Of a stretch of DNA of 64,000 bases, positions 1 through 64,000 are shown piece by piece (position 1 is the stretch's first letter; each line of letters begins with the position of its first letter). Both the position numbers and the translations under genes were made by a program. This DNA is from an uncultured Poribacteria bacterium. Lineage in GTDB: Bacteria > Poribacteria > WGA-4E > WGA-3G. The notes under the pieces were generated by a model. That model worked only from the letters and a program-made list of their open reading frames with translations. It was not told where the DNA came from and did not search any database. The stretch covers positions 2,536,506 through 2,600,505 of the forward strand of contig OX638316.1 in NCBI GenBank assembly GCA_951812525.1. Reading direction: 5' to 3'.

Positions 1-1758
1 ATCAGATGTGCCGTCAACACGTCCAATCGACAGATTTAACTCTTTATAGCGATACGGATTTGGATTGGTGATAAACTTCAGATTCGCTGCGAATGCATTC
101 TCTAACGCCTGTGTCTCGAAATCGTAACTATCCTCTACCTTCGCCGGAGTGATATAGCGTTCGTCCTGCTCACCGTAAGTCATTTCATCAAGAAATGTCA
201 GGTGCCACCGCTCAGAAAGACTATACGTCCATCCAAGCAGGTTTTTGAGTTCTAATTGGCTGAGCTCGTCTTGGACATCGGTTGAGAAGTCGATGTCTTC
301 ATAATCTTCCAAATAATTGTTATGTAGGCTCACAGCACGGGCAGTGTAGAACCCGTTCATGTGAGAGGGCTTAACAGTAAAGCCTGTAACCGAATATTGC
401 GCGATAGTGAAATCACTGGCATCTCGTAGGTAGAGATGTCCAGAGTTGTCAAGATCCAAGAAGGTCTGATCGTGTTTTTCTTCGCTCAGTTGATCGGTTT
501 CGTAAATGATACGTCCCAAATACCGTCCGTTCCTATCAAATTTCTGGATGCGTGAGATAATATTATGAAAAAGCGTTAGGCGAATATCCGTCCGTTTGAG
601 CTCTTCAGCGAGTTCTGCCTTGCCTTCATCATCGGCTTCGTCGGCGTAGTAACGGTTGTATTCGGCTTCTTCCAACAATCGCACACGTCGGTTCAAGGCA
701 GCAGTATTAGCAGCAGATGCCGGACTCTGCGCAAATGGACCGTATTGCGGTCGTGCCGCGTTCGCTATCGTATCAGCGAGTTCCGCTTGCCCAGGCGTAA
801 TCTCCGTAAGCTGCGTCAAGGTCGGAGAGAGAGCGATAATTTCGGGTAGTCCGCCAATCTTCCTGCGAAATCTGCTGGTATCTTTAACTAAGATTTCGCC
901 GGTCGGTAGTGTGGTAAGTGCCATCGGTTTCGTAAATTCACCATTGCCACGTCCTTTTCTGCCGAAATTACCCAAGAATTTACCCGTTGAATCGAATCTC
1001 ACAATACGGTGGTTTCCGGTATCTGCAATGAGAACATTTCCACGTGCGTCAATTGCGATGTCCCCGGCATCCATATCGAATTCACCATCGCCTGCACCAT
1101 ACCTGCCAAAAGCGAGTTGATGCGCTCCATCGTCTCCGAACTTATGAATACGCCCTCGTTCTGCGTCTAAAACGTAAAGCTCATTTTGGGCATTGAGTGC
1201 AACACGGAGAGCTCTGTTATATCCCTTTGGTTGGATCGCAAAAGCGGTTTTCCCTGTTTCGTCGATGATGAGGCTCACTGGCAAAACAACCTTGGGACGG
1301 ACATCCACAGGATCGACAAAGTAGGTGTCTAACAACGCACCTGTTGCGCTGAATTTGTGGACACACGGCGCGAACATATAAACTTTAGGATCTGCGCTAT
1401 CAGCGATGTGATGCAGGGTCTCGTCGGCAACGTAGATGTTCCCCATGCTATCCACGGCGAGGTGACCGGGTTTTCGCAGAATATTGTCCGCCGATTCTGG
1501 GTCTTCTGGAAATTGAATCAGAAATTCTCCAGTCGCCGACAACTTCTGGATAAGTCGGTTCTCAGTATCGCTGACATAGATATTTTGGTTATCGAAGGCG
1601 AGGTGTATATCCTTACCGAATCGTCCTTGGGTTGTCCCTTTACCTGAAAATTCACGTTCTAACTGGATAAAATCCACTGAAAAGGCGGGATTCAGTCCAA
1701 TGTGTAGCAGGCAGAGAGTAAGGAGTGGAAGTTGTAAGATGAGGACAGATTTTTTCAT
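1..1758 (-). CDS. NHL-repeat protein with probable C-terminal outer-membrane barrel (partial, runs off left edge)
   Basis: This gene is open to the left edge of the window, so its C-terminus is missing. It starts at an ATG (1756-1758) behind a GGAA stretch. The N-terminus is a signal peptide (MKKSVLILQLPLLTLCLL...). NHL beta-propeller repeats follow, recognisable by blocks such as GRFGKDIHLAFDNQNIYVSD, HLAVDSMGNIYVAD and IAIDARGNVLIADTGNHRIV. After a charged linker and further NHL-like blades (about residue 410-450), the visible end (LLGWTYSLSERWHLTFLDE, LKFITNPNPYRYKELNLSIG) alternates polar and hydrophobic residues like outer-membrane beta-strands. I infer a secreted propeller joined to a barrel. 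The substrate is unknown. The plus-strand ORFs here are shadows. Confidence 0.8.
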   Translation of the reverse strand, partial: MKKSVLILQLPLLTLCLLHIGLNPAFSVDFIQLEREFSGKGTTQGRFGKDIHLAFDNQNIYVSDTENRLIQKLSATGEFLIQFPEDPESADNILRKPGHLAVDSMGNIYVADETLHHIADSADPKVYMFAPCVHKFSATGALLDTYFVDPVDVRPKVVLPVSLIIDETGKTAFAIQPKGYNRALRVALNAQNELYVLDAERGRIHKFGDDGAHQLAFGRYGAGDGEFDMDAGDIAIDARGNVLIADTGNHRIVRFDSTGKFLGNFGRKGRGNGEFTKPMALTTLPTGEILVKDTSRFRRKIGGLPEIIALSPTLTQLTEITPGQAELADTIANAARPQYGPFAQSPASAANTAALNRRVRLLEEAEYNRYYADEADDEGKAELAEELKRTDIRLTLFHNIISRIQKFDRNGRYLGRIIYETDQLSEEKHDQTFLDLDNSGHLYLRDASDFTIAQYSVTGFTVKPSHMNGFYTARAVSLHNNYLEDYEDIDFSTDVQDELSQLELKNLLGWTYSLSERWHLTFLDEMTYGEQDERYITPAKVEDSYDFETQALENAFAANLKFITNPNPYRYKELNLSIGRVDGTSD

Positions 1759-1812
1759 AATTCCTTATGGTGTTGTAACTTTAATCTCCGGAATTGAATA
1801 ATTCTTTTTTAT

Positions 1813-1842
1813 ATGATACGCCGTGCAGATCTGTAATGTCAA
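1813..1842 (-). promoter_or_regulatory. sigma70-type promoter for the NHL/barrel gene
   Basis: On the minus strand a TTGACA -35 (1837-1842) is followed after 18 nt by TATCAT (1813-1818), about 55 nt upstream of the ATG at 1758. The -35 is perfect and the -10 matches 5 of 6. Confidence 0.6.
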
Positions 1843-1899
1843 GGTAAAACGTTCTCTGTTAAAACTGAAAGCACAAAGCAACCTAGCAGAGATTAAGTT

Positions 1900-3813
1900 C
1901 TAATCGGGCAAGATACGATAACCTGTGCTAATCCCCGTTATCATCCCAATAATTGCCCAGAGTCCAGCACACGTCATCTCCCCAAGCACCAGACCGAGGA
2001 AGACGGGTCTTGCAGTCCGATACGCCTTCAATCCACCATATTTCACAATACTAAACTTCAGACCCCAACCCAAAAATATCGAGAACCAGAGTTTAAAAGT
2101 CGCCCAGGAACTCAGCATCGTGTAACCAAGCGGATGCAGGGGCCACCACACAAAGGTTTGGCGCATCCACATTAACCAGATTGTAAAACCGCTTCCGAAT
2201 ACCATAAACCCGGTATTTGTCCAATTTGTCCCCGTCTTTGGACTTGTCAGAAGCCCTTCAAGTTGCCGCATAAACCAACTGCCGCCTGTATAAGGAGCAC
2301 CGTGTTCGTAGCTAATCTTGATTGCGGAGTAGTAGGAAACAGCGAGCCCAATGACCATCGCAACGCCCATCGCGATGAGCAGTTGTCGCCGCTTGACACG
2401 GGCATCGTCCGCCGCTTTTAATCCGTTCATTATGTTAGGCATCATAAACTCACGGAGATCCAACGTGAGGCATACTGGATGCATCATTATTGAGGTCACT
2501 GTAGAAGGATGGATTTTTGAGGTGCCAAGGGTCGTCAGGAAGAAGCTTTGCGGTGAAAACGTTGGATTGATGAACGGAATCCCACCGTTAATCACCTGCC
2601 ATGTCAACACGATATACATCGCAAGCAGAAATAGCACAAAACCAAATGCAAATGGGAGCGACATACCCATCAGATGATTGAAAAACGCAAGCACACAGAT
2701 GCCACCAAGTAACCCGAAAATCGTAACACTATGCGGGAGAGGTTCATCGGACGGTCGGAATTGGAGCATGGTTTTTATATGATGTCGCATCTTCCAGAGA
2801 GCAATGGCGACAAACGCCAGACATGCTCCCGCCTCTTGCGCCGCACTAAATGATTTACCCGTCCACTGAACACCCGGTCCCGAAGTAAGTTGGAAGCCAA
2901 GCATTACACCCAAAAGGCATTGCAGTTTGTAAATGACAAAGAAAAACCAGATGCTAAACGATACCTCCAAAGTCAGAAGATAACTAAAGCCGACCATCGA
3001 CCAAAAAATAACGATCTGAAATGGACGTAAAGCATTCCAAGGGCGTTCGACAAGATACTGGTTAAGCCAAAAATCACGTGGGACATGTGGCATGGCAGGA
3101 AAGAAAGTATGCAGACCGTTCATTGTATGAAGAAAGACCGGGAACGCGAACCCTAACCAGAGCGCGCTGTTCTTAAAAAGCGGACCGAGACTACCGCTAC
3201 CTTGTGCTGCCATCTCTACTGGCAGTTTAACGAGTGGGAAAGCGCACCGTTCGTACTCTACCCACTGCTTGCGGAGTAGCACGGAGAGACAGATCATCAC
3301 GAAATAGACGACCAACACATAGGCACTCCACGTCAAGATCGGAACTATCCATGCGCCCCACGGCACGGATTCACCTGCGAACAGCCCTTCAAAAAAGGAA
3401 CGTGCCGCCGTTTCATCTCGCACCACTCGCCAGTGTGGAATATAGTGGTGAAACAACGATTCCCAATCGTTCTCTGGCGTGGCAAGGTACTGGTAAGCCA
3501 CCATCGGACTGAGCGCGTAGCGCATCATCCCTGAAGATGGAATGCCTGCAGGCGCAAGCATGATACACCAAATTGTGACAAGTTCTCCGGGTGAAAACGC
3601 CGAGGCGGGATGAACACGTTTGAGAAAAACATTGATGCCTAATACAAAAACCGTCAGGACAAAGAAAGGAGCAACAGGGAAATGCCCTCCCGCAAGGAAG
3701 ATGTTGCGAATGACGTAATCGTTATAAGGAGCGAGGAGACATTCGGTAGTGGCACACGCCAAACCGATTAACACTGCACGCCATGTCAGGCTATCTCGAA
3801 CCTGCTGTTGCAT
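1900..3813 (-). CDS. DUF6785-family polytopic membrane protein
   Basis: A protein of about 637 residues with roughly 14 hydrophobic segments across its whole length and no soluble domain. It is clearly homologous to the protein at 41028-42986: both have the FHxYIPxW block, an aromatic/Arg motif followed by FPLVKLPVEM or YPIAQLPLEM, and the FSIWFFF or FSVWFFF helix. I recognise this as the DUF6785/DUF6784 type that is frequent in Poribacteria and planctomycete-like genomes. No transport substrate is established. The ATG at 3813 is preferred over the TTG one codon earlier because AAGG lies upstream. It is monocistronic, with about 145 nt on each side to divergent or same-strand genes. Confidence 0.8.
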   Translation of the reverse strand: MQQQVRDSLTWRAVLIGLACATTECLLAPYNDYVIRNIFLAGGHFPVAPFFVLTVFVLGINVFLKRVHPASAFSPGELVTIWCIMLAPAGIPSSGMMRYALSPMVAYQYLATPENDWESLFHHYIPHWRVVRDETAARSFFEGLFAGESVPWGAWIVPILTWSAYVLVVYFVMICLSVLLRKQWVEYERCAFPLVKLPVEMAAQGSGSLGPLFKNSALWLGFAFPVFLHTMNGLHTFFPAMPHVPRDFWLNQYLVERPWNALRPFQIVIFWSMVGFSYLLTLEVSFSIWFFFVIYKLQCLLGVMLGFQLTSGPGVQWTGKSFSAAQEAGACLAFVAIALWKMRHHIKTMLQFRPSDEPLPHSVTIFGLLGGICVLAFFNHLMGMSLPFAFGFVLFLLAMYIVLTWQVINGGIPFINPTFSPQSFFLTTLGTSKIHPSTVTSIMMHPVCLTLDLREFMMPNIMNGLKAADDARVKRRQLLIAMGVAMVIGLAVSYYSAIKISYEHGAPYTGGSWFMRQLEGLLTSPKTGTNWTNTGFMVFGSGFTIWLMWMRQTFVWWPLHPLGYTMLSSWATFKLWFSIFLGWGLKFSIVKYGGLKAYRTARPVFLGLVLGEMTCAGLWAIIGMITGISTGYRILPD

Positions 3814-3886
3814 CAATTGGTTGCCTTCTTTTTCTCGTAATTTCGATCCTTATGTTTTTAGACCGGACATCAATCTAATGCCAGTG

Positions 3887-3895
3887 ATTATACCA
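3887..3895 (-). promoter_or_regulatory. extended -10 promoter for the DUF6785 gene
   Basis: The minus strand reads TGGTATAAT, an extended -10, about 75 nt upstream of the start. No convincing -35 is seen (TTTTAA at the expected place), as is usual for extended -10 promoters. Confidence 0.45.
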
Positions 3896-3961
3896 CATTC
3901 CTGTTTTTCTTAAAAGACAATTTATTTTTTCAAGGTGTTTGGATATACATCAACATGCTTC

Positions 3962-5341
3962 TCAGAGTGGAAGCCATAGCAACACTTCTGTCCCTTTACC
4001 CAGAGTGCTTTCAATTTCAACGTTCCCACCATGCTCCTCAAAAATTCGTTTCACATTTGCCAAACCGAGTCCTGTACCTTTCGTTTTTCGGGTAAAGAAC
4101 GGTTGAAAAATATGCGCTAAGTCTTCTTCTGGTATTCCGACGCCAGTGTCCGTAACCTTGATACAGATATTCTCCGCTTTTGTGAATGTGGACACCATCA
4201 ACTTACCACCTTGTGGCATCGCTTCCATCGCATTCAGTACGACATTCATAAATGCCTGCTTCAATTTATCTGAATCAAATTGAATTTCTGGGGTTTCAGG
4301 TGACACGTCTAATACTAACTGAATCTGATGGTGTGCCAAATTAGCTTCCATCAGAGACAACACGGCTTGCAGGGTAGGTGAAATCGGTTGTTGTGTGAGA
4401 TTAAGTGCCGTAGGACGCGCAAAGTCCATCAATCCTTTAACGATCGTATCAATTCGCTCAATCTCTTCAAGGATATAACGGAGCGATTGTTGATGCTTTT
4501 CCACCGACATTTCCGGTTTCTGCATCATCTGTGCCAACATCCGCATAGACGACAACGGATTTCGGATCTCATGCGCGAACGATGCAGACATTTTCCCGGC
4601 TGTCGCCAAGCGTTCCGCTTGAATCAGTTGATCTCTTGACTGTTTTAAGTCCCTTGTCATCTGATTAAACGCAGCAGCGAGATCGCCTATTTCATCGTGT
4701 GTTTTAAGTTCACATTGTTCATCGAGATCCCCTGTCGCGACGCGCTCAGTGGAGTCAACCAAAACTTTGATTGGATTCGTCAAGTTTTTCCCAATCCGTT
4801 GACTGATAAAGGCAACTAGTGCCATAACGAGGATAGCAATGCTGAGCATATACCATGTAAAAGTCCGTTTTGCTTCGGCAATCGCGTCCATTGGGCGCAA
4901 CAAGCAGTAAAACCGTTCAAACTCGAGTGGGAGATAAAAAACTTTATAGGGTCTGCCCGCAAGCGTAATATCGTGTGTAATGGACGTTCCATCTGGATTC
5001 TCAAAACGCTCCTGGACCTCGCGAAGCCGCATTTTGTCTGCCAAATGTGCCCAGTCCTGTTCTTCATCAGAGAGTCTGTCGAGCGAATTATAGTTTAGGG
5101 TGTAATCAGAGCCGAAAATCATAATCTCGACACTGTAGGCGCGCCTCAGTTTTTCTTGATTTTGTTCAAAGTACCCTGTTTCTATGATGGTGTCAAGCCA
5201 TCCTTCCGTTTCACGCGTAAACTGTTCACTATACTTCCAAGCGAAGATTTCAATCGCTACCAAAGGTAGCGCGATGGCAACGAGGGCGAAGAGAAGTAAG
5301 AACGGAAGAACAATTTTGGTTTGAATACTATATCGACGCAT
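3962..5341 (-). CDS. membrane sensor histidine kinase
   Basis: A 459-residue kinase. It has an N-terminal TM (about 10-32), an extracytoplasmic sensor region of about 120 residues, a second TM (about 160-180), HAMP (about 182-235, ending GDLAAAFNQMTRDL), HisKA with the phospho-acceptor block SFAHEIRNPLSSMRM (about 255), and HATPase_c with N box (MNVVLNAMEAMPQGG), DTGVGIPEED and GTGLGLANV. The H-box with EIRNPL resembles NtrB/AtoS-type kinases that feed sigma54 response regulators, but no regulator lies nearby, so it is an orphan kinase here. Divergent from the sigma factor at 5648. Confidence 0.93.
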   Translation of the reverse strand: MRRYSIQTKIVLPFLLLFALVAIALPLVAIEIFAWKYSEQFTRETEGWLDTIIETGYFEQNQEKLRRAYSVEIMIFGSDYTLNYNSLDRLSDEEQDWAHLADKMRLREVQERFENPDGTSITHDITLAGRPYKVFYLPLEFERFYCLLRPMDAIAEAKRTFTWYMLSIAILVMALVAFISQRIGKNLTNPIKVLVDSTERVATGDLDEQCELKTHDEIGDLAAAFNQMTRDLKQSRDQLIQAERLATAGKMSASFAHEIRNPLSSMRMLAQMMQKPEMSVEKHQQSLRYILEEIERIDTIVKGLMDFARPTALNLTQQPISPTLQAVLSLMEANLAHHQIQLVLDVSPETPEIQFDSDKLKQAFMNVVLNAMEAMPQGGKLMVSTFTKAENICIKVTDTGVGIPEEDLAHIFQPFFTRKTKGTGLGLANVKRIFEEHGGNVEIESTLGKGTEVLLWLPL

Positions 5342-5403
5342 CGGAATTCCTCTTCTTTCGATCGTGATTAGAGGTGGCTTCTACAAATTCTAACACTGTT
5401 GTC

Positions 5404-5432
5404 AGTATAGTCTAAAATCGTTGCTATGTCAA
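5404..5432 (-). promoter_or_regulatory. sigma70-type promoter for the histidine kinase
   Basis: The minus strand carries TTGACA (5427-5432), a 17-nt spacer and TATACT (5404-5409), about 60 nt upstream of the kinase ATG. This is a strong match to the housekeeping consensus. The rest of the 300-nt divergent gap shows no clear promoter for the plus-strand sigma factor. Confidence 0.7.
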
Positions 5433-5647
5433 CGTCCACTTGACTATGTCCGTTCTGTACATCAAAAACGTTGAGACCATGTATTGAAATTTTAAACGAA
5501 CAAAAACAACACTGTAGCTGTCTAATAAAGAGAATGGAAACTTTATGACACTTATAGTGTGTAAACCTTAAGACATTTCGTTTTTCGTTGGACATTATGA
5601 ACCGCGGGCTTTAAAACTGAACTTTGTTCCACATGGAGAAAACACAG

Positions 5648-6307
5648 ATGACAGATGCCATACAATTCGGCACTTCGCACACAGACGTAGAACATACAGA
5701 CACAGATCTGGAACAGATTAGTGAGGAAGAACTTATTGAGCGGTTCCAGAGAGGAGATACCGAGGCTTTCAACCCTCTTGTTCTCAAATACCAAAAGAAA
5801 ATATATAATTACTTGTATCGGCGCGTACGTGATCGAGAAACAGCAAGAGATCTTTGCCAGGAAGTATTCTTGAAGGCATTTAAAGCACTACCTAACTTTA
5901 AAGGTGATTCCACATTTTATAGTTGGGTTTACCGGATTGCTATCAATTGCAGCATAGATTTCCAGCGCCAGCGAAACCGAGTTAAGTTTCTTACGTTTGA
6001 AGAATTATCGTTTGACGCAGATGATGTGTTGAGAATGGTGAACGCATATCCGTCGCCGGAGATGATCACTGAAACTGAGGAGCTTGGGAGTATCATTCAC
6101 AAAGCGGTACAGAAACTTCCACCGGGACAGCGCCGTGTCTTTAATCTGCGGCACAGAAGAGCACTCGCGATTAAAGAAATCGCAGTTCTCTTAAACAGGT
6201 CGGAGGGAACAGTTAAAGCACACCTGCACCATGCGCATCAGCGGTTGCAAGGTATGCTTCTCCCGTATTTGCGAAATCAACCGCTTGAATGGAACGGAGA
6301 GACTTAG
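5648..6307 (+). CDS. ECF-type RNA polymerase sigma factor
   Basis: A 219-residue sigma factor. Region 2 (FNPLVLKYQKKIYNYLYRRV, DLCQEVFLKAF, FYSWVYRIAINCSID) lies at about 35-110 and region 4, with its helix-turn-helix (LPPGQRRVFNLRHRRALAIKEIAVLL), at about 155-205. The frame is open upstream to a TTG at 5624 and an ATG at 5633, but only the ATG at 5648 has a spaced ribosome site (GGAG at 5635-5638). No anti-sigma gene follows: the next 300 nt are non-coding and then tRNAs begin. The regulon is unknown. Confidence 0.92.
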   Translation: MTDAIQFGTSHTDVEHTDTDLEQISEEELIERFQRGDTEAFNPLVLKYQKKIYNYLYRRVRDRETARDLCQEVFLKAFKALPNFKGDSTFYSWVYRIAINCSIDFQRQRNRVKFLTFEELSFDADDVLRMVNAYPSPEMITETEELGSIIHKAVQKLPPGQRRVFNLRHRRALAIKEIAVLLNRSEGTVKAHLHHAHQRLQGMLLPYLRNQPLEWNGET

Positions 6308-6332
6308 CAAGCACTGGCAACAATACGCACTG

Positions 6333-6356
6333 GGTAGGCGAGGTTCCTGTGCCTCG
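6333..6356. repeat. REP-like inverted repeat (GGTAGGCGAGG family), copy 1
   Basis: GGTAGGCGAGG, a short spacer and GCCTCG form a small palindrome. Related copies lie at 29397-29426 and 45922-45950, all intergenic and just downstream of a gene. The remaining bases of the 6308-6605 gap hold only this element, an AT-rich stretch and the tRNA promoter. Confidence 0.5.
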
Positions 6357-6542
6357 TCTCTCAAAGTGTATAGGTAATTGTAAAATCAACTGTAAATACG
6401 TAAATATATCAATAGACGGGAATTCCCTAGAGGTTTTCCCGTCTTGCTTGTAGAATTTGAAATCTCGCCACAGCAGCATTCTCTACCTTCTGTCTTGCGA
6501 TTCTCCGACGCTCTAGAAAATTAATGAGTATGTACATTTAAC

Positions 6543-6571
6543 TTGACAAATCTCCCCAAATATAGTATAAT
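6543..6571 (+). promoter_or_regulatory. near-perfect sigma70 promoter for the tRNA locus
   Basis: TTGACA (6543-6548), exactly 17 nt, then TATAAT (6566-6571). Both hexamers are consensus. Transcription would start about 28 nt before tRNA-Ser(TGA), as expected for a stable-RNA promoter. Confidence 0.85.
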
Positions 6572-6605
6572 ATATAAAAATTTGACATGAAAAATTAAGA
6601 AATCA

Positions 6606-6693
6606 GGTGGGATGGCTGAGTGGACGAAAGCGGCGGTCTTGAAAACCGTTATGGCGTAAGCCATCGTGGGTTCGAATCCTACTCCCACCGCCA
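6606..6693 (+). tRNA. tRNA-Ser (anticodon TGA)
   Basis: Acceptor GGTGGGA pairs with TCCCACC. The anticodon loop is CTTGAAA (TGA), a long class II variable arm is present, and the T-loop is TTCGAAT. CCA is encoded (6691-6693). First tRNA after the strong promoter. Confidence 0.95.
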
Positions 6694-6696
6694 TTA

Positions 6697-6781
6697 GGAG
6701 AGGTGCAGGAGTGGTTGAACTGGACTGCCTGCTAAGCAGTTATGGCGTAAGCCATCGTGGGTTCGAATCCCACCCTCTCCG
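6697..6781 (+). tRNA. tRNA-Ser (anticodon GCT)
   Basis: Acceptor GGAGAGG pairs with CCTCTCC. The anticodon loop is CTGCTAA (GCT) and the long variable arm (TATGGCGTAAGCCAT) is identical to that of the preceding tRNA-Ser. No encoded CCA. Only 3 nt separate it from the upstream tRNA, so they share a transcript. Confidence 0.95.
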
Positions 6782-6868
6782 TTCTTACGGCAAAAACCTA
6801 TACCAAAGCGTTGTATTGGAACCGAGATTTACTGTCTCAGCCTATGACGCAAGTTTAACGTACAATAC

Positions 6869-6942
6869 GCGCCTGTAGCTCAGTGGATTAGAGCATCTGA
6901 CTACGGATCAGAAGGCCGGGGGTTCGAATCCTCTCAGGCGCT
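6869..6942 (+). tRNA. tRNA-Arg (anticodon ACG)
   Basis: Acceptor GCGCCTG pairs with CAGGCGC. The anticodon loop is CTACGGA (ACG). A34 of this tRNA is the substrate of TadA, whose gene begins 24 nt downstream. No encoded CCA. Confidence 0.95.
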
Positions 6943-6966
6943 TTCAAAATTTTTGTTGGACAGAAT

Positions 6967-7422
6967 TTGGATCGTGATTTTTTCTGGATGGGACAGACAG
7001 TTGAATTAGCACGACAGGCTGGAGAAAAGGGCGAAGTTCCCGTTGGCGCAATCCTAGTGAAAGATGATGTATTGATTGCCGAAGCGCATAATCTCCGTGA
7101 ACAGTCTGGCAGCCCTGTCGCTCATGCAGAAATACTTGCGATACAGGCGGCATCCAAAAAAATCGGAGACTGGCGGTTTGTTGACACCACTTTGTATGTA
7201 ACGTTAGAACCGTGTCCGATGTGTGCCGGAGCGATCGTGTTAGCACGCATCCCAAAAGTTGTTTATGCCACAGCAGACCCGAAATCCGGGGCAGCAGGAA
7301 CACTCTACAATATCCTACAGGATGAACGATTGAATCATCGGGTTGAATTGGTGAGTGGCATATTAGCAGAAGAGAGCAGTGCGCTTCTGAAATCCTTTTT
7401 TGATAAACGCCGCCGGAAATAA
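6967..7422 (+). CDS. tadA: tRNA(adenine-34) deaminase TadA
   Basis: A 151-residue zinc deaminase that converts A34 of tRNA-Arg(ACG) to inosine. It has the HAEI motif (zinc His and catalytic Glu), then PCPMCAGAI supplying the two zinc cysteines, and the usual GEVPVGAILV N-terminal block. A TTG start is chosen because the family N-terminus (RDFFWMGQTVELARQAG) begins there and GGA precedes it; the in-frame ATG at 6988 would remove conserved residues. It sits between tRNA genes and upstream of SRP RNA, dnaX, ybaB and recR, an order also known from Bacillus. Confidence 0.95.
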   Translation: MDRDFFWMGQTVELARQAGEKGEVPVGAILVKDDVLIAEAHNLREQSGSPVAHAEILAIQAASKKIGDWRFVDTTLYVTLEPCPMCAGAIVLARIPKVVYATADPKSGAAGTLYNILQDERLNHRVELVSGILAEESSALLKSFFDKRRRK

Positions 7423-7477
7423 GGAATGCAAGCGTTAAGGGTGTCAGTCTAGCATCATAACTAAATAGGTTAGATGA

Positions 7478-7562
7478 GGAGAGATGCAGGAGCGGTTGAA
7501 CTGGACAGTCTCGAAAACTGTTGTGGCGCAAGCCACCGTGGGTTCGAATCCCACTCTCTCCG
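7478..7562 (+). tRNA. tRNA-Ser (anticodon CGA)
   Basis: Acceptor GGAGAGA pairs with TCTCTCC. The anticodon loop is CTCGAAA (CGA) and the variable arm is long. No encoded CCA. A run of seven T follows directly (7563-7569). Confidence 0.94.
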
Positions 7563-7627
7563 TTTTTTTAGAACGATAACATCGAAAAAATTTAACGATT
7601 ACAAGACGCTTATGTCTTGCAGCTTCT

Positions 7628-7700
7628 GGGGCAGTAGCTCAGTTGGGAGAGTGCATCCCTCGCACGGATGAGGTCACGGGTTCAAATCCCGTCTGCTCCA
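7628..7700 (+). tRNA. tRNA-Ala (anticodon CGC)
   Basis: Acceptor GGGGCAG pairs with CTGCTCC and includes the G3:U70 wobble that identifies alanine tRNAs. The anticodon loop is CTCGCAC (CGC). The T-loop is TTCAAAT. No encoded CCA. Confidence 0.93.
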
Positions 7701-7844
7701 TACGAAATTGTGCTATTAAAGCACAATTTATCTTTGCTTTATCTTTTTCGATCTGGAATTAAATCAAATTCGTCTTGTCCTAATCGTCTATCTCATGTCG
7801 CTTGGCAGGATCGAAGTCTACTTCATGGGATAATGATATTTTAC

Positions 7845-7936
7845 GGAGAGATGCAGGAGTTGGTTGAACTGGCATGACTGGAAATCATGTGTGCTGTTTT
7901 GCAGTACCGTGGGTTCGAATCCCACTCTCTCCGCCA
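7845..7936 (+). tRNA. tRNA-Ser (anticodon GGA)
   Basis: Acceptor GGAGAGA pairs with TCTCTCC. The anticodon loop is CTGGAAA (GGA), the variable arm is long and CCA is encoded (7934-7936). With the three others it completes the four serine isoacceptors normally needed. Confidence 0.94.
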
Positions 7937-7956
7937 CTTTTGACGTAGTTTGCAAT

Positions 7957-7986
7957 GTCAGGGTCCCTACCCGGACCCTGACTTTC
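7957..7986 (+). terminator. hairpin, probable terminator after the tRNA cluster
   Basis: A perfect 10-bp stem GTCAGGGTCC/GGACCCTGAC around a 6-nt loop, followed by TTTCT. It separates the last tRNA from the SRP RNA. The T tract is short, so termination may be partial. Confidence 0.5.
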
Positions 7987-8010
7987 TATCTAACGTCTCA
8001 GATAATTAAC

Positions 8011-8310
8011 GTCTTGGCTATGCTAGGTGGGGAGGTAGCGGTGCCCTGTATCTGCAATCCGCTAAAGCAGAACTGAATCCCCAGCATGCGGCCTGTTTCT
8101 GTGGGGTCTGTCCCACGCACGTGGTGTTGATGGTTGGGTCTTGAGCAACGAGCGCTTGTTGAACCCCGTCAGGTCCGGAAGGAAGCAGCGGTAAATGAGT
8201 TGCTCGTGTGACGCAAGGGTGCCTGACCTGAGCTAACGACGTGGGCAACGCCTGGAGAGGCATGTCAACTCTGGGTGCATAGTCATCTTTAGGGCGTGTT
8301 AACTGGACTG
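8011..8310 (+). ncRNA. ffs: large bacterial SRP RNA (with Alu domain)
   Basis: The region contains the invariant Ffh-binding hairpin of SRP RNA (CAGGTCCGGAAGGAAGCAGC at about 8169-8188), flanked by a helix made from GAGCAAC and GTTGCTC. Upstream, GGTGGGGAGGTAGCGGTGCC and the sequence to about 8085 closely resemble the 5' Alu domain of the Bacillus scRNA type, so this is the long (about 270-300 nt) form, not the 4.5S form. The ends are approximate. It lies between tadA/tRNA genes and dnaX. The ORFs that overlap it are not genes. Confidence 0.9.
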
Positions 8311-8356
8311 GCGACACCCAATTCCGAAGTCGAGTTATCTAAGGAAGGATTGTGCG

Positions 8357-10159
8357 ATGTCTTATGAGGTTCTCGCCCAAAAATGGCGTCCCCAAAACTT
8401 CGGTGATGTTGTTGGACAGGAACACGTTACAACTACTCTGAAAAACCAGATTTTGTCTGGACGCATCGGACATGCCTACCTCTTTTGGGGACCACGCGGT
8501 ACCGGTAAAACAACTGTCGCCCGTATCCTTGCCAAAGCGGTCAACTGTCCGAACCGTATTCAGGAAACAGAATTTGATGCCATTACCACAGCGGAACCTT
8601 GCAATCAATGCGAATTTTGCAACGACATCTCGCAAGATAGGTCCTTTGATGTCATTGAGATGGATGCCGCCTCCAACCGCGGTATTGATACTATTAGAGA
8701 CCTCCGAGAAAACGTTAAACTCTCTCCAGCCGCTTGCACCTACAAAATCTACATCATAGATGAAGCACACATGCTCTCGCCAGAGGCATTTAATGCTTTG
8801 CTCAAGACGCTTGAAGAACCTCCCTCGCACGTCATCTTCATCATGGCAACCACTGAACATGCCAAGATTCCCAAAACAATCAGTTCACGCTGCCAAGATT
8901 TCGATTTCCGACACTTAGAAGACCAAAAAATAATCGAACGTTTGCAATTGATTGTCAAAGAGGAAGAGGTATCAGCGGATTCGGATGTACTCACCCTCAT
9001 CACACGCCAGTCCGAGGGGTGTCTCCGGGACGCGGAAAATCTCTTGGAGCGTCTTATTGCCTCTGCTGGAAAAAGTCTAACTATTGAGACCGTTCAACGG
9101 ACTATTGGGCTCGGATCCAGCGCACTCCTCCGCGATCTCACGACAGCAATTATAGAGAGACATCTCGCAAAAGGGTTGAGAACCCTAAACGACTTAACGA
9201 AACAAGGCACCGATTTGTCGAAATGTCTTGACCATCTCATCAGCTATTTTCGAGACCTTCGACTCTTGGCAATTGACAACAACCTCGGTGAACTAGTTCA
9301 AAGCCCCATGTCGGATCTCCCTGAACTCAAGCAGCAGGCTGAACAGATGTCGGTGAGTCGGCTATCGCGGATTATCAGAATCTTGATGCACACCGGTCGC
9401 GATATCAAACAGTATGGATACCCACAACTGCAGTTGGAGGCAGCGTTCATTCAACTCAATTCGCTTGAAGAAGGTGTTCATCTTGAGAAAATCGTCGGCA
9501 AGTTATCGGCGTTAGAGCAGAAATTCGATGCAGCAGGTATTCCAACAACAGAAGGACTTCCACCACAACAGCAACCGCTCCTCTCGCATGAAAATTCGAC
9601 GAATAGACAAGCCACCCCACCTCACCTGCCTTTCCCCGCAAAACAAGAGACTTCTACCTCAACCCCGCCCGATTTGGCAAAGGAGACAGCAAATACAGAA
9701 TACAATGAACATATCTCAACGTCCCCTTCACCGGATCCAAACGTGTCAAACCCTTCATTGACACCACATGTTGCCCGATTACTGGCGGAACTACCTTCAT
9801 TTTGGGAGGAGATAAAATCAAAACTTCCTCCAAAACTCAGACATGTATTGTCATCCGGAGTTGTACCAACAGTCAATGCTACAAACGTGGTTGAAATCCC
9901 GTGTTCACCTTCGTATCTCTCCCTAATAGGCGATAGCGACAAAAAAAGTATGGTGGATGCCCTGACACAGGCGGTTGGCAAACCTGTGAAAATTGAATTA
10001 GTGCCATTCGATGCTGTCCCAGAACTTGCAGCGTCGGAGGATGTCCCTCAAAAAACTGATCCGAAAACACCACGAATGCGGAAAAAAGAGGCTGAGGACG
10101 ACCCACAACTTAAAACAGCACTCGAACTTTTCGATGCCACAGTTCTGGAAACCCAATAA
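8357..10159 (+). CDS. dnaX: DNA polymerase III subunit gamma/tau
   Basis: The 600-residue clamp-loader ATPase. The N-terminal AAA+ domain has Walker A GPRGTGKTT (about 45-53), a zinc module with CNQC and CNDI cysteines, the DEAH-box IIDEAHMLS and the SSRCQDFDF sensor region, followed by the collar domain (to about 370). A Pro/Gln/Ser-rich linker (about 390-470) then leads to a C-terminal tau domain. The ATG is preceded by AAGGAAGG. I see no A AAA AAG-type slippery site, so the short gamma form is not evident. First of a dnaX-ybaB-recR cluster. Confidence 0.96.
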   Translation: MSYEVLAQKWRPQNFGDVVGQEHVTTTLKNQILSGRIGHAYLFWGPRGTGKTTVARILAKAVNCPNRIQETEFDAITTAEPCNQCEFCNDISQDRSFDVIEMDAASNRGIDTIRDLRENVKLSPAACTYKIYIIDEAHMLSPEAFNALLKTLEEPPSHVIFIMATTEHAKIPKTISSRCQDFDFRHLEDQKIIERLQLIVKEEEVSADSDVLTLITRQSEGCLRDAENLLERLIASAGKSLTIETVQRTIGLGSSALLRDLTTAIIERHLAKGLRTLNDLTKQGTDLSKCLDHLISYFRDLRLLAIDNNLGELVQSPMSDLPELKQQAEQMSVSRLSRIIRILMHTGRDIKQYGYPQLQLEAAFIQLNSLEEGVHLEKIVGKLSALEQKFDAAGIPTTEGLPPQQQPLLSHENSTNRQATPPHLPFPAKQETSTSTPPDLAKETANTEYNEHISTSPSPDPNVSNPSLTPHVARLLAELPSFWEEIKSKLPPKLRHVLSSGVVPTVNATNVVEIPCSPSYLSLIGDSDKKSMVDALTQAVGKPVKIELVPFDAVPELAASEDVPQKTDPKTPRMRKKEAEDDPQLKTALELFDATVLETQ

Positions 10160-10163
10160 CCCG

Positions 10164-10185
10164 CGTCTTTCCAAGTGGAAAGACG
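10164..10185. other. intergenic hairpin after dnaX
   Basis: CGTCTTTCCA and its exact complement are separated by two bases. No T run follows on either strand, so it may be a processing or attenuation structure between dnaX and ybaB rather than a full terminator. Confidence 0.35.
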
Positions 10186-10286
10186 TATCTAATGAGGAAA
10201 TTTCTATTGGACCCAGCGTTTTTGTAACAAGACAATCACTCGCACACATACAATACAAAATTGCTTGGGGATAGGATCAAGAAATT

Positions 10287-10595
10287 ATGAAAATGAATGA
10301 CCTGATGAAACAGGCACAGCAGATGCAAAAGCGGATGCTTGAAATCCGAGAAGAACTCGCAAATCGAACTGTCGAAGCGACTGTCGGGGGCGGTATGGTA
10401 ACTGCTGTTGTCAATGGACAACAGGAAATTGTTTCACTCCGTATTACACCCGAGGTCGTTGATCCGGACGATACTGAGATGCTTGAAGACCTTGTTGTTG
10501 CTGCCATCAATGAAGCGCTGCAACAATCACAAGAATTAATGTCTTCCGAAATGAGCAAATTGACCGGCGGACTTAAAATTCCAGGACTTCCTTAA
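10287..10595 (+). CDS. ybaB: YbaB/EbfC nucleoid-associated protein
   Basis: A 102-residue protein with the family's N-terminal helix (MNDLMKQAQQMQKRM), the central strand region (EATVGGGMVTAVVNGQQEI, SLRITPEVV) and the helix DLVVAAINEALQQSQELMSSEM. It forms dimers that bind DNA. It lies between dnaX and recR as in many bacteria. Length and layout are typical. Confidence 0.95.
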   Translation: MKMNDLMKQAQQMQKRMLEIREELANRTVEATVGGGMVTAVVNGQQEIVSLRITPEVVDPDDTEMLEDLVVAAINEALQQSQELMSSEMSKLTGGLKIPGLP

Positions 10596-10690
10596 CCAGA
10601 AGGTCCCTATACCGACTACCTATGGGGCATAAGGGAAACCGCATCTCTACGTTTCAAAGTCTATCCCAATACGGGAATTAGCAAAAATTC

Positions 10691-11305
10691 ATGCAAGAAT
10701 ACCCGAAACCGTTGGCGAGACTCATTTCCGAGCTTCAGAAACTTCCGACAATTGGACAGAAGACAGCGCAGCGCTTAGCGTTTTTTATGCTAAAGTTACC
10801 TGACACCGAGACTGCCCAAATCGCGGAAGCCATCGCGGAAGTAAAAAAACTATTATCTTACTGTGACCTGTGTGGTGCTATTACCGATACCAATCCGTGT
10901 TACATCTGCACGAACCCTCGCCGGGACCAGCGGGTAATTTGCGTTGTTGAAGAATCCGATGACCTTTGGGCAATTGAGCGAACGAATGGTTATAAGGGGC
11001 TTTATCATGTCCTCGGCGGCGTTTTGTCACCTTTAGATGGGACTGGACCCGATGAACTCGGAATCAATAAACTTTTTCAACGAATTCGGCAACCTAACGC
11101 AGGGACAGAACCTATCCAAGAGGTAATACTCGCTACAAATTGGACCACCGAAGGACAGGCGACTGCCCTTTACCTCACACAACACTTGGAAATGTTTGAA
11201 GTCGCTGTTACTCGAATCGCCTATGGCATCCCTGTTGGTGGTGATTTGGAGTACATTGACGAGGTAACCCTCGCAAAGGCGCTCGAAGGTAGACGGAAAG
11301 CCTAG
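10691..11305 (+). CDS. recR: recombination protein RecR
   Basis: A 204-residue RecFOR-pathway protein. The N-terminal helix-hairpin-helix (LQKLPTIGQKTAQRLAFFML) precedes a four-cysteine zinc finger (CDLCGAITDTNPCYIC, about 58-73) and a TOPRIM domain (VICVVEESDDLWAIE, GVLSPLDGTGPDEL). The C-terminus with Walker-like ARGIPxGGDLEY appears here as AYGIPVGGDLEYID. Its stop codon abuts the start of the next gene, so the two are co-translated. Confidence 0.96.
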   Translation: MQEYPKPLARLISELQKLPTIGQKTAQRLAFFMLKLPDTETAQIAEAIAEVKKLLSYCDLCGAITDTNPCYICTNPRRDQRVICVVEESDDLWAIERTNGYKGLYHVLGGVLSPLDGTGPDELGINKLFQRIRQPNAGTEPIQEVILATNWTTEGQATALYLTQHLEMFEVAVTRIAYGIPVGGDLEYIDEVTLAKALEGRRKA

Positions 11306-12277
11306 ATGAGAAAACAGTGGCATGTACAACTACTTCTAATAATAAATCTGTGTTTTGGGGGATTGTGCATAGTGTGCACGGCACAGGATTCAGAAGACCC
11401 AAGCGCAGCGCGAAAAGATACACTACCTCTCAGCAAAACTACCACCCGCAAAGCGGGTGCTGTTTTTGAGGCACAACGTGCTTTTGAAATACTAAAAAAA
11501 CAGTGCGAATTCGGACCGAGACCCCCTGGTTCACCTGCACATCGTGAAACTCAGAATTATCTGTTCACTGAACTTCAAAAGTATGCAAATAGCGTAGTAC
11601 TTCAACCGCATCAATACACGGCAAACGGTGTGACGCTTCAACTAAATAATATCATAGCAGAATTTGGAGCACCGAGCGGAGAAACACTTCTGCTCGCTGC
11701 ACATTGGGATACACGCCCGTTCGCTGACCATGATCCAAAGCCAGAAAATCGAGATAAACCGATTCTTGGTGCTAACGATGGAGCCTCCGGGGTTGCCGTG
11801 CTTCTTGAGATTGCAAGAGTTTTAAAGCAACAGCCGCCACCGCGTCGAATTATTATCGTTCTTTTTGATGGTGAGGATTACGGTAGATCTGTTGAGGACA
11901 TGTTCATCGGTTCTCGGTTCTTCGCACAAAATCTTGGAAAATGGAAGCCAGACTATGGTATCCTACTTGATATGGTGGGCGACAAGGATTTGAGTATTCC
12001 AATAGAGCGCTATTCTTGGAATGCAAATCGTGAATTCACGAAATTAATATGGAATCGGGCAGCATCCCTCGGTTTAGACCCCTTTCAGCAACGTGTAGGA
12101 GCGGCGATTATGGACGATCACGTTCCCCTAATCAAAGTGGGTATCCCGATGGTTAATATTATCGACTTCACGTATCCATATTGGCATACAGTTGAGGACA
12201 CAGTGGACAAATGTAGCCCAAAAAGCCTTGAAGTCGTCGCTACACTTGTTATCAGCATCATTTACGATGGACTCTAA
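11306..12277 (+). CDS. secreted M28-family peptidase / glutaminyl-peptide cyclotransferase-like
   Basis: A 323-residue exported protein with an N-terminal hydrophobic signal (about 8-26). The zinc-enzyme fold shows the ligands in order: AHWDTRP (His), ANDGASGVAV (bridging Asp), FDGEDYG (Glu pair), LLDMVGDKD (Asp) and YWHTVEDT (final His). The spacing and FGPRPPGS opening fit glutaminyl cyclases, which convert N-terminal Gln to pyroglutamate, better than aminopeptidases. The start ATG follows the recR stop without a gap. Activity on a particular substrate is inference. Confidence 0.85.
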   Translation: MRKQWHVQLLLIINLCFGGLCIVCTAQDSEDPSAARKDTLPLSKTTTRKAGAVFEAQRAFEILKKQCEFGPRPPGSPAHRETQNYLFTELQKYANSVVLQPHQYTANGVTLQLNNIIAEFGAPSGETLLLAAHWDTRPFADHDPKPENRDKPILGANDGASGVAVLLEIARVLKQQPPPRRIIIVLFDGEDYGRSVEDMFIGSRFFAQNLGKWKPDYGILLDMVGDKDLSIPIERYSWNANREFTKLIWNRAASLGLDPFQQRVGAAIMDDHVPLIKVGIPMVNIIDFTYPYWHTVEDTVDKCSPKSLEVVATLVISIIYDGL

Positions 12278-12313
12278 TTAGATTTCGCGTTCTTCTCAAG
12301 TAGCAGGAAAAAA

Positions 12314-14218
12314 ATGAATACTTATCATAAACATTACGACGTTATTGTAGTCGGTGCAGGTCATGCCGGTTGTGAAGCTGCACTTGCTGCTGCGCGGATG
12401 GGGTGTGAAACACTCATCGTCACTATCAATCTCGATACGATCGCGAAGATGTCCTGTAACCCTGCGATCGGTGGGCTTGCTAAGGGACATCTTGTTAAAG
12501 AGATAGACGCTCTCGGTGGCGAGATGGCAAAAAACATTGATAAAACAGGTATTCAATTCCGACGTCTAAATACCAAAAAGGGACCAGCGGTTAGATCCAG
12601 TCGCGCGCAAGCCGATAAGAAGGCATACCAAGATGAGATGAAACGCGTTCTGGAGGCACAAGAACGGCTTGATATCAAGCAGGTACTCGTTGAAGAACTC
12701 CTCGTCGAAAATGGAAAGTGCATCGGAATTCTAAGCCAAACGCGGACTGCTTATTTAGGAGAAACTGTAATCCTCACAACCGGGACTTTCCTGAAAGGCA
12801 TAATCCATATTGGTGATGTGTCGTATAGCGCAGGTAGAGCAGGTGAATCCTCTGCCGAGCGGCTCTCGGAAAGTTTTTTGAACCTCGGTTTTGAAATTGG
12901 TAGGCTCAAAACTGGTACACCACCCCGTGTCAATGCTCACACAATTGACTTCAGTCAGATGGAAATTCAGCCCGGCGACGAAGATCCACTTCCTTTTTCT
13001 TTTTTAACCGAACGGATTACCCAACCCCAACTGCCGTGTTATCTGACTTACACCAATGAAAACACGCACGCTGTCATCCGCGAAAATCTCCACCGGTCCG
13101 CAATGTACAGCGGTCGCATCGTTGGCATCGGTCCCCGCTATTGCCCGTCAATAGAGGATAAAGTGGTTCGTTTTGCTGAAAAGACCGGACACCAAGTTTT
13201 CGTTGAACCTGAGGGAAGAGATACAGATGAAATTTACCTCAATGGCATTTCTGCAAGTTTGCCAGAAGATGTGCAAGTGGAGATGGTGCATAGCATTGAA
13301 GGGTTAGAGAACGCTGAAATTATGCGTTTCGGGTACGCTGTAGAATACGATTTCGCACCGGCGACACAACTGCAGCCAACCCTTGAGACGAAAAACGTTC
13401 CTGGGCTCTATTTTGCAGGACAACTCAATGGAACCACCGGATACGAGGAAGCCGCGGCGCAGGGACTGATGGCAGGTATCAACGCATCGCTGAAGGTAAA
13501 AGGTGAAGAACCTCTCATCCTTGACAGAGCGCAAGCCTACATAGCCGTTCTTATTGATGATCTCGTTACGTTGGATATTCGTGAACCTTACCGTATGTTC
13601 ACATCACGTGCAGAGTACAGACTGACGTTGCGAGAGGACAATGCCGATCTGAGGCTCACTGAAATTGGGAGACGAATTGGCCTCGTTGATGACAACAGGT
13701 ACCGCCAGTTTCAAAAGAAAGCCGAGGATGTCCAAACGGAATTGAAGCGTATGCAGGAAACTGTTCTCAAGCCCGGGTCCCCACCCGTTGTTGCAGGTGG
13801 ACAGGCTGTGCCTATTGACAGCTTCGCAAAAATAATCAGTACCGGCGAATTGAAACAGCCTACATCCTTAGCGGAGTTGCTAAAACGTCCCAAACTTCAT
13901 TATGACGAGATAAGCCAGATTGCACCATCCACTGAGATTCTCTCAGAAGCCGTGAAGGAACAGATAGAGATTCAGATTAAATACGACGGCTACATTCAAA
14001 GACAGCAGCGACAAATTCACCAATTCAAAAGGATGGAGAATTTCCGAATCCCAGATACCTTTGACTATGCTGACGTTCCTGGCTTAAAGGCGGAAGCACG
14101 GGAGAAACTTATGAAAATTCGACCCGCCTCTATCGGGCAAGCCTCTCGTCTACCCGGCGTTTCGCCTGCAGATGTTTCAATATTAACGGTTATCCTTCAT
14201 CAACGCGGGACAACATAG
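12314..14218 (+). CDS. mnmG: tRNA uridine-5-carboxymethylaminomethyl modification enzyme MnmG
   Basis: A 634-residue FAD protein that, with MnmE, modifies U34 of tRNAs. The N-terminal dinucleotide fold is DVIVVGAGHAGCEAALAAARMG. The family signatures CNPAIGGLAKGH, GTPPRV, GRDTDEIYLNGISASLP and GYEEAAAQGLMAGINA are all intact, and the C-terminal helical domain ends normally. A Gly/Pro-rich stretch (about 485-500) sits in the loop that varies between species. The start is ATG at 12314 with AGGAAA upstream. rsmG follows 11 nt later, the classical gidA-gidB pair. mnmE is not in this window. Confidence 0.97.
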   Translation: MNTYHKHYDVIVVGAGHAGCEAALAAARMGCETLIVTINLDTIAKMSCNPAIGGLAKGHLVKEIDALGGEMAKNIDKTGIQFRRLNTKKGPAVRSSRAQADKKAYQDEMKRVLEAQERLDIKQVLVEELLVENGKCIGILSQTRTAYLGETVILTTGTFLKGIIHIGDVSYSAGRAGESSAERLSESFLNLGFEIGRLKTGTPPRVNAHTIDFSQMEIQPGDEDPLPFSFLTERITQPQLPCYLTYTNENTHAVIRENLHRSAMYSGRIVGIGPRYCPSIEDKVVRFAEKTGHQVFVEPEGRDTDEIYLNGISASLPEDVQVEMVHSIEGLENAEIMRFGYAVEYDFAPATQLQPTLETKNVPGLYFAGQLNGTTGYEEAAAQGLMAGINASLKVKGEEPLILDRAQAYIAVLIDDLVTLDIREPYRMFTSRAEYRLTLREDNADLRLTEIGRRIGLVDDNRYRQFQKKAEDVQTELKRMQETVLKPGSPPVVAGGQAVPIDSFAKIISTGELKQPTSLAELLKRPKLHYDEISQIAPSTEILSEAVKEQIEIQIKYDGYIQRQQRQIHQFKRMENFRIPDTFDYADVPGLKAEAREKLMKIRPASIGQASRLPGVSPADVSILTVILHQRGTT

Positions 14219-14229
14219 TACAAAAGCAA

Positions 14230-14916
14230 TTGGTAAATTACAAACAGTACTTAAAAGAGACCTTTAATCATTACGGATTTCCGCTAACAGCGCGTCAAGT
14301 GACCCAGTTTATCCGGTATCGCGATGAGTTGCTTCGGTGGAATACTCGTATAAATTTGACCGCCATCACAGATGATAACGAAATTATTTATAAACATTTT
14401 CTCGACTCTCTGAGCATCTTGGAACATATCACGCTGAAAGATGGAGATTCTGTTATTGATGTTGGGACAGGTGCTGGGTTTCCAGGAGTTGTACTAAAAA
14501 TCTATGTTCCTGGTATCCGGTTAACACTGGTTGAAGCATCAGAAAAGAAAGCAAGTTTTCTAAAGTTTCTCATCTCGCAATTGCAGTTGCATCAGACGGT
14601 GAACGTTGCAGTGCTCACCGAACGCGCCGAAGTTTGCGCGCGACAACAAACACACACTGGAGCGTATGATTGGGTCTTCACCCGTTATGTTGCCACTATC
14701 GCCGATTCAGCGGTCTACTGTCTGCCTTTGCTAAAAAAGGGTGGAAAGTGGATAGCCTACAAATCTGGCGAAAGGACAATTAAAACTGAAATTGACAAAA
14801 GCGCGAAGCGTCTCAGTGCGCTCGGAGGTACAGTTGAAACTGTCATTACAAACGCAAAGTTTGATCGAAGTTATGTTGTGATGCGTCCTATTGAAACGTC
14901 GACTAAAGTAAAATAA
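14230..14916 (+). CDS. rsmG: 16S rRNA (guanine527-N7) methyltransferase RsmG
   Basis: A 228-residue SAM methyltransferase. The glycine motif is VIDVGTGAGFPGVVL, preceded by the family block LLRWNTRINLTAI and KHFLDSL, and followed by LVEASEKKASFL. A TTG start is used because no nearby ATG keeps the conserved N-terminal region. It sits immediately after mnmG, with which it is probably co-transcribed. Confidence 0.94.
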   Translation: MVNYKQYLKETFNHYGFPLTARQVTQFIRYRDELLRWNTRINLTAITDDNEIIYKHFLDSLSILEHITLKDGDSVIDVGTGAGFPGVVLKIYVPGIRLTLVEASEKKASFLKFLISQLQLHQTVNVAVLTERAEVCARQQTHTGAYDWVFTRYVATIADSAVYCLPLLKKGGKWIAYKSGERTIKTEIDKSAKRLSALGGTVETVITNAKFDRSYVVMRPIETSTKVK

Positions 14917-15036
14917 AATTTCGTATGCGTCGTTGTTCTAAGCGAGACGTGAAACATAGAGATCTCGTGTGATAGGATCCAGAGACGACGTTTTGAAGAA
15001 TGCAATACATCATATAAGAATAGTGAGGACAATCCT

Positions 15037-15375
15037 ATGAATTTTGATACAACAACTGGTGAAAAAAATATCTCTATTCTTCATGTAGAAGGAAAGATTC
15101 TTGGAAATGCCGCTGATGTATTTCGCGAGGAAATGGAGCAGCAACTTCAAACAGCACAGGGGAAATTAGTTGTTGATTTAATGAATGTTCCCTTAATTGA
15201 CAGTAGCGCATTAGGGGCGATTGTGCTCACGTTGAAATACTGCCAGAAAGCGGGTGGTAAATTGGTTTTGCTCAATCCACAGAAAGCCGTTCGAGAAGTC
15301 TTAGAAGTAACGCAGCTCGCAACCGTTATTGAGATTTATGATACAGAGGAGAGCGCAAGTGCCGCTTTAATGTAG
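15037..15375 (+). CDS. STAS-domain anti-sigma factor antagonist (first of two)
   Basis: A 112-residue single STAS domain. The phospho-acceptor region is PLIDSSALGAIV, with the serine that a partner kinase would phosphorylate. GAGGA lies 7 nt before the ATG. It opens a six-gene signalling cluster: STAS, sensor kinase, receiver-PP2C, RsbW-like kinase, STAS and an AccD-like protein. In partner switching the unphosphorylated form sequesters the RsbW-type kinase. No target sigma factor is encoded in the cluster, so the output may be something else. Confidence 0.9.
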   Translation: MNFDTTTGEKNISILHVEGKILGNAADVFREEMEQQLQTAQGKLVVDLMNVPLIDSSALGAIVLTLKYCQKAGGKLVLLNPQKAVREVLEVTQLATVIEIYDTEESASAALM

Positions 15376-15433
15376 CGGATCAGAAAGCGTGCCACAAAAA
15401 TTGCCGTGACAAAAACACGGAAGGCAAGATCCT

Positions 15434-17818
15434 ATGCAGCGTTCTCGATTTAAGGTGGGTTTGCGCGGACAACAGATCGTTCTGTTTCTGTTAGTTGCGC
15501 TCATGCCTCTGTTTGTTGTTTCATTGGTCATAAAAGTACTGGGGGAGAATACGCTCAAGGACAATGTTGGAGAAAGCCTCGTACTCCTCGCGCAAGAGAA
15601 ACTTGCCCGCGCCGATACTGCTATCTCCCACAAAATCGCAAACATTCAAGCTGAACTTCCCAATATCCAACCGGCAGTTACGCGATCGAATAGTGCTAAC
15701 GGACAACAGGCTGTATTTTTCAGCGTATGGGCTCGACTGGAGGATAGTATCCGTTTGCTTGAGATTTACGCCGGCTATAAAACTGAGGTGACTATTACGA
15801 ATGCTTCGGGGTATGTCCTCCGCTCGAACAATCGACAGTTGGATTATGACACAACGAAAACACTTCCGTATACGGTAAAAGACAAGGAGTGGTGGAAAAG
15901 AGCCTACAACAACGGAATAGGCTACCAGTTCGTAGGGGATGTCATCTATGATGACGTGCGTGGTATGTACTTTCTTCCCGTAGCACTCCCCATACGTACA
16001 AATACTAAAGTTTCCGGATCACTACGAGAAAATAATACAGTCGGTGTGCTGAGAACTGTTTTGTTACTGCCTGAAATTAACGGTTTAGTCGGATCACGAC
16101 CGGATTTGGCTGAAACATACACCCTTCTAACGAATGGATCTGGTAAAATCATTGCTGCTGCACCCGAAAGTGGATATCGCATAGATACTTACATGGAGAT
16201 GAATAACGCTGTAGAAGAGGCAATTATTGAAGCGAAAAAGGGTAATAATGGGAAGTACTACGACTATGAATCCGACGGTGAAACGGATGCCTTTGATGAA
16301 CCTCGCGTCTACGGTTGGGCGCGAACTCGACGCTCGGCTGCTGAATCTTGGAAGGCGCAACAAAACTTTAGTGATTGGATTGTCTTTATTTCTCAGCCTA
16401 CTGCCTCTGCTTATGCCGGTGTGGTGAAACTAAACAGATACATTTTTTATGTTACCGTTGTATCCAGTGGTATCGTTGTAATTATTGCATACTGGGCTGC
16501 GCAGAGAATAGCAAAACCCATATTAGAGGTCGCACAAGCAGCAGACAGCATCGGACAGGGCGAATTTGACAGTGAGATTATTATTGAAAGTGATGATGAA
16601 GTCGGGGTCCTCGCCGAAAAATTCAATGAGATGCGGAGGAACCTCAAAACGGCGGTTGATCGACTCAGGCAAGAGGAGAGAAAACTTACTGCTATTGTGG
16701 AGAACCTCGGTGAAGGTTTGATTGTTGTTGAACCCGGTGGACGGGTGCTGTACGTCAATCCTGTAGCCGAGCGACTCCTGAATCTTGGGAGAACTGCTGG
16801 CTATCAAAACTTTATTGCTGTTGACACGGAATCTGGCACGATCTCTTGGACAAAACAATCGATGGGAGTTGAATCTGTGGTAACAGGTACACAAACAGTT
16901 AATTTGAAAGTCTTGTCATCCTCGCTACGCGCGATGGAACAGCACCATGCGATGATTGCCGAACTCAGTGTCAATGGGGATCAGTCAAATGCCGAGATGC
17001 GAGTGCTTCGCATCATAGCAAGCCAGTTTTCTGATGAGAGTAATAAAGTCGCTGGGACAGTTTACGTCTTTGATGACATTACACATGAACACGAAGTAGA
17101 GCAGATGAAATCGGAGTTTGTTTCTTTAGTTTCGCATGAATTGCGGACACCGTTAACATCTATCATTGGATTTATTTCGCTGATACTTGATGGAAAAACC
17201 GGCAAAATTAATCAGAAACAGTACGAAAGTCTAAGTCGCGCACATCGCCAGTCGGAACGGCTCGCTGCGCTTATTAATGATTTGCTTGATATCTCTCGGA
17301 TTGAAGCCGGACGCATTGAGATGAAACGAGAGCGAGTATACATAGAACGGGTAGCCAAACGGAGAATCGAAGAACTACGTCCGCAAGCAGACGAAAAAGC
17401 TATCACCTTGCTGTTGGATGCCAACCCCAATCTACCACTGTTGATTGCCGATGCAGATCGGGTTGGACAAGTCTGTATTAATCTCATAGGAAACGCAATC
17501 AAATTCACACCCGATGGTGGAAAGGTGACAGTGAGAATATCAGAATCTCCGAACAGTGGAAGCGTAGCGGATGGGTTTCACGTTGAAATAATTGACACAG
17601 GACCGGGGATTCCACCTGATGAACGGGAAAAAGTCTTTGATAAATTCCAGCAACTCGCGGGTACGCGGACACAGCAGCCGGGCGGTACTGGATTAGGACT
17701 CTCAATTGCCTCTGGGATAGTTGAAGCACACGGTGGAAAACTGTGGGTCGATGCTGGCGATAACGGGCAGGGATGCAACTTCCAGTTTTTTATCCCGCTT
17801 GGACAAGAAAATGGCTGA
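15434..17818 (+). CDS. hybrid-free sensor histidine kinase with Cache-like, HAMP and PAS domains
   Basis: A 794-residue membrane kinase. TM1 (about 14-35) is followed by a large extracytoplasmic sensor region (about 36-325, double-Cache-like by size and by YAGYKTEVTITNASGYVLR), TM2 (about 330-350), HAMP (about 352-405), PAS (IVENLGEGLIVVEPGGRVLY, about 422-470), HisKA with SLVSHELRTPLTS, and HATPase (NLIGNAIKFTP, DTGPGIPPDE, GTGLGLSIASGI). Its last 8 nt overlap the start of the receiver-phosphatase gene. This strongly suggests translational coupling and a cognate pair. Confidence 0.93.
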   Translation: MQRSRFKVGLRGQQIVLFLLVALMPLFVVSLVIKVLGENTLKDNVGESLVLLAQEKLARADTAISHKIANIQAELPNIQPAVTRSNSANGQQAVFFSVWARLEDSIRLLEIYAGYKTEVTITNASGYVLRSNNRQLDYDTTKTLPYTVKDKEWWKRAYNNGIGYQFVGDVIYDDVRGMYFLPVALPIRTNTKVSGSLRENNTVGVLRTVLLLPEINGLVGSRPDLAETYTLLTNGSGKIIAAAPESGYRIDTYMEMNNAVEEAIIEAKKGNNGKYYDYESDGETDAFDEPRVYGWARTRRSAAESWKAQQNFSDWIVFISQPTASAYAGVVKLNRYIFYVTVVSSGIVVIIAYWAAQRIAKPILEVAQAADSIGQGEFDSEIIIESDDEVGVLAEKFNEMRRNLKTAVDRLRQEERKLTAIVENLGEGLIVVEPGGRVLYVNPVAERLLNLGRTAGYQNFIAVDTESGTISWTKQSMGVESVVTGTQTVNLKVLSSSLRAMEQHHAMIAELSVNGDQSNAEMRVLRIIASQFSDESNKVAGTVYVFDDITHEHEVEQMKSEFVSLVSHELRTPLTSIIGFISLILDGKTGKINQKQYESLSRAHRQSERLAALINDLLDISRIEAGRIEMKRERVYIERVAKRRIEELRPQADEKAITLLLDANPNLPLLIADADRVGQVCINLIGNAIKFTPDGGKVTVRISESPNSGSVADGFHVEIIDTGPGIPPDEREKVFDKFQQLAGTRTQQPGGTGLGLSIASGIVEAHGGKLWVDAGDNGQGCNFQFFIPLGQENG

Positions 17819-19019
17819 AATGATTTTGGTTGTTGATGACGATCTCGATATTCTCGAGCTGCTCAGGATGAATTTAGAGCCAGAGGGATACGGTGTACGC
17901 ACCGCGAGTGACGGCAAACAGGCGGTAGAAAGTGCATCTCTGGATCCGCCTGATCTCATTCTGCTTGATGTGATGATGCCGTACAAAGATGGCTTTCAGG
18001 TCATTGAAGAACTGAAAAATATAGAGGAGACAAAGACTGTTCCGGTCATTCTACTCACAGCCCGGGGACAGACAGAAGACAAAGTTCAAGGTTTGGATGC
18101 TGGTGCTGATGATTACATCACTAAACCTTTTGACCTTCGCGAGGTAACCGCACGGGTTAAGGCAGTTCTGGGAAGAACACAGCCCATCAAATATATCAAT
18201 CCGCTGATGCGGGCGATGGGACCTGGATTCAATGAGGCAGGCGTTCAACAACTCGCTGGACATCTTCAAGCTGCCGCCGCTATCCAGAAAAAGTTGTTGC
18301 CAGAACAGGCTCCCGATTTTCAAGGATTTGATATCGGAATCCTGCTCCAGAGTTCCCTATCAGTTTCTGGGGATTTCTATGATTTCATTCCGCTAAGTGA
18401 AACACGGGTTGGGATTGTCCTCGGTGATGTCAAAGGAAACGGAATTCCGGCAGCGCTCTTGATGGTGATGATCCGGACGGCATTACGTTTGCTTTGTCGT
18501 GAAGAAGACGATCCTGCTACAATTCTCAAGCGGATTAACGATTTAGTAGTGCGTGATACTGAGGCGACACTGTTCGCAACGATGATCTACGGTGTAATGG
18601 ACACGGTAACTTCGACTTTCACCTATTCAAATGGTGGACACTGCTATCCGTTGCACAGGAAAAGCACGGGTGTGATGGATGTCTTAAAAACGGGCAGCAT
18701 GTTGGTAGGTGCATTCGAGGATGCGATGTTTACAAGTAACACCTGTTTCTTAGCACCCGGCGATGTTCTCGTTTTTTATACAGATGGTATCACTGAAACC
18801 GACGCTGGAGACAGTTCAGATGAAACTAACGCACATTCAGATGCGACGCTGATCGATATGCTCTATGGTCAGGATAGGCTTGCTACCTATGTTTCTGTAA
18901 ACGCTGGATTGTCCGCCTCGGCATTATGTGAAGCGATTGTTGAAGACTTGGCACTGTTTAGTGGAAGTACAGAACCGCATGACGACAGAGCTTTGGTGGT
19001 CGTCAAACGCGATACTTAA
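17811..19019 (+). CDS. response regulator fused to PP2C-type (SpoIIE/RsbU-like) phosphatase
   Basis: A 402-residue protein. The receiver domain (1-120) has VVDDDLD, phospho-Asp in LILLDVMMP and the TKPFD lysine. A helical linker with AAAIQKKLLPEQAP joins it to a PP2C domain that keeps the metal-binding blocks SGDFYDF, GDVKGNGIPAALLM, YTDGITE and DDRALVVVK. It should dephosphorylate STAS-domain proteins when the receiver is phosphorylated by the upstream kinase. The ATG at 17811 lies inside the kinase stop region, so the longer open frame from 17721 is not used. Confidence 0.93.
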   Translation: MAEMILVVDDDLDILELLRMNLEPEGYGVRTASDGKQAVESASLDPPDLILLDVMMPYKDGFQVIEELKNIEETKTVPVILLTARGQTEDKVQGLDAGADDYITKPFDLREVTARVKAVLGRTQPIKYINPLMRAMGPGFNEAGVQQLAGHLQAAAAIQKKLLPEQAPDFQGFDIGILLQSSLSVSGDFYDFIPLSETRVGIVLGDVKGNGIPAALLMVMIRTALRLLCREEDDPATILKRINDLVVRDTEATLFATMIYGVMDTVTSTFTYSNGGHCYPLHRKSTGVMDVLKTGSMLVGAFEDAMFTSNTCFLAPGDVLVFYTDGITETDAGDSSDETNAHSDATLIDMLYGQDRLATYVSVNAGLSASALCEAIVEDLALFSGSTEPHDDRALVVVKRDT

Positions 19020-19291
19020 ATTAGAAAGAGCACACCTTGTAGTGCTGCTCATATATCATACTTTTGGCGTGATGAATATTATTCACTTATTCTATGGATT
19101 TGGTATCCAGATTTAGGGCTGCGGCAAGTAGTCAACTTTTTCGCGGATGACCGGCAGAATTATTGAGTTAGATTCCGATACTTCATCAAGCTAAAATTCA
19201 AACTAAAATAACAAAAGACGGTCTTTTCTCAAAATCCGTCTTGCAGAAGCTCTTGGCAAATGTCCAAGCGCGTAAAGAAGGAGCTTCAAAC

Positions 19292-19720
19292 GTGGGCGAG
19301 AGAACTGAACAAGTGATTACACTTTCTCTCCCAAGTTCAATGCAACATGTTTACCTACTCGATGTTGTCGTCTCCGAGATTTTGAAAGAGATGGATTTAG
19401 GAGAAGACGTGCAAGAGCAGATTAACCTTGCTGTCATTGAAGCGGGTACAAATGCAATCAAACACGGCAATAAAGAGGATCTGAGCAAAAAGGCTACTTT
19501 TCAATTCGTTCTTGCTGACGATAAATTCACTATTGTCATTACGGACGAAGGAGAAGGGTTCACGCGTCAAGAGGTCGCAGATCCACTAGACCCGGAGAAC
19601 TTGCTCAAAAGCAGTGGGAGAGGACTGTTTCTGATGGAAGCCTGCATGGATTCTGTAACTTATGAAGCCAATGGGACTATTGTCAAAATGGTCAAATATA
19701 AGGAGACACCGGCGCCATAA
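19292..19720 (+). CDS. RsbW-like anti-sigma serine kinase
   Basis: A 142-residue GHKL ATPase. The N box is NLAVIEAGTNAIKHGN, G1 is DEGEGF and G2 is SSGRGLFLMEACMD, all intact. A GTG start at 19292 is preferred over the TTG at 19241 because GAAGGAG lies 8 nt upstream of the GTG. It would phosphorylate the serines of the two STAS proteins encoded on either side. The 270 nt before it hold no gene. Confidence 0.9.
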   Translation: MGERTEQVITLSLPSSMQHVYLLDVVVSEILKEMDLGEDVQEQINLAVIEAGTNAIKHGNKEDLSKKATFQFVLADDKFTIVITDEGEGFTRQEVADPLDPENLLKSSGRGLFLMEACMDSVTYEANGTIVKMVKYKETPAP

Positions 19721-19937
19721 CTACGTCTAATTATTTCAAATTCTCGCTAATTTAGTGATACTAAACGTGTTAGTAAGTGGGCTTATCAAATCATTCACTT
19801 GATATATTCAAATTTATACCTCTATAGATTCGATTTGCCAATATATTGTACCCACTTTACGGGGAGACACGCAAAAAGTCGTACATAAGGCTTAATCCCT
19901 TTGGCTTACCGGCGATTTTAATCTTCAAGGAATATCT

Positions 19938-20303
19938 ATGCAAATCAACCTTCGACACAAAGGCAGTATTACGATTCTCGATATTGAGGGAAAAATTATT
20001 GGAGCAGATGCCTTAGCTCTTAAAGCCGTCATTGATGAACAGGTCCAGCTTGCTAATAGCCAGACAGAGAATGATGGGCGTCTCAATTTAATCTTGAACA
20101 TGGAACGTATCCAAATGATGGATAGTTCTGGCTTGGGCGCACTTGTCGCCTCCTATACGTCTATCCGACGCATTCAAGGACGTGTAGTCCTTCTCAATCT
20201 CGGTGGCAGCGTCAGAAATCTCATTGTTATGGCAAAACTGATGACAATCTTCGACTGTTATAATTCGGAAGCAGAAGCCATAGCAGGAATTATGAAGTCT
20301 TAA
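19938..20303 (+). CDS. STAS-domain anti-sigma factor antagonist (second)
   Basis: A 121-residue STAS domain with LNMERIQMMDSSGLGALVAS as the phospho-acceptor site. It is only moderately similar to the first STAS protein, which suggests division of labour rather than a recent duplication. AAGGA precedes the ATG. The 216-nt gap upstream shows nothing I recognise. The AccD-like gene follows after 38 nt. Confidence 0.9.
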   Translation: MQINLRHKGSITILDIEGKIIGADALALKAVIDEQVQLANSQTENDGRLNLILNMERIQMMDSSGLGALVASYTSIRRIQGRVVLLNLGGSVRNLIVMAKLMTIFDCYNSEAEAIAGIMKS

Positions 20304-20341
20304 ATGTCTTTCCTAAAATTAATCTCGGAGTAAACTAAACA

Positions 20342-21064
20342 ATGGAAGCGCGTCTCTCTAACGACACAGAACAGAGCATCAATCTATGGTATAAATGTAC
20401 CAGATGTCAGGAATTCGCCTTCAGAGGCGAACTTGAACGGAATTTTTATATCTGCTCATACTGTGGTACGCCGTTTCCACTACTTGCTGAAAAACGGATT
20501 GAGTATCTGCTGGATGATCCTCCAACAATAGAGATTGGATCTGCTAACACCACTGGACTCGCCGTTGAAGGGACGATTTCAGGCTATCCTGTCGGTCTTT
20601 TCATCGTAGATATCGATGTAATTCCTACAGAAATTGATGTCCCACTCCTTCTCACAACTATTGAGAGCGGTTTGCAAAATCGGATACCTCTGATTACCGT
20701 TGTCGCGTGCCAACCGGAGAATTCGGAGGTGGCTGGAACGGAAATTACCTATTTGACAATGCAAATGGAGCGGTTAGCGGATGCATCGCTGCCTCACATT
20801 ACTGTTTTAACTGAAACAGACGTGCACCCGCTTGCTACGTATCTCCCTGTTGGAGAATTGGTTATTGCGGAGGGGAGCGCACCCGTTCAGAAACGAGCTT
20901 CCCTGAATCTGCAGCCCGCGCTACATGCACCAGAAGAGCAGCTGCTGACGCAAACACCCGTATCAGATATAGCTGTGAAGCCTGACATAAGTGTTGATTG
21001 CTATGTCCCACGTGCCGAACTGCCTGAAACGCTGGGACGATTTCTGAAATTTTTTTCCGAGTAA
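20342..21064 (+). CDS. degenerate AccD-like protein (zinc ribbon plus decayed carboxyltransferase fold)
   Basis: A 240-residue protein collinear with acetyl-CoA carboxylase subunit AccD, from end to end. The four-cysteine ribbon is intact (LWYKCTRCQEF, YICSYCGTPF), followed by the AccD-like RIEYLLDD. Later blocks match too: VEGTISGYPVGLFIVD, MQMERLADASLPHITVLT, LVIAEG and a C-terminal VDCYVPRAELPETLGRFL. What is missing are the glycine-rich CoA and oxyanion motifs: the GGARMQEG position reads CQPENSEVAGTE and the GGVTASFA position reads VHPLATYLP. I infer a catalytically dead paralogue with a structural or sensory role in the partner-switching cluster. The assignment rests on motif memory, not on a search. 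Confidence 0.75.
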   Translation: MEARLSNDTEQSINLWYKCTRCQEFAFRGELERNFYICSYCGTPFPLLAEKRIEYLLDDPPTIEIGSANTTGLAVEGTISGYPVGLFIVDIDVIPTEIDVPLLLTTIESGLQNRIPLITVVACQPENSEVAGTEITYLTMQMERLADASLPHITVLTETDVHPLATYLPVGELVIAEGSAPVQKRASLNLQPALHAPEEQLLTQTPVSDIAVKPDISVDCYVPRAELPETLGRFLKFFSE

Positions 21065-21210
21065 TTGCCAGCAGGCACGCTTACAATAGAAAGTTATTGC
21101 TATCTGAACAACTGGTCTGTTTAAAACCGGGGTCCCCACCGGTTATTGGGAAGGGTGCCTAGTTTAGACATGCGCCTCGCCTCGCATACCACGTAACCAT
21201 TGGAGATACC

Positions 21211-22494
21211 ATGAGACAAGACGCTTTGCTTGATAATCCGGGTACTGCAGATAGTCTTGAGAATAAGTCCAAACACATTTCTGCTGTACAGCAGAAGTTT
21301 GAGGCTATCTTCGGTGATTCACCTGAATTCATCGTATCTGCTCCGGGTAGGGTGAACCTAATCGGTGAACATACGGATTACAACGATGGCTATGTGTTTC
21401 CTGTCGCGATTGATAAGTATATCAACATTGCCGTCCGTGAACGAGCTGACCGGCGTATTGTCCTACACGCGTTGGATGTCAACGAATCCACTGAACTAAA
21501 TCTTGATGCTCTCCATCCGATTCCGACAGACGCTCCAAATTGGAGTTATTACTTAATAGGCGTTGCGTCCCTCTTACAAGCATCAGGTAATGAAATATCA
21601 GGAATGGATGCTGTTATCTCAGGGGATGTTCCGATTGGTGCTGGGTTGAGTTCTTCCGCTGCCCTTTCAGTATCTGCTGCTCTTGCTTTTGTAAGTAGTT
21701 CTAAACTCACACTTTCTCTAAACACGGGAGCATCAGAGGAACGGAAGAAAGAGTTTGCTGCATTGTGCCAGCGGGTAGAACACGAATTTGTGGGTGTCAA
21801 TTGTGGTATCATGGATCAGACGATCTCGCTCTTAGGGCGGGCAGACCACGGCTTGTTTCTTGACTGTCGCTCGCTTGAATATGAGCATGTTCCTCTTAAT
21901 CTGGACGCACATTGTATTGCAATTTCTAACACAAAGGTAAAGCGAGAACTTGCCGCCTCTGAATACAACAAACGGCGTGCGGAATGCGAGAGAGGCGTTG
22001 ACATCTTGAAACAGTGGATACCTAGCATATCTTCTCTGCGCGACATTTCGATAACAGACTTTGAGAAATATGAAGGAAAACTACCCACTTTAACACAAAA
22101 AAGGTGTCGGTATGTGATTGAGGAGAATACGCGTGTACTGAATGCGGTTTCTACGCTCAAAGCACGAAATCAACAGCCAACCGAAAAGATAGATAATTCG
22201 CTCCTAACATTTGGTAGGTTAATGAATGCATCTCACAAAGGGCTGCGCGATGATTACGAAGTCAGTTGTTCGGAATTAAATCTGCTTACCGACATCGCAC
22301 GCAGCGTTGACGGCGTGATTGGAACTCGAATGACGGGTGCTGGTTTTGGTGGATGTACTGTCAGTATTGTTCATAGAGACGCGTTAGAGACATTCCATAC
22401 ACGTGTGATGGCAGAATACCAGAAACAGACCGACATTGAACCCGAAATTTACATCTGTAATGTTAGTAGCGGCGCGCAGATTTTTCCAAATTAG
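21211..22494 (+). CDS. galK: galactokinase
   Basis: A 427-residue GHMP kinase that phosphorylates galactose at C1. The galactokinase signature GRVNLIGEHTDYNDGYVFP (about 50-68), the phosphate loop GDVPIGAGLSSSAALSVSAAL and the C-terminal GTRMTGAGFGGCTVS are all present, as is the catalytic-Asp region GIMDQ. GGAGATACC precedes the ATG. A ROK kinase follows 28 nt downstream, which suggests a small sugar-phosphorylation operon. No epimerase or uridylyltransferase is nearby. Confidence 0.95.
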   Translation: MRQDALLDNPGTADSLENKSKHISAVQQKFEAIFGDSPEFIVSAPGRVNLIGEHTDYNDGYVFPVAIDKYINIAVRERADRRIVLHALDVNESTELNLDALHPIPTDAPNWSYYLIGVASLLQASGNEISGMDAVISGDVPIGAGLSSSAALSVSAALAFVSSSKLTLSLNTGASEERKKEFAALCQRVEHEFVGVNCGIMDQTISLLGRADHGLFLDCRSLEYEHVPLNLDAHCIAISNTKVKRELAASEYNKRRAECERGVDILKQWIPSISSLRDISITDFEKYEGKLPTLTQKRCRYVIEENTRVLNAVSTLKARNQQPTEKIDNSLLTFGRLMNASHKGLRDDYEVSCSELNLLTDIARSVDGVIGTRMTGAGFGGCTVSIVHRDALETFHTRVMAEYQKQTDIEPEIYICNVSSGAQIFPN

Positions 22495-22522
22495 GACTAC
22501 TTTCGTGAATTATAGGCGGGAA

Positions 22523-23575
22523 ATGAAGTATAGCATTGGCGTTGATTTAGGTGGAACCGATATTAAAGCTGGATTGGTCTCATCGGATGGCGATATTTCT
22601 TGCCGTGTGGTCCTACCGACAGACGTAGAAGTAGGCGGACCCAAAGTAGTAGCCGCTCGAATTGCGGAGGCTGTTCGTCAAGTTCTTGTGAAAGCCGAAG
22701 CGGCACGGATCGAAGTAATATCGAGCGAGATTGGAGTCGGATTGGGGGCACCAGGACTTATCATTGCTGAAACAGGGGTCATCCACTTTTCACCTAACTT
22801 TCCGGGCTGGGCCGACATTCCGCTTGTCGATTATGTGAATGCAGAACTCGCAAAATTACATCCGCCAAAGGGAGACGTAGAATGCAACTCGCAGGCATAC
22901 ACTAATGAGAAATGGAAACCAATCCTAAAAGGCATGGACAACGATGTGAATGCTATGACCTTAGGCGAGCTTCGCCACGGTGCTGGTGTTGGATACAAAA
23001 GTATCGTCGCATTGACGCTCGGCACAGGTGTGGGAGGTGGTGTAGTGATTGAAGGGCAAGTTTATCACGGAAGTCAGAATACCGCTGGGGAATTGGGACA
23101 TACGGTTGTTGAACCCAGTGGACGATATTGTGGTTGTGGTAATCAGGGATGTCTTGAGGCGTACGCCGGTGCGAAAAATATCGTTGAACGTACCAAAGAA
23201 AAAATAGAAACACGACGTAGTACAATTTTAGCATCCACAACAATGGATGACGTATCACTAACACCGCGAAAAATATCAGAAGCAGCACAAGTGGGCGATC
23301 AAATCGCAGTTGAGATTTTCGCTGAAACAGGACGGTACATAGGGATCGCTCTCACGTCGATAGCGCATATTCTCAACCCACAGATCGCAATCATTGGCGG
23401 TGGTATCGCGGAAGCTGGTGAAGAGCTCCTCTTTGAACCTATCCGAGCTGAACTCTCTAAACGTGCTATGGACATCCCTGCACGAATGAAGGTGGTAAAA
23501 GCACACCTCGGAAATGATGCTGGCATCGTTGGATCTGCGATGCTTGCCCTTGAAAGTGAAAAACCGGTATTGTAA
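22523..23575 (+). CDS. ROK-family glucokinase-like sugar kinase
   Basis: A 350-residue ROK protein. The N-terminal phosphate motif is GVDLGGTDIKAGLV; the central GTGVGGGVVIEGQVYHG and the zinc site YCGCGNQGCLEAYAG are canonical, with the catalytic ExGH present as GELGHTVV. The ATG at 22523 gives a normal start; the open frame extending back into galK is not used. The most likely substrate is glucose, but N-acetylmannosamine or another hexose cannot be excluded. Confidence 0.92.
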   Translation: MKYSIGVDLGGTDIKAGLVSSDGDISCRVVLPTDVEVGGPKVVAARIAEAVRQVLVKAEAARIEVISSEIGVGLGAPGLIIAETGVIHFSPNFPGWADIPLVDYVNAELAKLHPPKGDVECNSQAYTNEKWKPILKGMDNDVNAMTLGELRHGAGVGYKSIVALTLGTGVGGGVVIEGQVYHGSQNTAGELGHTVVEPSGRYCGCGNQGCLEAYAGAKNIVERTKEKIETRRSTILASTTMDDVSLTPRKISEAAQVGDQIAVEIFAETGRYIGIALTSIAHILNPQIAIIGGGIAEAGEELLFEPIRAELSKRAMDIPARMKVVKAHLGNDAGIVGSAMLALESEKPVL

Positions 23576-23662
23576 GATGCAAATTGCAGGTTTTCTATAT
23601 TGACCCGCGCGTTTCCGAAACCTGCTGCAGATGAATCTTGTAAGCGCGCTGTGGAGAAAAAA

Positions 23663-24391
23663 ATGGAAAATAAGACAAATTGGTTGAAAACTTTGCCCTT
23701 CTTACAAAAACCGCGATCTGAGAATCGTGGACATACAGGAGATGTGGGTCTGCCTCGAAGATCGGTCTTGAAAATCTTGGGCGGTATATGTCTGTCACTT
23801 ACGCCTCTGGGTTGTTCAAAGGTGCCGGAGGTGCCAGATTTCATCAAAGATACATTTCAACCGGAAATGATTGTCCCTATGTTTGATCCAGATGCTGTCA
23901 TTATGCCGCAGACAGGCACTGTCGTTTATGTCAAAAATGGTGTCACGGCAATGGCGCTGCCTCTCAATAACGTAAAGGCGGTTGATGCCTTTGCTATCTT
24001 TATCTATAACAGCACCGACTATTGGATTTCCTTCAAAAAAAAGGATTGCCAAATGCTTGATGGCACGGGAAATGTTACGAAACCCATCGACAAATCGCAG
24101 GAATCCTTTTATCTAAAAAAGAATTTCAGACCCGAGCTGCCACCGGAGTTCGCAGCGGAAATATTCCGATGGGATAAGACTCTCAGGATACAAGGCGACC
24201 CAGCCATACTCCCCAGAGCGGATATCGAGAAAACAACAGTAATGCCGAGGCAACATACAAGGTTTTTCCTCTACTTCCGCAAACGAAGCATTAGCTATAG
24301 CAATTTGCGGATTATTGTACCCAGAGTCACGAGCGATTTCAATGACCAGCAAACGACGTTCGTTTTCAAATTTAAGGTGCAACGAGGTTAA
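23663..24391 (+). CDS. Tat-type lipoprotein of unknown function
   Basis: A 242-residue protein that I do not recognise. The N-terminus has a twin-arginine-like signal (PRRSVLKILGGICLSL) ending in a lipobox (LTPLGC), so it is probably exported folded and lipid-anchored. The mature part has no clear domain; it is rich in beta-type segments. GGAG lies 6 nt before the ATG at 23663. It is followed by an NHL lipoprotein and an outer-membrane barrel candidate, probably one envelope operon. Confidence 0.75.
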   Translation: MENKTNWLKTLPFLQKPRSENRGHTGDVGLPRRSVLKILGGICLSLTPLGCSKVPEVPDFIKDTFQPEMIVPMFDPDAVIMPQTGTVVYVKNGVTAMALPLNNVKAVDAFAIFIYNSTDYWISFKKKDCQMLDGTGNVTKPIDKSQESFYLKKNFRPELPPEFAAEIFRWDKTLRIQGDPAILPRADIEKTTVMPRQHTRFFLYFRKRSISYSNLRIIVPRVTSDFNDQQTTFVFKFKVQRG

Positions 24392-24434
24392 GCTGGGGCA
24401 CCCTATACAGAAACCTATATCACCCCCGAAGCCC

Positions 24435-25445
24435 ATGCAGCGTGCGAAGTGTCTTGGCTATCTCCTCCTCGCGCTCTGTTTAAGTTGTACCCTACCCGAA
24501 ACAGAAATTGCGCAGCCAGGCTCCCCACCCGGTACTGGAAAAGGGCTGATTGAGATTCTCCCGTCGAACCGTGAGCGGAAAGCATCTCCTATAATTGGTG
24601 TCGGTTACGTTCAAACGATCGGTAGAGCCGGACAAGGCGTAGGTGAGTTTCGGATGCCGTTGGGACTCGCAATGGACGAGCGGCAGTGGATCTATGTAGC
24701 TGACGCAGGAAACAATCGGGTCCAAGTGATTGATAGCACTGGGAATTTTGTCACCGAATTCGGAAGTCGTGGATGGCAGAGAGGCGAGTTTGATCACCCC
24801 ACAGATATAGCGTTGAGTTTCCAACGAAGTTACCGCCTCTATGTCGCAGACACGGGGAACGATCGGGTGCAATACTGCAATTTCGTTGATCAGATTTTTT
24901 ATCCAATCAGTGAGAGCGCAGACAGCATTTTACTTGATCGACCTGAAGGCATCGGTATCGGACGAAATGGCGAGGTTTATGTCGTTGATACCGGCAATCA
25001 TCGTTGGATTGAATTCAATGTCGCAGGTGTTCCCGTTGTAGCACACGGTGGTTTTGGGAGTGGCAGAGAACAACTTTGGAACCCATCGGATTTGGGAGTT
25101 GATTCGCACGGGAACGTTTACGTCGTTGATACCGGTAACCATCTCATCAAGAAATACGACTTCAGTGGCAATCCTATTGATGCGTGGGGAGGGGAAGGCG
25201 GCGCGCTTGGACAATTACGCGATCCCAAGTGCATCGCTCTCGACGAATGGAATTATCTCTATGTAACGGATAGCGGGAACCGGCGCGTCCAAGTCTTTAC
25301 ACCTGATGGAAAGAGTATTGTAGAATTTAGCACACCTGGGCTCTTACAGCCAGCAGGTATCGCAGTCTCGAAAGCCGGACGGGTCTTCGTAAGCGATGCG
25401 GAATCCAGCGATATAAAGGTGTTCCAAGTCTTTCGTAAAAAGTAG
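24435..25445 (+). CDS. NHL-repeat lipoprotein
   Basis: A 336-residue propeller. The ATG at 24435 starts a signal with lipobox LCLSC. About six NHL blades follow, each with a variant of GxxxVxDTGNHRxxxF: IYVADAGNNRVQVI, LYVADTGNDRVQY, VYVVDTGNHRWIEF, VYVVDTGNHLIKKY and LYVTDSGNRRVQVF. It likely scaffolds or binds a ligand at the cell surface. It resembles the protein at 1-1758 without that protein's barrel. The gene for an outer-membrane barrel follows 110 nt downstream. Confidence 0.85.
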   Translation: MQRAKCLGYLLLALCLSCTLPETEIAQPGSPPGTGKGLIEILPSNRERKASPIIGVGYVQTIGRAGQGVGEFRMPLGLAMDERQWIYVADAGNNRVQVIDSTGNFVTEFGSRGWQRGEFDHPTDIALSFQRSYRLYVADTGNDRVQYCNFVDQIFYPISESADSILLDRPEGIGIGRNGEVYVVDTGNHRWIEFNVAGVPVVAHGGFGSGREQLWNPSDLGVDSHGNVYVVDTGNHLIKKYDFSGNPIDAWGGEGGALGQLRDPKCIALDEWNYLYVTDSGNRRVQVFTPDGKSIVEFSTPGLLQPAGIAVSKAGRVFVSDAESSDIKVFQVFRKK

Positions 25446-25545
25446 TTATTGGGTGTTGGCAATTGGCAATTGAGTGTTGGTAATTGGAAACCATTGGAAA
25501 CTTTCAGAAACTACCAACTGCCAACCGCCAACCGCCATTCTCCCG
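25446..25545. repeat. short degenerate repeats flanking the barrel gene start
   Basis: A run of TTGGCAATTGG-type units is followed about 45 nt later by its rough complement (CCAACTGCCAACCGCCAACC), so the two could pair. The same CAACTGxCAAC-like units recur inside the following gene at 27567-27602. They appear to be a mobile or expanding short repeat. Confidence 0.5.
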
Positions 25546-25555
25546 ACAACTAATA

Positions 25556-28500
25556 ATGCGTATAACACTCTTTCTCCTTACCTTCTGTTTGTGCGTCCTA
25601 TCACGTCCCGGCAGTACCGGACAAGAATCTCCTAACAACAAAACTAACGTTCTTGAACTTCCCACCTTTTCCGTTCTTCAAAAATCAGAATCCCTTGCAC
25701 TAAAAGCGGACGATCTGGAATTCACAGTGAAATATCCGCCGATCCTCCCGAACACTGAACAAATAACAGAGGCGGATGGGAAAGTCCTCGTGCGCGGTGT
25801 GGATTATCAAATTGATTTCTATTTGGGAAAAATCACTTTAGCCGATCGGGATACTGCCTCTGAATCTGATCTATCCTATAGGTTAATGATAAGTTACCGA
25901 ACGCTACCTTTTGCAATTAAACAGGTTTATAAGCGGGATCTTTACGGTGCGCAACGTCCACTCACCGATACAGCTCGCGAATTGCTTCCCGAAACTGGCG
26001 AATCTGGGCAGCTACCCGGACAACTCTTCGGTGAACCGGGTACACAGCCTTCAGATGATGGTGTATCACAGTTGGAGGTATCTGGAAGTCAAACATTTGG
26101 AATCTCAGTTGGTAGCGGACGCGGTGTGACACCGAATCAGGAACTCCGGGTCAACGTAGAAGGAAAAGCCTCTGAGAACATTGGGGTATTAGCAATGTTG
26201 TCCGACCAAGACTTACCCATCCAACCCGAAGGCACGACTGAGAATATCCAAGACATTGATCAGAAGTTGATCCGCATCACACATCCAAATATGAGAGGCA
26301 CCTTAGGCGATTTTGAAGGATCGCTCGGACCATCGGAATTTATCTTCTTCCCGCGTGCCTTGGAGGGTGTACAAGTAGAAGGCGATTTCAAGTGGGTGGA
26401 CTTTCATCTCATTCCGAGTGCCATTCCAAAAGGGCAGTCTACGAGTTTAGTCCTTCAGGGCGAGGAGGGACGTAGCGAATATCGGCTCACGGTTGATGGG
26501 CAATATGTCATTGTGAAAGCAGGCAGTGAAATCGTCTGGTTGAATGGCGAGAGGATGCGACGCGGTGAAAATAACGATTACGTCATCCGTGAGTATGGGG
26601 ATCCCATCGTTGAATTCAACAGTAAGCATCTAATAACCAGCAACGATGTAATTCGGGTTGACTTTGAATATATTCCAGAAGAACGCGCATACCAACAAAA
26701 TCTTTATGGACTCAGCACCATTTTCACGCTGCCGAGCGAGCGTGTCTCCTTCGGTGCCTCCTATGCCGTTGAAACAGATCTAAGTCAGCCGGAACAGTCT
26801 TTAATCGTTTTCGCTGATGAAGAACTGGAGGCACTTCGCCAAAACATACTCGACCCCGATGGCGACGGATCACCCCTCACAGCTCCACAAAAACATAGCG
26901 TCTGGGGACTCGAAAGTCGACTGAATCTCACCGAACAGGCATGGGTTGAAGGCGAAATTGCTTACAGTGCTGTTGATAAAAACACCTATTCCACGGCTGA
27001 TCGGAAAGAGGTGAGTCAGGCGTGGAAGCTCATCGGTTATGCGGATTGGGATTTCGCAGCATGGTCGGATAAACTACGTCCTAAGCTAACAACAAACTTT
27101 GATGTCCGGTCGATGGATGCTGACTTCGTGCCTGTCGGGGCATCAAGTAGCAATCGCACTCGTTCTCGCTATGAGACACAATACGCCAAAGAGGGGTTTG
27201 ACGATGCATTTCTACTCGGCATCGCCGGACCCTCTCGAACTGCTCAAGATGAGCAAACGATGAACTTTGACATCCAAGTGCTTCCAGTAGATTGGCTGGC
27301 GGTTGACGCTGGTGTCGGTAGAAGCGAGGAGAAAGTACCTGAAGATATCACTGTAGAAGAGAGTTCTAACCTCGACAACACTATAGGCGGAGTTTCTAAC
27401 ACTGGTGTCGCGAACGCAACAATCCGAAATAATTTCAATTGGGGCGTGAACTTTAATCGCCATCGCGGAAACATCGGAGCTATTTCCACGATGAGACAGG
27501 AAAACCAGTTTCCAAGTCGCCTCATGGCGGACACTCATGGGTCGCAGTCCAAAACTACTGAAGGGCAACAACTGACAACTGATAGCCAACGGCTGACTGC
27601 CATGAGAAAATGGCTTCCCAACCTTCGTTGGGATGATTATAGGAGCAGCTCGCGTGTGGAGGGCATCAATTCAACTACAACACAATCGCAGGGAAAGTTA
27701 CGGCAGGAAGGCAATCTCATTTACCCCATCGGACCATTCAGACTCATGGGGACGCTCGGCAAAGTGGAATCGAACGAGCCGCTTAATGCTGCACTCAACC
27801 GAAAGCGGAACCGAACAATCGGACGCATCAATCTCGTCGATTTTAAATGGGCATCCTTTGATACCAGTTATGAACTTGAGGAAGCCTTTGCTAAAGAACC
27901 GTTGCTTACTGTAGATAACGAACCTATCGGCTTGTCCGATTGGCAGCGAAACACTACTGCACGAACGTGGAAAGTTGGGATTTTTTCACAACAAGAGTCT
28001 TTTCTCAAGGGCGGGGTAGACCTGACAGCGAACATCGCACGCCGCATGTTGAAAGCACACAACGACCTCGGTGCAAATACAACAACGCAGCTCGCCGATA
28101 TTAGTCTTCAGTTGACACCACTGAGTCGCGCAATCGACATGGAAATCACCTACGAACTGGATAAAAAACTGACGAGCCAACGCCGTGAAGTTTACACCGA
28201 CATCCATCCACACACCGGATTCCCGATCCAACCCGGTGAAGGCTATTACGTGAAGTTGGACGACTTACACTATGTCGAAGATCCTGAGGAAGGCACTTAC
28301 ATCAAAATCTACCAAAACGTTGGTGATAAACCGACAACAGCAGTAGATGCAGAGTTTCGGTTGCGTTTCCAACCGCGCCAGTTTTTCGCACGGCGCGAAC
28401 GCGAGCAACAAAGACAACAGCGCAGCGCGATACAAACACGCGATAGTTTACGTCCGACACCAACCACCGGCGACCGACATCCGACAGCTGACATCCGACA

Positions 28501-29344
28501 GCCATCCCGTATGGAATGGTTTCTGAAGGCACTTAGAGGACAAACACGGTTATGGTTGACCGAGGAGCAAGAAGTAGAGGATGCTGTCTCGCTCTATCTG
28601 CTTCGAAGCCTGCAAGGTTCAGACACGCTTTTCGGACGACTGAACCAGCACCATCGACTCGAATTTTCACCTTCACCAGCGTTCAGTTTTGAATTCAACC
28701 TTCGGACTGGCGAGACACTCAACCGGAGGATTAATAGCCAAGAACGACACAGACGCCATCGAACGTGGGATGTCGGGCTTTCCGTGAATCCGACACAACG
28801 CATGTCTGTCAACGGAAACTGGGAGCAACGCCGCGAGAACGAGAAATATAGTCAATTCGATTTTGAAGAATTCAGTCAGGAGACTCAGGCTACCGAGGAT
28901 GAAACAGCATTTGCGCCGACTCCGATCTCAGATCTGCGTCAATTTGAAGAGATTACTGAATTAGGACTCCGGTATGAACTAAGCAACGCCGTACGATGGA
29001 GCGGCACAGGTGGGTACAGACGGACAACCGACGAGGAACAATTCGATGAAGAACCGGAAGCCAGAACCCGCACTTTCTTTTATGAAAACCGTATTGTGTA
29101 TAGCCTTATCGGTAAAGGTAGAATTGACATCAATTACAAACTCGGCTATGGCGAGAGCAGTGGGGGTATACCCTTTGCACAATACACTTTCTACGAGGGG
29201 ATCAGCCATGAAATCCGAACAACCGCCGATTACAGATTGCGGAGATTTACCGATCTCCTGTTCCGACTCAATTACCGTCTACTCTCAACAAAGCAGCGAA
29301 AGCCTGAACATCGTTTGGAGATGACAGTAAGTGCGGAACTTTAA
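25556..29344 (+). CDS. large outer-membrane beta-barrel candidate (SprA-like N-terminal features)
   Basis: A 1262-residue exported protein with a signal peptide (MRITLFLLTFCLCVLS). The block GVDYQIDFYLGKITL, then VEGKASENIGVLAMLSDQDLPIQPEGTTENIQD, matches what I remember of SprA and related Bacteroidota-type outer-membrane proteins (xGTxQI...IPIQPxGxTxxIQxxD). The C-terminal 600 residues are long alternating strands ending in an aromatic-rich terminus (EHRLEMTVSAEL), consistent with a large barrel. Two in-frame insertions contain short tandem units (27567-27602 and about 28462-28506). The ATG at 25556 gives the signal peptide. The role is inferred; SprA forms the type IX translocon, but this protein is much shorter. 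Confidence 0.6.
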   Translation: MRITLFLLTFCLCVLSRPGSTGQESPNNKTNVLELPTFSVLQKSESLALKADDLEFTVKYPPILPNTEQITEADGKVLVRGVDYQIDFYLGKITLADRDTASESDLSYRLMISYRTLPFAIKQVYKRDLYGAQRPLTDTARELLPETGESGQLPGQLFGEPGTQPSDDGVSQLEVSGSQTFGISVGSGRGVTPNQELRVNVEGKASENIGVLAMLSDQDLPIQPEGTTENIQDIDQKLIRITHPNMRGTLGDFEGSLGPSEFIFFPRALEGVQVEGDFKWVDFHLIPSAIPKGQSTSLVLQGEEGRSEYRLTVDGQYVIVKAGSEIVWLNGERMRRGENNDYVIREYGDPIVEFNSKHLITSNDVIRVDFEYIPEERAYQQNLYGLSTIFTLPSERVSFGASYAVETDLSQPEQSLIVFADEELEALRQNILDPDGDGSPLTAPQKHSVWGLESRLNLTEQAWVEGEIAYSAVDKNTYSTADRKEVSQAWKLIGYADWDFAAWSDKLRPKLTTNFDVRSMDADFVPVGASSSNRTRSRYETQYAKEGFDDAFLLGIAGPSRTAQDEQTMNFDIQVLPVDWLAVDAGVGRSEEKVPEDITVEESSNLDNTIGGVSNTGVANATIRNNFNWGVNFNRHRGNIGAISTMRQENQFPSRLMADTHGSQSKTTEGQQLTTDSQRLTAMRKWLPNLRWDDYRSSSRVEGINSTTTQSQGKLRQEGNLIYPIGPFRLMGTLGKVESNEPLNAALNRKRNRTIGRINLVDFKWASFDTSYELEEAFAKEPLLTVDNEPIGLSDWQRNTTARTWKVGIFSQQESFLKGGVDLTANIARRMLKAHNDLGANTTTQLADISLQLTPLSRAIDMEITYELDKKLTSQRREVYTDIHPHTGFPIQPGEGYYVKLDDLHYVEDPEEGTYIKIYQNVGDKPTTAVDAEFRLRFQPRQFFARREREQQRQQRSAIQTRDSLRPTPTTGDRHPTADIRQPSRMEWFLKALRGQTRLWLTEEQEVEDAVSLYLLRSLQGSDTLFGRLNQHHRLEFSPSPAFSFEFNLRTGETLNRRINSQERHRRHRTWDVGLSVNPTQRMSVNGNWEQRRENEKYSQFDFEEFSQETQATEDETAFAPTPISDLRQFEEITELGLRYELSNAVRWSGTGGYRRTTDEEQFDEEPEARTRTFFYENRIVYSLIGKGRIDINYKLGYGESSGGIPFAQYTFYEGISHEIRTTADYRLRRFTDLLFRLNYRLLSTKQRKPEHRLEMTVSAEL

Positions 29345-29396
29345 GGACACCTCCACTTGGTAGATACATATCTTTACTCGATAGGCACACCTCTTT

Positions 29397-29426
29397 ACTC
29401 GGTAGGCGAGGTTTCCCAACCTCGCC
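29397..29426. repeat. REP-like inverted repeat (GGTAGGCGAGG family), copy 2
   Basis: ACTCGGTAGGCGAGGTTTC followed by CCAACCTCGCC gives an imperfect palindrome. A further half copy (CCAACCTCGCCAGTTCACA) starts at 29459. It lies between the convergent barrel gene and sigma factor gene. Confidence 0.6.
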
Positions 29427-29517
29427 GTACTTCCCTTAAAAAGGCACGTGAAGATTTCCAACCTCGCCAGTTCACAGTCTCCAAATAATCCTAAAATCTA
29501 CCACAATTGTATTACAT

Positions 29518-30849
29518 TTATTCCAACCCAGCATCTATAGAAATTGTTGCAAGAAAAGAATTGACTTTCCCTTTCCCACTGAACGTATTACCCGTAGCAC
29601 CCAACTTAAAAATCATACCTTCCTCAAAACGATACGTGACCCTGCCCGCTTTACCCGGTCGTATCCCAGATGCTGAGGCAAGTATAGTTTTAGGTAATCC
29701 TTCTGTAGAAAGCTCATTATTGCTTGCAAAAAGAACGAATCTACCGAAAGCCTCCGCACTCCCTACCCGGATATCAATGCTAAGTGTGCCGCCGTTTTTA
29801 AACGATGTTGCATCAATCTTGACGACAGTATAATCTTGATAGCCTGCTACCGGGGTCTGGAGTACGCTTAGGATCTCTTGTGACGGCTTTTCATCATTGA
29901 GGACAATGTTTTTTGCTTGTGCGTGAAGAAACCTATGGACATATTCCGATTGAGCTGCATTCGGTTCAAGTCCCTTACCTCTACTCGGTACCGTAGTCCT
30001 ACCAAATTGCGTCCGCACATCTGGCTTTGATGTAAGATTTAGCGCAATAGGCGTATCAATGAGTTCTACTGTCATTTCCGATGTAGCATCAAGATCGTAT
30101 GGCTGTTGAAAGCGATTCAATAATTGATTTCCTACTCCGAACATCATTACAACCAATATAACGCTTGAGGCAGCGATTGCCCACGGCAGAAAGGGATTAG
30201 CACCGGAAGGGGTTGCTGGTTTAATGTCGGAAATCTTTTGCATGATATGCTCGGTGAGATTTGCTCTGATGTGGAAACCTTCTAACGCTTCTCGGATTAT
30301 GGGTTCCGTTTTCTTTAAGCGATGTCGAGCGCGACGGAGCCGACTCTTAACAGTGCTTGCTGATACACCTAAAAACCGGCCAATCTCTTCACAGGTCATC
30401 TCCCCGAAGTAATGAAGTGTAACGACGGTACGCTCACTTTCTCGCAGTCGGGCGAGCAATCTTTGAGCCATGTCGCGTTGTGCAGCAGTCGCAGCTTTTG
30501 CCTGTTCCTCGGCGACATATTGAGAATATGACATCTTTTCAATCTGTTTAGCATCTGTGTCTTCAAGAGATTGCGTCTGAAGCCGTTTCTTTCTCTGCAA
30601 TAGAACGCATTGACGTGCAGCGATTCTGTAAAGCCATCCGGCAAAGCGACGCGGATCCTTCAGCGTTCCCAATTTCTGATAAACTTTTAGGAAAGTGTCC
30701 TGTGTAATCTCTTCGGCAATATGAAAGTCGCCTACCTTTCGCCAGGCGAGCGCATGGACCTGCTTTTGGTATTTTTTCACCAACGTCGCGAAAGCGTTTT
30801 CATCGCCTGTGAGACTACTTTGAATCAATTCAACATCGTCGTTTTTCAT
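29518..30849 (-). CDS. ECF sigma factor fused to a transmembrane segment and an extracytoplasmic domain
   Basis: A 443-residue protein. Region 2 (ENAFATLVKKYQKQVHALAW, AEEITQDTFLKVYQKL) and region 4 (RTVVTLHYFGEMTCEEIGRFLGVSASTVKSRLRRARHRL) of an ECF sigma factor occupy about 1-185. One TM (WAIAASSVILVVMMFGVG, about 225-245) follows, then about 195 extracytoplasmic residues. The last about 120 residues (SQEILSVLQTPVAGYQDYTVVKIDAT...) are homologous to the C-terminal domain of the selenoprotein N homologue directly upstream. GAGG lies 6 nt before the ATG. Fusion of sigma factor and sensor in one chain implies release by proteolysis or direct membrane signalling. Confidence 0.88.
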   Translation of the reverse strand: MKNDDVELIQSSLTGDENAFATLVKKYQKQVHALAWRKVGDFHIAEEITQDTFLKVYQKLGTLKDPRRFAGWLYRIAARQCVLLQRKKRLQTQSLEDTDAKQIEKMSYSQYVAEEQAKAATAAQRDMAQRLLARLRESERTVVTLHYFGEMTCEEIGRFLGVSASTVKSRLRRARHRLKKTEPIIREALEGFHIRANLTEHIMQKISDIKPATPSGANPFLPWAIAASSVILVVMMFGVGNQLLNRFQQPYDLDATSEMTVELIDTPIALNLTSKPDVRTQFGRTTVPSRGKGLEPNAAQSEYVHRFLHAQAKNIVLNDEKPSQEILSVLQTPVAGYQDYTVVKIDATSFKNGGTLSIDIRVGSAEAFGRFVLFASNNELSTEGLPKTILASASGIRPGKAGRVTYRFEEGMIFKLGATGNTFSGKGKVNSFLATISIDAGLE

Positions 30850-30900
30850 GTGTTACCTCGAAAAAAGGATAACTTCATTATACACTACAATAGTATTTAC

Positions 30901-30929
30901 TGTTGGCGCGTTTTGCAAACGCGCTAACA
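30901..30929. other. long hairpin between selenoprotein gene and sigma factor gene
   Basis: A 13-bp stem with one G-T wobble (GCGCGTTT core) and a 3-nt loop lies 12 nt after the selenoprotein stop and about 52 nt before the sigma ATG. There is no T run, so it may be a processing or attenuation point rather than a terminator. Confidence 0.45.
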
Positions 30930-30940
30930 GGAGAATGAAA

Positions 30941-32599
30941 CTAATGTCCGGGTGCCTCTTCAACCTCAGACTCCACAGAAATGTTAGCGCGAAAAGCGTT
31001 GATGTCCCCTTTTTTGCTAAACCAATCACCAGTTGCTCCTAATTGAAAAGATTGTCCTCGCTCAAAAATATACGTGATTTTCTGTGTTTCACCCGATTGA
31101 ACACCCCAGGCTGAGGCAAGTGCTTCCTCTGGTGTTCCTCTCGTTGGAAGTTCGGTGTCGCCATCGAACAAATCAAATGAACCAGCAGCCTCGGCATGTC
31201 CGACTGAAATGTCAATCGTAAGCGTTCCGCCATTTTCAAATGCTGTCGCGTCAATATTAACGACGGTATAATCTTGGTAGCCAGATTCTGGTGTCCGAAA
31301 AACGCCCAACACTTCCTGTGAGGAGTGAGTATTATTGAGCACAACATACATGGTGCCTAGGACAGGGTCCGAATTGAGAATCTCTGCTGCTGAGGTATCT
31401 TCAACCAATCCGGGTAGTTTCCCTGTTAAGGATTCCTGAAGGAACATCAGGTAACGTTCTGATGTGTTCCCACTGAAAAGCAAATCATTAACAGGTTGTC
31501 TACCCATCAGTTCAAATTCCGGCGAGATTACCAAAGAATCTGCTGGTGAACCTTTCTTCCACCCTCTCATGATTGCTTGTGCTAAGGCATGGCTTGTGTC
31601 AAATGTTGTGTTTTCGCGCTTGCGTCTCTTAGCAATCGGTTCCCGTAAACTCGGGACGCGCCCTAATTCAGAGTTCGGCACCCATGTGTTGATGAAATTT
31701 TCGTTCAAGAATTCGATAATTCGGTCGTCGGAGAGAGCAACTGCTCTCAGGCTTTTGCCACTCCCTCAGCACGACTCATCGGCAAGTGGTCCATCTATTG
31801 ATATCGCATGTACTGGCTTCTGTTGCGCATGCATCATCTCTAACGCATCTTCTAACGAGATCCAGTTGATTTGCTGCGACTTATAGAAACGTAATATCAA
31901 CTTACGTTCAGCCTCTTTTTGGGTGATAGATTCCACAAACTTGGCGTCTTGTAAAACATTTTGCGCTTCCGTACGGAGTTCCATTTGCGGACAAAAACCG
32001 ACATCAATAGTTCTTGTGCTGTCTCGTCCGACATCAAAATTCAACACACCTTCAGGAACGTACATCTTGAAGGAAGCGACTTTCTCACTAATCCGGTCGA
32101 TAATAAGGTGTCCGGTGAATTGAGACGGCGTGAACCGACCATCATTCAAGACGAATTCTGCGTGGATGCGGAACACGATTTCAGCAAATTCATCATTGTA
32201 GGCACGTAAGCATGCCCATAGTCCGTAAGAGTCTCCCGCATTGATATCCAAGTCCAACCTCGGATTAGGGTTAAGTTGCCTCAGTAATTCCAACACACCT
32301 TTTTCTTTAATTTCCCAGAGTTCACCAACAGAGACTGCCCTGTCTGGCAGAAAAGCATGGAAAACAGATGTAGGATACTTTTTCTCCGGTTCAGCAACCT
32401 GTAAATTCGCCAATGCATCCCACTCCACATGGAAGTTGTATTGTGTGTATTCAACCGGGGCAATGAAACCTTTGATGGATATTTCTGATATGCTGTTGAG
32501 GGTAAGTGTTATTTTGTTTTTCGCTGCCGAGTGATTATCGGCATTCAGTCGTCCACTTATCATCACCAGGATGAGAAGCCCGATGGTTAAATTTTTCAT
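30941..32599 (-). CDS. selenoprotein N (SelN/SEPN1) homologue, UGA-encoded Sec at residue 278
   Basis: Two adjacent minus-strand ORFs (277 and 255 codons) lie in the same frame with a single TGA between them (31766-31768) and no other stop. Read through, they give 552 residues. The N-terminal half has animal-SelN landmarks: FRIHAEF (143-149), FTPSQFTGHLII (156-167), VGFCPQMEL (200-208) and a KPVHAISIDGPLADESC block. The UGA then occupies the Sec position of the SelN redox motif, SCUGSGKSLR. After it, LLN-type NENFINTW, SPADSLVISPEFELMG and YLMFLQESLTGKLPG also match. The signal peptide (TIGLLILVMISG) suggests a periplasmic location. Residues about 427-545 are an extra domain shared with the sigma factor at 29518. 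GGAGA precedes the ATG. Animal SelN protects redox and calcium handling in the ER; a bacterial substrate is unknown. Confidence 0.92.
31733..31768 (-). promoter_or_regulatory. bacterial SECIS-like hairpin following the Sec UGA
   Basis: On the coding strand a perfect 6-bp stem GAGAGC/GCTCTC with the 4-nt loop AGTT begins 18 nt after the UGA, placing the loop G 25 nt downstream. Bacterial SECIS elements have a short stem with a G in the apical loop about 16-37 nt from UGA. The hairpin is in-frame coding sequence for RAVALSD. The sequence gives the geometry; SelB recognition is inference. Confidence 0.7.
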
Positions 32600-32612
32600 T
32601 TTTTAATCTCCT

Positions 32613-33659
32613 TTAATTCTTCTTCAATTTTCCCCATATCGTTATTAAGGATTGTGCGGAAGGCGAAACACTATAAAAAGGATCAAACCAATCTGGGCTA
32701 AAGTTATTTCCTTCGTCTGTTAATTGCGTTTCGTTGTGACCGTCGAGATCCGATTTATAGAGTTGTGGAGAACCTACCCGGATGCTGTAAATAAGTTCAT
32801 CACCATGTGGGGACCAGGCAGGATCAGAAGAATTATTTTTTTCGTCGGTAATCTGATGAAGTCCGGTGCCATCACTGTCTACAGTGTAGATTGTGCCCTT
32901 CCTATAGGTAAGAAAACCTTGTCCATTAAACATCGCGCCATCGAGTTTTGTAAAGGCTATTTGGTCGTCTCGTGAAGACCACGCTGGATCAAATATCCAC
33001 GGCATCTCCTTTAAGAGAAGGGTCTTTTGGGAACGTCTCCGCAGATCGTAAATACCTAATGGTGTGTGTTTCAGACCGCCCACCAAAAAGGCTATCTGTT
33101 TTCCATCAGGCGACCAACTCGGGTTAAATCCATCTGTTAATTTTTCAACAGAGTCTCCATTTACTGTCGCAACGCAAAGTGTTAGGTCGGTATAAGGTAC
33201 CCATCGTGATCCAAATTGTTCAATTGCCTTTCCTGGATCCCCTTGTGCGTAGGCAATCTGTTTGCCATCGGGTGACCAAGCTGCCTTCCATCTATATTTG
33301 TTGTTTTCAAATACCTTCTGGACATTTGTCCCATCTGCATCCATAAGATACAAATCGAAGATACCATCTCGATCCGAGCTGAACAGAATCTGTTTTCCGT
33401 TCGGTGACCAAGTTGGGGCGTAGTCGGCTGCAGGATGCTGGGTCAAATTGACCTGTTCACTTCCGTCAGTGTTCATGGCATAGATTTCGGCATTGCTATC
33501 CCGCTTTGACATAAACACGATTTTCCCTGTCCTTGCAGCTTGTGCCCATGCCGCAAAGCCACTACTGAACACGAGTAATGCACTGATAATATAACTTAAT
33601 ATGATAAACTTAGTGTAACCTTGATCTCTTGAGTGATGGACAATTGGTTTGCGTTTCAT
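32613..33659 (-). CDS. secreted TolB-like (PD40) beta-propeller protein with C-terminal WGKLK tail
   Basis: A 348-residue exported protein: signal peptide (about 17-42, ending AWAQA), then six WD40-like PD40 blades with the motif PTWSPNGKQILFSSDRDG, AWSPDGKQIAY, SWSPDGKQIAF and AWSPHGDELIYS, typical of TolB-like propellers. It lacks the TolB N-terminal domain and no pal or tolA lies nearby. The C-terminus (SVSPSAQSLITIWGKLKKN) closely resembles the end of the LamG protein at 51176. GGAGAG precedes the ATG. The selenoprotein N gene starts 13 nt downstream, so the two are likely co-transcribed. Confidence 0.88.
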   Translation of the reverse strand: MKRKPIVHHSRDQGYTKFIILSYIISALLVFSSGFAAWAQAARTGKIVFMSKRDSNAEIYAMNTDGSEQVNLTQHPAADYAPTWSPNGKQILFSSDRDGIFDLYLMDADGTNVQKVFENNKYRWKAAWSPDGKQIAYAQGDPGKAIEQFGSRWVPYTDLTLCVATVNGDSVEKLTDGFNPSWSPDGKQIAFLVGGLKHTPLGIYDLRRRSQKTLLLKEMPWIFDPAWSSRDDQIAFTKLDGAMFNGQGFLTYRKGTIYTVDSDGTGLHQITDEKNNSSDPAWSPHGDELIYSIRVGSPQLYKSDLDGHNETQLTDEGNNFSPDWFDPFYSVSPSAQSLITIWGKLKKN

Positions 33660-33983
33660 CAGATGCTCTCCTACTATGACGCCGCTTTATTTTTCATTTA
33701 CTCTGTCTTAATCACAGACAAATGCTACGTATACTTCGCTCTTACCTGGAATTTTCTGTTTAGCGGATTCCAGTATCAATATATAGTGACGCGATTAATG
33801 AACAAAATAGTTGCCTAATTCTGCAAAAGTCAAAAAAAATCGTAGACAGAGAAGTGGGTTTAGGTTTCCTGAATCATGTTAGGAGAGTATTATAGACTTT
33901 TTGTTCTATTGAGAATAAAAGGATGGAAAGTTAAACGGGCGGATGCAAAAATCCGCCCTTACAATTGAAAAAATAATTTGGTA
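33660..33983. other. 324-nt gap with one hairpin
   Basis: No gene is supported here. The only structure is GGGCGGAT, a 6-nt loop and ATCCGCCC (33937-33958), 26 nt after the end of the peptidase E gene. It could terminate that minus-strand transcript, although the following T tract is interrupted. The rest is AT-rich. Confidence 0.5.
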
Positions 33984-34733
33984 TTATTGCCGCTTCAAAA
34001 GGTTGGCTAAAGGCATATATTCGCTGTCTTGGCGTAATTCTACCACAACCACACGTCCGTTGTGTTTGAAGAGTTTGTATGCCTTCGCATCCGGGATGGA
34101 AGAGAGTACGCGGTAATAGTCGCCAACAATCTCAATCGCTGCATTGTTGTCACACGCAATTCCGATACCACCGCGTTTGGCGATCATCTGCAAAAAAGCG
34201 TCTTCCCGTTTTTCGCTGTGGTAATGCGGACAATATACAGCATTGACGAATCCTAGTCCACTGACCCGGATATAATTCCATGTTGTATTGCCAGCGAAGG
34301 ATCGAGAATCACTGTGCCCGTATTTAAACCAGCAGATCGCACCTGCGCTAAGACCTGACAGGACGATACCACGAGATGCAGCCGTTGCTAATACGCTATC
34401 CAATCCCAATCGCCGCCATATTTTCATCATCCTGTAAGTATTTCCACCACCGACATAAATCAGGTCTGAATCCAATACCAATGCCGACATCTCTTCAAAC
34501 GTAGGCGGATTTTGAATTAGGTTGAGGACGCGCGTTTGACACCCAAATTCCTTGCCGTAACACGCCTCAAAGGTTTCTACATATCCAGCAGCATCACCAC
34601 TGGCTGTTGGGATAAAAAGTGCTTTGGGTCGTGTTTTACCCGTCAACTCAATAATGCGTTTGTCGATTTCAACGGTTTCCAGCATTCCAAGCTCTCCACC
34701 GCCGATTGCGACAATCTTCCGTGTTGTTTTCAC
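33984..34733 (-). CDS. peptidase E-like (S51) serine peptidase
   Basis: A 249-residue protein of the PepE/cyanophycinase-like fold. The glycine loop is IVAIGGGELG, DLIYVGGGNTYRM follows, and the nucleophile elbow is GLSAGAICW. A His in PHYHS is a candidate catalytic partner. The GTG at 34733 has GGAGA 7 nt upstream and starts at KTTRKIVAIGG as the family does, so I prefer it to upstream ATG codons (34790, 34853). The gene is divergent from the GH32 gene. PepE-type enzymes cleave Asp-X dipeptides; the substrate here is inferred. Confidence 0.82.
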   Translation of the reverse strand: MKTTRKIVAIGGGELGMLETVEIDKRIIELTGKTRPKALFIPTASGDAAGYVETFEACYGKEFGCQTRVLNLIQNPPTFEEMSALVLDSDLIYVGGGNTYRMMKIWRRLGLDSVLATAASRGIVLSGLSAGAICWFKYGHSDSRSFAGNTTWNYIRVSGLGFVNAVYCPHYHSEKREDAFLQMIAKRGGIGIACDNNAAIEIVGDYYRVLSSIPDAKAYKLFKHNGRVVVVELRQDSEYMPLANLLKRQ

Positions 34734-34816
34734 CAAATCATCTCCGTGTCTCACCCATCTTCCTCCTATACTTGGTAGGTGCTGTTTCATACTTGTGCCG
34801 CTTTTCCTCTTCAAAC

Positions 34817-34844
34817 TTGACAAAATAAGGTATCTGTATAGAAT
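34817..34844 (+). promoter_or_regulatory. sigma70-type promoter for the GH32 gene
   Basis: TTGACA (34817-34822), 16 nt, then TAGAAT (34839-34844). Transcription would start about 58 nt before the ATG at 34909. This also shows that the longer open frame from 34624 is not the translated one. Confidence 0.65.
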
Positions 34845-34908
34845 AGTGTGCAAGCAGGAAAGTAGCGTATATCTCCTTGCAACTCTCGAAACGGAAAGGA
34901 AACAGTTA

Positions 34909-36255
34909 ATGATCCAGACGGCTTATAAGGAAACATATCGTCCACAATTCCATTTCACACCCAAAACCAACTGGACCAACGATCCAAACGGTTTAATCTT
35001 CTATAAAGGCGAATATCATCTCTTTTTTCAACACAATCCATTCGGCATCGATTGGGGCAACATGACATGGGGGCACGCTGTCAGTCGAGACCTCGTCCAC
35101 TGGAAGCAGCTGCCGCATGCCCTGCATCCCGATGAACTCGGCACAATCTTCTCCGGTTCTGGTGTCGTAGATTGGAATGATACGGGTGGTTTCCAGACGG
35201 GCGACGAGTCAGTCCTCGTCAATTTCTATACATCCGCGGGCAGCCACGCACCCAAAGAAGTCCCATTTACCCAGAGCATCGCCTACAGTAATGACCGAGG
35301 GCGGAGTTGGACAAAATATGAAGGCAATCCTGTCATTGAGCACATCGCCCGAGACAATCGTGATCCGAAGGTCATCTGGCATGAACCCACACAAAAATGG
35401 GTGATGGCACTCTACCTCGACCAAAATGACTATGCCCTGTTCGGCTCGACAAACCTTAAGGAGTGGACCCGACTATCCGACCTCCAAATTCCCGATACAG
35501 AGTGTCCAGACATCTTTGAACTGCCTGTTGACGGTGATCCCGATAATACCAGATGGGTTTTCTGGGGTGCCGCAGGGAAGTATTACGTCGGTAGTTTCGA
35601 TGGGACAACCTTTACGCCAGAAGGAGATGTACATCGTTCAGATCACGGTGCCAACTTTTATGCAGCGCAAACGTGGAGCGATGTTCCAGAATCCGATGGC
35701 AGACGTATCCAGATTGCTTGGATGAGTGGCAGTAAACCCCCGGATATGCCCTTTAATCAACAGATGAGTTTCCCTTGTGAGTTAACCCTTCGGACGACTT
35801 CAGACGGGATCCGTCTGCATCGGGAACCGGTAGCAGAGATTGAAAATATCCATACCTATACACACGCCTGGAGCGACCTCCCGCTGAAACCCGGTGAAGA
35901 TCTGCTTGCCGGATTAACAGGTGAACTCTTTGATATCCGCGCTGAAATAGCACTGGATGATGCCGCAGCTGTCGGGTTCAACATTCGTGGGCAGGATGTC
36001 CGCTACGATGTTGGGGAGCAACAACTCACATTCTTGGAAAGAAGCGGTCCGCTCGCACCCAGAAATGGAAAAATCAGTTTGCAAATTTTAGTCGATCGCA
36101 TCTCTATTGAGGCGTTCGGCAACGCCGGTGAACTCTCAATGACCTCCTATTTCCTACCCGATCTTAATAACGCAGACATCGGAATTTATGCCGATGGCGG
36201 CGCAGCAAGGTTGGCATCGCTGAAGGTACACGAGCTGAGGTCGTCATGGGTATAA
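34909..36255 (+). CDS. GH32 glycoside hydrolase (levanase/invertase-like)
   Basis: A 448-residue cytoplasmic-looking enzyme with no signal peptide. The GH32 motifs are complete: nucleophile in NWTNDPNGLIFY, FQHNPFG, SGSGVVDW, the RDP motif in NRDPKVIWH and the acid/base Glu in TECPDIFEL. The last about 130 residues form the C-terminal beta-sandwich. The ATG at 34909 has AAGGA 8 nt upstream. It should hydrolyse terminal fructose from sucrose or fructans. No transporter is adjacent. Confidence 0.93.
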   Translation: MIQTAYKETYRPQFHFTPKTNWTNDPNGLIFYKGEYHLFFQHNPFGIDWGNMTWGHAVSRDLVHWKQLPHALHPDELGTIFSGSGVVDWNDTGGFQTGDESVLVNFYTSAGSHAPKEVPFTQSIAYSNDRGRSWTKYEGNPVIEHIARDNRDPKVIWHEPTQKWVMALYLDQNDYALFGSTNLKEWTRLSDLQIPDTECPDIFELPVDGDPDNTRWVFWGAAGKYYVGSFDGTTFTPEGDVHRSDHGANFYAAQTWSDVPESDGRRIQIAWMSGSKPPDMPFNQQMSFPCELTLRTTSDGIRLHREPVAEIENIHTYTHAWSDLPLKPGEDLLAGLTGELFDIRAEIALDDAAAVGFNIRGQDVRYDVGEQQLTFLERSGPLAPRNGKISLQILVDRISIEAFGNAGELSMTSYFLPDLNNADIGIYADGGAARLASLKVHELRSSWV

Positions 36256-36291
36256 TTAGGTGCTATGTTCATAGAAAAGTGGAAGCTTGAG

Positions 36292-36702
36292 TTAAGAGTA
36301 AAGCGTCGCCGTGAGGTTCCGCTTTCCGCCCCTATTTCGGAATTCGCATAGGTAAATGCCTTGCCAAATGCCTAAATTGAGGCGATGGTCGGTAATCGGA
36401 ACAGAGACAGTAAAACCCACGAGCGACGCTTTGATATGCGCCGGCATATCGTCATCACCTTCTATTGTGTGTCGATAGAACGGCTCGCGCTCCTTGATAA
36501 GTCGGTCAAAACTGTTCGCAAAATCTTCGCGGACGTCCGGATCGTCGTTCTCGTTGATTGTCAATCCCGCTGAAGTGTGCTTGATAAAAAGGTGCAGAAT
36601 GCCAGCTTTTGGTAGTTCACCGAGCGATTGCATAATCTCATCTGTGACGAGATGAAAGCCGCGCCGGTATTCGGGTAAGGTTATTTCGATTTGTTGAATC
36701 AC
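36292..36702 (-). CDS. YjbQ-family protein (UPF0047)
   Basis: A 136-residue protein of full family length. It has the conserved LHLFIKHTSAGLTINENDDPDV block, the YRHTIEGDDDMPAHIKASLVG block and GIWQGIYLCEFR near the end, with the metal-binding His residues in place. Members have secondary thiamine-phosphate synthase activity; true role uncertain. It is convergent with the GH32 gene. Confidence 0.9.
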   Translation of the reverse strand: MIQQIEITLPEYRRGFHLVTDEIMQSLGELPKAGILHLFIKHTSAGLTINENDDPDVREDFANSFDRLIKEREPFYRHTIEGDDDMPAHIKASLVGFTVSVPITDHRLNLGIWQGIYLCEFRNRGGKRNLTATLYS

Positions 36703-36831
36703 TTTTCAGTATGCTCCAAGTTTGTTTATTAATTCTGAATGTATTGTAAGTTTGAAGGTTTATCGGTTTTCAGTCGTTAGTTAAAAGGCTCGCCATTTTC
36801 TGAAATCCACTATGTTACAAGGAGAACTCTT

Positions 36832-36855
36832 AACTGATAACTGATAACTGACAAG
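36832..36855. repeat. TGATAAC heptanucleotide tandem repeat
   Basis: AACTGATAACTGATAACTGA shows three 7-nt units just upstream of the ribosome site of the next gene. Variants of the same heptamer occur elsewhere, for example in coding sequence at 27567-27602. Confidence 0.55.
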
Positions 36856-36873
36856 AATAAAAAAGGAGTCTGT

Positions 36874-37668
36874 ATGGACGTTATCTGTGCTTCTATCTGT
36901 TATCGAGGTTACGCCGAAGACGAAGTAGCCGCAACTTTGGAATACGCACCACAAATCGGCTATCGTCTCATGGAAATTCATGGTCCGCTCATCTGGAACG
37001 TGGATGCCGCGCACGCATTTGATATAAGCGGTATGAAGGCGAAAATTGATGCCTCTGGCATGAAGTGTGCTGGACTCTATCCACCCGGATGGGGCGGACA
37101 AGACAATGCCGATGTTGACACACGCGCAGACGCTATCGCCAGATGCGTTGAAATCGCCGAAGGACTTGGGGCAACCCATCTAACAACCAGCGGTGCACAG
37201 CGCAGGACGGAGCCTGGGGCATTGGATAGGGTTACCGCCTGTGTAAAAGAGGTGCTGCAACGCATACCCGCAGAAAGTCAAATCAAACTAACGCTTGAAC
37301 CTCACCACGGTAATGTCCTTGAACAAGCCTCGGATTTCCAAACCATTTTAGATGCGATTCCAGACGAACGGGTTGGGGTCTGCATAGATACAGGACATTT
37401 CCACTCGTCCGGGGTTGATACGCTTGCGGCGATTCGCCAATTCGCCTCGCGTCTGTATGCTGTGCATCTCAAAGACCATCTCGGCACTGTATCTGTCGGG
37501 ATTGGACGCGGTGATCTCAATCTCAAACAGATCATTGAGGCACTCCAAGCGGTAGACTACCAAGGCGACTTAACCTTGGAATTAGAGGTCGAAGACCCAG
37601 AAAATCTGCCCCGTTATACAGAAGAAGCTTATTTCTATCTCAAAGGAATGCTCGGTTTACAGTTATAA
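36874..37668 (+). CDS. sugar phosphate isomerase/epimerase-like TIM barrel
   Basis: A 264-residue AP-endonuclease-2/xylose-isomerase-like barrel. The metal-site residues appear as LEPHHGN (Glu), VCIDTGHFH (Asp and His), VHLKDH (His) and ELEVEDPE (Glu near the end). AAAAAAGGAG lies before the ATG. Its substrate is unknown. Its stop overlaps the end of the convergent PhyH gene by 6 nt. Confidence 0.85.
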   Translation: MDVICASICYRGYAEDEVAATLEYAPQIGYRLMEIHGPLIWNVDAAHAFDISGMKAKIDASGMKCAGLYPPGWGGQDNADVDTRADAIARCVEIAEGLGATHLTTSGAQRRTEPGALDRVTACVKEVLQRIPAESQIKLTLEPHHGNVLEQASDFQTILDAIPDERVGVCIDTGHFHSSGVDTLAAIRQFASRLYAVHLKDHLGTVSVGIGRGDLNLKQIIEALQAVDYQGDLTLELEVEDPENLPRYTEEAYFYLKGMLGLQL

Positions 37669-38886
37669 CTCCCACGTCTTGATAAAATCTGAAACACTGA
37701 AATCAGCAGGCATTTCGTTGAAATAGTAGTGCATCGGACCCGATTGGAAGCCCGGCAAATACAGCTCTTCATCGGTTTTAAGAAGCGCATCAAGCGGCTT
37801 GAAGCGTTCCCATATAACAGACGCCTCCTCTTTCGTGAACCTATCTTCAGCGAACGGCGGTCCCCAATTCAGCGTGATGGCATGGAAACCTTTGCCGCGC
37901 TTCTTGAGATCATCGGGAATGTCTGTAAGTTCACAACCGTGCACCATTGCCACGAAACAGGCAGCTTTGCACAAAAAGACGGTTGAGAGCATCTTTCCTT
38001 TTTCGCCTCTATCTGGATGCAGTTTTTCTAAGGCGGCGTGGTACGCATTCGCATCCTTTTCCATGGCAGCGCGGAGTGCTTCTTCGCACCACACCTGCAT
38101 CTGGTTACTACGCGCATTCCACCGGTCAAATCGTTCTTGAACGTCCGGCGACAGATAATCTATATAGTCAAAAGTTGGGTAGTGAGTGTAGTTTGAAAAC
38201 CCACCGTGAATCGTGCGACGCATCTTTCTGCTATAGTTACTACCCCAGTGCAAAATTGGCAGAATGTAAACGACCCCGTCGCCTGCATTGAGGTGTGTTT
38301 GAACGGCACCTGGTAACGGAACCTTCGGGTCTGCCAACAACTGCTCATTTTCCGCTTCACTGTTAATCCGTAAATGGCTACCCGGAAGCACCCATAGCAC
38401 ACTGTCGTCGTAGAGTGAGAGGTTCCACTGAACGTAACGCGGTCCTGTCTCCACAATGTCGTCGATATAACCCAGTAATGGCGCAGTATCAATGGGGTGA
38501 TGATCACGGTGCCAAGTCGCAGGACCGCGATCTCGGACCGGATTACACATGAGCATCATCTCAGTAACACCTGCGTCCTCCGCACCGAGGAGTTCACTGC
38601 TAACCCCTTGTGTGTTTTCATGTGCCCAAATTTCGATCGCACTGGCAGTTTTCTCATCGACATGCCCGGCAAGTGGATCGCGTCCGAGGAGTAAGCGTGG
38701 TTGTGCTGAAGTCTCCCATACGCCACCCGGTGGATCGTTCGGTGCCCTTTCTCGTGACCAGAGTTCTCGCTGACGCGATACCATCAATTCATAACTCTCT
38801 CGTAGCGAGTCCAGTTCCTCCGGCGGGATTACCTCCCGAACCACGAGGTAGCCTTCCTCCATGAATTGGGTCCGATCTACTTTCAT
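37663..38886 (-). CDS. phytanoyl-CoA dioxygenase (PhyH) family protein
   Basis: A 407-residue Fe(II)/2-oxoglutarate oxygenase. The HxD part of the facial triad is in TWHRDHHP, the second iron His is in HWGSNYS or RRTIHGG, and the N-terminal LVVREVIPPEELDSLRESYE is family-like. GGAGAAAC precedes the ATG. It is the last gene of a minus-strand set: DUF2064-type transferase, SDR, PhyH, with 20-31 nt gaps. PhyH families are greatly expanded in Poribacteria; substrates are mostly unknown. Confidence 0.88.
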   Translation of the reverse strand: MKVDRTQFMEEGYLVVREVIPPEELDSLRESYELMVSRQRELWSRERAPNDPPGGVWETSAQPRLLLGRDPLAGHVDEKTASAIEIWAHENTQGVSSELLGAEDAGVTEMMLMCNPVRDRGPATWHRDHHPIDTAPLLGYIDDIVETGPRYVQWNLSLYDDSVLWVLPGSHLRINSEAENEQLLADPKVPLPGAVQTHLNAGDGVVYILPILHWGSNYSRKMRRTIHGGFSNYTHYPTFDYIDYLSPDVQERFDRWNARSNQMQVWCEEALRAAMEKDANAYHAALEKLHPDRGEKGKMLSTVFLCKAACFVAMVHGCELTDIPDDLKKRGKGFHAITLNWGPPFAEDRFTKEEASVIWERFKPLDALLKTDEELYLPGFQSGPMHYYFNEMPADFSVSDFIKTWEL

Positions 38887-38906
38887 GATGTTTCTCCGGC
38901 TGCGTG

Positions 38907-39638
38907 TTAGCCTCGCCCGACATAAAGCTGACCAATAGGCAAGACTGTCGCTTCTAACATATTAATGTTTGGCGGGAGGGTTGCCATGAGAACAGCAGCT
39001 TGCGCGAGATCGTCAACGTCCATCATCGGTTCAGTGGGTTCCTCTGGACGATTTTGATGACGCTCTACGTAGGTATTACCCGGTTGCAAGCAGCTCGCCG
39101 TGATGCCGTGGACTCTTCCCTCTAATGCCGTTACCTGTGTCAAGCCCCAGATGCCGAATTTACTGGCACTGTAAGGTGCTGTCCGAGGACGAACCCGATG
39201 GGCAGAGATACTCCCGACGTTGATGATACGTCCACCTTCACCTTGCGCCTTCATAATTGCGAATGCCTCGCGTGTACAGATAAACGGAGCACGGAGATTT
39301 ACATTGATAACCCAGTCCCAATCCTCTGTTGCCAATTCACCTATGGGACCCCCATTAAATGCCCCCGCATTATTGACGAGGATGTCCAAACGTCCGTATT
39401 CATCCATCGATTTTTCAAAGAGTGCTTTAATCTGGGACTCGTCCGTTACATCCGTCGGAACGGTTAGCACTTTTGTGCCATTCGCTCGAAATTCGTCAGC
39501 GGTTTCCTCAAGGAGTTTGGCATCCCTTGCGGCAATAGTGAGAGTCGCCCCTTCCGCCGCAAGCCCTCTTGCAATCCCTCTTCCAATGCCCCGGTTTCCA
39601 CCCGTTACAATTGCAAATTTTCCATCCAATTGTCCCAT
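38907..39638 (-). CDS. short-chain dehydrogenase/reductase
   Basis: A 243-residue classical SDR. The cofactor loop is VTGGNRGIGRGIARG, NNAGAF follows, the catalytic serine is in INVGSISAH and the YxxxK motif is YSASKFGI. The TGxxxGxG and lack of an acidic residue after strand 2 (AARDAK) point to NADPH. The ATG at 39638 with GGAGA upstream is preferred over 39665. The substrate is unknown. Confidence 0.92.
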   Translation of the reverse strand: MGQLDGKFAIVTGGNRGIGRGIARGLAAEGATLTIAARDAKLLEETADEFRANGTKVLTVPTDVTDESQIKALFEKSMDEYGRLDILVNNAGAFNGGPIGELATEDWDWVINVNLRAPFICTREAFAIMKAQGEGGRIINVGSISAHRVRPRTAPYSASKFGIWGLTQVTALEGRVHGITASCLQPGNTYVERHQNRPEEPTEPMMDVDDLAQAAVLMATLPPNINMLEATVLPIGQLYVGRG

Positions 39639-39669
39639 TATCAATTCTCCCTCGTTGTAGCACAAACTG

Positions 39670-40371
39670 TTAGTTTGTGCCCTTTGAAAATAATTCTGCT
39701 AATAGTGTTTCTGTTCTAACAGCTTGCACTCTATTGCCAGCGAGTCGCATCGCCGATATGTGCGCATGCAAAAACTTCAAATCTTCAGCCGTATCTATAT
39801 CATACCATGGCGGTAGGAGACCGACTGTTGTTTTTGCCGAATGGATGCGTGTCATGGTCTGTTGGAAAACATCTGCTGTGCTCCATGCAATTTCCTCAAA
39901 TACAAACGGTGCTATAGTTGCCACATTCGCCGCAGAAAAGCCGATGAGGTAATAGCCGCCATCTGTACTTGGTCCAATGGCAATATCCCGCGAGTCAAGC
40001 AGTGTAAGTGCCTCTGAGATGTATGAGATAGGTAAAGTCGGACTATCAGATCCGACGAGTAAAATCTTTGTGTATCCTTGCTCAGCTGCCCACTGTGTTG
40101 CCGAAGTGAGCCGTTCCCCGAGGCCTGCACCTATTTGCGGAATATAGATAGCATCGTCTCCGATTAACGCTCGTAGATCGGATTCTGCCTCTGCGGGTGT
40201 ATATGCGATGACGAGGTCTACATCAGAGAGTTTAGCCAGTGCCTCACACCAATCCGTGAGGAACGCCGTGTATAATGTCGCTGCTTGTCCGGGTGAGAGC
40301 GTTGGAATGAGCCGCGTCTTAACCTGATTCGGCACCGGATTCTTAGCAAAAACAATGACACACATCTTCAC
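39670..40371 (-). CDS. DUF2064 / TIGR04282-type glycosyltransferase-like protein
   Basis: A 233-residue GT-A-fold protein. VIVFAKNPVPNQVKTRLIP at the start, GDDAIYIPQIGAGLGERL, LLVGSDSPTLP (metal-site Asp) and GPSTDGGYYLIG are the family signature. In some genomes this family is linked to arsenosugar biosynthesis; no ars genes are here. The start could be GTG at 40371 or ATG at 40365. First gene of the run with SDR and PhyH. Confidence 0.88.
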   Translation of the reverse strand: MKMCVIVFAKNPVPNQVKTRLIPTLSPGQAATLYTAFLTDWCEALAKLSDVDLVIAYTPAEAESDLRALIGDDAIYIPQIGAGLGERLTSATQWAAEQGYTKILLVGSDSPTLPISYISEALTLLDSRDIAIGPSTDGGYYLIGFSAANVATIAPFVFEEIAWSTADVFQQTMTRIHSAKTTVGLLPPWYDIDTAEDLKFLHAHISAMRLAGNRVQAVRTETLLAELFSKGTN

Positions 40372-40418
40372 CGATAAAATTCCTTATTCCTGTAGTGAAT
40401 GGTGTAGATCCTTTGTTT

Positions 40419-40748
40419 CTACAGATGAAAGACTTCACGCAGGCGCGTCCAAAAACTACCAGCATCATGCTTTTGCGGTGGATTCTCTGATTTCTCCAGT
40501 GCCTCAATATAGAGATCTACCACGTCTTCAAAGGCTACGCGCAGTTCTTCGTCAGTATTTCCATGAAAGCAAATAATATCATCAATACCCACAACATCAC
40601 CGACAAAACACTCATCTTTGTCACTATAGATAATTTCCGCTGTATAACCTTTGTAGATCATTGTTTTCATCTGCAACGTGGCTGGGATTTGCGGACTAAA
40701 GATAGCCTCTAATGTCCTTTGATGTTTTTTGTTTAAGCGAACATTCAT
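40419..40748 (-). CDS. HicB-like antitoxin domain fused to a HicA N-terminal remnant
   Basis: A 109-residue protein. From about residue 27, KTMIYKGYTAEIIYSDKDE and DDIICFHGNTDEELRVAFEDVVD are a HicB antitoxin-like fold. The preceding 26 residues (NKKHQRTLEAIFSPQIPAT) match the start of HicA toxins, whose catalytic double-stranded RNA-binding part is absent. The ATG at 40748 has AGGA 8 nt upstream; the internal HicB ATG has no ribosome site. I infer that deletion of hicA fused its start to hicB. There is no other toxin gene nearby. Confidence 0.7.
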   Translation of the reverse strand: MNVRLNKKHQRTLEAIFSPQIPATLQMKTMIYKGYTAEIIYSDKDECFVGDVVGIDDIICFHGNTDEELRVAFEDVVDLYIEALEKSENPPQKHDAGSFWTRLREVFHL

Positions 40749-41027
40749 CACTGTAATCCTAGGTGTGCTTTAGGCTTTTTATATGCCTCAGGCACGGCTC
40801 CATCGGATTCCAGAGGCGGGAATTTCTATTCCTTCACTCGTTAAATTCTGTCAAATTTTCTACATTGGCGAGTTCACAAAATTGGACTGTTACATTCTTT
40901 TTTACCTCTTAACTCTATCATATACAAGCTAAAGTGTCAATTTAAATATCTCAGTTTACCAGCGGTATAGTGTGAGTTGTTCTGAAGTCGATGCGTTGAT
41001 AGAAGATGTGCTGCATCTATCACAACC

Positions 41028-42986
41028 TTAGTACCAAACCCGATACACCGGTATCTTAAAGACAGCACCCACCAGACTCCAAAACGTCCCCGTCAGAAAG
41101 TCTCCCAGAATTATACCAACAAAGAATGGAGCCGCCTGCCGATAGAGTCGCAATCCTCCAAATTTGAGTAGAATCGCCTTAATGGTCCAACCTACACAGA
41201 CCGCGCTCCAGACCCAAACCATTCCCGCAGATAAACCGAGGGCATAGCCTGCCGGATGAAAAGGAAACCAGATAAACTGCCTTCTCAAAAACATTAATCC
41301 CAACGTAAACAGCGAGGCAAACGCTGTAAAACTCAATCCCATGCTGTCTGTGGCGTGTGATTGTTGCAACCACGGCAGCAGCAAACGTTCAAAGGTTTCA
41401 AATCCAATACCGATGATGTACCCCTCAGTTCGGACAGCACCGTGTTGATATATCAGATGCAAATACGCCCAGAACGAAGCCGGTGTTGCTACCAACAGAG
41501 CGACTATCATAGCGATCGCCATCTTTTTCTGAGAGACCGGTGCCCGCTCTGCTATTTTGAACCCCTCCAACTGACTCGGCATTGGGTGCGAGACATTATC
41601 CCGGACGTATGGATACAAAAAGGATAAAAGCGTCAAATTTCCTGCCCCAATCCGTCGCACGCCTAAAACTGATACGAGCATCAGTTGCGGATGCGTCCAA
41701 ATTACCTCATGATAAGGCACACCCACCGCCGCTCGCGCGTATGTTATAGCGATAGACATGAGAAAGTAGAGGAATAAAAAGGCGAGAAGAATTCCGGCAG
41801 ACATACCAGCCTGTTGGAAAATAAAGACAAGAATCGCGATGCCAATCAAAATTCCGAGCAGAGCGGTGCGGTATTGAAACGGTTCGTTTCTAAAAGCAGA
41901 AGTGCCATCGTTAGAGGGCTTCAAAGCCGTAGTAAACACCGTTATGAGGTGTTTGCGACTTACCCATAGGATTAAGATGCCAAGTGTCAACCATGCACCA
42001 ATTCCCTGCTGGTTGTAGTAAGGAAAGCCTGGTAACGATTTCCATCCGCCCATGCTCCCTAAAATCAATTGCAACTTTGTAAACAAAAAGAAGAACCAGA
42101 CCGAAAACGAAAGCTCAAGCGGCACAAAAAAGGTCAAGGCGATGACCCAAGGATAAAAGAAGAGCGGGAGCCATCCGATAGCGCTCCAAGGTTTCGTCGT
42201 AAAAATTTTCGATCCGAAGTCGGGGATTTTGAGAGGCACACTCGGCACTGGTGGATAAAGAAAGTGGAGTCCGTTGAGAAGTTCTACCGCCGCACAGATA
42301 CCAATCCCAAGCCACAACAACCGTCTTGAGAAAAAGCGACGGGTCGTCATCTCTAATGGGAGTTGTGCAATCGGATAACTGAGCCGTTCCCGTTCACTCC
42401 ACTGCAAACGCTGGATGCTGTTAAAGCACATCAAGATGAAAAAAAGAACAAACGTAACAAACGACCAAAGCAATGTCGGACCTATCCATGCAGACAGGTG
42501 TTTAGCTGTGTATAAGGTTGAATTGCCCTCAAAGAAACCCGTGAGAGTGCCTTCGTCTTGAACAGTGAACCAAGGTGGGATATACCTATGAAAGAGGGTT
42601 GCATATTCGTTTTCAAAGGTAGCAAACCAGAACGGATGCGCCAGAATCCCTAAGATAAAGTCCATTGGGTTATGTCCAGAAACCACGCAAAGCATAACCA
42701 ACATCTGATAGACTAAAAGAAGTTGTGCGCGGCTTAAGGCGAGTTGTGGACGGATCCGCTTTAGCAACGTGTTGAGCATCAGCCCAAAGAATAGGTTGAC
42801 AATCGGCGGGATAAACAGAGAAGCGTAAGCAGGATTTAGGGAGTGGTAGATACCGCTGACCAGTGCGATCCAATAGGCGTTGAGTAAAATCAGGATCACG
42901 CCGATAATGAGCGGAAGGAGGAGAGGGGCTGTTTCGGAACCGATTTGGGGTTGAGGTCTCTCTTCTGACATAGCTGCCTTCCGCAT
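41028..42986 (-). CDS. DUF6785-family polytopic membrane protein (second copy)
   Basis: A 652-residue paralogue of the protein at 1900-3813, sharing FHRYIPPWF, the LQWSERERLSYPIAQLPLEM block, FSVWFFF and the C-terminal QxxxFxPxHPxGYxLG region, seen as FIWFPFHPAGYALG. About 14 hydrophobic helices fill the chain. The ATG at 42986 is used here; an ATG at 42971 with GAAGG before it is equally plausible. Function unknown; likely transport. The two copies are 39 kb apart, so this is not a tandem duplicate. Confidence 0.8.
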   Translation of the reverse strand: MRKAAMSEERPQPQIGSETAPLLLPLIIGVILILLNAYWIALVSGIYHSLNPAYASLFIPPIVNLFFGLMLNTLLKRIRPQLALSRAQLLLVYQMLVMLCVVSGHNPMDFILGILAHPFWFATFENEYATLFHRYIPPWFTVQDEGTLTGFFEGNSTLYTAKHLSAWIGPTLLWSFVTFVLFFILMCFNSIQRLQWSERERLSYPIAQLPLEMTTRRFFSRRLLWLGIGICAAVELLNGLHFLYPPVPSVPLKIPDFGSKIFTTKPWSAIGWLPLFFYPWVIALTFFVPLELSFSVWFFFLFTKLQLILGSMGGWKSLPGFPYYNQQGIGAWLTLGILILWVSRKHLITVFTTALKPSNDGTSAFRNEPFQYRTALLGILIGIAILVFIFQQAGMSAGILLAFLFLYFLMSIAITYARAAVGVPYHEVIWTHPQLMLVSVLGVRRIGAGNLTLLSFLYPYVRDNVSHPMPSQLEGFKIAERAPVSQKKMAIAMIVALLVATPASFWAYLHLIYQHGAVRTEGYIIGIGFETFERLLLPWLQQSHATDSMGLSFTAFASLFTLGLMFLRRQFIWFPFHPAGYALGLSAGMVWVWSAVCVGWTIKAILLKFGGLRLYRQAAPFFVGIILGDFLTGTFWSLVGAVFKIPVYRVWY

Positions 42987-43123
42987 ACAAGCACTACCTC
43001 AGGCTGGATTATAAAACTATACTACATTTTGGAACGGAGGTCCTTTTTCTTTTTTTCAGTATGAGAGCGCGTAAACATGACTCATTCCTATTGGGACAGA
43101 TGCTTCGTTATTAGAGATCATAT

Positions 43124-44152
43124 CTACCGATCCTCAACCATCTCACGCATGGGCGGGTTCTGTGGTGCTACCGGTTCCGGACGCTGATCCAACCACCACG
43201 CAAAGACCACCACAAGACACGCGAGCACAATCGCACTCAGTGCCATTGGGACACCTGTAGATTGCCCGTCACTCGCATCGATCTGGTATTTCGCGGCGAC
43301 TGCCGATGCTACCACTATTACAGCCAGCACGAGGTTTACAAACCAGGGCACTTGAAAGAGTATCGCAATTAAGGAAATCACTGCCACAGTCAGACTCAGC
43401 TGTGCAAGCGGGTGGTAAGGTGGTCCATCCAGTTCCTCAGCATCGGAGGTATTACCGTGTCTGTAGGAAGCGGGGATCGGTGCACCATCTTGGTACGTCA
43501 TCTCGATAAGACGGATGAAATCTGCCAGTAATTTTCCCTCCTGAATCCACTCATAAAGTGCGGGGTATTCGTGACGAAGTAGGATCACAAACTCTTGACG
43601 TTGCGCACTAAAATCTGTGAATTCTTCCCAGTCGTTTTCTGGAATAGTGACATAAGATTCAGGACCGACACGGAGTTCATAGCCTCGTCCGGTAATATAG
43701 ACAACACTGCCAATGCCTTCGCGTTCGGCAATAAGTAATTCTGTCGAATCATCGAAATCTGGTCGTTGACTGCTATCTTCTTGAGCAACAGCCATATCGC
43801 GTTGCTTAAGTGCTTCCGCTGCTTCCTCAGATCGCATTACCATTTCATTGTCCGTGACGGCAACGCCGATGCGACTCACTAGTTCCATAGCTGCCACTTC
43901 ATGCTCTGGTGCCACAAGAAGTGCTGTTTGACGTTCCTGTTTCAGTTCAATTGGCCTGCACCGGATCTGTTGCGCGCTTAGGGTCGCTTGAACCAGTCGT
44001 ACTTCCCATTCATCGTTGGTGCGGTAAATCTCTACCCACTCCGGAGTATTGCCAATCTCTTCACCAAATAAACGAGTAAGCTGTCTCACTTGTCCTTGAC
44101 TCACTTGGGCACCCTGCGGAGGGTTGATATTTTTTTTTCTATTTTCATCCAT
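43124..44152 (-). CDS. DUF2007-like protein with two C-terminal membrane helices
   Basis: A 342-residue protein. Residues about 35-95 (WVEIYRTNDEWEVRLVQATLSAQQIRCRPIE, then LLVAPEHEVAAMEL) look like a DUF2007 putative signal-transducing domain. A middle region (about 140-235) is unrecognised and contains WxxF-type motifs. Two or three hydrophobic segments (about 245-325) resemble DUF4190-type membrane anchors. GGAGTT precedes the ATG. The glycosyltransferase gene lies upstream and may be co-transcribed. Confidence 0.65.
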   Translation of the reverse strand: MDENRKKNINPPQGAQVSQGQVRQLTRLFGEEIGNTPEWVEIYRTNDEWEVRLVQATLSAQQIRCRPIELKQERQTALLVAPEHEVAAMELVSRIGVAVTDNEMVMRSEEAAEALKQRDMAVAQEDSSQRPDFDDSTELLIAEREGIGSVVYITGRGYELRVGPESYVTIPENDWEEFTDFSAQRQEFVILLRHEYPALYEWIQEGKLLADFIRLIEMTYQDGAPIPASYRHGNTSDAEELDGPPYHPLAQLSLTVAVISLIAILFQVPWFVNLVLAVIVVASAVAAKYQIDASDGQSTGVPMALSAIVLACLVVVFAWWLDQRPEPVAPQNPPMREMVEDR

Positions 44153-44266
44153 AATAACTCCTTATGAGTTTTGCCGTTAACTTGGCTAAAACCGAACCGA
44201 CTATCTGTTGGTTCGGGTCTCCGTGCCCGAATGATGCACCTCTCATAACGTTTCTCAATTTGAATA

Positions 44267-45442
44267 TCAAGATGCTGCTAACAGTTCAGTATAAACTGCC
44301 TCTGTCAGGGTTGTGTTCTTTTCGCTGCTGAATAGCTGCACAGCACGGGTGCGAGCGGCTTTTCCCATTGTCTGTAATCGTTCTTGATCCGTCGCGAGGG
44401 CTGTCACAGCCTCAGCAATCGCTAGTGCATTTTCGGGAGGCACTAAAAGCCCAGTTTCGGGTGTGACGAGTTCTTTGCTCCCACCGAGTGGCGTAGCGAT
44501 AACAGGCTTGCCTACCGCCATCGCTTCGATGATGGTGCGCGGGCACGCCTCTGGAATAATAGATGGCACCAGTACAATGTCAAGTAGACTCGTTACAACA
44601 CGCGTATCCGATAAAAATCCGGTGAAGATTACTGAATCTTCAACGCCGAGATTTACGACCTCTTGTTTTAGGGTCTCCATATAGTCAACATCTTTTTGGA
44701 AATAGGGACCGCCTACAATCAGCAGTTTAACAGGTGTTTTCGTCTTGAGTTCAGCCATCGCACGAACTAAGAAGTGGATACCTTTTTCTGGTGTAATCCG
44801 AGTCACAACACCAGCGAGTATAGGTAAGTCAGGTGCAGTGCCAATGAGTTCTGTTCGGAGGGTTTCTACCTCTTTCGGTGATGCCTGAAAAGCATCCAAA
44901 TCTACACCGTTATAAATTAATGTCTGCTTTGCCACGGGAGCAAAATCCCAACGGGTCGCCTCTGACACCAGAATCACGCGATGAAGGAGTCGCTCGCAGA
45001 GCCTATCTAAAATGCCGTAGGAAGTTGCGTAACGTTTATGCATCAGGATCGGAATGCGATGTATTCTCGCGACGATACCGCCCAACAGTGCTACCGAAAG
45101 AGAATTTGCATGGATTAGGTCAATTGCGTGTTGTTTTACCACTCGATGGAGTTGGAGAACAACCTGAAGTTGCCGCAGGTCTTCCAGCAGATCACTAACA
45201 GTGAACCGCTTCACCTTATCGGTTTTGTTGTGTGCAGCCGGTAGAGACAGAGGAACAATGCTCGCCTCTGTCTTTACGACTTCCGCTGCGAAAGGACTAT
45301 CACCCAGACATCCAACAAAAGGCGTAAAGCGATCTTTATTTAACAGACTTAACAACAGTAGAAGGCTCCGTTGCCCGCCTCCGATGCCTGACCCGCTATC
45401 AAGATATAGGATGTTGGATTTCGATGTGTCGGATATTTTCAT
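44267..45442 (-). CDS. glycosyltransferase family 4 protein
   Basis: A 391-residue GT-B enzyme. The N-terminal glycine-rich loop is GSGIGGGQRSLLLLLSLL; the C-terminal Rossmann half has GVVTRITPEKGIHFLV and the GT4 donor motif PEACPRTIIEAMAVGKPVIATPLGGSKELV. Its start lies inside the tsaE end (44-nt overlap from ATG 45442), so it is probably translationally coupled. The likely product is a cell-surface or lipopolysaccharide sugar; no sugar is specified by the sequence. Confidence 0.9.
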   Translation of the reverse strand: MKISDTSKSNILYLDSGSGIGGGQRSLLLLLSLLNKDRFTPFVGCLGDSPFAAEVVKTEASIVPLSLPAAHNKTDKVKRFTVSDLLEDLRQLQVVLQLHRVVKQHAIDLIHANSLSVALLGGIVARIHRIPILMHKRYATSYGILDRLCERLLHRVILVSEATRWDFAPVAKQTLIYNGVDLDAFQASPKEVETLRTELIGTAPDLPILAGVVTRITPEKGIHFLVRAMAELKTKTPVKLLIVGGPYFQKDVDYMETLKQEVVNLGVEDSVIFTGFLSDTRVVTSLLDIVLVPSIIPEACPRTIIEAMAVGKPVIATPLGGSKELVTPETGLLVPPENALAIAEAVTALATDQERLQTMGKAARTRAVQLFSSEKNTTLTEAVYTELLAAS

Positions 45443-45899
45443 CTGCAGGGCTTTGTAGTATTGACTCGTGTGCGCCGCTATGGTCGTGTGAAGCGTTTGT
45501 CTCTGCAAGCGTTATATGAATCTTTATACAGCTATCAGGCAAGGCATCTACCATCCGTTCTGCCCACTCAATAATACAAATGCCGTCGCCCTCTATATAT
45601 TCGCTGAGTCCAAGTTCGGCGATCTCCTCACCGTTTTCGAGTCGATACAAATCAATATGGTAGATCGGTATCGTTCCACTGTACTCGTTGATTAGAATAT
45701 AAGACGGACTGCTGACAATCTCATCGGGTGCGATGCCTACACCGCGCGCGATACCTTGCGTCAAGCAGGTCTTACCAGTACCGAGATCGCCAATGAGTGC
45801 TATGACATCCCCCTGTTTGAGCGTTTTGCCGAGTTTCTCGCCAAGTGCCTGTGTCTCCTCAGGCGTTTCTGTATTAAAGATTTCGTTTCTATTTTCCAT
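45399..45899 (-). CDS. tsaE: tRNA threonylcarbamoyladenosine biosynthesis ATPase TsaE
   Basis: A 166-residue P-loop ATPase. Walker A is GDLGTGKTCLTQG, followed by SSPSYILINEY and the HIDLYRLENGEEIAELGLSEY block. It works with TsaB and TsaD to make t6A37 on tRNA. The C-terminus is about 20 residues longer than usual, and that tail overlaps the GT4 start. The tsaB end is in the window at 63772, so the two are not linked. Confidence 0.95.
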   Translation of the reverse strand: MENRNEIFNTETPEETQALGEKLGKTLKQGDVIALIGDLGTGKTCLTQGIARGVGIAPDEIVSSPSYILINEYSGTIPIYHIDLYRLENGEEIAELGLSEYIEGDGICIIEWAERMVDALPDSCIKIHITLAETNASHDHSGAHESILQSPADENIRHIEIQHPIS

Positions 45900-45921
45900 T
45901 TGTCGTTATTTAATGTCCCGC

Positions 45922-45950
45922 ACTCGGTAGGCGAAGTATCTAACCTCGCC
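45922..45950. repeat. REP-like inverted repeat (GGTAGGCGAGG family), copy 3
   Basis: ACTCGGTAGGCGAAGTATC then TAACCTCGCC followed by GGTTCA. It matches the copy at 29397 over most of its length. A MITE-like element begins 11 nt further on. Confidence 0.6.
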
Positions 45951-45960
45951 GGTTCAGCAC

Positions 45961-46060
45961 GTAGGTTGGGTTGAGCGGAATATAATATATACTGTCGTAC
46001 TGCCAAAACGGTCGCTTTTTTTGACGGCATCTTTTTCTAACACACGTAGCGAAACCCAAC
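45961..46060. mobile_element. MITE-like element with GTTGGGTT inverted ends
   Basis: The left end reads GTAGGTTGGGTTGAGCGG and the right end is the rough inverse (TAGCGAAACCCAAC). The 8-bp GTTGGGTT is perfect. The interior is non-coding, about 100 nt, with a TTTTTTT run and GACGGCATC. I could not identify a target-site duplication. It lies between tsaE and the ABC ATPase. Confidence 0.4.
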
Positions 46061-46068
46061 AAAACAAC

Positions 46069-47643
46069 TTAACTCCCAGCTGCACACCTTAAAATGTCTT
46101 CTTGCGTCAGATTATCGTTGATAAATTCACCTGTGATTTTACCTTCATGCAACACCAAAACCCGATCGCTCATGCCTAAAATCTCTGGCAGCTCAGAGGA
46201 CACAAACACGATTGCAACACCCTCTTGCGCGAGTTTCGCCATGAGTGCGTGGATTTCCGCTTTCGCGCCGACATCGATACCGCGTGTCGGTTCATCAAGG
46301 AACAGCACCCTCGGATGTGTCATCAACCATTTGCCTAGCACCACTTTCTGTTGATTTCCGCCACTGAGATGGTTCACAGGGACATCGAGCGAAGTCGTTT
46401 TAATCTGAAGAGAGTCCACATACTGCTCACTTTTTTGGGATGCGGCGTTGTCGTCAATCACGCCGTATGATACGATGTCTGACGATGCACCGAGGCTCGC
46501 AAGCGTCATATTACGTACAACATCCACATCCAAAATAAGTCCATAGCGTTTCCGATCCTCGCTGACCAGCCCTAATCCATACTGTATCGCTTGATACGGG
46601 GAGTGAATTTCAACAGGAATACCGTCTATAAAAACTTTCCCACGCCATCTCCCACTGTAAGCCCCAAAGATAGTGCTAATCAGTTCTGTTCTACCCGCAC
46701 CCATCAAGCCTGCGATGCCCAGTATTTCCCCGCGTCGCACCTCGAAACTGATCGCTTCAAGCTGCGGCGGTTCAGACGGATAGGTACTTAAATCCTCTAC
46801 CCTGAGTGCTACAGCCTCTTGACTTGATGGGTCTTCAGAAGTTGAAGGCAACCGTCGTTTCGGAAAGAGTGCCGTTAACTCCCTGCCGACCATCTGTGAA
46901 ATTAGTACTTCTTCGGTGCATTCGGAAGATTCAATGGATTGCGTTGCCACCGCTTTGCCGTCACGCAGCACTGTTACGCGGTCGGCAATTTGAAAAATCT
47001 CCTTAAGTTTGTGGGTGATATAGATACAGGCGACACCCTTTTCTCGGAGTTGCGTCAGGATTTGCCGGAGGATCTCCACTTCGCTCTCTGTCAAGGCGGC
47101 TGTTGGTTCGTCAAGCACGAGCAGCATCGAATTGCTGGATGCGTCAATATCGGCTTGGAAACTACGTTCTAAGGCTTTTGCTATCTCTACGAGTTGTTGC
47201 TGACCGATACCGAGTTCATAAACCGGACGATCCAACGGGAGTGTTAATCCGAATTGCGAAAGGAGTTGTCCAGCCTCATGATAAAGCCGTTGTTTGTCGA
47301 TGACGCCGAATCGTTGCGGTTCTTTGCCGAGATAGATGTTCTCCGCGACCGTCATCTCTGGAATAAGTGCCAACTCCTGATGGATAACGGCGATCCCAGC
47401 GTGTTCGGCATCGCGCACGGTGTGAAATTTCTGTTCGATCCCATCAAGACGTAGTTGCCCTTCATAAGTGCCTGATGGATAAACACCACCAAGAATCTTG
47501 ATTAACGTCGATTTTCCCGCTCCGTTTTCTCCACAGAGCGCATGGATTTCCCCACGGCGGACATCAAAAGACACCTTGTCCAAGGCACGTACGCCCGGAA
47601 AATCTTTAGTAATCGCCTGCATGTGGAGAAGTGGAGCTGTCAC
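46069..47643 (-). CDS. sugar ABC transporter ATPase (RbsA/MglA type), orphan
   Basis: A 524-residue double-ATPase. The first half has Walker A CGENGAGKST, an ABC signature GIGQQQLVEIAKAL and Walker B LVLDEPTAALTE; the second half has IAGLMGAGRTEL in place of a canonical Walker A, LSGGNQQKVVLGKWL and LFLDEPTRGID. This is typical of RbsA/XylG proteins, whose second site is naturally degenerate. GTG start. Neither permease nor periplasmic binding-protein gene is adjacent; the upstream 388 nt are non-coding. Confidence 0.92.
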   Translation of the reverse strand: MTAPLLHMQAITKDFPGVRALDKVSFDVRRGEIHALCGENGAGKSTLIKILGGVYPSGTYEGQLRLDGIEQKFHTVRDAEHAGIAVIHQELALIPEMTVAENIYLGKEPQRFGVIDKQRLYHEAGQLLSQFGLTLPLDRPVYELGIGQQQLVEIAKALERSFQADIDASSNSMLLVLDEPTAALTESEVEILRQILTQLREKGVACIYITHKLKEIFQIADRVTVLRDGKAVATQSIESSECTEEVLISQMVGRELTALFPKRRLPSTSEDPSSQEAVALRVEDLSTYPSEPPQLEAISFEVRRGEILGIAGLMGAGRTELISTIFGAYSGRWRGKVFIDGIPVEIHSPYQAIQYGLGLVSEDRKRYGLILDVDVVRNMTLASLGASSDIVSYGVIDDNAASQKSEQYVDSLQIKTTSLDVPVNHLSGGNQQKVVLGKWLMTHPRVLFLDEPTRGIDVGAKAEIHALMAKLAQEGVAIVFVSSELPEILGMSDRVLVLHEGKITGEFINDNLTQEDILRCAAGS

Positions 47644-48031
47644 TGTTCGTCATACTCCAATACGCAATTTTCGGTTATTATAGCAAAGTTCGGATTGGAA
47701 ATCAAGTTTTCCGTATAGCTGTTTGTCGTGAATTGTAGAAATAAATAGACATTGTCTACTCATAACGGAAGACCACACCAACACCTGTAGGGGGTTTGTA
47801 ACCCCGACTCCCTATAACGTGCAAATAATTCTAAAATCTACTAAAAATAAATTTGATTTTTTTTCTTAAATATGTTATCATATATATCGTAGTAGATGTT
47901 ATCGTATATATCGTAATTATCACCTTTTTTGAAAAAACGTATCATAAATCAGTAAACCAGCAATTTTTTCTAATCTCTGTTGAAGGATATGTTATATCAA
48001 TTTCGTGAATGTTTGAGATTCGGAGGATATC
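47644..48031. other. 388-nt non-coding gap with AT-rich direct repeats
   Basis: Two copies of ATGTTATCrTATATATCGTA (47872-47891 and 47896-47915, one mismatch, 24-bp period) lie about 115-160 nt upstream of the gene at 48032. A GGGGTTTGTAACCCC hairpin is at about 47791-47805. The repeats are spaced like tandem regulator sites, but no promoter is certain. Confidence 0.5.
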
Positions 48032-48889
48032 ATGGCTGAAGAAAAAAAGGAAGAAATGGTACCGGTTGCTGCCGAATATGAAGTCGTCGATCAGGTGGAT
48101 GACCAGGCTATCATTGAGTTGATGACAGGGCAGACGATTCAGGATTACGTCTATTCTTTTAAACAAGGTGGACGCACAGTCGAGGGGTTGACTTTAGCCG
48201 GTATTAACGAGGCTGCCAATCGCCGCGGCGGTATCCAGATCGAAGAGATCAAATACGAGGAACGCGAGAATTCTTGGATCGCGACTGCTAAGGCGGTTGA
48301 TACAATTACCGGTTCATCTCGCTATGGTGCTTATGAACAGCTAAAGATGGCTGGTGGTCGGCCCGACCCCTTCGCCTTCACCAAAGCGATTCATAAAGCA
48401 CAACGTAACGCCATAAAACAATTGATCCCTGTCCCGGTCATTCGAGAGGTGCTCAACTTTTATCTCCATCGGAAATCGACCGGTGGCAATGCGATACCGC
48501 AACAGTCTGCACCACAGGGTGGCGGGAATATTGCTAACGCCCAAAAAGCCGCCTTTGCTATCGCTAGCAATCTGGCAGAGCCTCTCGAAAAGAAAGGCAT
48601 CGGTAAGGCAGATCTCTGGGATTACATCAAACGTAAATACAGCGTGGAATCCCGAAACGATATGAGCGAAATGCAATGGACGCAGCTCTCCGCTGAACTG
48701 AAAGCGGCGGAAACCTCATCACAATTACTCGACGAATTGTGTGAGCGGATTAAGCAATTAACAGCTGCTTTCCAAGAGAGTGAAGTCCCCGTCCCTGAGG
48801 AAGCCCCTGAGCAAGCTCCTGAGCAAGAAACCAAATCTGCCGGTGACACACAACCGCAAACCGCACAATTTCAAGTCCCACCTTTTTAG
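48032..48889 (+). CDS. unrecognised protein, possibly DNA-annealing type, with an SSB-like acidic tail
   Basis: A 285-residue protein I cannot assign with confidence. Residues about 35-150 (GQTIQDYVYSFKQGGRTVEG, LAGINEAANRRGG, then DPFAFTKAIHKAQRNAIKQLIP) recall phage- and plasmid-type proteins linked with single-strand annealing, from memory only. Residues 225-250 are helical. The C-terminus is acidic, Pro- and Gln-rich, and ends in FQVPPF, reminiscent of the DDDIPF tip of SSB. GGAGGATATC precedes the ATG. Neighbours give no clue. Confidence 0.6.
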   Translation: MAEEKKEEMVPVAAEYEVVDQVDDQAIIELMTGQTIQDYVYSFKQGGRTVEGLTLAGINEAANRRGGIQIEEIKYEERENSWIATAKAVDTITGSSRYGAYEQLKMAGGRPDPFAFTKAIHKAQRNAIKQLIPVPVIREVLNFYLHRKSTGGNAIPQQSAPQGGGNIANAQKAAFAIASNLAEPLEKKGIGKADLWDYIKRKYSVESRNDMSEMQWTQLSAELKAAETSSQLLDELCERIKQLTAAFQESEVPVPEEAPEQAPEQETKSAGDTQPQTAQFQVPPF

Positions 48890-49070
48890 TGTATGCCGTT
48901 ACGTAGCAACAGGTTCCGCTGTTAGGACGATTTTGAATCCGACCCGCAGCGGAACAGGGGACTGGATCTTGTATCCTCATATTTCTGTTGACCTCACAGC
49001 AATGTTCTTGTAAAATAGCAGCATTGTGGTTCTATTCGCGCGAAAAGTAATCGTTAAATGCGAGGCACTT

Positions 49071-51173
49071 ATGAAAGCGCGTCCCTTATCTGTTCAGCAG
49101 ATTATCCTGATTGTGCTACTGGTCATACATGTTTTGCCAGTTTGGCTCTTCAAGTATACCTGCACCCAAGATGGACCAGCCCATGCCCACAATGCACACA
49201 TCTTAAAGGTATATCACAATCACGAAAACTACGTCCTAAGAGAAGTCCACGAACGCAACCCAACGCTTTTTCCGAATTGGACTTCCCACGTATTGATGGC
49301 GGGGCTCATGTATGTCTTTCCGCCTCTCGTATGTGAAAAGATATTCTTTAGTCTCTGTATAGGGCTCCTACCTCTCTCCCTCCTCTATCTCCTCAACGGT
49401 GTTCGGAAAGGCAAGACGCTCTTCTGTTTGGTCGGTTTCATTTTCGCCTATAACTACTTGCTCCACATGGGCTTCTATAACTTCGCCTTAAGTGTTTCGC
49501 TGTTTTTCTTCGCCTTGGGTTGTTGGTGGCGGTGCGAGGATAAACTCAGTCCCAAGGCACTGGTCACGGCTTATGTGTGGCTTACTGTCGTTTACCTGAC
49601 ACACTTTCAGTCCTACGCGCTCCTCACGGTATCCCTAACAGTTATCGGCGTTTTCCTCTATGTTTACGAAGCCTTAGAATCGCCTCGCGTCCGGTTAACA
49701 GCGCAGCTGAAATCTATCTTGCTCTTTTTAGGTTCAATGCTCCCGGCGTATGTAATCCTGCTATCCTACTATCTCGTGAAACGAGAAGGCGGCGGTTTCC
49801 ATCGGAGTTTTGAGGGTTTGATGAAGTACTTTCTCTCCGTCGGCTCCATTGTCTCTTTTCGGGATGCCCATGTCCTGATAGGCAATCTGCTCCTCGCCCT
49901 GCTTGCTATCGCTTTCCTTTTTACCTTAATCGACAGGGTTCGTAAGGTATATGCCCATCGGAACTCCCCGGAATCAGAAGACAGAGCGTATGGAGGCATT
50001 ACCGCAATTGTGGATCGGACGGACGTGTTTTTGTTGATTACTGTCATACTAACGTTCCTCTATTTCAAATCTCCTTGGAGTTTACGCTCTGGTGGCATGT
50101 GGATCAGTGATCGGATACATATCTACATTTTGCTTGCCTTACTTCCCTTCTTTACGTTTAGCTTTCATAGATTCGTTGACTATGCCTTTAGCGGTATCTT
50201 GATTGTTTTGGCACTATGGCATCTCGGCTATCACGTTCAAACCTACTCTGTAATGGACAGAGCCGCTAAGGAGGCACTCTCATCGGCGGAGATGATTGAA
50301 CCACACACCGTCCTCGCAAGTCGTCCGGGTTCGTGGGGAGGGACACCTGATGGGGCTAATTGGGATTTCAAATATATCCTTCCGTTTGAGCATATAGAAG
50401 GCTATCTGGCATTGGAGAACGGTGTTGCCTATCTTCAAAACTATGAGCCAAGTACAGATCATTTTCCGCTCCGATACAAGAACAGGAAAATGCAAGCAGA
50501 CTACGTTCTTGTCTGGCGTACAGAGTATGATGGTGTCGGAGATCTTGATCACAATTATGAAATAATTCATTCAACAAACTACAATCGGCTTTATCGACGA
50601 AAGAAAGCCGCACCAGACACGCAATTGTGGAGAGATACTACAACACTCACTTTCGATATGCAACCAGACGGTGGAAGCGTCACTCCAAATCACATCCCAG
50701 TATACAAGGACACCGACTATACGGATGGGCGATACGGATGGCTGTCGAAATCCATTCAGGATGAGTTTAAAACCGGCGGTGGCGGTTTTGAACTCAAATA
50801 TTGGCACACCGAAGACACGAAACCTGTGCCAGAGATCCGCGATATTTTAGGCGAGAATGAACCAAGCCTTCTACTGTATCAAGATAACCTCTGGGGTACA
50901 GAGGACGGCGTTTTCAGAATCGCGCTTCCCAATGGCACTTATGAAATAACATGCTATTTCCACGCCGGTGTCATCGCACCCGTGGAGATTAACCTCATTG
51001 CAAACGGCGAAAAGAAATTTCAGAAACTACGTCTCACTTCTGCAGATCAATCCGAGGAAAAGCGGTACACTATCACCATCACCGACGAACGTCTGACGCA
51101 GGTGATTTATACGCGGAAAAAACGTTGGGTGTGGAACGGTTTTACAGTTAAACAACTGTCAAAAGGAGATTGA
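49071..51173 (+). CDS. GT-C-like polytopic membrane protein with C-terminal beta-sandwich
   Basis: A 700-residue protein. About 10-11 hydrophobic helices occupy residues 5-385. A conserved-looking TQDGPAHAHNA after the first helix resembles the acidic loop of GT-C glycosyltransferases. The last about 320 residues are extracytoplasmic; the final about 150 (YGWLSKSIQDEF, FRIALPNGTYEITCYFH) look like a malectin or galactose-binding sandwich. The ATG at 49071 follows GAGG. The LamG gene starts just after the stop. A role in surface glycan transfer is inference. Confidence 0.65.
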   Translation: MKARPLSVQQIILIVLLVIHVLPVWLFKYTCTQDGPAHAHNAHILKVYHNHENYVLREVHERNPTLFPNWTSHVLMAGLMYVFPPLVCEKIFFSLCIGLLPLSLLYLLNGVRKGKTLFCLVGFIFAYNYLLHMGFYNFALSVSLFFFALGCWWRCEDKLSPKALVTAYVWLTVVYLTHFQSYALLTVSLTVIGVFLYVYEALESPRVRLTAQLKSILLFLGSMLPAYVILLSYYLVKREGGGFHRSFEGLMKYFLSVGSIVSFRDAHVLIGNLLLALLAIAFLFTLIDRVRKVYAHRNSPESEDRAYGGITAIVDRTDVFLLITVILTFLYFKSPWSLRSGGMWISDRIHIYILLALLPFFTFSFHRFVDYAFSGILIVLALWHLGYHVQTYSVMDRAAKEALSSAEMIEPHTVLASRPGSWGGTPDGANWDFKYILPFEHIEGYLALENGVAYLQNYEPSTDHFPLRYKNRKMQADYVLVWRTEYDGVGDLDHNYEIIHSTNYNRLYRRKKAAPDTQLWRDTTTLTFDMQPDGGSVTPNHIPVYKDTDYTDGRYGWLSKSIQDEFKTGGGGFELKYWHTEDTKPVPEIRDILGENEPSLLLYQDNLWGTEDGVFRIALPNGTYEITCYFHAGVIAPVEINLIANGEKKFQKLRLTSADQSEEKRYTITITDERLTQVIYTRKKRWVWNGFTVKQLSKGD

Positions 51174-51175
51174 AA

Positions 51176-51985
51176 ATGAAAGTTAATGCTAATGTGGGAT
51201 ATGCGATCCTTATATGGATGCTACTTATTTCAGTAGCGATAGGTCATGCTGAAATAGATTTGGAGACCCTTGGGGGTGTGTGGCTGTTTGATGAAGGGAA
51301 AGGCAACACAGTAAAAGATCATTCTGGGAACGGTAATGATGGAACAATCATGGGCGATCCGCAATGGGTAGATAGTGATTTCGGTCCAGCCCTCAAATTT
51401 GATGGTAAAGACGACTATCTTGAGATTCCGCACAGTGATACTGTTAATGTGGGTGAGGACGATTTCACCTTGGTAGCGTGGCTGAATCCAGCTGCACCCG
51501 GTGCCGGTCAAGGTATCATCTCCAAAGGCGCGTGGTGCTGGAATGGTGGATGGATCTTGGACATCGGCGACACCGGTCCTGGTGCAATCCGTTTGGAAAC
51601 CTCCGCAGATGGCGGTAATAATGGAAGTATTATTAGTCCCACAGGAACGATGGATGTTAACAAGTGGCAATTCGTCGCTGCAATCGTCACACGAGATTCA
51701 GACTCATACATCTACAGAGATGGTGAGGAGGTCGCTGTGGAGGTCGTCATGGGCAACGACTTGACACAAGACGGATACGCACTGTTGATGGGCTGCTTGT
51801 TAGAGTGTAATAAACTACCGGGTGCTTTCTTTCCGGTCTCAATTACGCATGTTGCCTTATTCAACGGCGTTGCGCTTACTTTTGAAGAAACGGAGATGAT
51901 CCGGGATCAGGGGTTAGAAGCGGTATTGTCTGTCTCTCCCAAGGCGAAACTCGCTACCACGTGGGGCAAACTGAAAGCGATGTAG
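51176..51985 (+). CDS. secreted LamG-domain protein with C-terminal WGKLK tail
   Basis: A 269-residue protein with a signal peptide (about 5-25) and one concanavalin-like LamG domain (about 30-235), with DHSGNGNDGTI, ALKFDGKDDYLEIP and WQFVAAIVTRDSDS as usual. The end is SVSPKAKLATTWGKLKAM, nearly the same as the tail of the TolB-like protein at 32613. AAAAGGAG lies 7 nt before the ATG at 51176; the TTG six nt earlier is not needed. Only 2 nt separate it from the preceding membrane protein, so they are one operon. Confidence 0.9.
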   Translation: MKVNANVGYAILIWMLLISVAIGHAEIDLETLGGVWLFDEGKGNTVKDHSGNGNDGTIMGDPQWVDSDFGPALKFDGKDDYLEIPHSDTVNVGEDDFTLVAWLNPAAPGAGQGIISKGAWCWNGGWILDIGDTGPGAIRLETSADGGNNGSIISPTGTMDVNKWQFVAAIVTRDSDSYIYRDGEEVAVEVVMGNDLTQDGYALLMGCLLECNKLPGAFFPVSITHVALFNGVALTFEETEMIRDQGLEAVLSVSPKAKLATTWGKLKAM

Positions 51986-52095
51986 ACGGAAAGATCCGTG
52001 CAGTAAGTCCCCTAATAAGGGAACGAATGGCTTCGGCTTTCATAGAAAATAGCGTACGGGACAAGGGTTACTTCCGAGTACTATATACCTCTGTC

Positions 52096-52983
52096 CTAAC
52101 AGTTGAGTAAATACTCTCGGCTCCGCAACGCATCCTGGAGTGAATGTGCAGTTGGTGTATTTTCAAGCAGCAGGTCTCCGGTATAGTTCTGTGTTTTCAG
52201 GCGTTCTACAATCGCTCGGAAATCGACGAATCCATCACATACTTCTGAAAGAACTCCGGTTTCCGTTTTCTGTTTGAAATGCACCGACGTGAGGTCTGTC
52301 ATCTCGACAGCATTCCAGAAGTCGTCTGGAGAATTTACCGTTGTCCCGTCAGCGCGATATGTGTTTGTCTCGTCGTATGTGAGTTTCACACTGCCAGCAA
52401 CTGCTAACTTCAGGGTTAACGTGGCAGTCTGTCGCGCATTTTCTACTGCGAAGATCATCGGATAATCCGGTAGTAGCCTGTCATAATGTTTGAGGTTAGC
52501 AACAGCAGCGGATTCGTCAATATCGCCTTCGCTATCAAGATCGACGAGGCGGAGTCGCGGTCGCGCAGGACAGAGTAGATATGCCAATTTCTTGGCACTG
52601 ATAATCTGTTGTGTATCTGTTTCTCTATTATTTGGAGAAGAGAGCCAAGGGTGCGACATAGCGTAACTCAAGGTGAGTCCAGATGCTTTTTCGGCGAAGG
52701 ATGTAACTTCTTCAAAAAGCGTGGGGTGCTTCGTTTGGTGATCCTGCCCACTCCAGACAGCGTCGCAGATGGCTTTGAATTCCGCGTCGGTATACTCGGA
52801 CATCGCGGCTTCCACTTGTTGAACGAGTTCCCCGAATTCGGAGTTACGGAGATAATCGCCTTCGCGCACTTCCATGTCCTTGAACCCATTCGCACCGAAT
52901 TCGACCATGAGTTCATCAAAGCGCGCCCCGTTTTCTACCTCTTCAGCCCAGATATTCGTTACAATTCCGAGTTTTTCAAACAT
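52096..52983 (-). CDS. xylose-isomerase-like TIM-barrel protein
   Basis: A 295-residue probable sugar-phosphate epimerase/isomerase relative. LRLVDLDSEGD, IFAVENARQTAT (Glu at a strand end), LTYDETNTY and VHFKQKT fall where barrel metal ligands lie, but the usual DxxH is weak. AAGGATGTC precedes the ATG. It is divergent from tenA. Substrate unknown. Confidence 0.6.
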   Translation of the reverse strand: MFEKLGIVTNIWAEEVENGARFDELMVEFGANGFKDMEVREGDYLRNSEFGELVQQVEAAMSEYTDAEFKAICDAVWSGQDHQTKHPTLFEEVTSFAEKASGLTLSYAMSHPWLSSPNNRETDTQQIISAKKLAYLLCPARPRLRLVDLDSEGDIDESAAVANLKHYDRLLPDYPMIFAVENARQTATLTLKLAVAGSVKLTYDETNTYRADGTTVNSPDDFWNAVEMTDLTSVHFKQKTETGVLSEVCDGFVDFRAIVERLKTQNYTGDLLLENTPTAHSLQDALRSREYLLNC

Positions 52984-53057
52984 TTTGACATCCTTTTCTC
53001 GTTAGGGTATGATGCACAAGAAAGATATAGCATTTTATGAGGAGTTTCGATAGTAGT

Positions 53058-53735
53058 ATGGCACAAAATACAAAATTTACCGATGAACTCAGACTTGCTG
53101 CCGCACCGATTTGGGAAGCCGATCTTAAACACCCATTCGTTCGTGGTATTGCTGACGGTAGTCTTCCGACAGAGAAGTTCAAGTTCTACCTCATTCAGGA
53201 TTACCTTTTCCTGTTGGACTATAGTCGTGTATTCGCACACGGTGTTATCAAAGCCCCAGATGAGGCGACAATGGCAATGTTTGCGCAGCTTCTTGATGGA
53301 ACGCTGAACACTGAGATGGATCTGCATCGTGGGTATTGTGAGAAGTTTGGTATCTCTGCCGCTGAGATGGAAGCCGCACCGATCGCACCCACAACGCATG
53401 CCTATACCCGACATCTACTCAATGTAGCAGAATCTGGCACTTTGGCAGAGCTCGTCGCAGGTGTTCTGCCGTGTCAATGGGGCTATGCCGAAATCGGCAC
53501 AACCCTTGCCGAACGAGGTGGCTCACCGGAGCCACTCTATCAGGAGTGGATTGATATGTACGCCTCGCCTGAATTCCTTGCCTTTGGTGAATGGCTGCGC
53601 GGTCTACTCAACGGTCTTACAGCCGAGCATAGCTCCTCCGAAAAAGAGCGGATTAAAAACACCTTCTTGATGAGCAGTCGTTATGAATACCTCTTTTGGG
53701 AGATGGCTTACACACAAGAAGATTGGAAAATTTAA
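53058..53735 (+). CDS. tenA: TenA/thiaminase II family protein
   Basis: A 225-residue all-helical protein that salvages thiamine pyrimidines. The family N-terminus ELRLAAAPIWEADLKHPFVRGIADGSLP, the QDYLFLLDYSR block, the catalytic cysteine in VLPCQWGYAEIG and the C-terminal RYEYLFWEMAY block are complete. The ATG at 53058 starts where the family does; GGAG lies 13 nt upstream, and an ATG at 53037 is an alternative. It ends in a 3-nt overlap with the convergent kinase gene. Confidence 0.93.
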   Translation: MAQNTKFTDELRLAAAPIWEADLKHPFVRGIADGSLPTEKFKFYLIQDYLFLLDYSRVFAHGVIKAPDEATMAMFAQLLDGTLNTEMDLHRGYCEKFGISAAEMEAAPIAPTTHAYTRHLLNVAESGTLAELVAGVLPCQWGYAEIGTTLAERGGSPEPLYQEWIDMYASPEFLAFGEWLRGLLNGLTAEHSSSEKERIKNTFLMSSRYEYLFWEMAYTQEDWKI

Positions 53736-55561
53736 TCTGATAACGGCACTGCGACATGGAACACACTCCCCTGTCCTAAAACGCTGTCCAGCCATATCCT
53801 TCCATTGTGCCGGAGTACAATATGCTTGACAATCGCGAGCCCTAAGCCGGTGCCTCCCATCTCTTGGGCGCGACCCTTGTCCACGCGATAGAACCGCTCA
53901 AACACGCGAGATTGGGATTCCATCGGGATACCAATGCCTGTATCTTTTACATGCATGATAATTTCTTCCACGGTTATATCGGATCCTTCAAATATGTTGC
54001 TGATGTCTGTCTCTGCCGAAACCGTAATTGCCCCGCCATCTGGTGTATATTTAATCGCGTTATCAATCAGATTCACAAGAATCTGCATGAAGAGTTGCTG
54101 GTCTATATTAACCTCTGGCAGCTCTTCAGGAATCTCCCATTTTAAAACCAATCCCGATTCCTCTAATAGCGGTTCAAACACGTCTAAAATCGGTTCATGG
54201 AAGATATGGAGGTGACACGGCGAGCGTTTCAATTCCACCTCACCCAGCTCGAGCCGAGAGAGTTCTAAGAGGTCCGAGACTAATCTTGAAAGTCGGGCTG
54301 AGTGGTTGAGGATTTTCACAAGAAACTGTTCGCCTGTTTTCGTCCGAACGGAATCTGCATCAAGTAAGGTTTCGGCGTAACCGCGAATTGTTGTGAGTGG
54401 GGTACGAAGTTCATGTGAAACATTTGCCACGAAATCAGCACGAATCCGCTCTAACTGACGTTCCTTAGTGACATCGTGGATAACAATGACATACTCTTGA
54501 CCGGCGGAAACCGGCACAATTGTGACCTCCGCCTCCGGTTCCTGTATATTACCGAGTTGGGTTTCTGCGAATGCTACGGTTTCTGTCTGTTCCGCTTTTT
54601 TCAGTAGAACCTGTAATTCAGGAATCCGGTTGATTTCGATCAATGCTTTACCAATATAGTCATCTGGAAGTTCCAACATAGAGATAGCCGTCGGGTTGGC
54701 GTATGTAATCTCAGATATCCCATTCACAAGTAGCACACCTTCGCCCATGTTAGTCAAGATAGTTTCGGAACGTCGGTGTTCTTCGGAGATTGCGTCGATC
54801 TGTTCCTGCACTCTATCTGCCATCAAGTTAAAATTCTGAGAGAGTTGCCCCAATTCATTTTTGGAGTCTACCGGTACGCGCGAGTTTACATTGCCAGCGG
54901 CAAGCGATTGTGTCATCTGCGTTAATTTCTCAATCGGTTTTATAATGGCACCCGTGCTAAAAACACTAAACATGATTGCAAGAATCAGACCGGCTACACT
55001 CGCAATTAGGAGCATCCGTCGGAGATTGCCAACCGCTGTATTGACGGCTTCCATCGGAAGTGCAACACGGCAAATACCAATCGAGTTCTCTTTTCCATTT
55101 AGTGAATCTTCTGTGCCGACATTGCGATATATCGGCATCGCGAAGTAACGGAATTCTGTTTGTGTTGTGTTGCTGTAACGATCCCGAATGCCCATTCCGT
55201 TTTTCAGTGCCTCTTGGACTTCTGGACGCTTGAGATGGTTATCCATCGCTCGCAGTGCCTGTCCGTCCCGTTCTGTATCGCCCCAGACAGTTCCATCCAT
55301 GCCAATGAAGGTTACGCGAGACTTGCCGATCTTTCCGAGTCTATCGACAAGCGGATCTATTGCGTCGTAAGTAAAATTATCCGCATCCGGGAGTTCTTCG
55401 ATGAGGAATTCTGCAGTCAATCCTGCTTGGACTTCCAATTCGCGTGTGATTCGGTTGCTCATTGAGTTTTTGAGCATTGTACCGAGATACAGATACATAG
55501 CAAGGAGCACCAAAAGCACAATGCCTATATACCTGAGTGTCTGTTGTGTACGGATGTTCAT
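53732..55561 (-). CDS. PhoR-like sensor histidine kinase
   Basis: A 609-residue kinase. TM1 (about 12-30), an extracytoplasmic domain (about 32-180), TM2 (about 185-205), HAMP (about 207-260), PAS (ILTNMGEGVLLVNGISEITY, about 270-370), HisKA with NVSHELRTPLTTIRGY and HATPase with NLIDNAIKYTPDGG, DTGIGIPMES, GTGLGLAIVKHIV. Order and motifs match PhoR/ResE-type kinases. No response regulator gene is adjacent. Confidence 0.93.
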   Translation of the reverse strand: MNIRTQQTLRYIGIVLLVLLAMYLYLGTMLKNSMSNRITRELEVQAGLTAEFLIEELPDADNFTYDAIDPLVDRLGKIGKSRVTFIGMDGTVWGDTERDGQALRAMDNHLKRPEVQEALKNGMGIRDRYSNTTQTEFRYFAMPIYRNVGTEDSLNGKENSIGICRVALPMEAVNTAVGNLRRMLLIASVAGLILAIMFSVFSTGAIIKPIEKLTQMTQSLAAGNVNSRVPVDSKNELGQLSQNFNLMADRVQEQIDAISEEHRRSETILTNMGEGVLLVNGISEITYANPTAISMLELPDDYIGKALIEINRIPELQVLLKKAEQTETVAFAETQLGNIQEPEAEVTIVPVSAGQEYVIVIHDVTKERQLERIRADFVANVSHELRTPLTTIRGYAETLLDADSVRTKTGEQFLVKILNHSARLSRLVSDLLELSRLELGEVELKRSPCHLHIFHEPILDVFEPLLEESGLVLKWEIPEELPEVNIDQQLFMQILVNLIDNAIKYTPDGGAITVSAETDISNIFEGSDITVEEIIMHVKDTGIGIPMESQSRVFERFYRVDKGRAQEMGGTGLGLAIVKHIVLRHNGRIWLDSVLGQGSVFHVAVPLSD

Positions 55562-55711
55562 CTCTGATTTGTTTGGTGTCGTTCGACACCTCTGCCTCCT
55601 ACACTGATCGAACCTGTGAGGGAATATGAATACAGGACATACAAGCCGATATTACACACCATAATAGCACATATTCAGCGCAGCTTGCAAGCACTAACTT
55701 ATTTGATAGAG

Positions 55712-55795
55712 TTGTAGGATCGAACTCCTGATCGCGATCCTTTCCAACTGCCGAGAACCAATAACCACATTGTAGGATCGAACTCCTGATCGCGA
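55712..55795. repeat. pair of 26-bp direct repeats
   Basis: TTGTAGGATCGAACTCCTGA plus six more bases (TCGCGA) occurs at 55712-55737 and again at 55770-55795, identical over 26 bp. A shorter inverted relative (CCTCCTACAGAAG) follows near 55847. This looks like a small dispersed repeat family. Confidence 0.65.
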
Positions 55796-55926
55796 CTTTC
55801 CTACAGAAGCGCCGTGATCTGTGAGTATCCGTCGGGATTGGGAAATCCCTCCTACAGAAGAACTCTGAAATGTATATGTATTTTCATAATTTATTATAAA
55901 TAACCATGTGCCTATTTTTTCGCCTC

Positions 55927-55955
55927 TTGACATCTAAACCCAATTCTGCTAAACT
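55927..55955 (+). promoter_or_regulatory. sigma70-type promoter for the dapA-aroA operon
   Basis: TTGACA (55927-55932), 17 nt, TAAACT (55950-55955). The -35 is perfect and the -10 matches 4 of 6. The start codon lies about 90 nt downstream. Confidence 0.55.
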
Positions 55956-56046
55956 AAATTTTAAGCCGACAGATAGTCTATGAGACATTCCGGACAAGCT
56001 TGTTATGAGTAAGAAAGGCTACAATTACGCCCCACAGGAGGCATTC

Positions 56047-56946
56047 ATGAGTATCCGATTTGAAGGCATTTTTGCACCGACAATTACACCACTTGATGAG
56101 AAAGAACGCGTCGATGAACTTGGGTTTGTCAACCAACTCAATCGCTTGATTGACAACGGTATCCACGGTATCTATCTATTGGGAACTTCTGGCGAATTTA
56201 CAACATTGACAAATTCGGAGCGCGAGCGAGCGATGGACATCGCTGTTAAAGCGATCGGCGGACGTGTCCCGATTATCTGTGGTGTGATGGACACAAGTGC
56301 CCAGCGCATTATCCAGAACATTGAAATCGCCGAACAGTTCGGCGTTGATGTCGTCGCAGCAACTCCCGGTTACTACTATCCTTCTACCGACGATGCAGAT
56401 CTGATTGAATTTTATCAAGCTATTGCTGCAAGTACTGAACTCCCCGTTTTCATTTACAATATACCTTCAACCGTCAAGACTTCAATCAAACCGCAGGTCG
56501 TCGCGCAACTCGCAGAAAATTGCGATAATATCATCGGTATTAAAGACAGTTCCGGCGATTGGACAAACTGCCTCAGCCTCTTGGCACTGCTCGGGGATCG
56601 GAAGGACTTCTCTATCATGCTCGGTTCACACACTGCGATTGGAGCAGCCGTACTCTTCGGTGCTGACGGTGGGGTCATCTCGATTTCAAACGTCGCTCCG
56701 AAAGAATCGGTCGCACTCTATAACGCTGCAAAAGCACGCGACATTGACGAAGTCCACCGGTTACAGAAGGTGTTGCTCCGGCTCAGCAAAATGTATACTT
56801 ATGGTCAAGGGGTGAGCGGCATGAAGGCGTGTCTAGAGATCTTAGGGGTCTGCCAAGCTTATACGACGAATCCATTGCTGCCAGTTAGCGAATCTGCGAA
56901 AGCCGAACTCCAACAATTGCTAACGGATGAAGGTATTCTTGAATGA
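56047..56946 (+). CDS. dihydrodipicolinate synthase family (DapA-like) aldolase
   Basis: A 299-residue class I aldolase TIM barrel. TPLDEKERVD, GTSGEFTTLTNSER, FIYNIPST (Tyr of the proton relay) and IIGIKDSSGDW (Schiff-base Lys) are all in place. The AGGAGG 5 nt upstream makes the ATG at 56047 the start; the frame from 56005 is ignored. In this family function ranges from lysine synthesis to sugar-acid degradation; I cannot decide. Its stop overlaps the aroA start (ATGA). Confidence 0.9.
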   Translation: MSIRFEGIFAPTITPLDEKERVDELGFVNQLNRLIDNGIHGIYLLGTSGEFTTLTNSERERAMDIAVKAIGGRVPIICGVMDTSAQRIIQNIEIAEQFGVDVVAATPGYYYPSTDDADLIEFYQAIAASTELPVFIYNIPSTVKTSIKPQVVAQLAENCDNIIGIKDSSGDWTNCLSLLALLGDRKDFSIMLGSHTAIGAAVLFGADGGVISISNVAPKESVALYNAAKARDIDEVHRLQKVLLRLSKMYTYGQGVSGMKACLEILGVCQAYTTNPLLPVSESAKAELQQLLTDEGILE

Positions 56947-58214
56947 TTGAAATACAGCCCATTCCCAAATCGCTTGATGCCACGGTAGATGTCCCCGGTT
57001 CCAAAAGCTATACTAACCGGGCGTTGTTAGTTGCTGCAATGGCAAGCGGTGCTTCAACTCTGACGGGTGCTCTCTTTAGTGACGATACGCACTATATGTG
57101 CAATGCCTTGCAGCAGCTTGGTGTGAAAATTGACGCTGATGAAAAGCGGGCAATATTTGATGTGCGTGGGAATGGTGGCAATATTCCGGTTTCGACTGCG
57201 GAACTCTATATCGGAAACTCAGGTACTACTTCGCGTTCTCTGACCGCCTATCTTTCGTTAGGTCACGGAAAATACGTCGTTGATGGCGATGAACCGATGC
57301 GACGTAGTCGTCCTATCTCCGATTTGTTGGATTCATTAAGACAAATTGGGGTTTCGGTGCGCTCGCAGTTTGACAATGGACATCTGCCTATTATTGTCGA
57401 TGCAAACGGGCTGGAGGGCGGAAAAACCCGACTTGATGTCAGCAAAAGCAGCCAATTCTTAACGGCGTTACTCCTCATCGCACCGTGTGCGAAAAATGGA
57501 ATGGAGATTGAGGTTATCGGGAAGCGCGAAATGCCCTATATTGACATTACGCTGGCGGTCATGGAGGCGTTTGGCGCACGGGTCCTCAACGAAGACTATC
57601 GATATTTTCAGATTGAAGGTGGGCAGCAGTATCAACCGCGGCGTTACCACATTGAACCGGATGCCTCCAACGCTTCTTACTTCTTTGCCGCCGCTGCGCT
57701 CACCGGTGGAAGTGTCACTGTTAAACACCTATACCCGGATTCAGCGCAAGGCGATATACGATTTGTCCACGTCTTAGAGCAGATGGGATGTCAAGTCACC
57801 GTTTCCGACGTTGGTATTACCGTCACCGGACCGCGCCAATTGAAAGGGATTGATGTAGATATGAGAGCAATTTCGGATACGTCCCTGACCCTCGCGGCAA
57901 TTGCGCCTTTCGCTGATAGTAAAGTAACCATCCGAAACATTGAACACACACGCTGGCAAGAGACTGACCGCATCCATGCAATGGTAACGGAACTCCGAAA
58001 ATTAGGCGTCCCTGTCGTTGAGCACCAAGACGGACTCGAAATTTCACCCGCCTCTATTACCCCCGCTGCAATTGATACTTACGACGACCATCGCGTGGCA
58101 ATGGCATTTTCCCTCGTCGGCTTAAAGACGAACGGTATTCGGATTAACAATCCAGAGTGTGTCAGCAAAACCTTCCCTCACTATTTTGAAGTGCTTGAAG
58201 AATTATATACCTGA
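56943..58214 (+). CDS. aroA: 3-phosphoshikimate 1-carboxyvinyltransferase (EPSP synthase)
   Basis: A 423-residue enzyme of the shikimate pathway that joins PEP and shikimate-3-phosphate. The substrate blocks are PGSKSYTNRALLVAAM, GNSGTTSRSLTAYL (where most enzymes have GTAMR, here GTTSR), DGDEPMRRSRPISDLL, SSQFLTALLL and YDDHRVAMAFSLVGL. Length is normal. The ATG overlaps the stop of the DapA-like gene, so the two are co-translated. No other shikimate gene is nearby. Confidence 0.95.
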   Translation: MIEIQPIPKSLDATVDVPGSKSYTNRALLVAAMASGASTLTGALFSDDTHYMCNALQQLGVKIDADEKRAIFDVRGNGGNIPVSTAELYIGNSGTTSRSLTAYLSLGHGKYVVDGDEPMRRSRPISDLLDSLRQIGVSVRSQFDNGHLPIIVDANGLEGGKTRLDVSKSSQFLTALLLIAPCAKNGMEIEVIGKREMPYIDITLAVMEAFGARVLNEDYRYFQIEGGQQYQPRRYHIEPDASNASYFFAAAALTGGSVTVKHLYPDSAQGDIRFVHVLEQMGCQVTVSDVGITVTGPRQLKGIDVDMRAISDTSLTLAAIAPFADSKVTIRNIEHTRWQETDRIHAMVTELRKLGVPVVEHQDGLEISPASITPAAIDTYDDHRVAMAFSLVGLKTNGIRINNPECVSKTFPHYFEVLEELYT

Positions 58215-58360
58215 CCGTATAGATTGAGTCGATAAGTAGACTTTCGATCAACTGCAAACGCGAAGAGATATTTCCGTTAGTAGTCAAAGTGTTCTAGCCT
58301 TACTATTTCATACTATTTTGTTGGTTGTGAGTTTTGTTATATTTTTCCGGCTTAGTCCTA

Positions 58361-58433
58361 TAGGGACGGCATGTTTATAGAAAGACGTTCTTCTCTACTT
58401 CTCAGCACTGTAGGGACGGCATCTCTATAGAAA
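58361..58433. repeat. pair of TAGGGACGGCAT direct repeats before the glycosidase
   Basis: TAGGGACGGCATgTtTATAG followed by AAA occurs at 58361-58383, and again with two changes at 58411-58433, a 50-bp period. The second copy ends on the A of the ATG of the next gene. The upstream part of the 218-nt gap shows no other structure. Confidence 0.6.
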
Positions 58434-61400
58434 TGAGTCTGTCAAGGAATCTTTACGTGCTTAATAGAGCTCACATTACTATAGTTATTCTGAGTGGAAT
58501 ATTCTGTATATTTTATTCTCAAATAGCACAATCTGCCGAGATGAAAGTCGTCGGCAACACCGTCTTTGTCAACACAGATACCTATGAAGTCGAGTTTATA
58601 GACGGCGTTATCACCCACCTTTATAACAAACTGACTGAAGAAATCTATACCCTCCCTCTCGGTAGTGGCGGCATTACAGGTTTTCGTGGGCGCAGTGGAT
58701 TATTTAAAAGAGACGGCGGAGCTATCTGGACCGACCAAGTTTCGCTAACAGATGCAAGGAAAGTCGCACCTCTCAGAGCAAGACTCATATTTAAACAAGG
58801 ACAAAACGAGATTCGTCTGTTTATAACAGTGAATGAGCGTACCGGTGATCTGTTGATTGAGCAGAGGGGCATTTCTGACACAGCAAGTGTTTATGGGATT
58901 CAGTGGGGTTGTGTAAATCTGGATGTTCGGCATTTGGATCTCATTCTTCCTGCGGATGGCGGACAAATCATTAACGCAATATCTCCATTCACAGCCAGAG
59001 ATTTTCAGTATCCCGGTAGTTGGGAAGTACAACTCGCGATTCTTCAAGGAGATCAGGGAGGGTTTTTCGTTCGGGGCGCAGATGAAACGTTTCAGTTTAA
59101 AGTCCTCCACTATGAAAGGTATGCAGACAGTTTTGCGCTTGGTTTTGAGACGCAAAATCAAGCACCGTTCGACGCACTTACCTCTGCGAAATCTGTTGTA
59201 TGGAGATTGAATACATACACGGGTGACTGGCGTGTTCCAGCGAGACAATATCGGGATTGGATGGAACGCACATTTGACCCTTGGCGATTGGATGAGATGC
59301 CAGCATGGGTTGGAGAGATCGGTCTCGTCGTTACCTATATTGATCCTCGTTTGGATGTTGGCATATTGGATAGATTAGCTGAGCAGGTTGATCCCGAAAA
59401 AACCTTGTTGTATTTGACCCAGTGGCGAAAGGATGATTTTGACGTTAATTTTCCAAATTATACGGCAAAATCTGAGTTTGGTGTTTTTGTTGAGGCTGCT
59501 CGCCAACATGGTTTTCGGGTGATGCCGCATGTGAATCTCATTGGCTTCTCGGCGAATCATCCGCTCTACGCTGAATTTCAGAAATTCCAATATCGAGATC
59601 CTTGGAGTGGGAATCCTATGGGCTGGTTTTGGGATCGAACGGACACTCCGAATCGCCATGCCTTTATGAATCCAGCGAGCGCCGAATTTAGAAGATACTT
59701 TGTTCAACAACTCAAAGAGGTATGGCAAAAATACAGCGTAGATGCCTTCTTTTTGGATGTTAGCCATCTTGTCGTCAACGATGCAAATGGATTGATTGAG
59801 GGGTTAAACGCCGGTCAAGGGAACGTCTTGTTGCACAAGGAATTGGCGGAGGCAATGCCGGGTGTTGTTTTTGGAGGTGAGAGTCTTCATGAAGTCACAT
59901 TCTTTCGCGAGAGTTTCGCACAGCGTTGGAATAACCCGCCACTGTGGGATCCTACACGACGGAGCACCCCACATCCGATTTCTGCGTTTCTATTTTCTCC
60001 TTATACATTGCCTTACGGCTATTTGGGATTGCCTAATCCTGATCAGGGTCTACTACTTTACCAAGAGTATCTGGATGCGTATGAGGTTTGGGGCGTTTTG
60101 CCCACGCTTCGGCTCTCGTTGGTAGATGACTTGGGGTCTGAACGGGTGAGGACACAGGAGTTACTCTCAATTGCTCGAACATGGCAGCAACGAGGATTCA
60201 AACCTGACTTTGAATCCGACTGGACACCTAACACTTTATTTCAATATGTTGGAGAAGATGGCGAAACTGCAGCACTGAAAAAAACAGAAACGGGTGTCAC
60301 GTTTGTTCTATCTGGAGAAAGTCTGGGGTATGAACGCGTTTTTGGGGTGACGCAGGTGAAGACCCATCGAAATCTACCACACTGGCGCGCCTATAACAAG
60401 ACGACAATACTCGGATTGCCCCCTGAGAAATCTTATTTTTTGAGTGACACACAGCGCGATTTCTCCCAAGTGCATATCAACGCCTTACCAGATGGTGTTT
60501 CTGTGACGGAATCACGTGTGACAGAAAATGCAGCCCTATTTCGACTTGAAAGGACGGATACCTCTCACGAAATTGATTTATTATCAGAATTTCATCTTCT
60601 AAGGACGGGCATCGTCCACAAAGGTAAGGAATTGCCACGACAAAGAGGTGCATCTTTTCATAAAACAGAGGTTTCCATCGCTGGTGTTCGTAAGTCCGCG
60701 ATTGATGCACACCCGCCTCATCAACATATCCCCGGTGATCATATCCGTCGAAATAGTTCTACTTTTGGTGAGTGGACACTCTCACTCCCTGATGCTTCAA
60801 CGCCCCTCTATCTTGATTTTGATATTGGGTTGCGAGAGGGGTCTGAAGGCTCTGATGGCGTAACGTTTATTATCTCTATTCAAGGGACGGAGATTTTTCG
60901 TCGGCTTCATAAGAGGCAGAAATGGGAACATGTCAGGCTTGATTTAACACCATATCGGGATCAACGTGTGACGCTCCATTTTTCCACGGCACCCGGACCT
61001 GTTGGAGATCCGGCATGGGACTGGGCAACGTGGGGAGCCCCTGAAATCACCTATGAGCCGGTAGATGAACTGACAGAGATAGGATTCTTCATGCCGGATG
61101 TGCCAATAAGAAGCTTCCCGGATACATTAGAGAATCATGGAAACAGACAGTATTGGCTGAAAGCGCAACTTCCTGCTCAGGTGCTCATTCTTTTCGGTAC
61201 GCCTCAACAGACACAGATGCTCGATAATCTTCGAGATGCCCATTTTGTTGCGGGACTCCAATTTGATAGTATCTTCCGGGAGGGAAGCGTTTGGGGTTCT
61301 GGAAAACGCTCAGAGTTAACTGCCACTGGTGTGCGTAAGCAGACTCTTAACGGACAACCGCCCCCTGGTGGACAAACTGTTTTCCAATACTTATTGACAC

Positions 61401-62311
61401 TCCCTACTGCCCAAGATGTTGCATTCTCTTTTTCGATGGGATTGCCCGATACAAGTTGTAGTATTGATGGGTTGTTCTTTAAAGTGCTTGTAAATGGACA
61501 TGTCCGATTTGAACACTTTGCATTCAACGAGCCTGGTTGGGTGGATGGGCGTATTCCTCTTTCTGAATTTGCGGGCGAAACGGTGTTATTGGAATTAGTG
61601 ACCGATTCCGGAGAAACCCCGAGTTGCGACTGGGCACATTGGGCAGATTTGCTAATTATCGCTAAGGGCGTTGAATCTGGTGCGGATGTCAATCAGGACG
61701 GAACAGTCAATATCCTTGATATGGTTCTTGTTGGACAGAATCTTGGACGAAAGCTACCATCCAATACGAGGGCAGATGTCAACAAAGATGGACAGGTAAA
61801 TGTACTGGATCTTGTCCTTGTTGCAGAACACTTTGGCGAAAAGTTAGCCGCGGCACCTACTCAGGTAGACATTATCACATCTGGATCTTCCCTTGAAGAA
61901 ATCATTGTAATCCGGCGTGCACTGCGAGAATTAGAGTCGGTCTCAGAGAAATCGCCTAATGTTAAAATAACGATTCAGTTTCTACGTCTCTGGTTAGAAA
62001 ATGCCAATCGCAGCGTCGCGACAACGAAACTCCTTCCGAATTACCCCAATCCGTTCAATCCGGAGACGTGGATTCCGTATCAGTTGGCAGAAGCAGCCGA
62101 TGTAAACGTGAAAATCTACGATGTCAGTGGTCGTTTAGTCCGAACAGTTTCTGTTGGGTTTAAACCTGTAGGATACTACCTTACACGCGAACGGGCAGCC
62201 TATTGGGATGGACGGAATGACATAGGTGAATCTGTTTCAAGCGGTGTCTATTTTCTACAGTTCGTAGGGGGAGATTTTACTGCCACACAGCGAGTGGTGA
62301 TAGTAAAATAG
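58433..62311 (+). CDS. secreted DUF6259-type glycosidase with dockerin-like repeats and type IX sorting-like tail
   Basis: A 1292-residue exported protein (signal about 12-35). Residues about 285-600 form a TIM-barrel region like DUF6259 glycosidases (MPAWVGEIGLVVTYIDPR, RVMPHVNLIGF, DAFFLDVSHLV, GVVFGGESLHE). Two tandem NPCBM-like jelly-roll modules (about 755-880 and 950-1078, GVRKSAI.../GVRKQTL...) follow. Two dockerin/EF-hand-like repeats (ADVNQDGTVNILDMVLVGQNLG, ADVNKDGQVNVLDLVLVAEHFG) sit at about 1083-1135. The last 92 residues (PNYPNPFNPETWIPYQL, VSGVYFLQF type) are a FlgD-like/type IX C-terminal domain. No partner enzymes adjoin. Confidence 0.8.
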   Translation: MSLSRNLYVLNRAHITIVILSGIFCIFYSQIAQSAEMKVVGNTVFVNTDTYEVEFIDGVITHLYNKLTEEIYTLPLGSGGITGFRGRSGLFKRDGGAIWTDQVSLTDARKVAPLRARLIFKQGQNEIRLFITVNERTGDLLIEQRGISDTASVYGIQWGCVNLDVRHLDLILPADGGQIINAISPFTARDFQYPGSWEVQLAILQGDQGGFFVRGADETFQFKVLHYERYADSFALGFETQNQAPFDALTSAKSVVWRLNTYTGDWRVPARQYRDWMERTFDPWRLDEMPAWVGEIGLVVTYIDPRLDVGILDRLAEQVDPEKTLLYLTQWRKDDFDVNFPNYTAKSEFGVFVEAARQHGFRVMPHVNLIGFSANHPLYAEFQKFQYRDPWSGNPMGWFWDRTDTPNRHAFMNPASAEFRRYFVQQLKEVWQKYSVDAFFLDVSHLVVNDANGLIEGLNAGQGNVLLHKELAEAMPGVVFGGESLHEVTFFRESFAQRWNNPPLWDPTRRSTPHPISAFLFSPYTLPYGYLGLPNPDQGLLLYQEYLDAYEVWGVLPTLRLSLVDDLGSERVRTQELLSIARTWQQRGFKPDFESDWTPNTLFQYVGEDGETAALKKTETGVTFVLSGESLGYERVFGVTQVKTHRNLPHWRAYNKTTILGLPPEKSYFLSDTQRDFSQVHINALPDGVSVTESRVTENAALFRLERTDTSHEIDLLSEFHLLRTGIVHKGKELPRQRGASFHKTEVSIAGVRKSAIDAHPPHQHIPGDHIRRNSSTFGEWTLSLPDASTPLYLDFDIGLREGSEGSDGVTFIISIQGTEIFRRLHKRQKWEHVRLDLTPYRDQRVTLHFSTAPGPVGDPAWDWATWGAPEITYEPVDELTEIGFFMPDVPIRSFPDTLENHGNRQYWLKAQLPAQVLILFGTPQQTQMLDNLRDAHFVAGLQFDSIFREGSVWGSGKRSELTATGVRKQTLNGQPPPGGQTVFQYLLTLPTAQDVAFSFSMGLPDTSCSIDGLFFKVLVNGHVRFEHFAFNEPGWVDGRIPLSEFAGETVLLELVTDSGETPSCDWAHWADLLIIAKGVESGADVNQDGTVNILDMVLVGQNLGRKLPSNTRADVNKDGQVNVLDLVLVAEHFGEKLAAAPTQVDIITSGSSLEEIIVIRRALRELESVSEKSPNVKITIQFLRLWLENANRSVATTKLLPNYPNPFNPETWIPYQLAEAADVNVKIYDVSGRLVRTVSVGFKPVGYYLTRERAAYWDGRNDIGESVSSGVYFLQFVGGDFTATQRVVIVK

Positions 62312-62316
62312 AATTA

Positions 62317-63747
62317 TTAATCAAACCGAAGCCTCTCCTGCAACTCCCCAAAAACAGCAATCCCACCACCATAAAACACTACCGCCAACGGAATCAACAC
62401 CCAAATAGAGAAAAATCCCTTCAATATCACCAAACCGATACCCATCACAGCGCAGAGAAAGACAGTTTTCAAAAGCGTCGGCAGTATAAGTGGTGTTTCG
62501 CGGAATCTGACGATATTTCTTGAGATGTAACCGATCCCAAAGACGAGTAAAAACACTTCACTGATCACCATTGCTATCGCCGCACCAACATGGCTGAAAC
62601 GCGGGATAAAAAATAAATTCAGACAGATATTCAGGAGTGCCGTTGCCCCCATAAGAATCGAAAAAGCACGACGTTTATCTGTTGCCCGAAGCACCGACAA
62701 CACCGCTGTTGTTAGGAAGATCAGTCCACCCGCCCAACTCAGCCATTGGAGTGCCTTTGACACTTTGTGTAACTCATCCGGTGTATAAGTTGGAAACAAC
62801 GCCGCTGTAATTTCGGGGGATAGTATTGACAGCCCAACAGCGAATGGGAGTCCACTCAGTACCATCCACCGCATACCGAACGTATATGCTTCCGGAAATC
62901 TGCCTTTCTCTCGTTCCCACGCACGGGATAACACAGGAAACATCGCCCCCATCATGAATGCCCCGGGTAGAATCGTGAAAGCATTAACAATCGTGTACGC
63001 CAAACCGTACCACGTATTGGCATCCACACCATCCGAACTCAGTTTTGACACCAGAATCGCATCGACACGAAAATAGAGAAGATTGAAAAGATTACCGATA
63101 GCAAACGGCAGTGCCTGCCGCATCAGGACCGTTACAATCTCTCGACTCGGTTGGAAGCCGAGTGCAGTGAAGCGATACCGGGTGAGTCCAACGCTCAAGA
63201 TTAGGTTAATGCAACCCGCTACCAGCATTGCGTGACAGACAGTTACCAGCCCGTAGTTGAAGAGGATCGCGCCACCACCGATTAAAAGGAACACGGCACG
63301 TTCAGCTATCACGGTGAACGCTTCATACTTCATCTTCTCGTGTGCGCGAAAGACGCATCGGTACAGCTGCGCCAAGGAATTCGCAATTTCCGCCAATCCT
63401 AAGAAGACTATCATCTCTACGATTATCGGGGTATAGAGGAATATACCACTGACAATCATGATACCGTAAGCGACAATCGACAGAATACTGCGAACGATCA
63501 GGGCGTTACCGAGGTAGTGTCGTGTCTGTTGCAGATGCAGCGTCATTTCCCGTATGAGTGGGTTTTGCATGCCGAGTTCCGTCAGGCTTGCAATCAGGTT
63601 GGTAAGGGCAATAGCAACAAAATAGCCACCCAGTTCACTTTCTGAGAAATAACGTGGCATTAACCATATCGTTATCACGAGTGAACCGAGGCGGCTGATA
63701 AGGTGCGCGCTAAAAAGTGAAGATGTGTTTTGAAAGATACGATTCAT
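62317..63747 (-). CDS. polysaccharide flippase (MATE/Wzx-like)
   Basis: A 476-residue membrane protein with about 12-14 helices. The N-terminus (LFSAHLISRLGSLVITIWLM) and the central RVDAILVSKLSSDGVDANTWYGLAY resemble polysaccharide-biosynthesis Wzx or MurJ-type flippases. It ends 6 nt from the convergent glycosidase gene. The tsaB gene ends 24 nt upstream on the same strand. The transported glycan lipid is unknown. Confidence 0.85.
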   Translation of the reverse strand: MNRIFQNTSSLFSAHLISRLGSLVITIWLMPRYFSESELGGYFVAIALTNLIASLTELGMQNPLIREMTLHLQQTRHYLGNALIVRSILSIVAYGIMIVSGIFLYTPIIVEMIVFLGLAEIANSLAQLYRCVFRAHEKMKYEAFTVIAERAVFLLIGGGAILFNYGLVTVCHAMLVAGCINLILSVGLTRYRFTALGFQPSREIVTVLMRQALPFAIGNLFNLLYFRVDAILVSKLSSDGVDANTWYGLAYTIVNAFTILPGAFMMGAMFPVLSRAWEREKGRFPEAYTFGMRWMVLSGLPFAVGLSILSPEITAALFPTYTPDELHKVSKALQWLSWAGGLIFLTTAVLSVLRATDKRRAFSILMGATALLNICLNLFFIPRFSHVGAAIAMVISEVFLLVFGIGYISRNIVRFRETPLILPTLLKTVFLCAVMGIGLVILKGFFSIWVLIPLAVVFYGGGIAVFGELQERLRFD

Positions 63748-63771
63748 CAGACGCGGCTGACGTGCCTCTGG

Positions 63772-64000
63772 TTAGTACAGTCCGACTCTAACGTAGTTCG
63801 GCACTAAAGACCAGTAACTATCACTATCTCCCTGCTGTAAGCGTTGTGCACCAAGATGGGCGATGGTCGCACCGCGCGGGACATTGAAAATAGCATCCGC
63901 AAAGTGTACCCGTTCGCCGAGATTTTCTCGGACAACGTCTCCGTATGTCGCTAGTCCGTCACCAACGAAGTTGATAGTACAATCTGGAGGGGTATATTCT
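63772..64000 (-). CDS. tsaB: tRNA t6A biosynthesis protein TsaB, C-terminal part (runs off right edge)
   Basis: Only the last 76 codons are visible. They contain FVGDGLATYGDVVRENL, then VPRGATIAHLGAQRL and the terminal LVPNYVRVGLY, which matches the C-terminus of TsaB as I know it (VPRA..., P.YVR). No start is in the window. tsaE is at 45399. Confidence 0.85.
   Translation of the reverse strand, partial: EYTPPDCTINFVGDGLATYGDVVRENLGERVHFADAIFNVPRGATIAHLGAQRLQQGDSDSYWSLVPNYVRVGLY

Follow-up and report, generated by a model that had tools for sequence, protein, structure and literature searches.

Selenoprotein N (SelN; SELENON or SEPN1), which has been described in animals and algae (PMC7539508, PMC3473315), causes a human congenital myopathy. 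There is still debate over the biochemistry of the protein, which is difficult to produce (PMC7474598). Its selenocysteine (Sec) lies in an SCUG motif (PMC12839072), and the human disease residues G463, R466, and R469 occupy positions +1, +4, and +7 relative to Sec462 (PMC3541580, PMC12839072). The fold surrounding the active site is shared with the thioredoxin-fold proteins DsbH, AGR, ERp19, and UAS, from which SelN differs in having adjacent Cys-Sec in place of CXXC and a long N-terminal part of its own. In animal SelN the EF-hand calcium sensor is accessory and is unnecessary for homology of the core. A second system relevant here is the known class of ECF sigma factors that carry a membrane-anchored C-terminal extension and have no separate anti-sigma factor; in these, sigma regions 2 and 4 are followed by a transmembrane helix and an outer domain. 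Our literature search, with most subscription papers outside its reach, returned no paper linking Poribacteria with a selenoprotein or describing a bacterial SelN, and the prokaryotic selenoproteome papers checked for SelN held only unrelated "selenoprotein N..." word matches. Because this coverage is partial and an earlier note on this DNA mentioned that SelN relatives may exist in Poribacteria, we claim no novelty for the family. The new elements are a sigma factor partner that shares a domain with SelN, a phylum-wide expansion, and losses of Sec to Gly.

The window, that is, the whole 64,000-nucleotide stretch of DNA analyzed, belongs to a Poribacteria genome made up of one 5.06 Mb contig. 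The earlier note had joined two open reading frames (ORFs) into one gene with a UGA at the Sec position of the SCUG motif, and the frame bears this out: from 32599 to 30944 on the minus strand, 552 codons are open save for a single TGA at codon 278, with TAG following at 30941-30943. The gene and its surroundings are laid out as follows.

32613..33659, minus strand: TolB-like beta-propeller protein, directly upstream on the same strand, 13 bp from SelN
30941..32599, minus strand: gene for a SelN-type selenoprotein, with one UGA among its 552 codons and TAG as stop
32537..32599, minus strand: signal-peptide-like hydrophobic N-terminus, residues 1-21 (from sequence, a model helix at 3-17, and a hydropathy rule)
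31415..32518, minus strand: SelN core, residues 28-395, with a beta-rich N-terminal part and a thioredoxin-fold domain (~240-395) containing C277-U278
31766..31768, minus strand: in-frame UGA, predicted to encode selenocysteine 278 within ADESCUGSGKSLR, from the frame and homologous sites
31733..31748, minus strand: bacterial SECIS hairpin GAGAGC-AGUU-GCUCUC, stem from 17 nt past the UGA, G at loop position 2
30965..31357, minus strand: C-terminal beta-sandwich, about residues 415-545, no cysteine, common to the sigma factor
30900..30930, minus strand: imperfect GC-rich inverted repeat between SelN and the sigma factor gene, one arm mismatch, from sequence
29518..30849, minus strand: ECF sigma factor, 443 aa, with sigma regions 2 and 4, a transmembrane helix near residue 220, then the C-terminal domain
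29521..29916, minus strand: the sigma factor's copy of the C-terminal domain, with 54% identity to the SelN copy

The TolB-like gene is in a probable operon with SelN. No T run follows the inverted repeat, which is possibly an element of mRNA stability or attenuation.

Kinship with SelN is carried by the core, which lies between the hydrophobic N-terminus and the roughly 130-residue C-terminal domain and contains the motif ADESCUGSGKSLR. Scans of the window protein with Pfam and NCBIfam models gave no match, and phmmer found no relative among sequences of solved structures. Against an approximate human SELENON core query, the window protein aligned at E=5e-39 with 29% identity, and a lipoprotein-type paralog in the same genome, which lacks the C-terminal domain, aligned at E=1e-46 over 403 columns. 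We regard these alignments as a strong lead, and the published disease residues lend it further support at the sequence level: G279, K282, and R285 of the window protein occupy the positions of human G463, R466, and R469, and R285 is invariant in 37 homologues. The UGA falls within an SCUG motif, as expected of selenoprotein N. In the predicted structure of the core (pLDDT 81), C277-U278 sits after the first strand of the thioredoxin fold, and Foldseek matched this core to DsbH, AGR3, ERp19, and UAS domains. The motifs that had been quoted as matching animal SelN, FRIHAEF, QFTGH, and PQMEL before the UGA and NENFINTW and YLMFLQESL after it, are all present in the protein. The proposed match to animal SelN is supported for the core but does not extend to the animal EF-hand, of which a Pfam scan of the window protein found none at E up to 1. 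Likewise, kinship of a bacterial protein with SelN is supported, while the description of SelN as otherwise mainly metazoan has to make room for algae. SELENON and the bacterial proteins have in common the SCUG motif, the thioredoxin-like Sec domain, and the disease residues around Sec, and with the approximate human query the core aligns over its full length. They differ in that the bacterial family has no EF-hand, uses an in-frame SECIS rather than one in the 3'UTR, carries an extra C-terminal beta-sandwich, and forms a multigene family in which many copies lack an export signal.

The extra C-terminal domain and the link to a sigma factor, both noticed at first reading, hold up on wider comparison. 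The domain is a cysteine-free beta-sandwich that resembles collagen-binding, GOLD, and CBM modules at the fold level only. In the window genome it occurs only in four SelN genes, two SelN-adjacent ECF sigma factors, and one remnant; across the phylum it is found in 63 genomes, all among the 65 that bear SelN, and in none of the 20 SelN-less genomes. The neighboring protein is an ECF sigma factor, with sigma-70 regions 2 and 4, no region 3, and Pfam and TIGR02937 matches above cut-off. Among loci with at least 2.5 kb of flank, to which this count was confined, a sigma factor with the C-terminal domain lies on the same strand within 3.5 kb of 13 of 15 signal-bearing SelN genes and of none of 36 signal-less ones. 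Beta-propeller genes adjoin 20 of 35 signal-bearing copies versus 5 of 115 others. The SelN-linked sigma factors measure about 440 aa and have a transmembrane helix near residue 220. Their genes usually follow SelN at a distance of 40 to 240 bp and in one subgroup precede it; at one locus (L147) the sigma and SelN genes share a four-base overlap. They resemble the membrane-anchored ECF class, with the difference that the outer domain here is the same as the C-terminal domain of the neighboring selenoprotein. At seven loci (L023, L025, L028, L033, L034, L061, and L063) a second, often longer, sigma-like gene follows the SelN-linked one; its product also has a transmembrane helix near residue 220 but lacks a recognized C-terminal domain.

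The SelN product is most likely an extracytoplasmic thioredoxin-fold selenoreductase for which coupling to the sigma factor is predicted, and we consider it likely that this is a true SelN-type bacterial selenoprotein working with the sigma factor in a sensing and repair unit. The signal sequence would place SelN outside the cytoplasm, where it could act as a thiol or selenol reductase. The sigma factor would expose the same beta-sandwich beyond its transmembrane helix, on the same side of the membrane as exported SelN, so that SelN, the beta-propeller protein, and the sigma factor could form a single extracytoplasmic unit. The two C-terminal domains might bind each other or a common ligand, matching sigma output to the state or supply of SelN, and information could flow either way. 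A more specific proposal, which we advance tentatively, is that exported SelN signals extracytoplasmic redox or ligand state to the anchored sigma factor through the shared domain, a selenocysteine-based transmembrane transcription switch. Since the shared domain has no cysteine, the sigma factor is not itself an obvious thiol switch. Nor is it needed for the core function of SelN, because 115 of the 150 SelN copies scored lack both a signal sequence and an adjacent sigma factor; the core starts directly in these, while the other 35 have a signal-like N-terminus by a simple hydropathy rule.

The domain could instead be a widespread adhesive or ligand-binding beta-sandwich that a genuine SelN and the sigma factor merely have in common, with no signaling between them, an explanation that we take seriously but stop short of calling probable. 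Its likeness to collagen-binding, GOLD, and CBM-type sandwiches fits such a role, and the domain is present without a nearby sigma factor in most SelN copies and is duplicated in many signal-less ones; two C-terminal domains are present in 25 long forms. Against this explanation are the confinement of the domain in the window genome, its absence from every SelN-less genome of the phylum, and the tight linkage of exported SelN with the sigma factor. The domain tree, moreover, contains two separate groups in which sigma copies of the domain neighbor copies from exported SelN, a grouping read with node supports aside. An isolated remnant of the domain lies at 1.663 Mb of the window genome (L108:5325-5614), on the strand of a LamG-like gene and shortly ahead of that gene's end.

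A search of Poribacteria, the scope of the family scan, with a SelN-core profile found the family in 65 of 85 genomes at 1 to 17 copies each: in 59 of 59 genomes of the family to which the window belongs, 6 of the 11 from two sister families, and 0 of 15 others. The window genome has six copies, of which the window gene is one. A contig scan with patterns of this protein reached Poribacteria alone; plasmid and phage collections searched gave no match. The closest relatives in the genome collection are from Candidatus Poribacteria MAGs, at up to 82% identity across the full protein. Sponges possess SelN (PMC3473315), which raises the question of whether the gene was acquired from a sponge host rather than belonging to an old bacterial family. 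Many members of Poribacteria live in sponges. Still, we judge such an origin unlikely, given the presence of SelN in 65 genomes from three families of one order, the deep paralogy, and the bacterial type of SECIS. SelN copies are arranged in tandem arrays. One stretch of the window genome (L107:3479-11362, 2.177-2.185 Mb) encodes on one strand a TPR-bearing sigma factor, an FtsX-like permease, the lipoprotein SelN mentioned above, a sigma factor with the C-terminal domain, and a SelN with it. Elsewhere in that genome (L104:4875-5567 and 7565-8311, 686-699 kb), two near-identical transposase ORFs flank a signal-less SelN paralog, which suggests that this copy may have moved as a unit.

Decoding of the UGA as Sec is strongly supported by sequence comparison. 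Across loci fetched from Poribacteria, TGA stands at 169 of 170 homologous Sec sites. Just past it is a stem-loop with the properties of a bacterial SECIS, namely, the right loop distance and a G within the first two loop bases; of 165 distinct genes, 159 have a perfect stem of GAGRGC/GYYCUC or a close variant, with a four-base loop and G second. When synonymous codons were redrawn in 200 rounds, perfect hairpins numbered 8 on average and 15 at most, versus the 159 observed. The Arg codon in the stem is AGA or AGG in 165 of 165 genes, against a share for AGR of only 31% among all their Arg codons, and the stem pairs GAGGTC/GAACTC, TAGGGC/GTCCTA, and AAGAGC/GCTCTT are compensatory. Downstream of the UGA, dN/dS is 0.15 to 0.20 in five comparisons, pointing to purifying selection. 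The host genome encodes selA, selB, selC (tRNA-Sec), and selD, all four of the genes whose presence had been proposed as a check, with tRNA-Sec adjoining selB. SelB with Sec-tRNA, bound to the hairpin, would insert Sec beside Cys at the thioredoxin-fold active site. A 2017 sponge metagenome paper found SelA and SelB enriched in symbionts. The host selD (3914052-3914975) has one in-frame TGA of its own, in CAGUASKLAP, and the selenophosphate synthetase is probably itself a selenoprotein.

That the UGA is a plain stop, whether because the gene is broken, because the sequencing erred, or because two proteins are made separately, is extremely improbable: a TTG start is present downstream, but a TGA at one site phylum-wide, a kept hairpin, purifying selection past the UGA, and complete Sec machinery all oppose it. 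General reading of UGA as an amino acid in this host, for which nothing speaks apart from the UGA genes, deserves no more credence, as the genetic code is not altered: the stop codon is TGA in 53 of the 154 complete SelN genes and in 7 of the window's 31 long ORFs, and tRNA-Sec and SelB are present. We reject plain stop, sequencing error, and reassignment on the sequence evidence. The earlier note had named two findings that would tell against a selenoprotein. One, missing machinery with many UGA-split genes, is excluded by the complete machinery and by UGA serving as a normal stop; as for the other, sense-codon homologues in a different frame, close homologues keep the frame, and those few that have a sense codon carry Gly or Ser.

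These sense-codon copies serve as natural controls. In other genomes the Sec site is occupied by Gly in five copies (GGA or GGC) and by Ser in one (TCA), and none of the non-Sec SelN copies of the phylum has Cys there; in both GGC copies the G of the SECIS loop is gone. The family also shows that a large set of related bacterial genes can keep Sec almost without exception and lose it to Gly and not Cys. It further supplies soluble bacterial SelN homologues in natural SelB contexts, some of them short and near the animal layout, as targets for structure and activity, and the sigma partner could provide a genetic read-out of what SelN senses. The sigma-linked SelN genes with Gly in place of Sec form a group (L142, L143, L156, L157, and L158).
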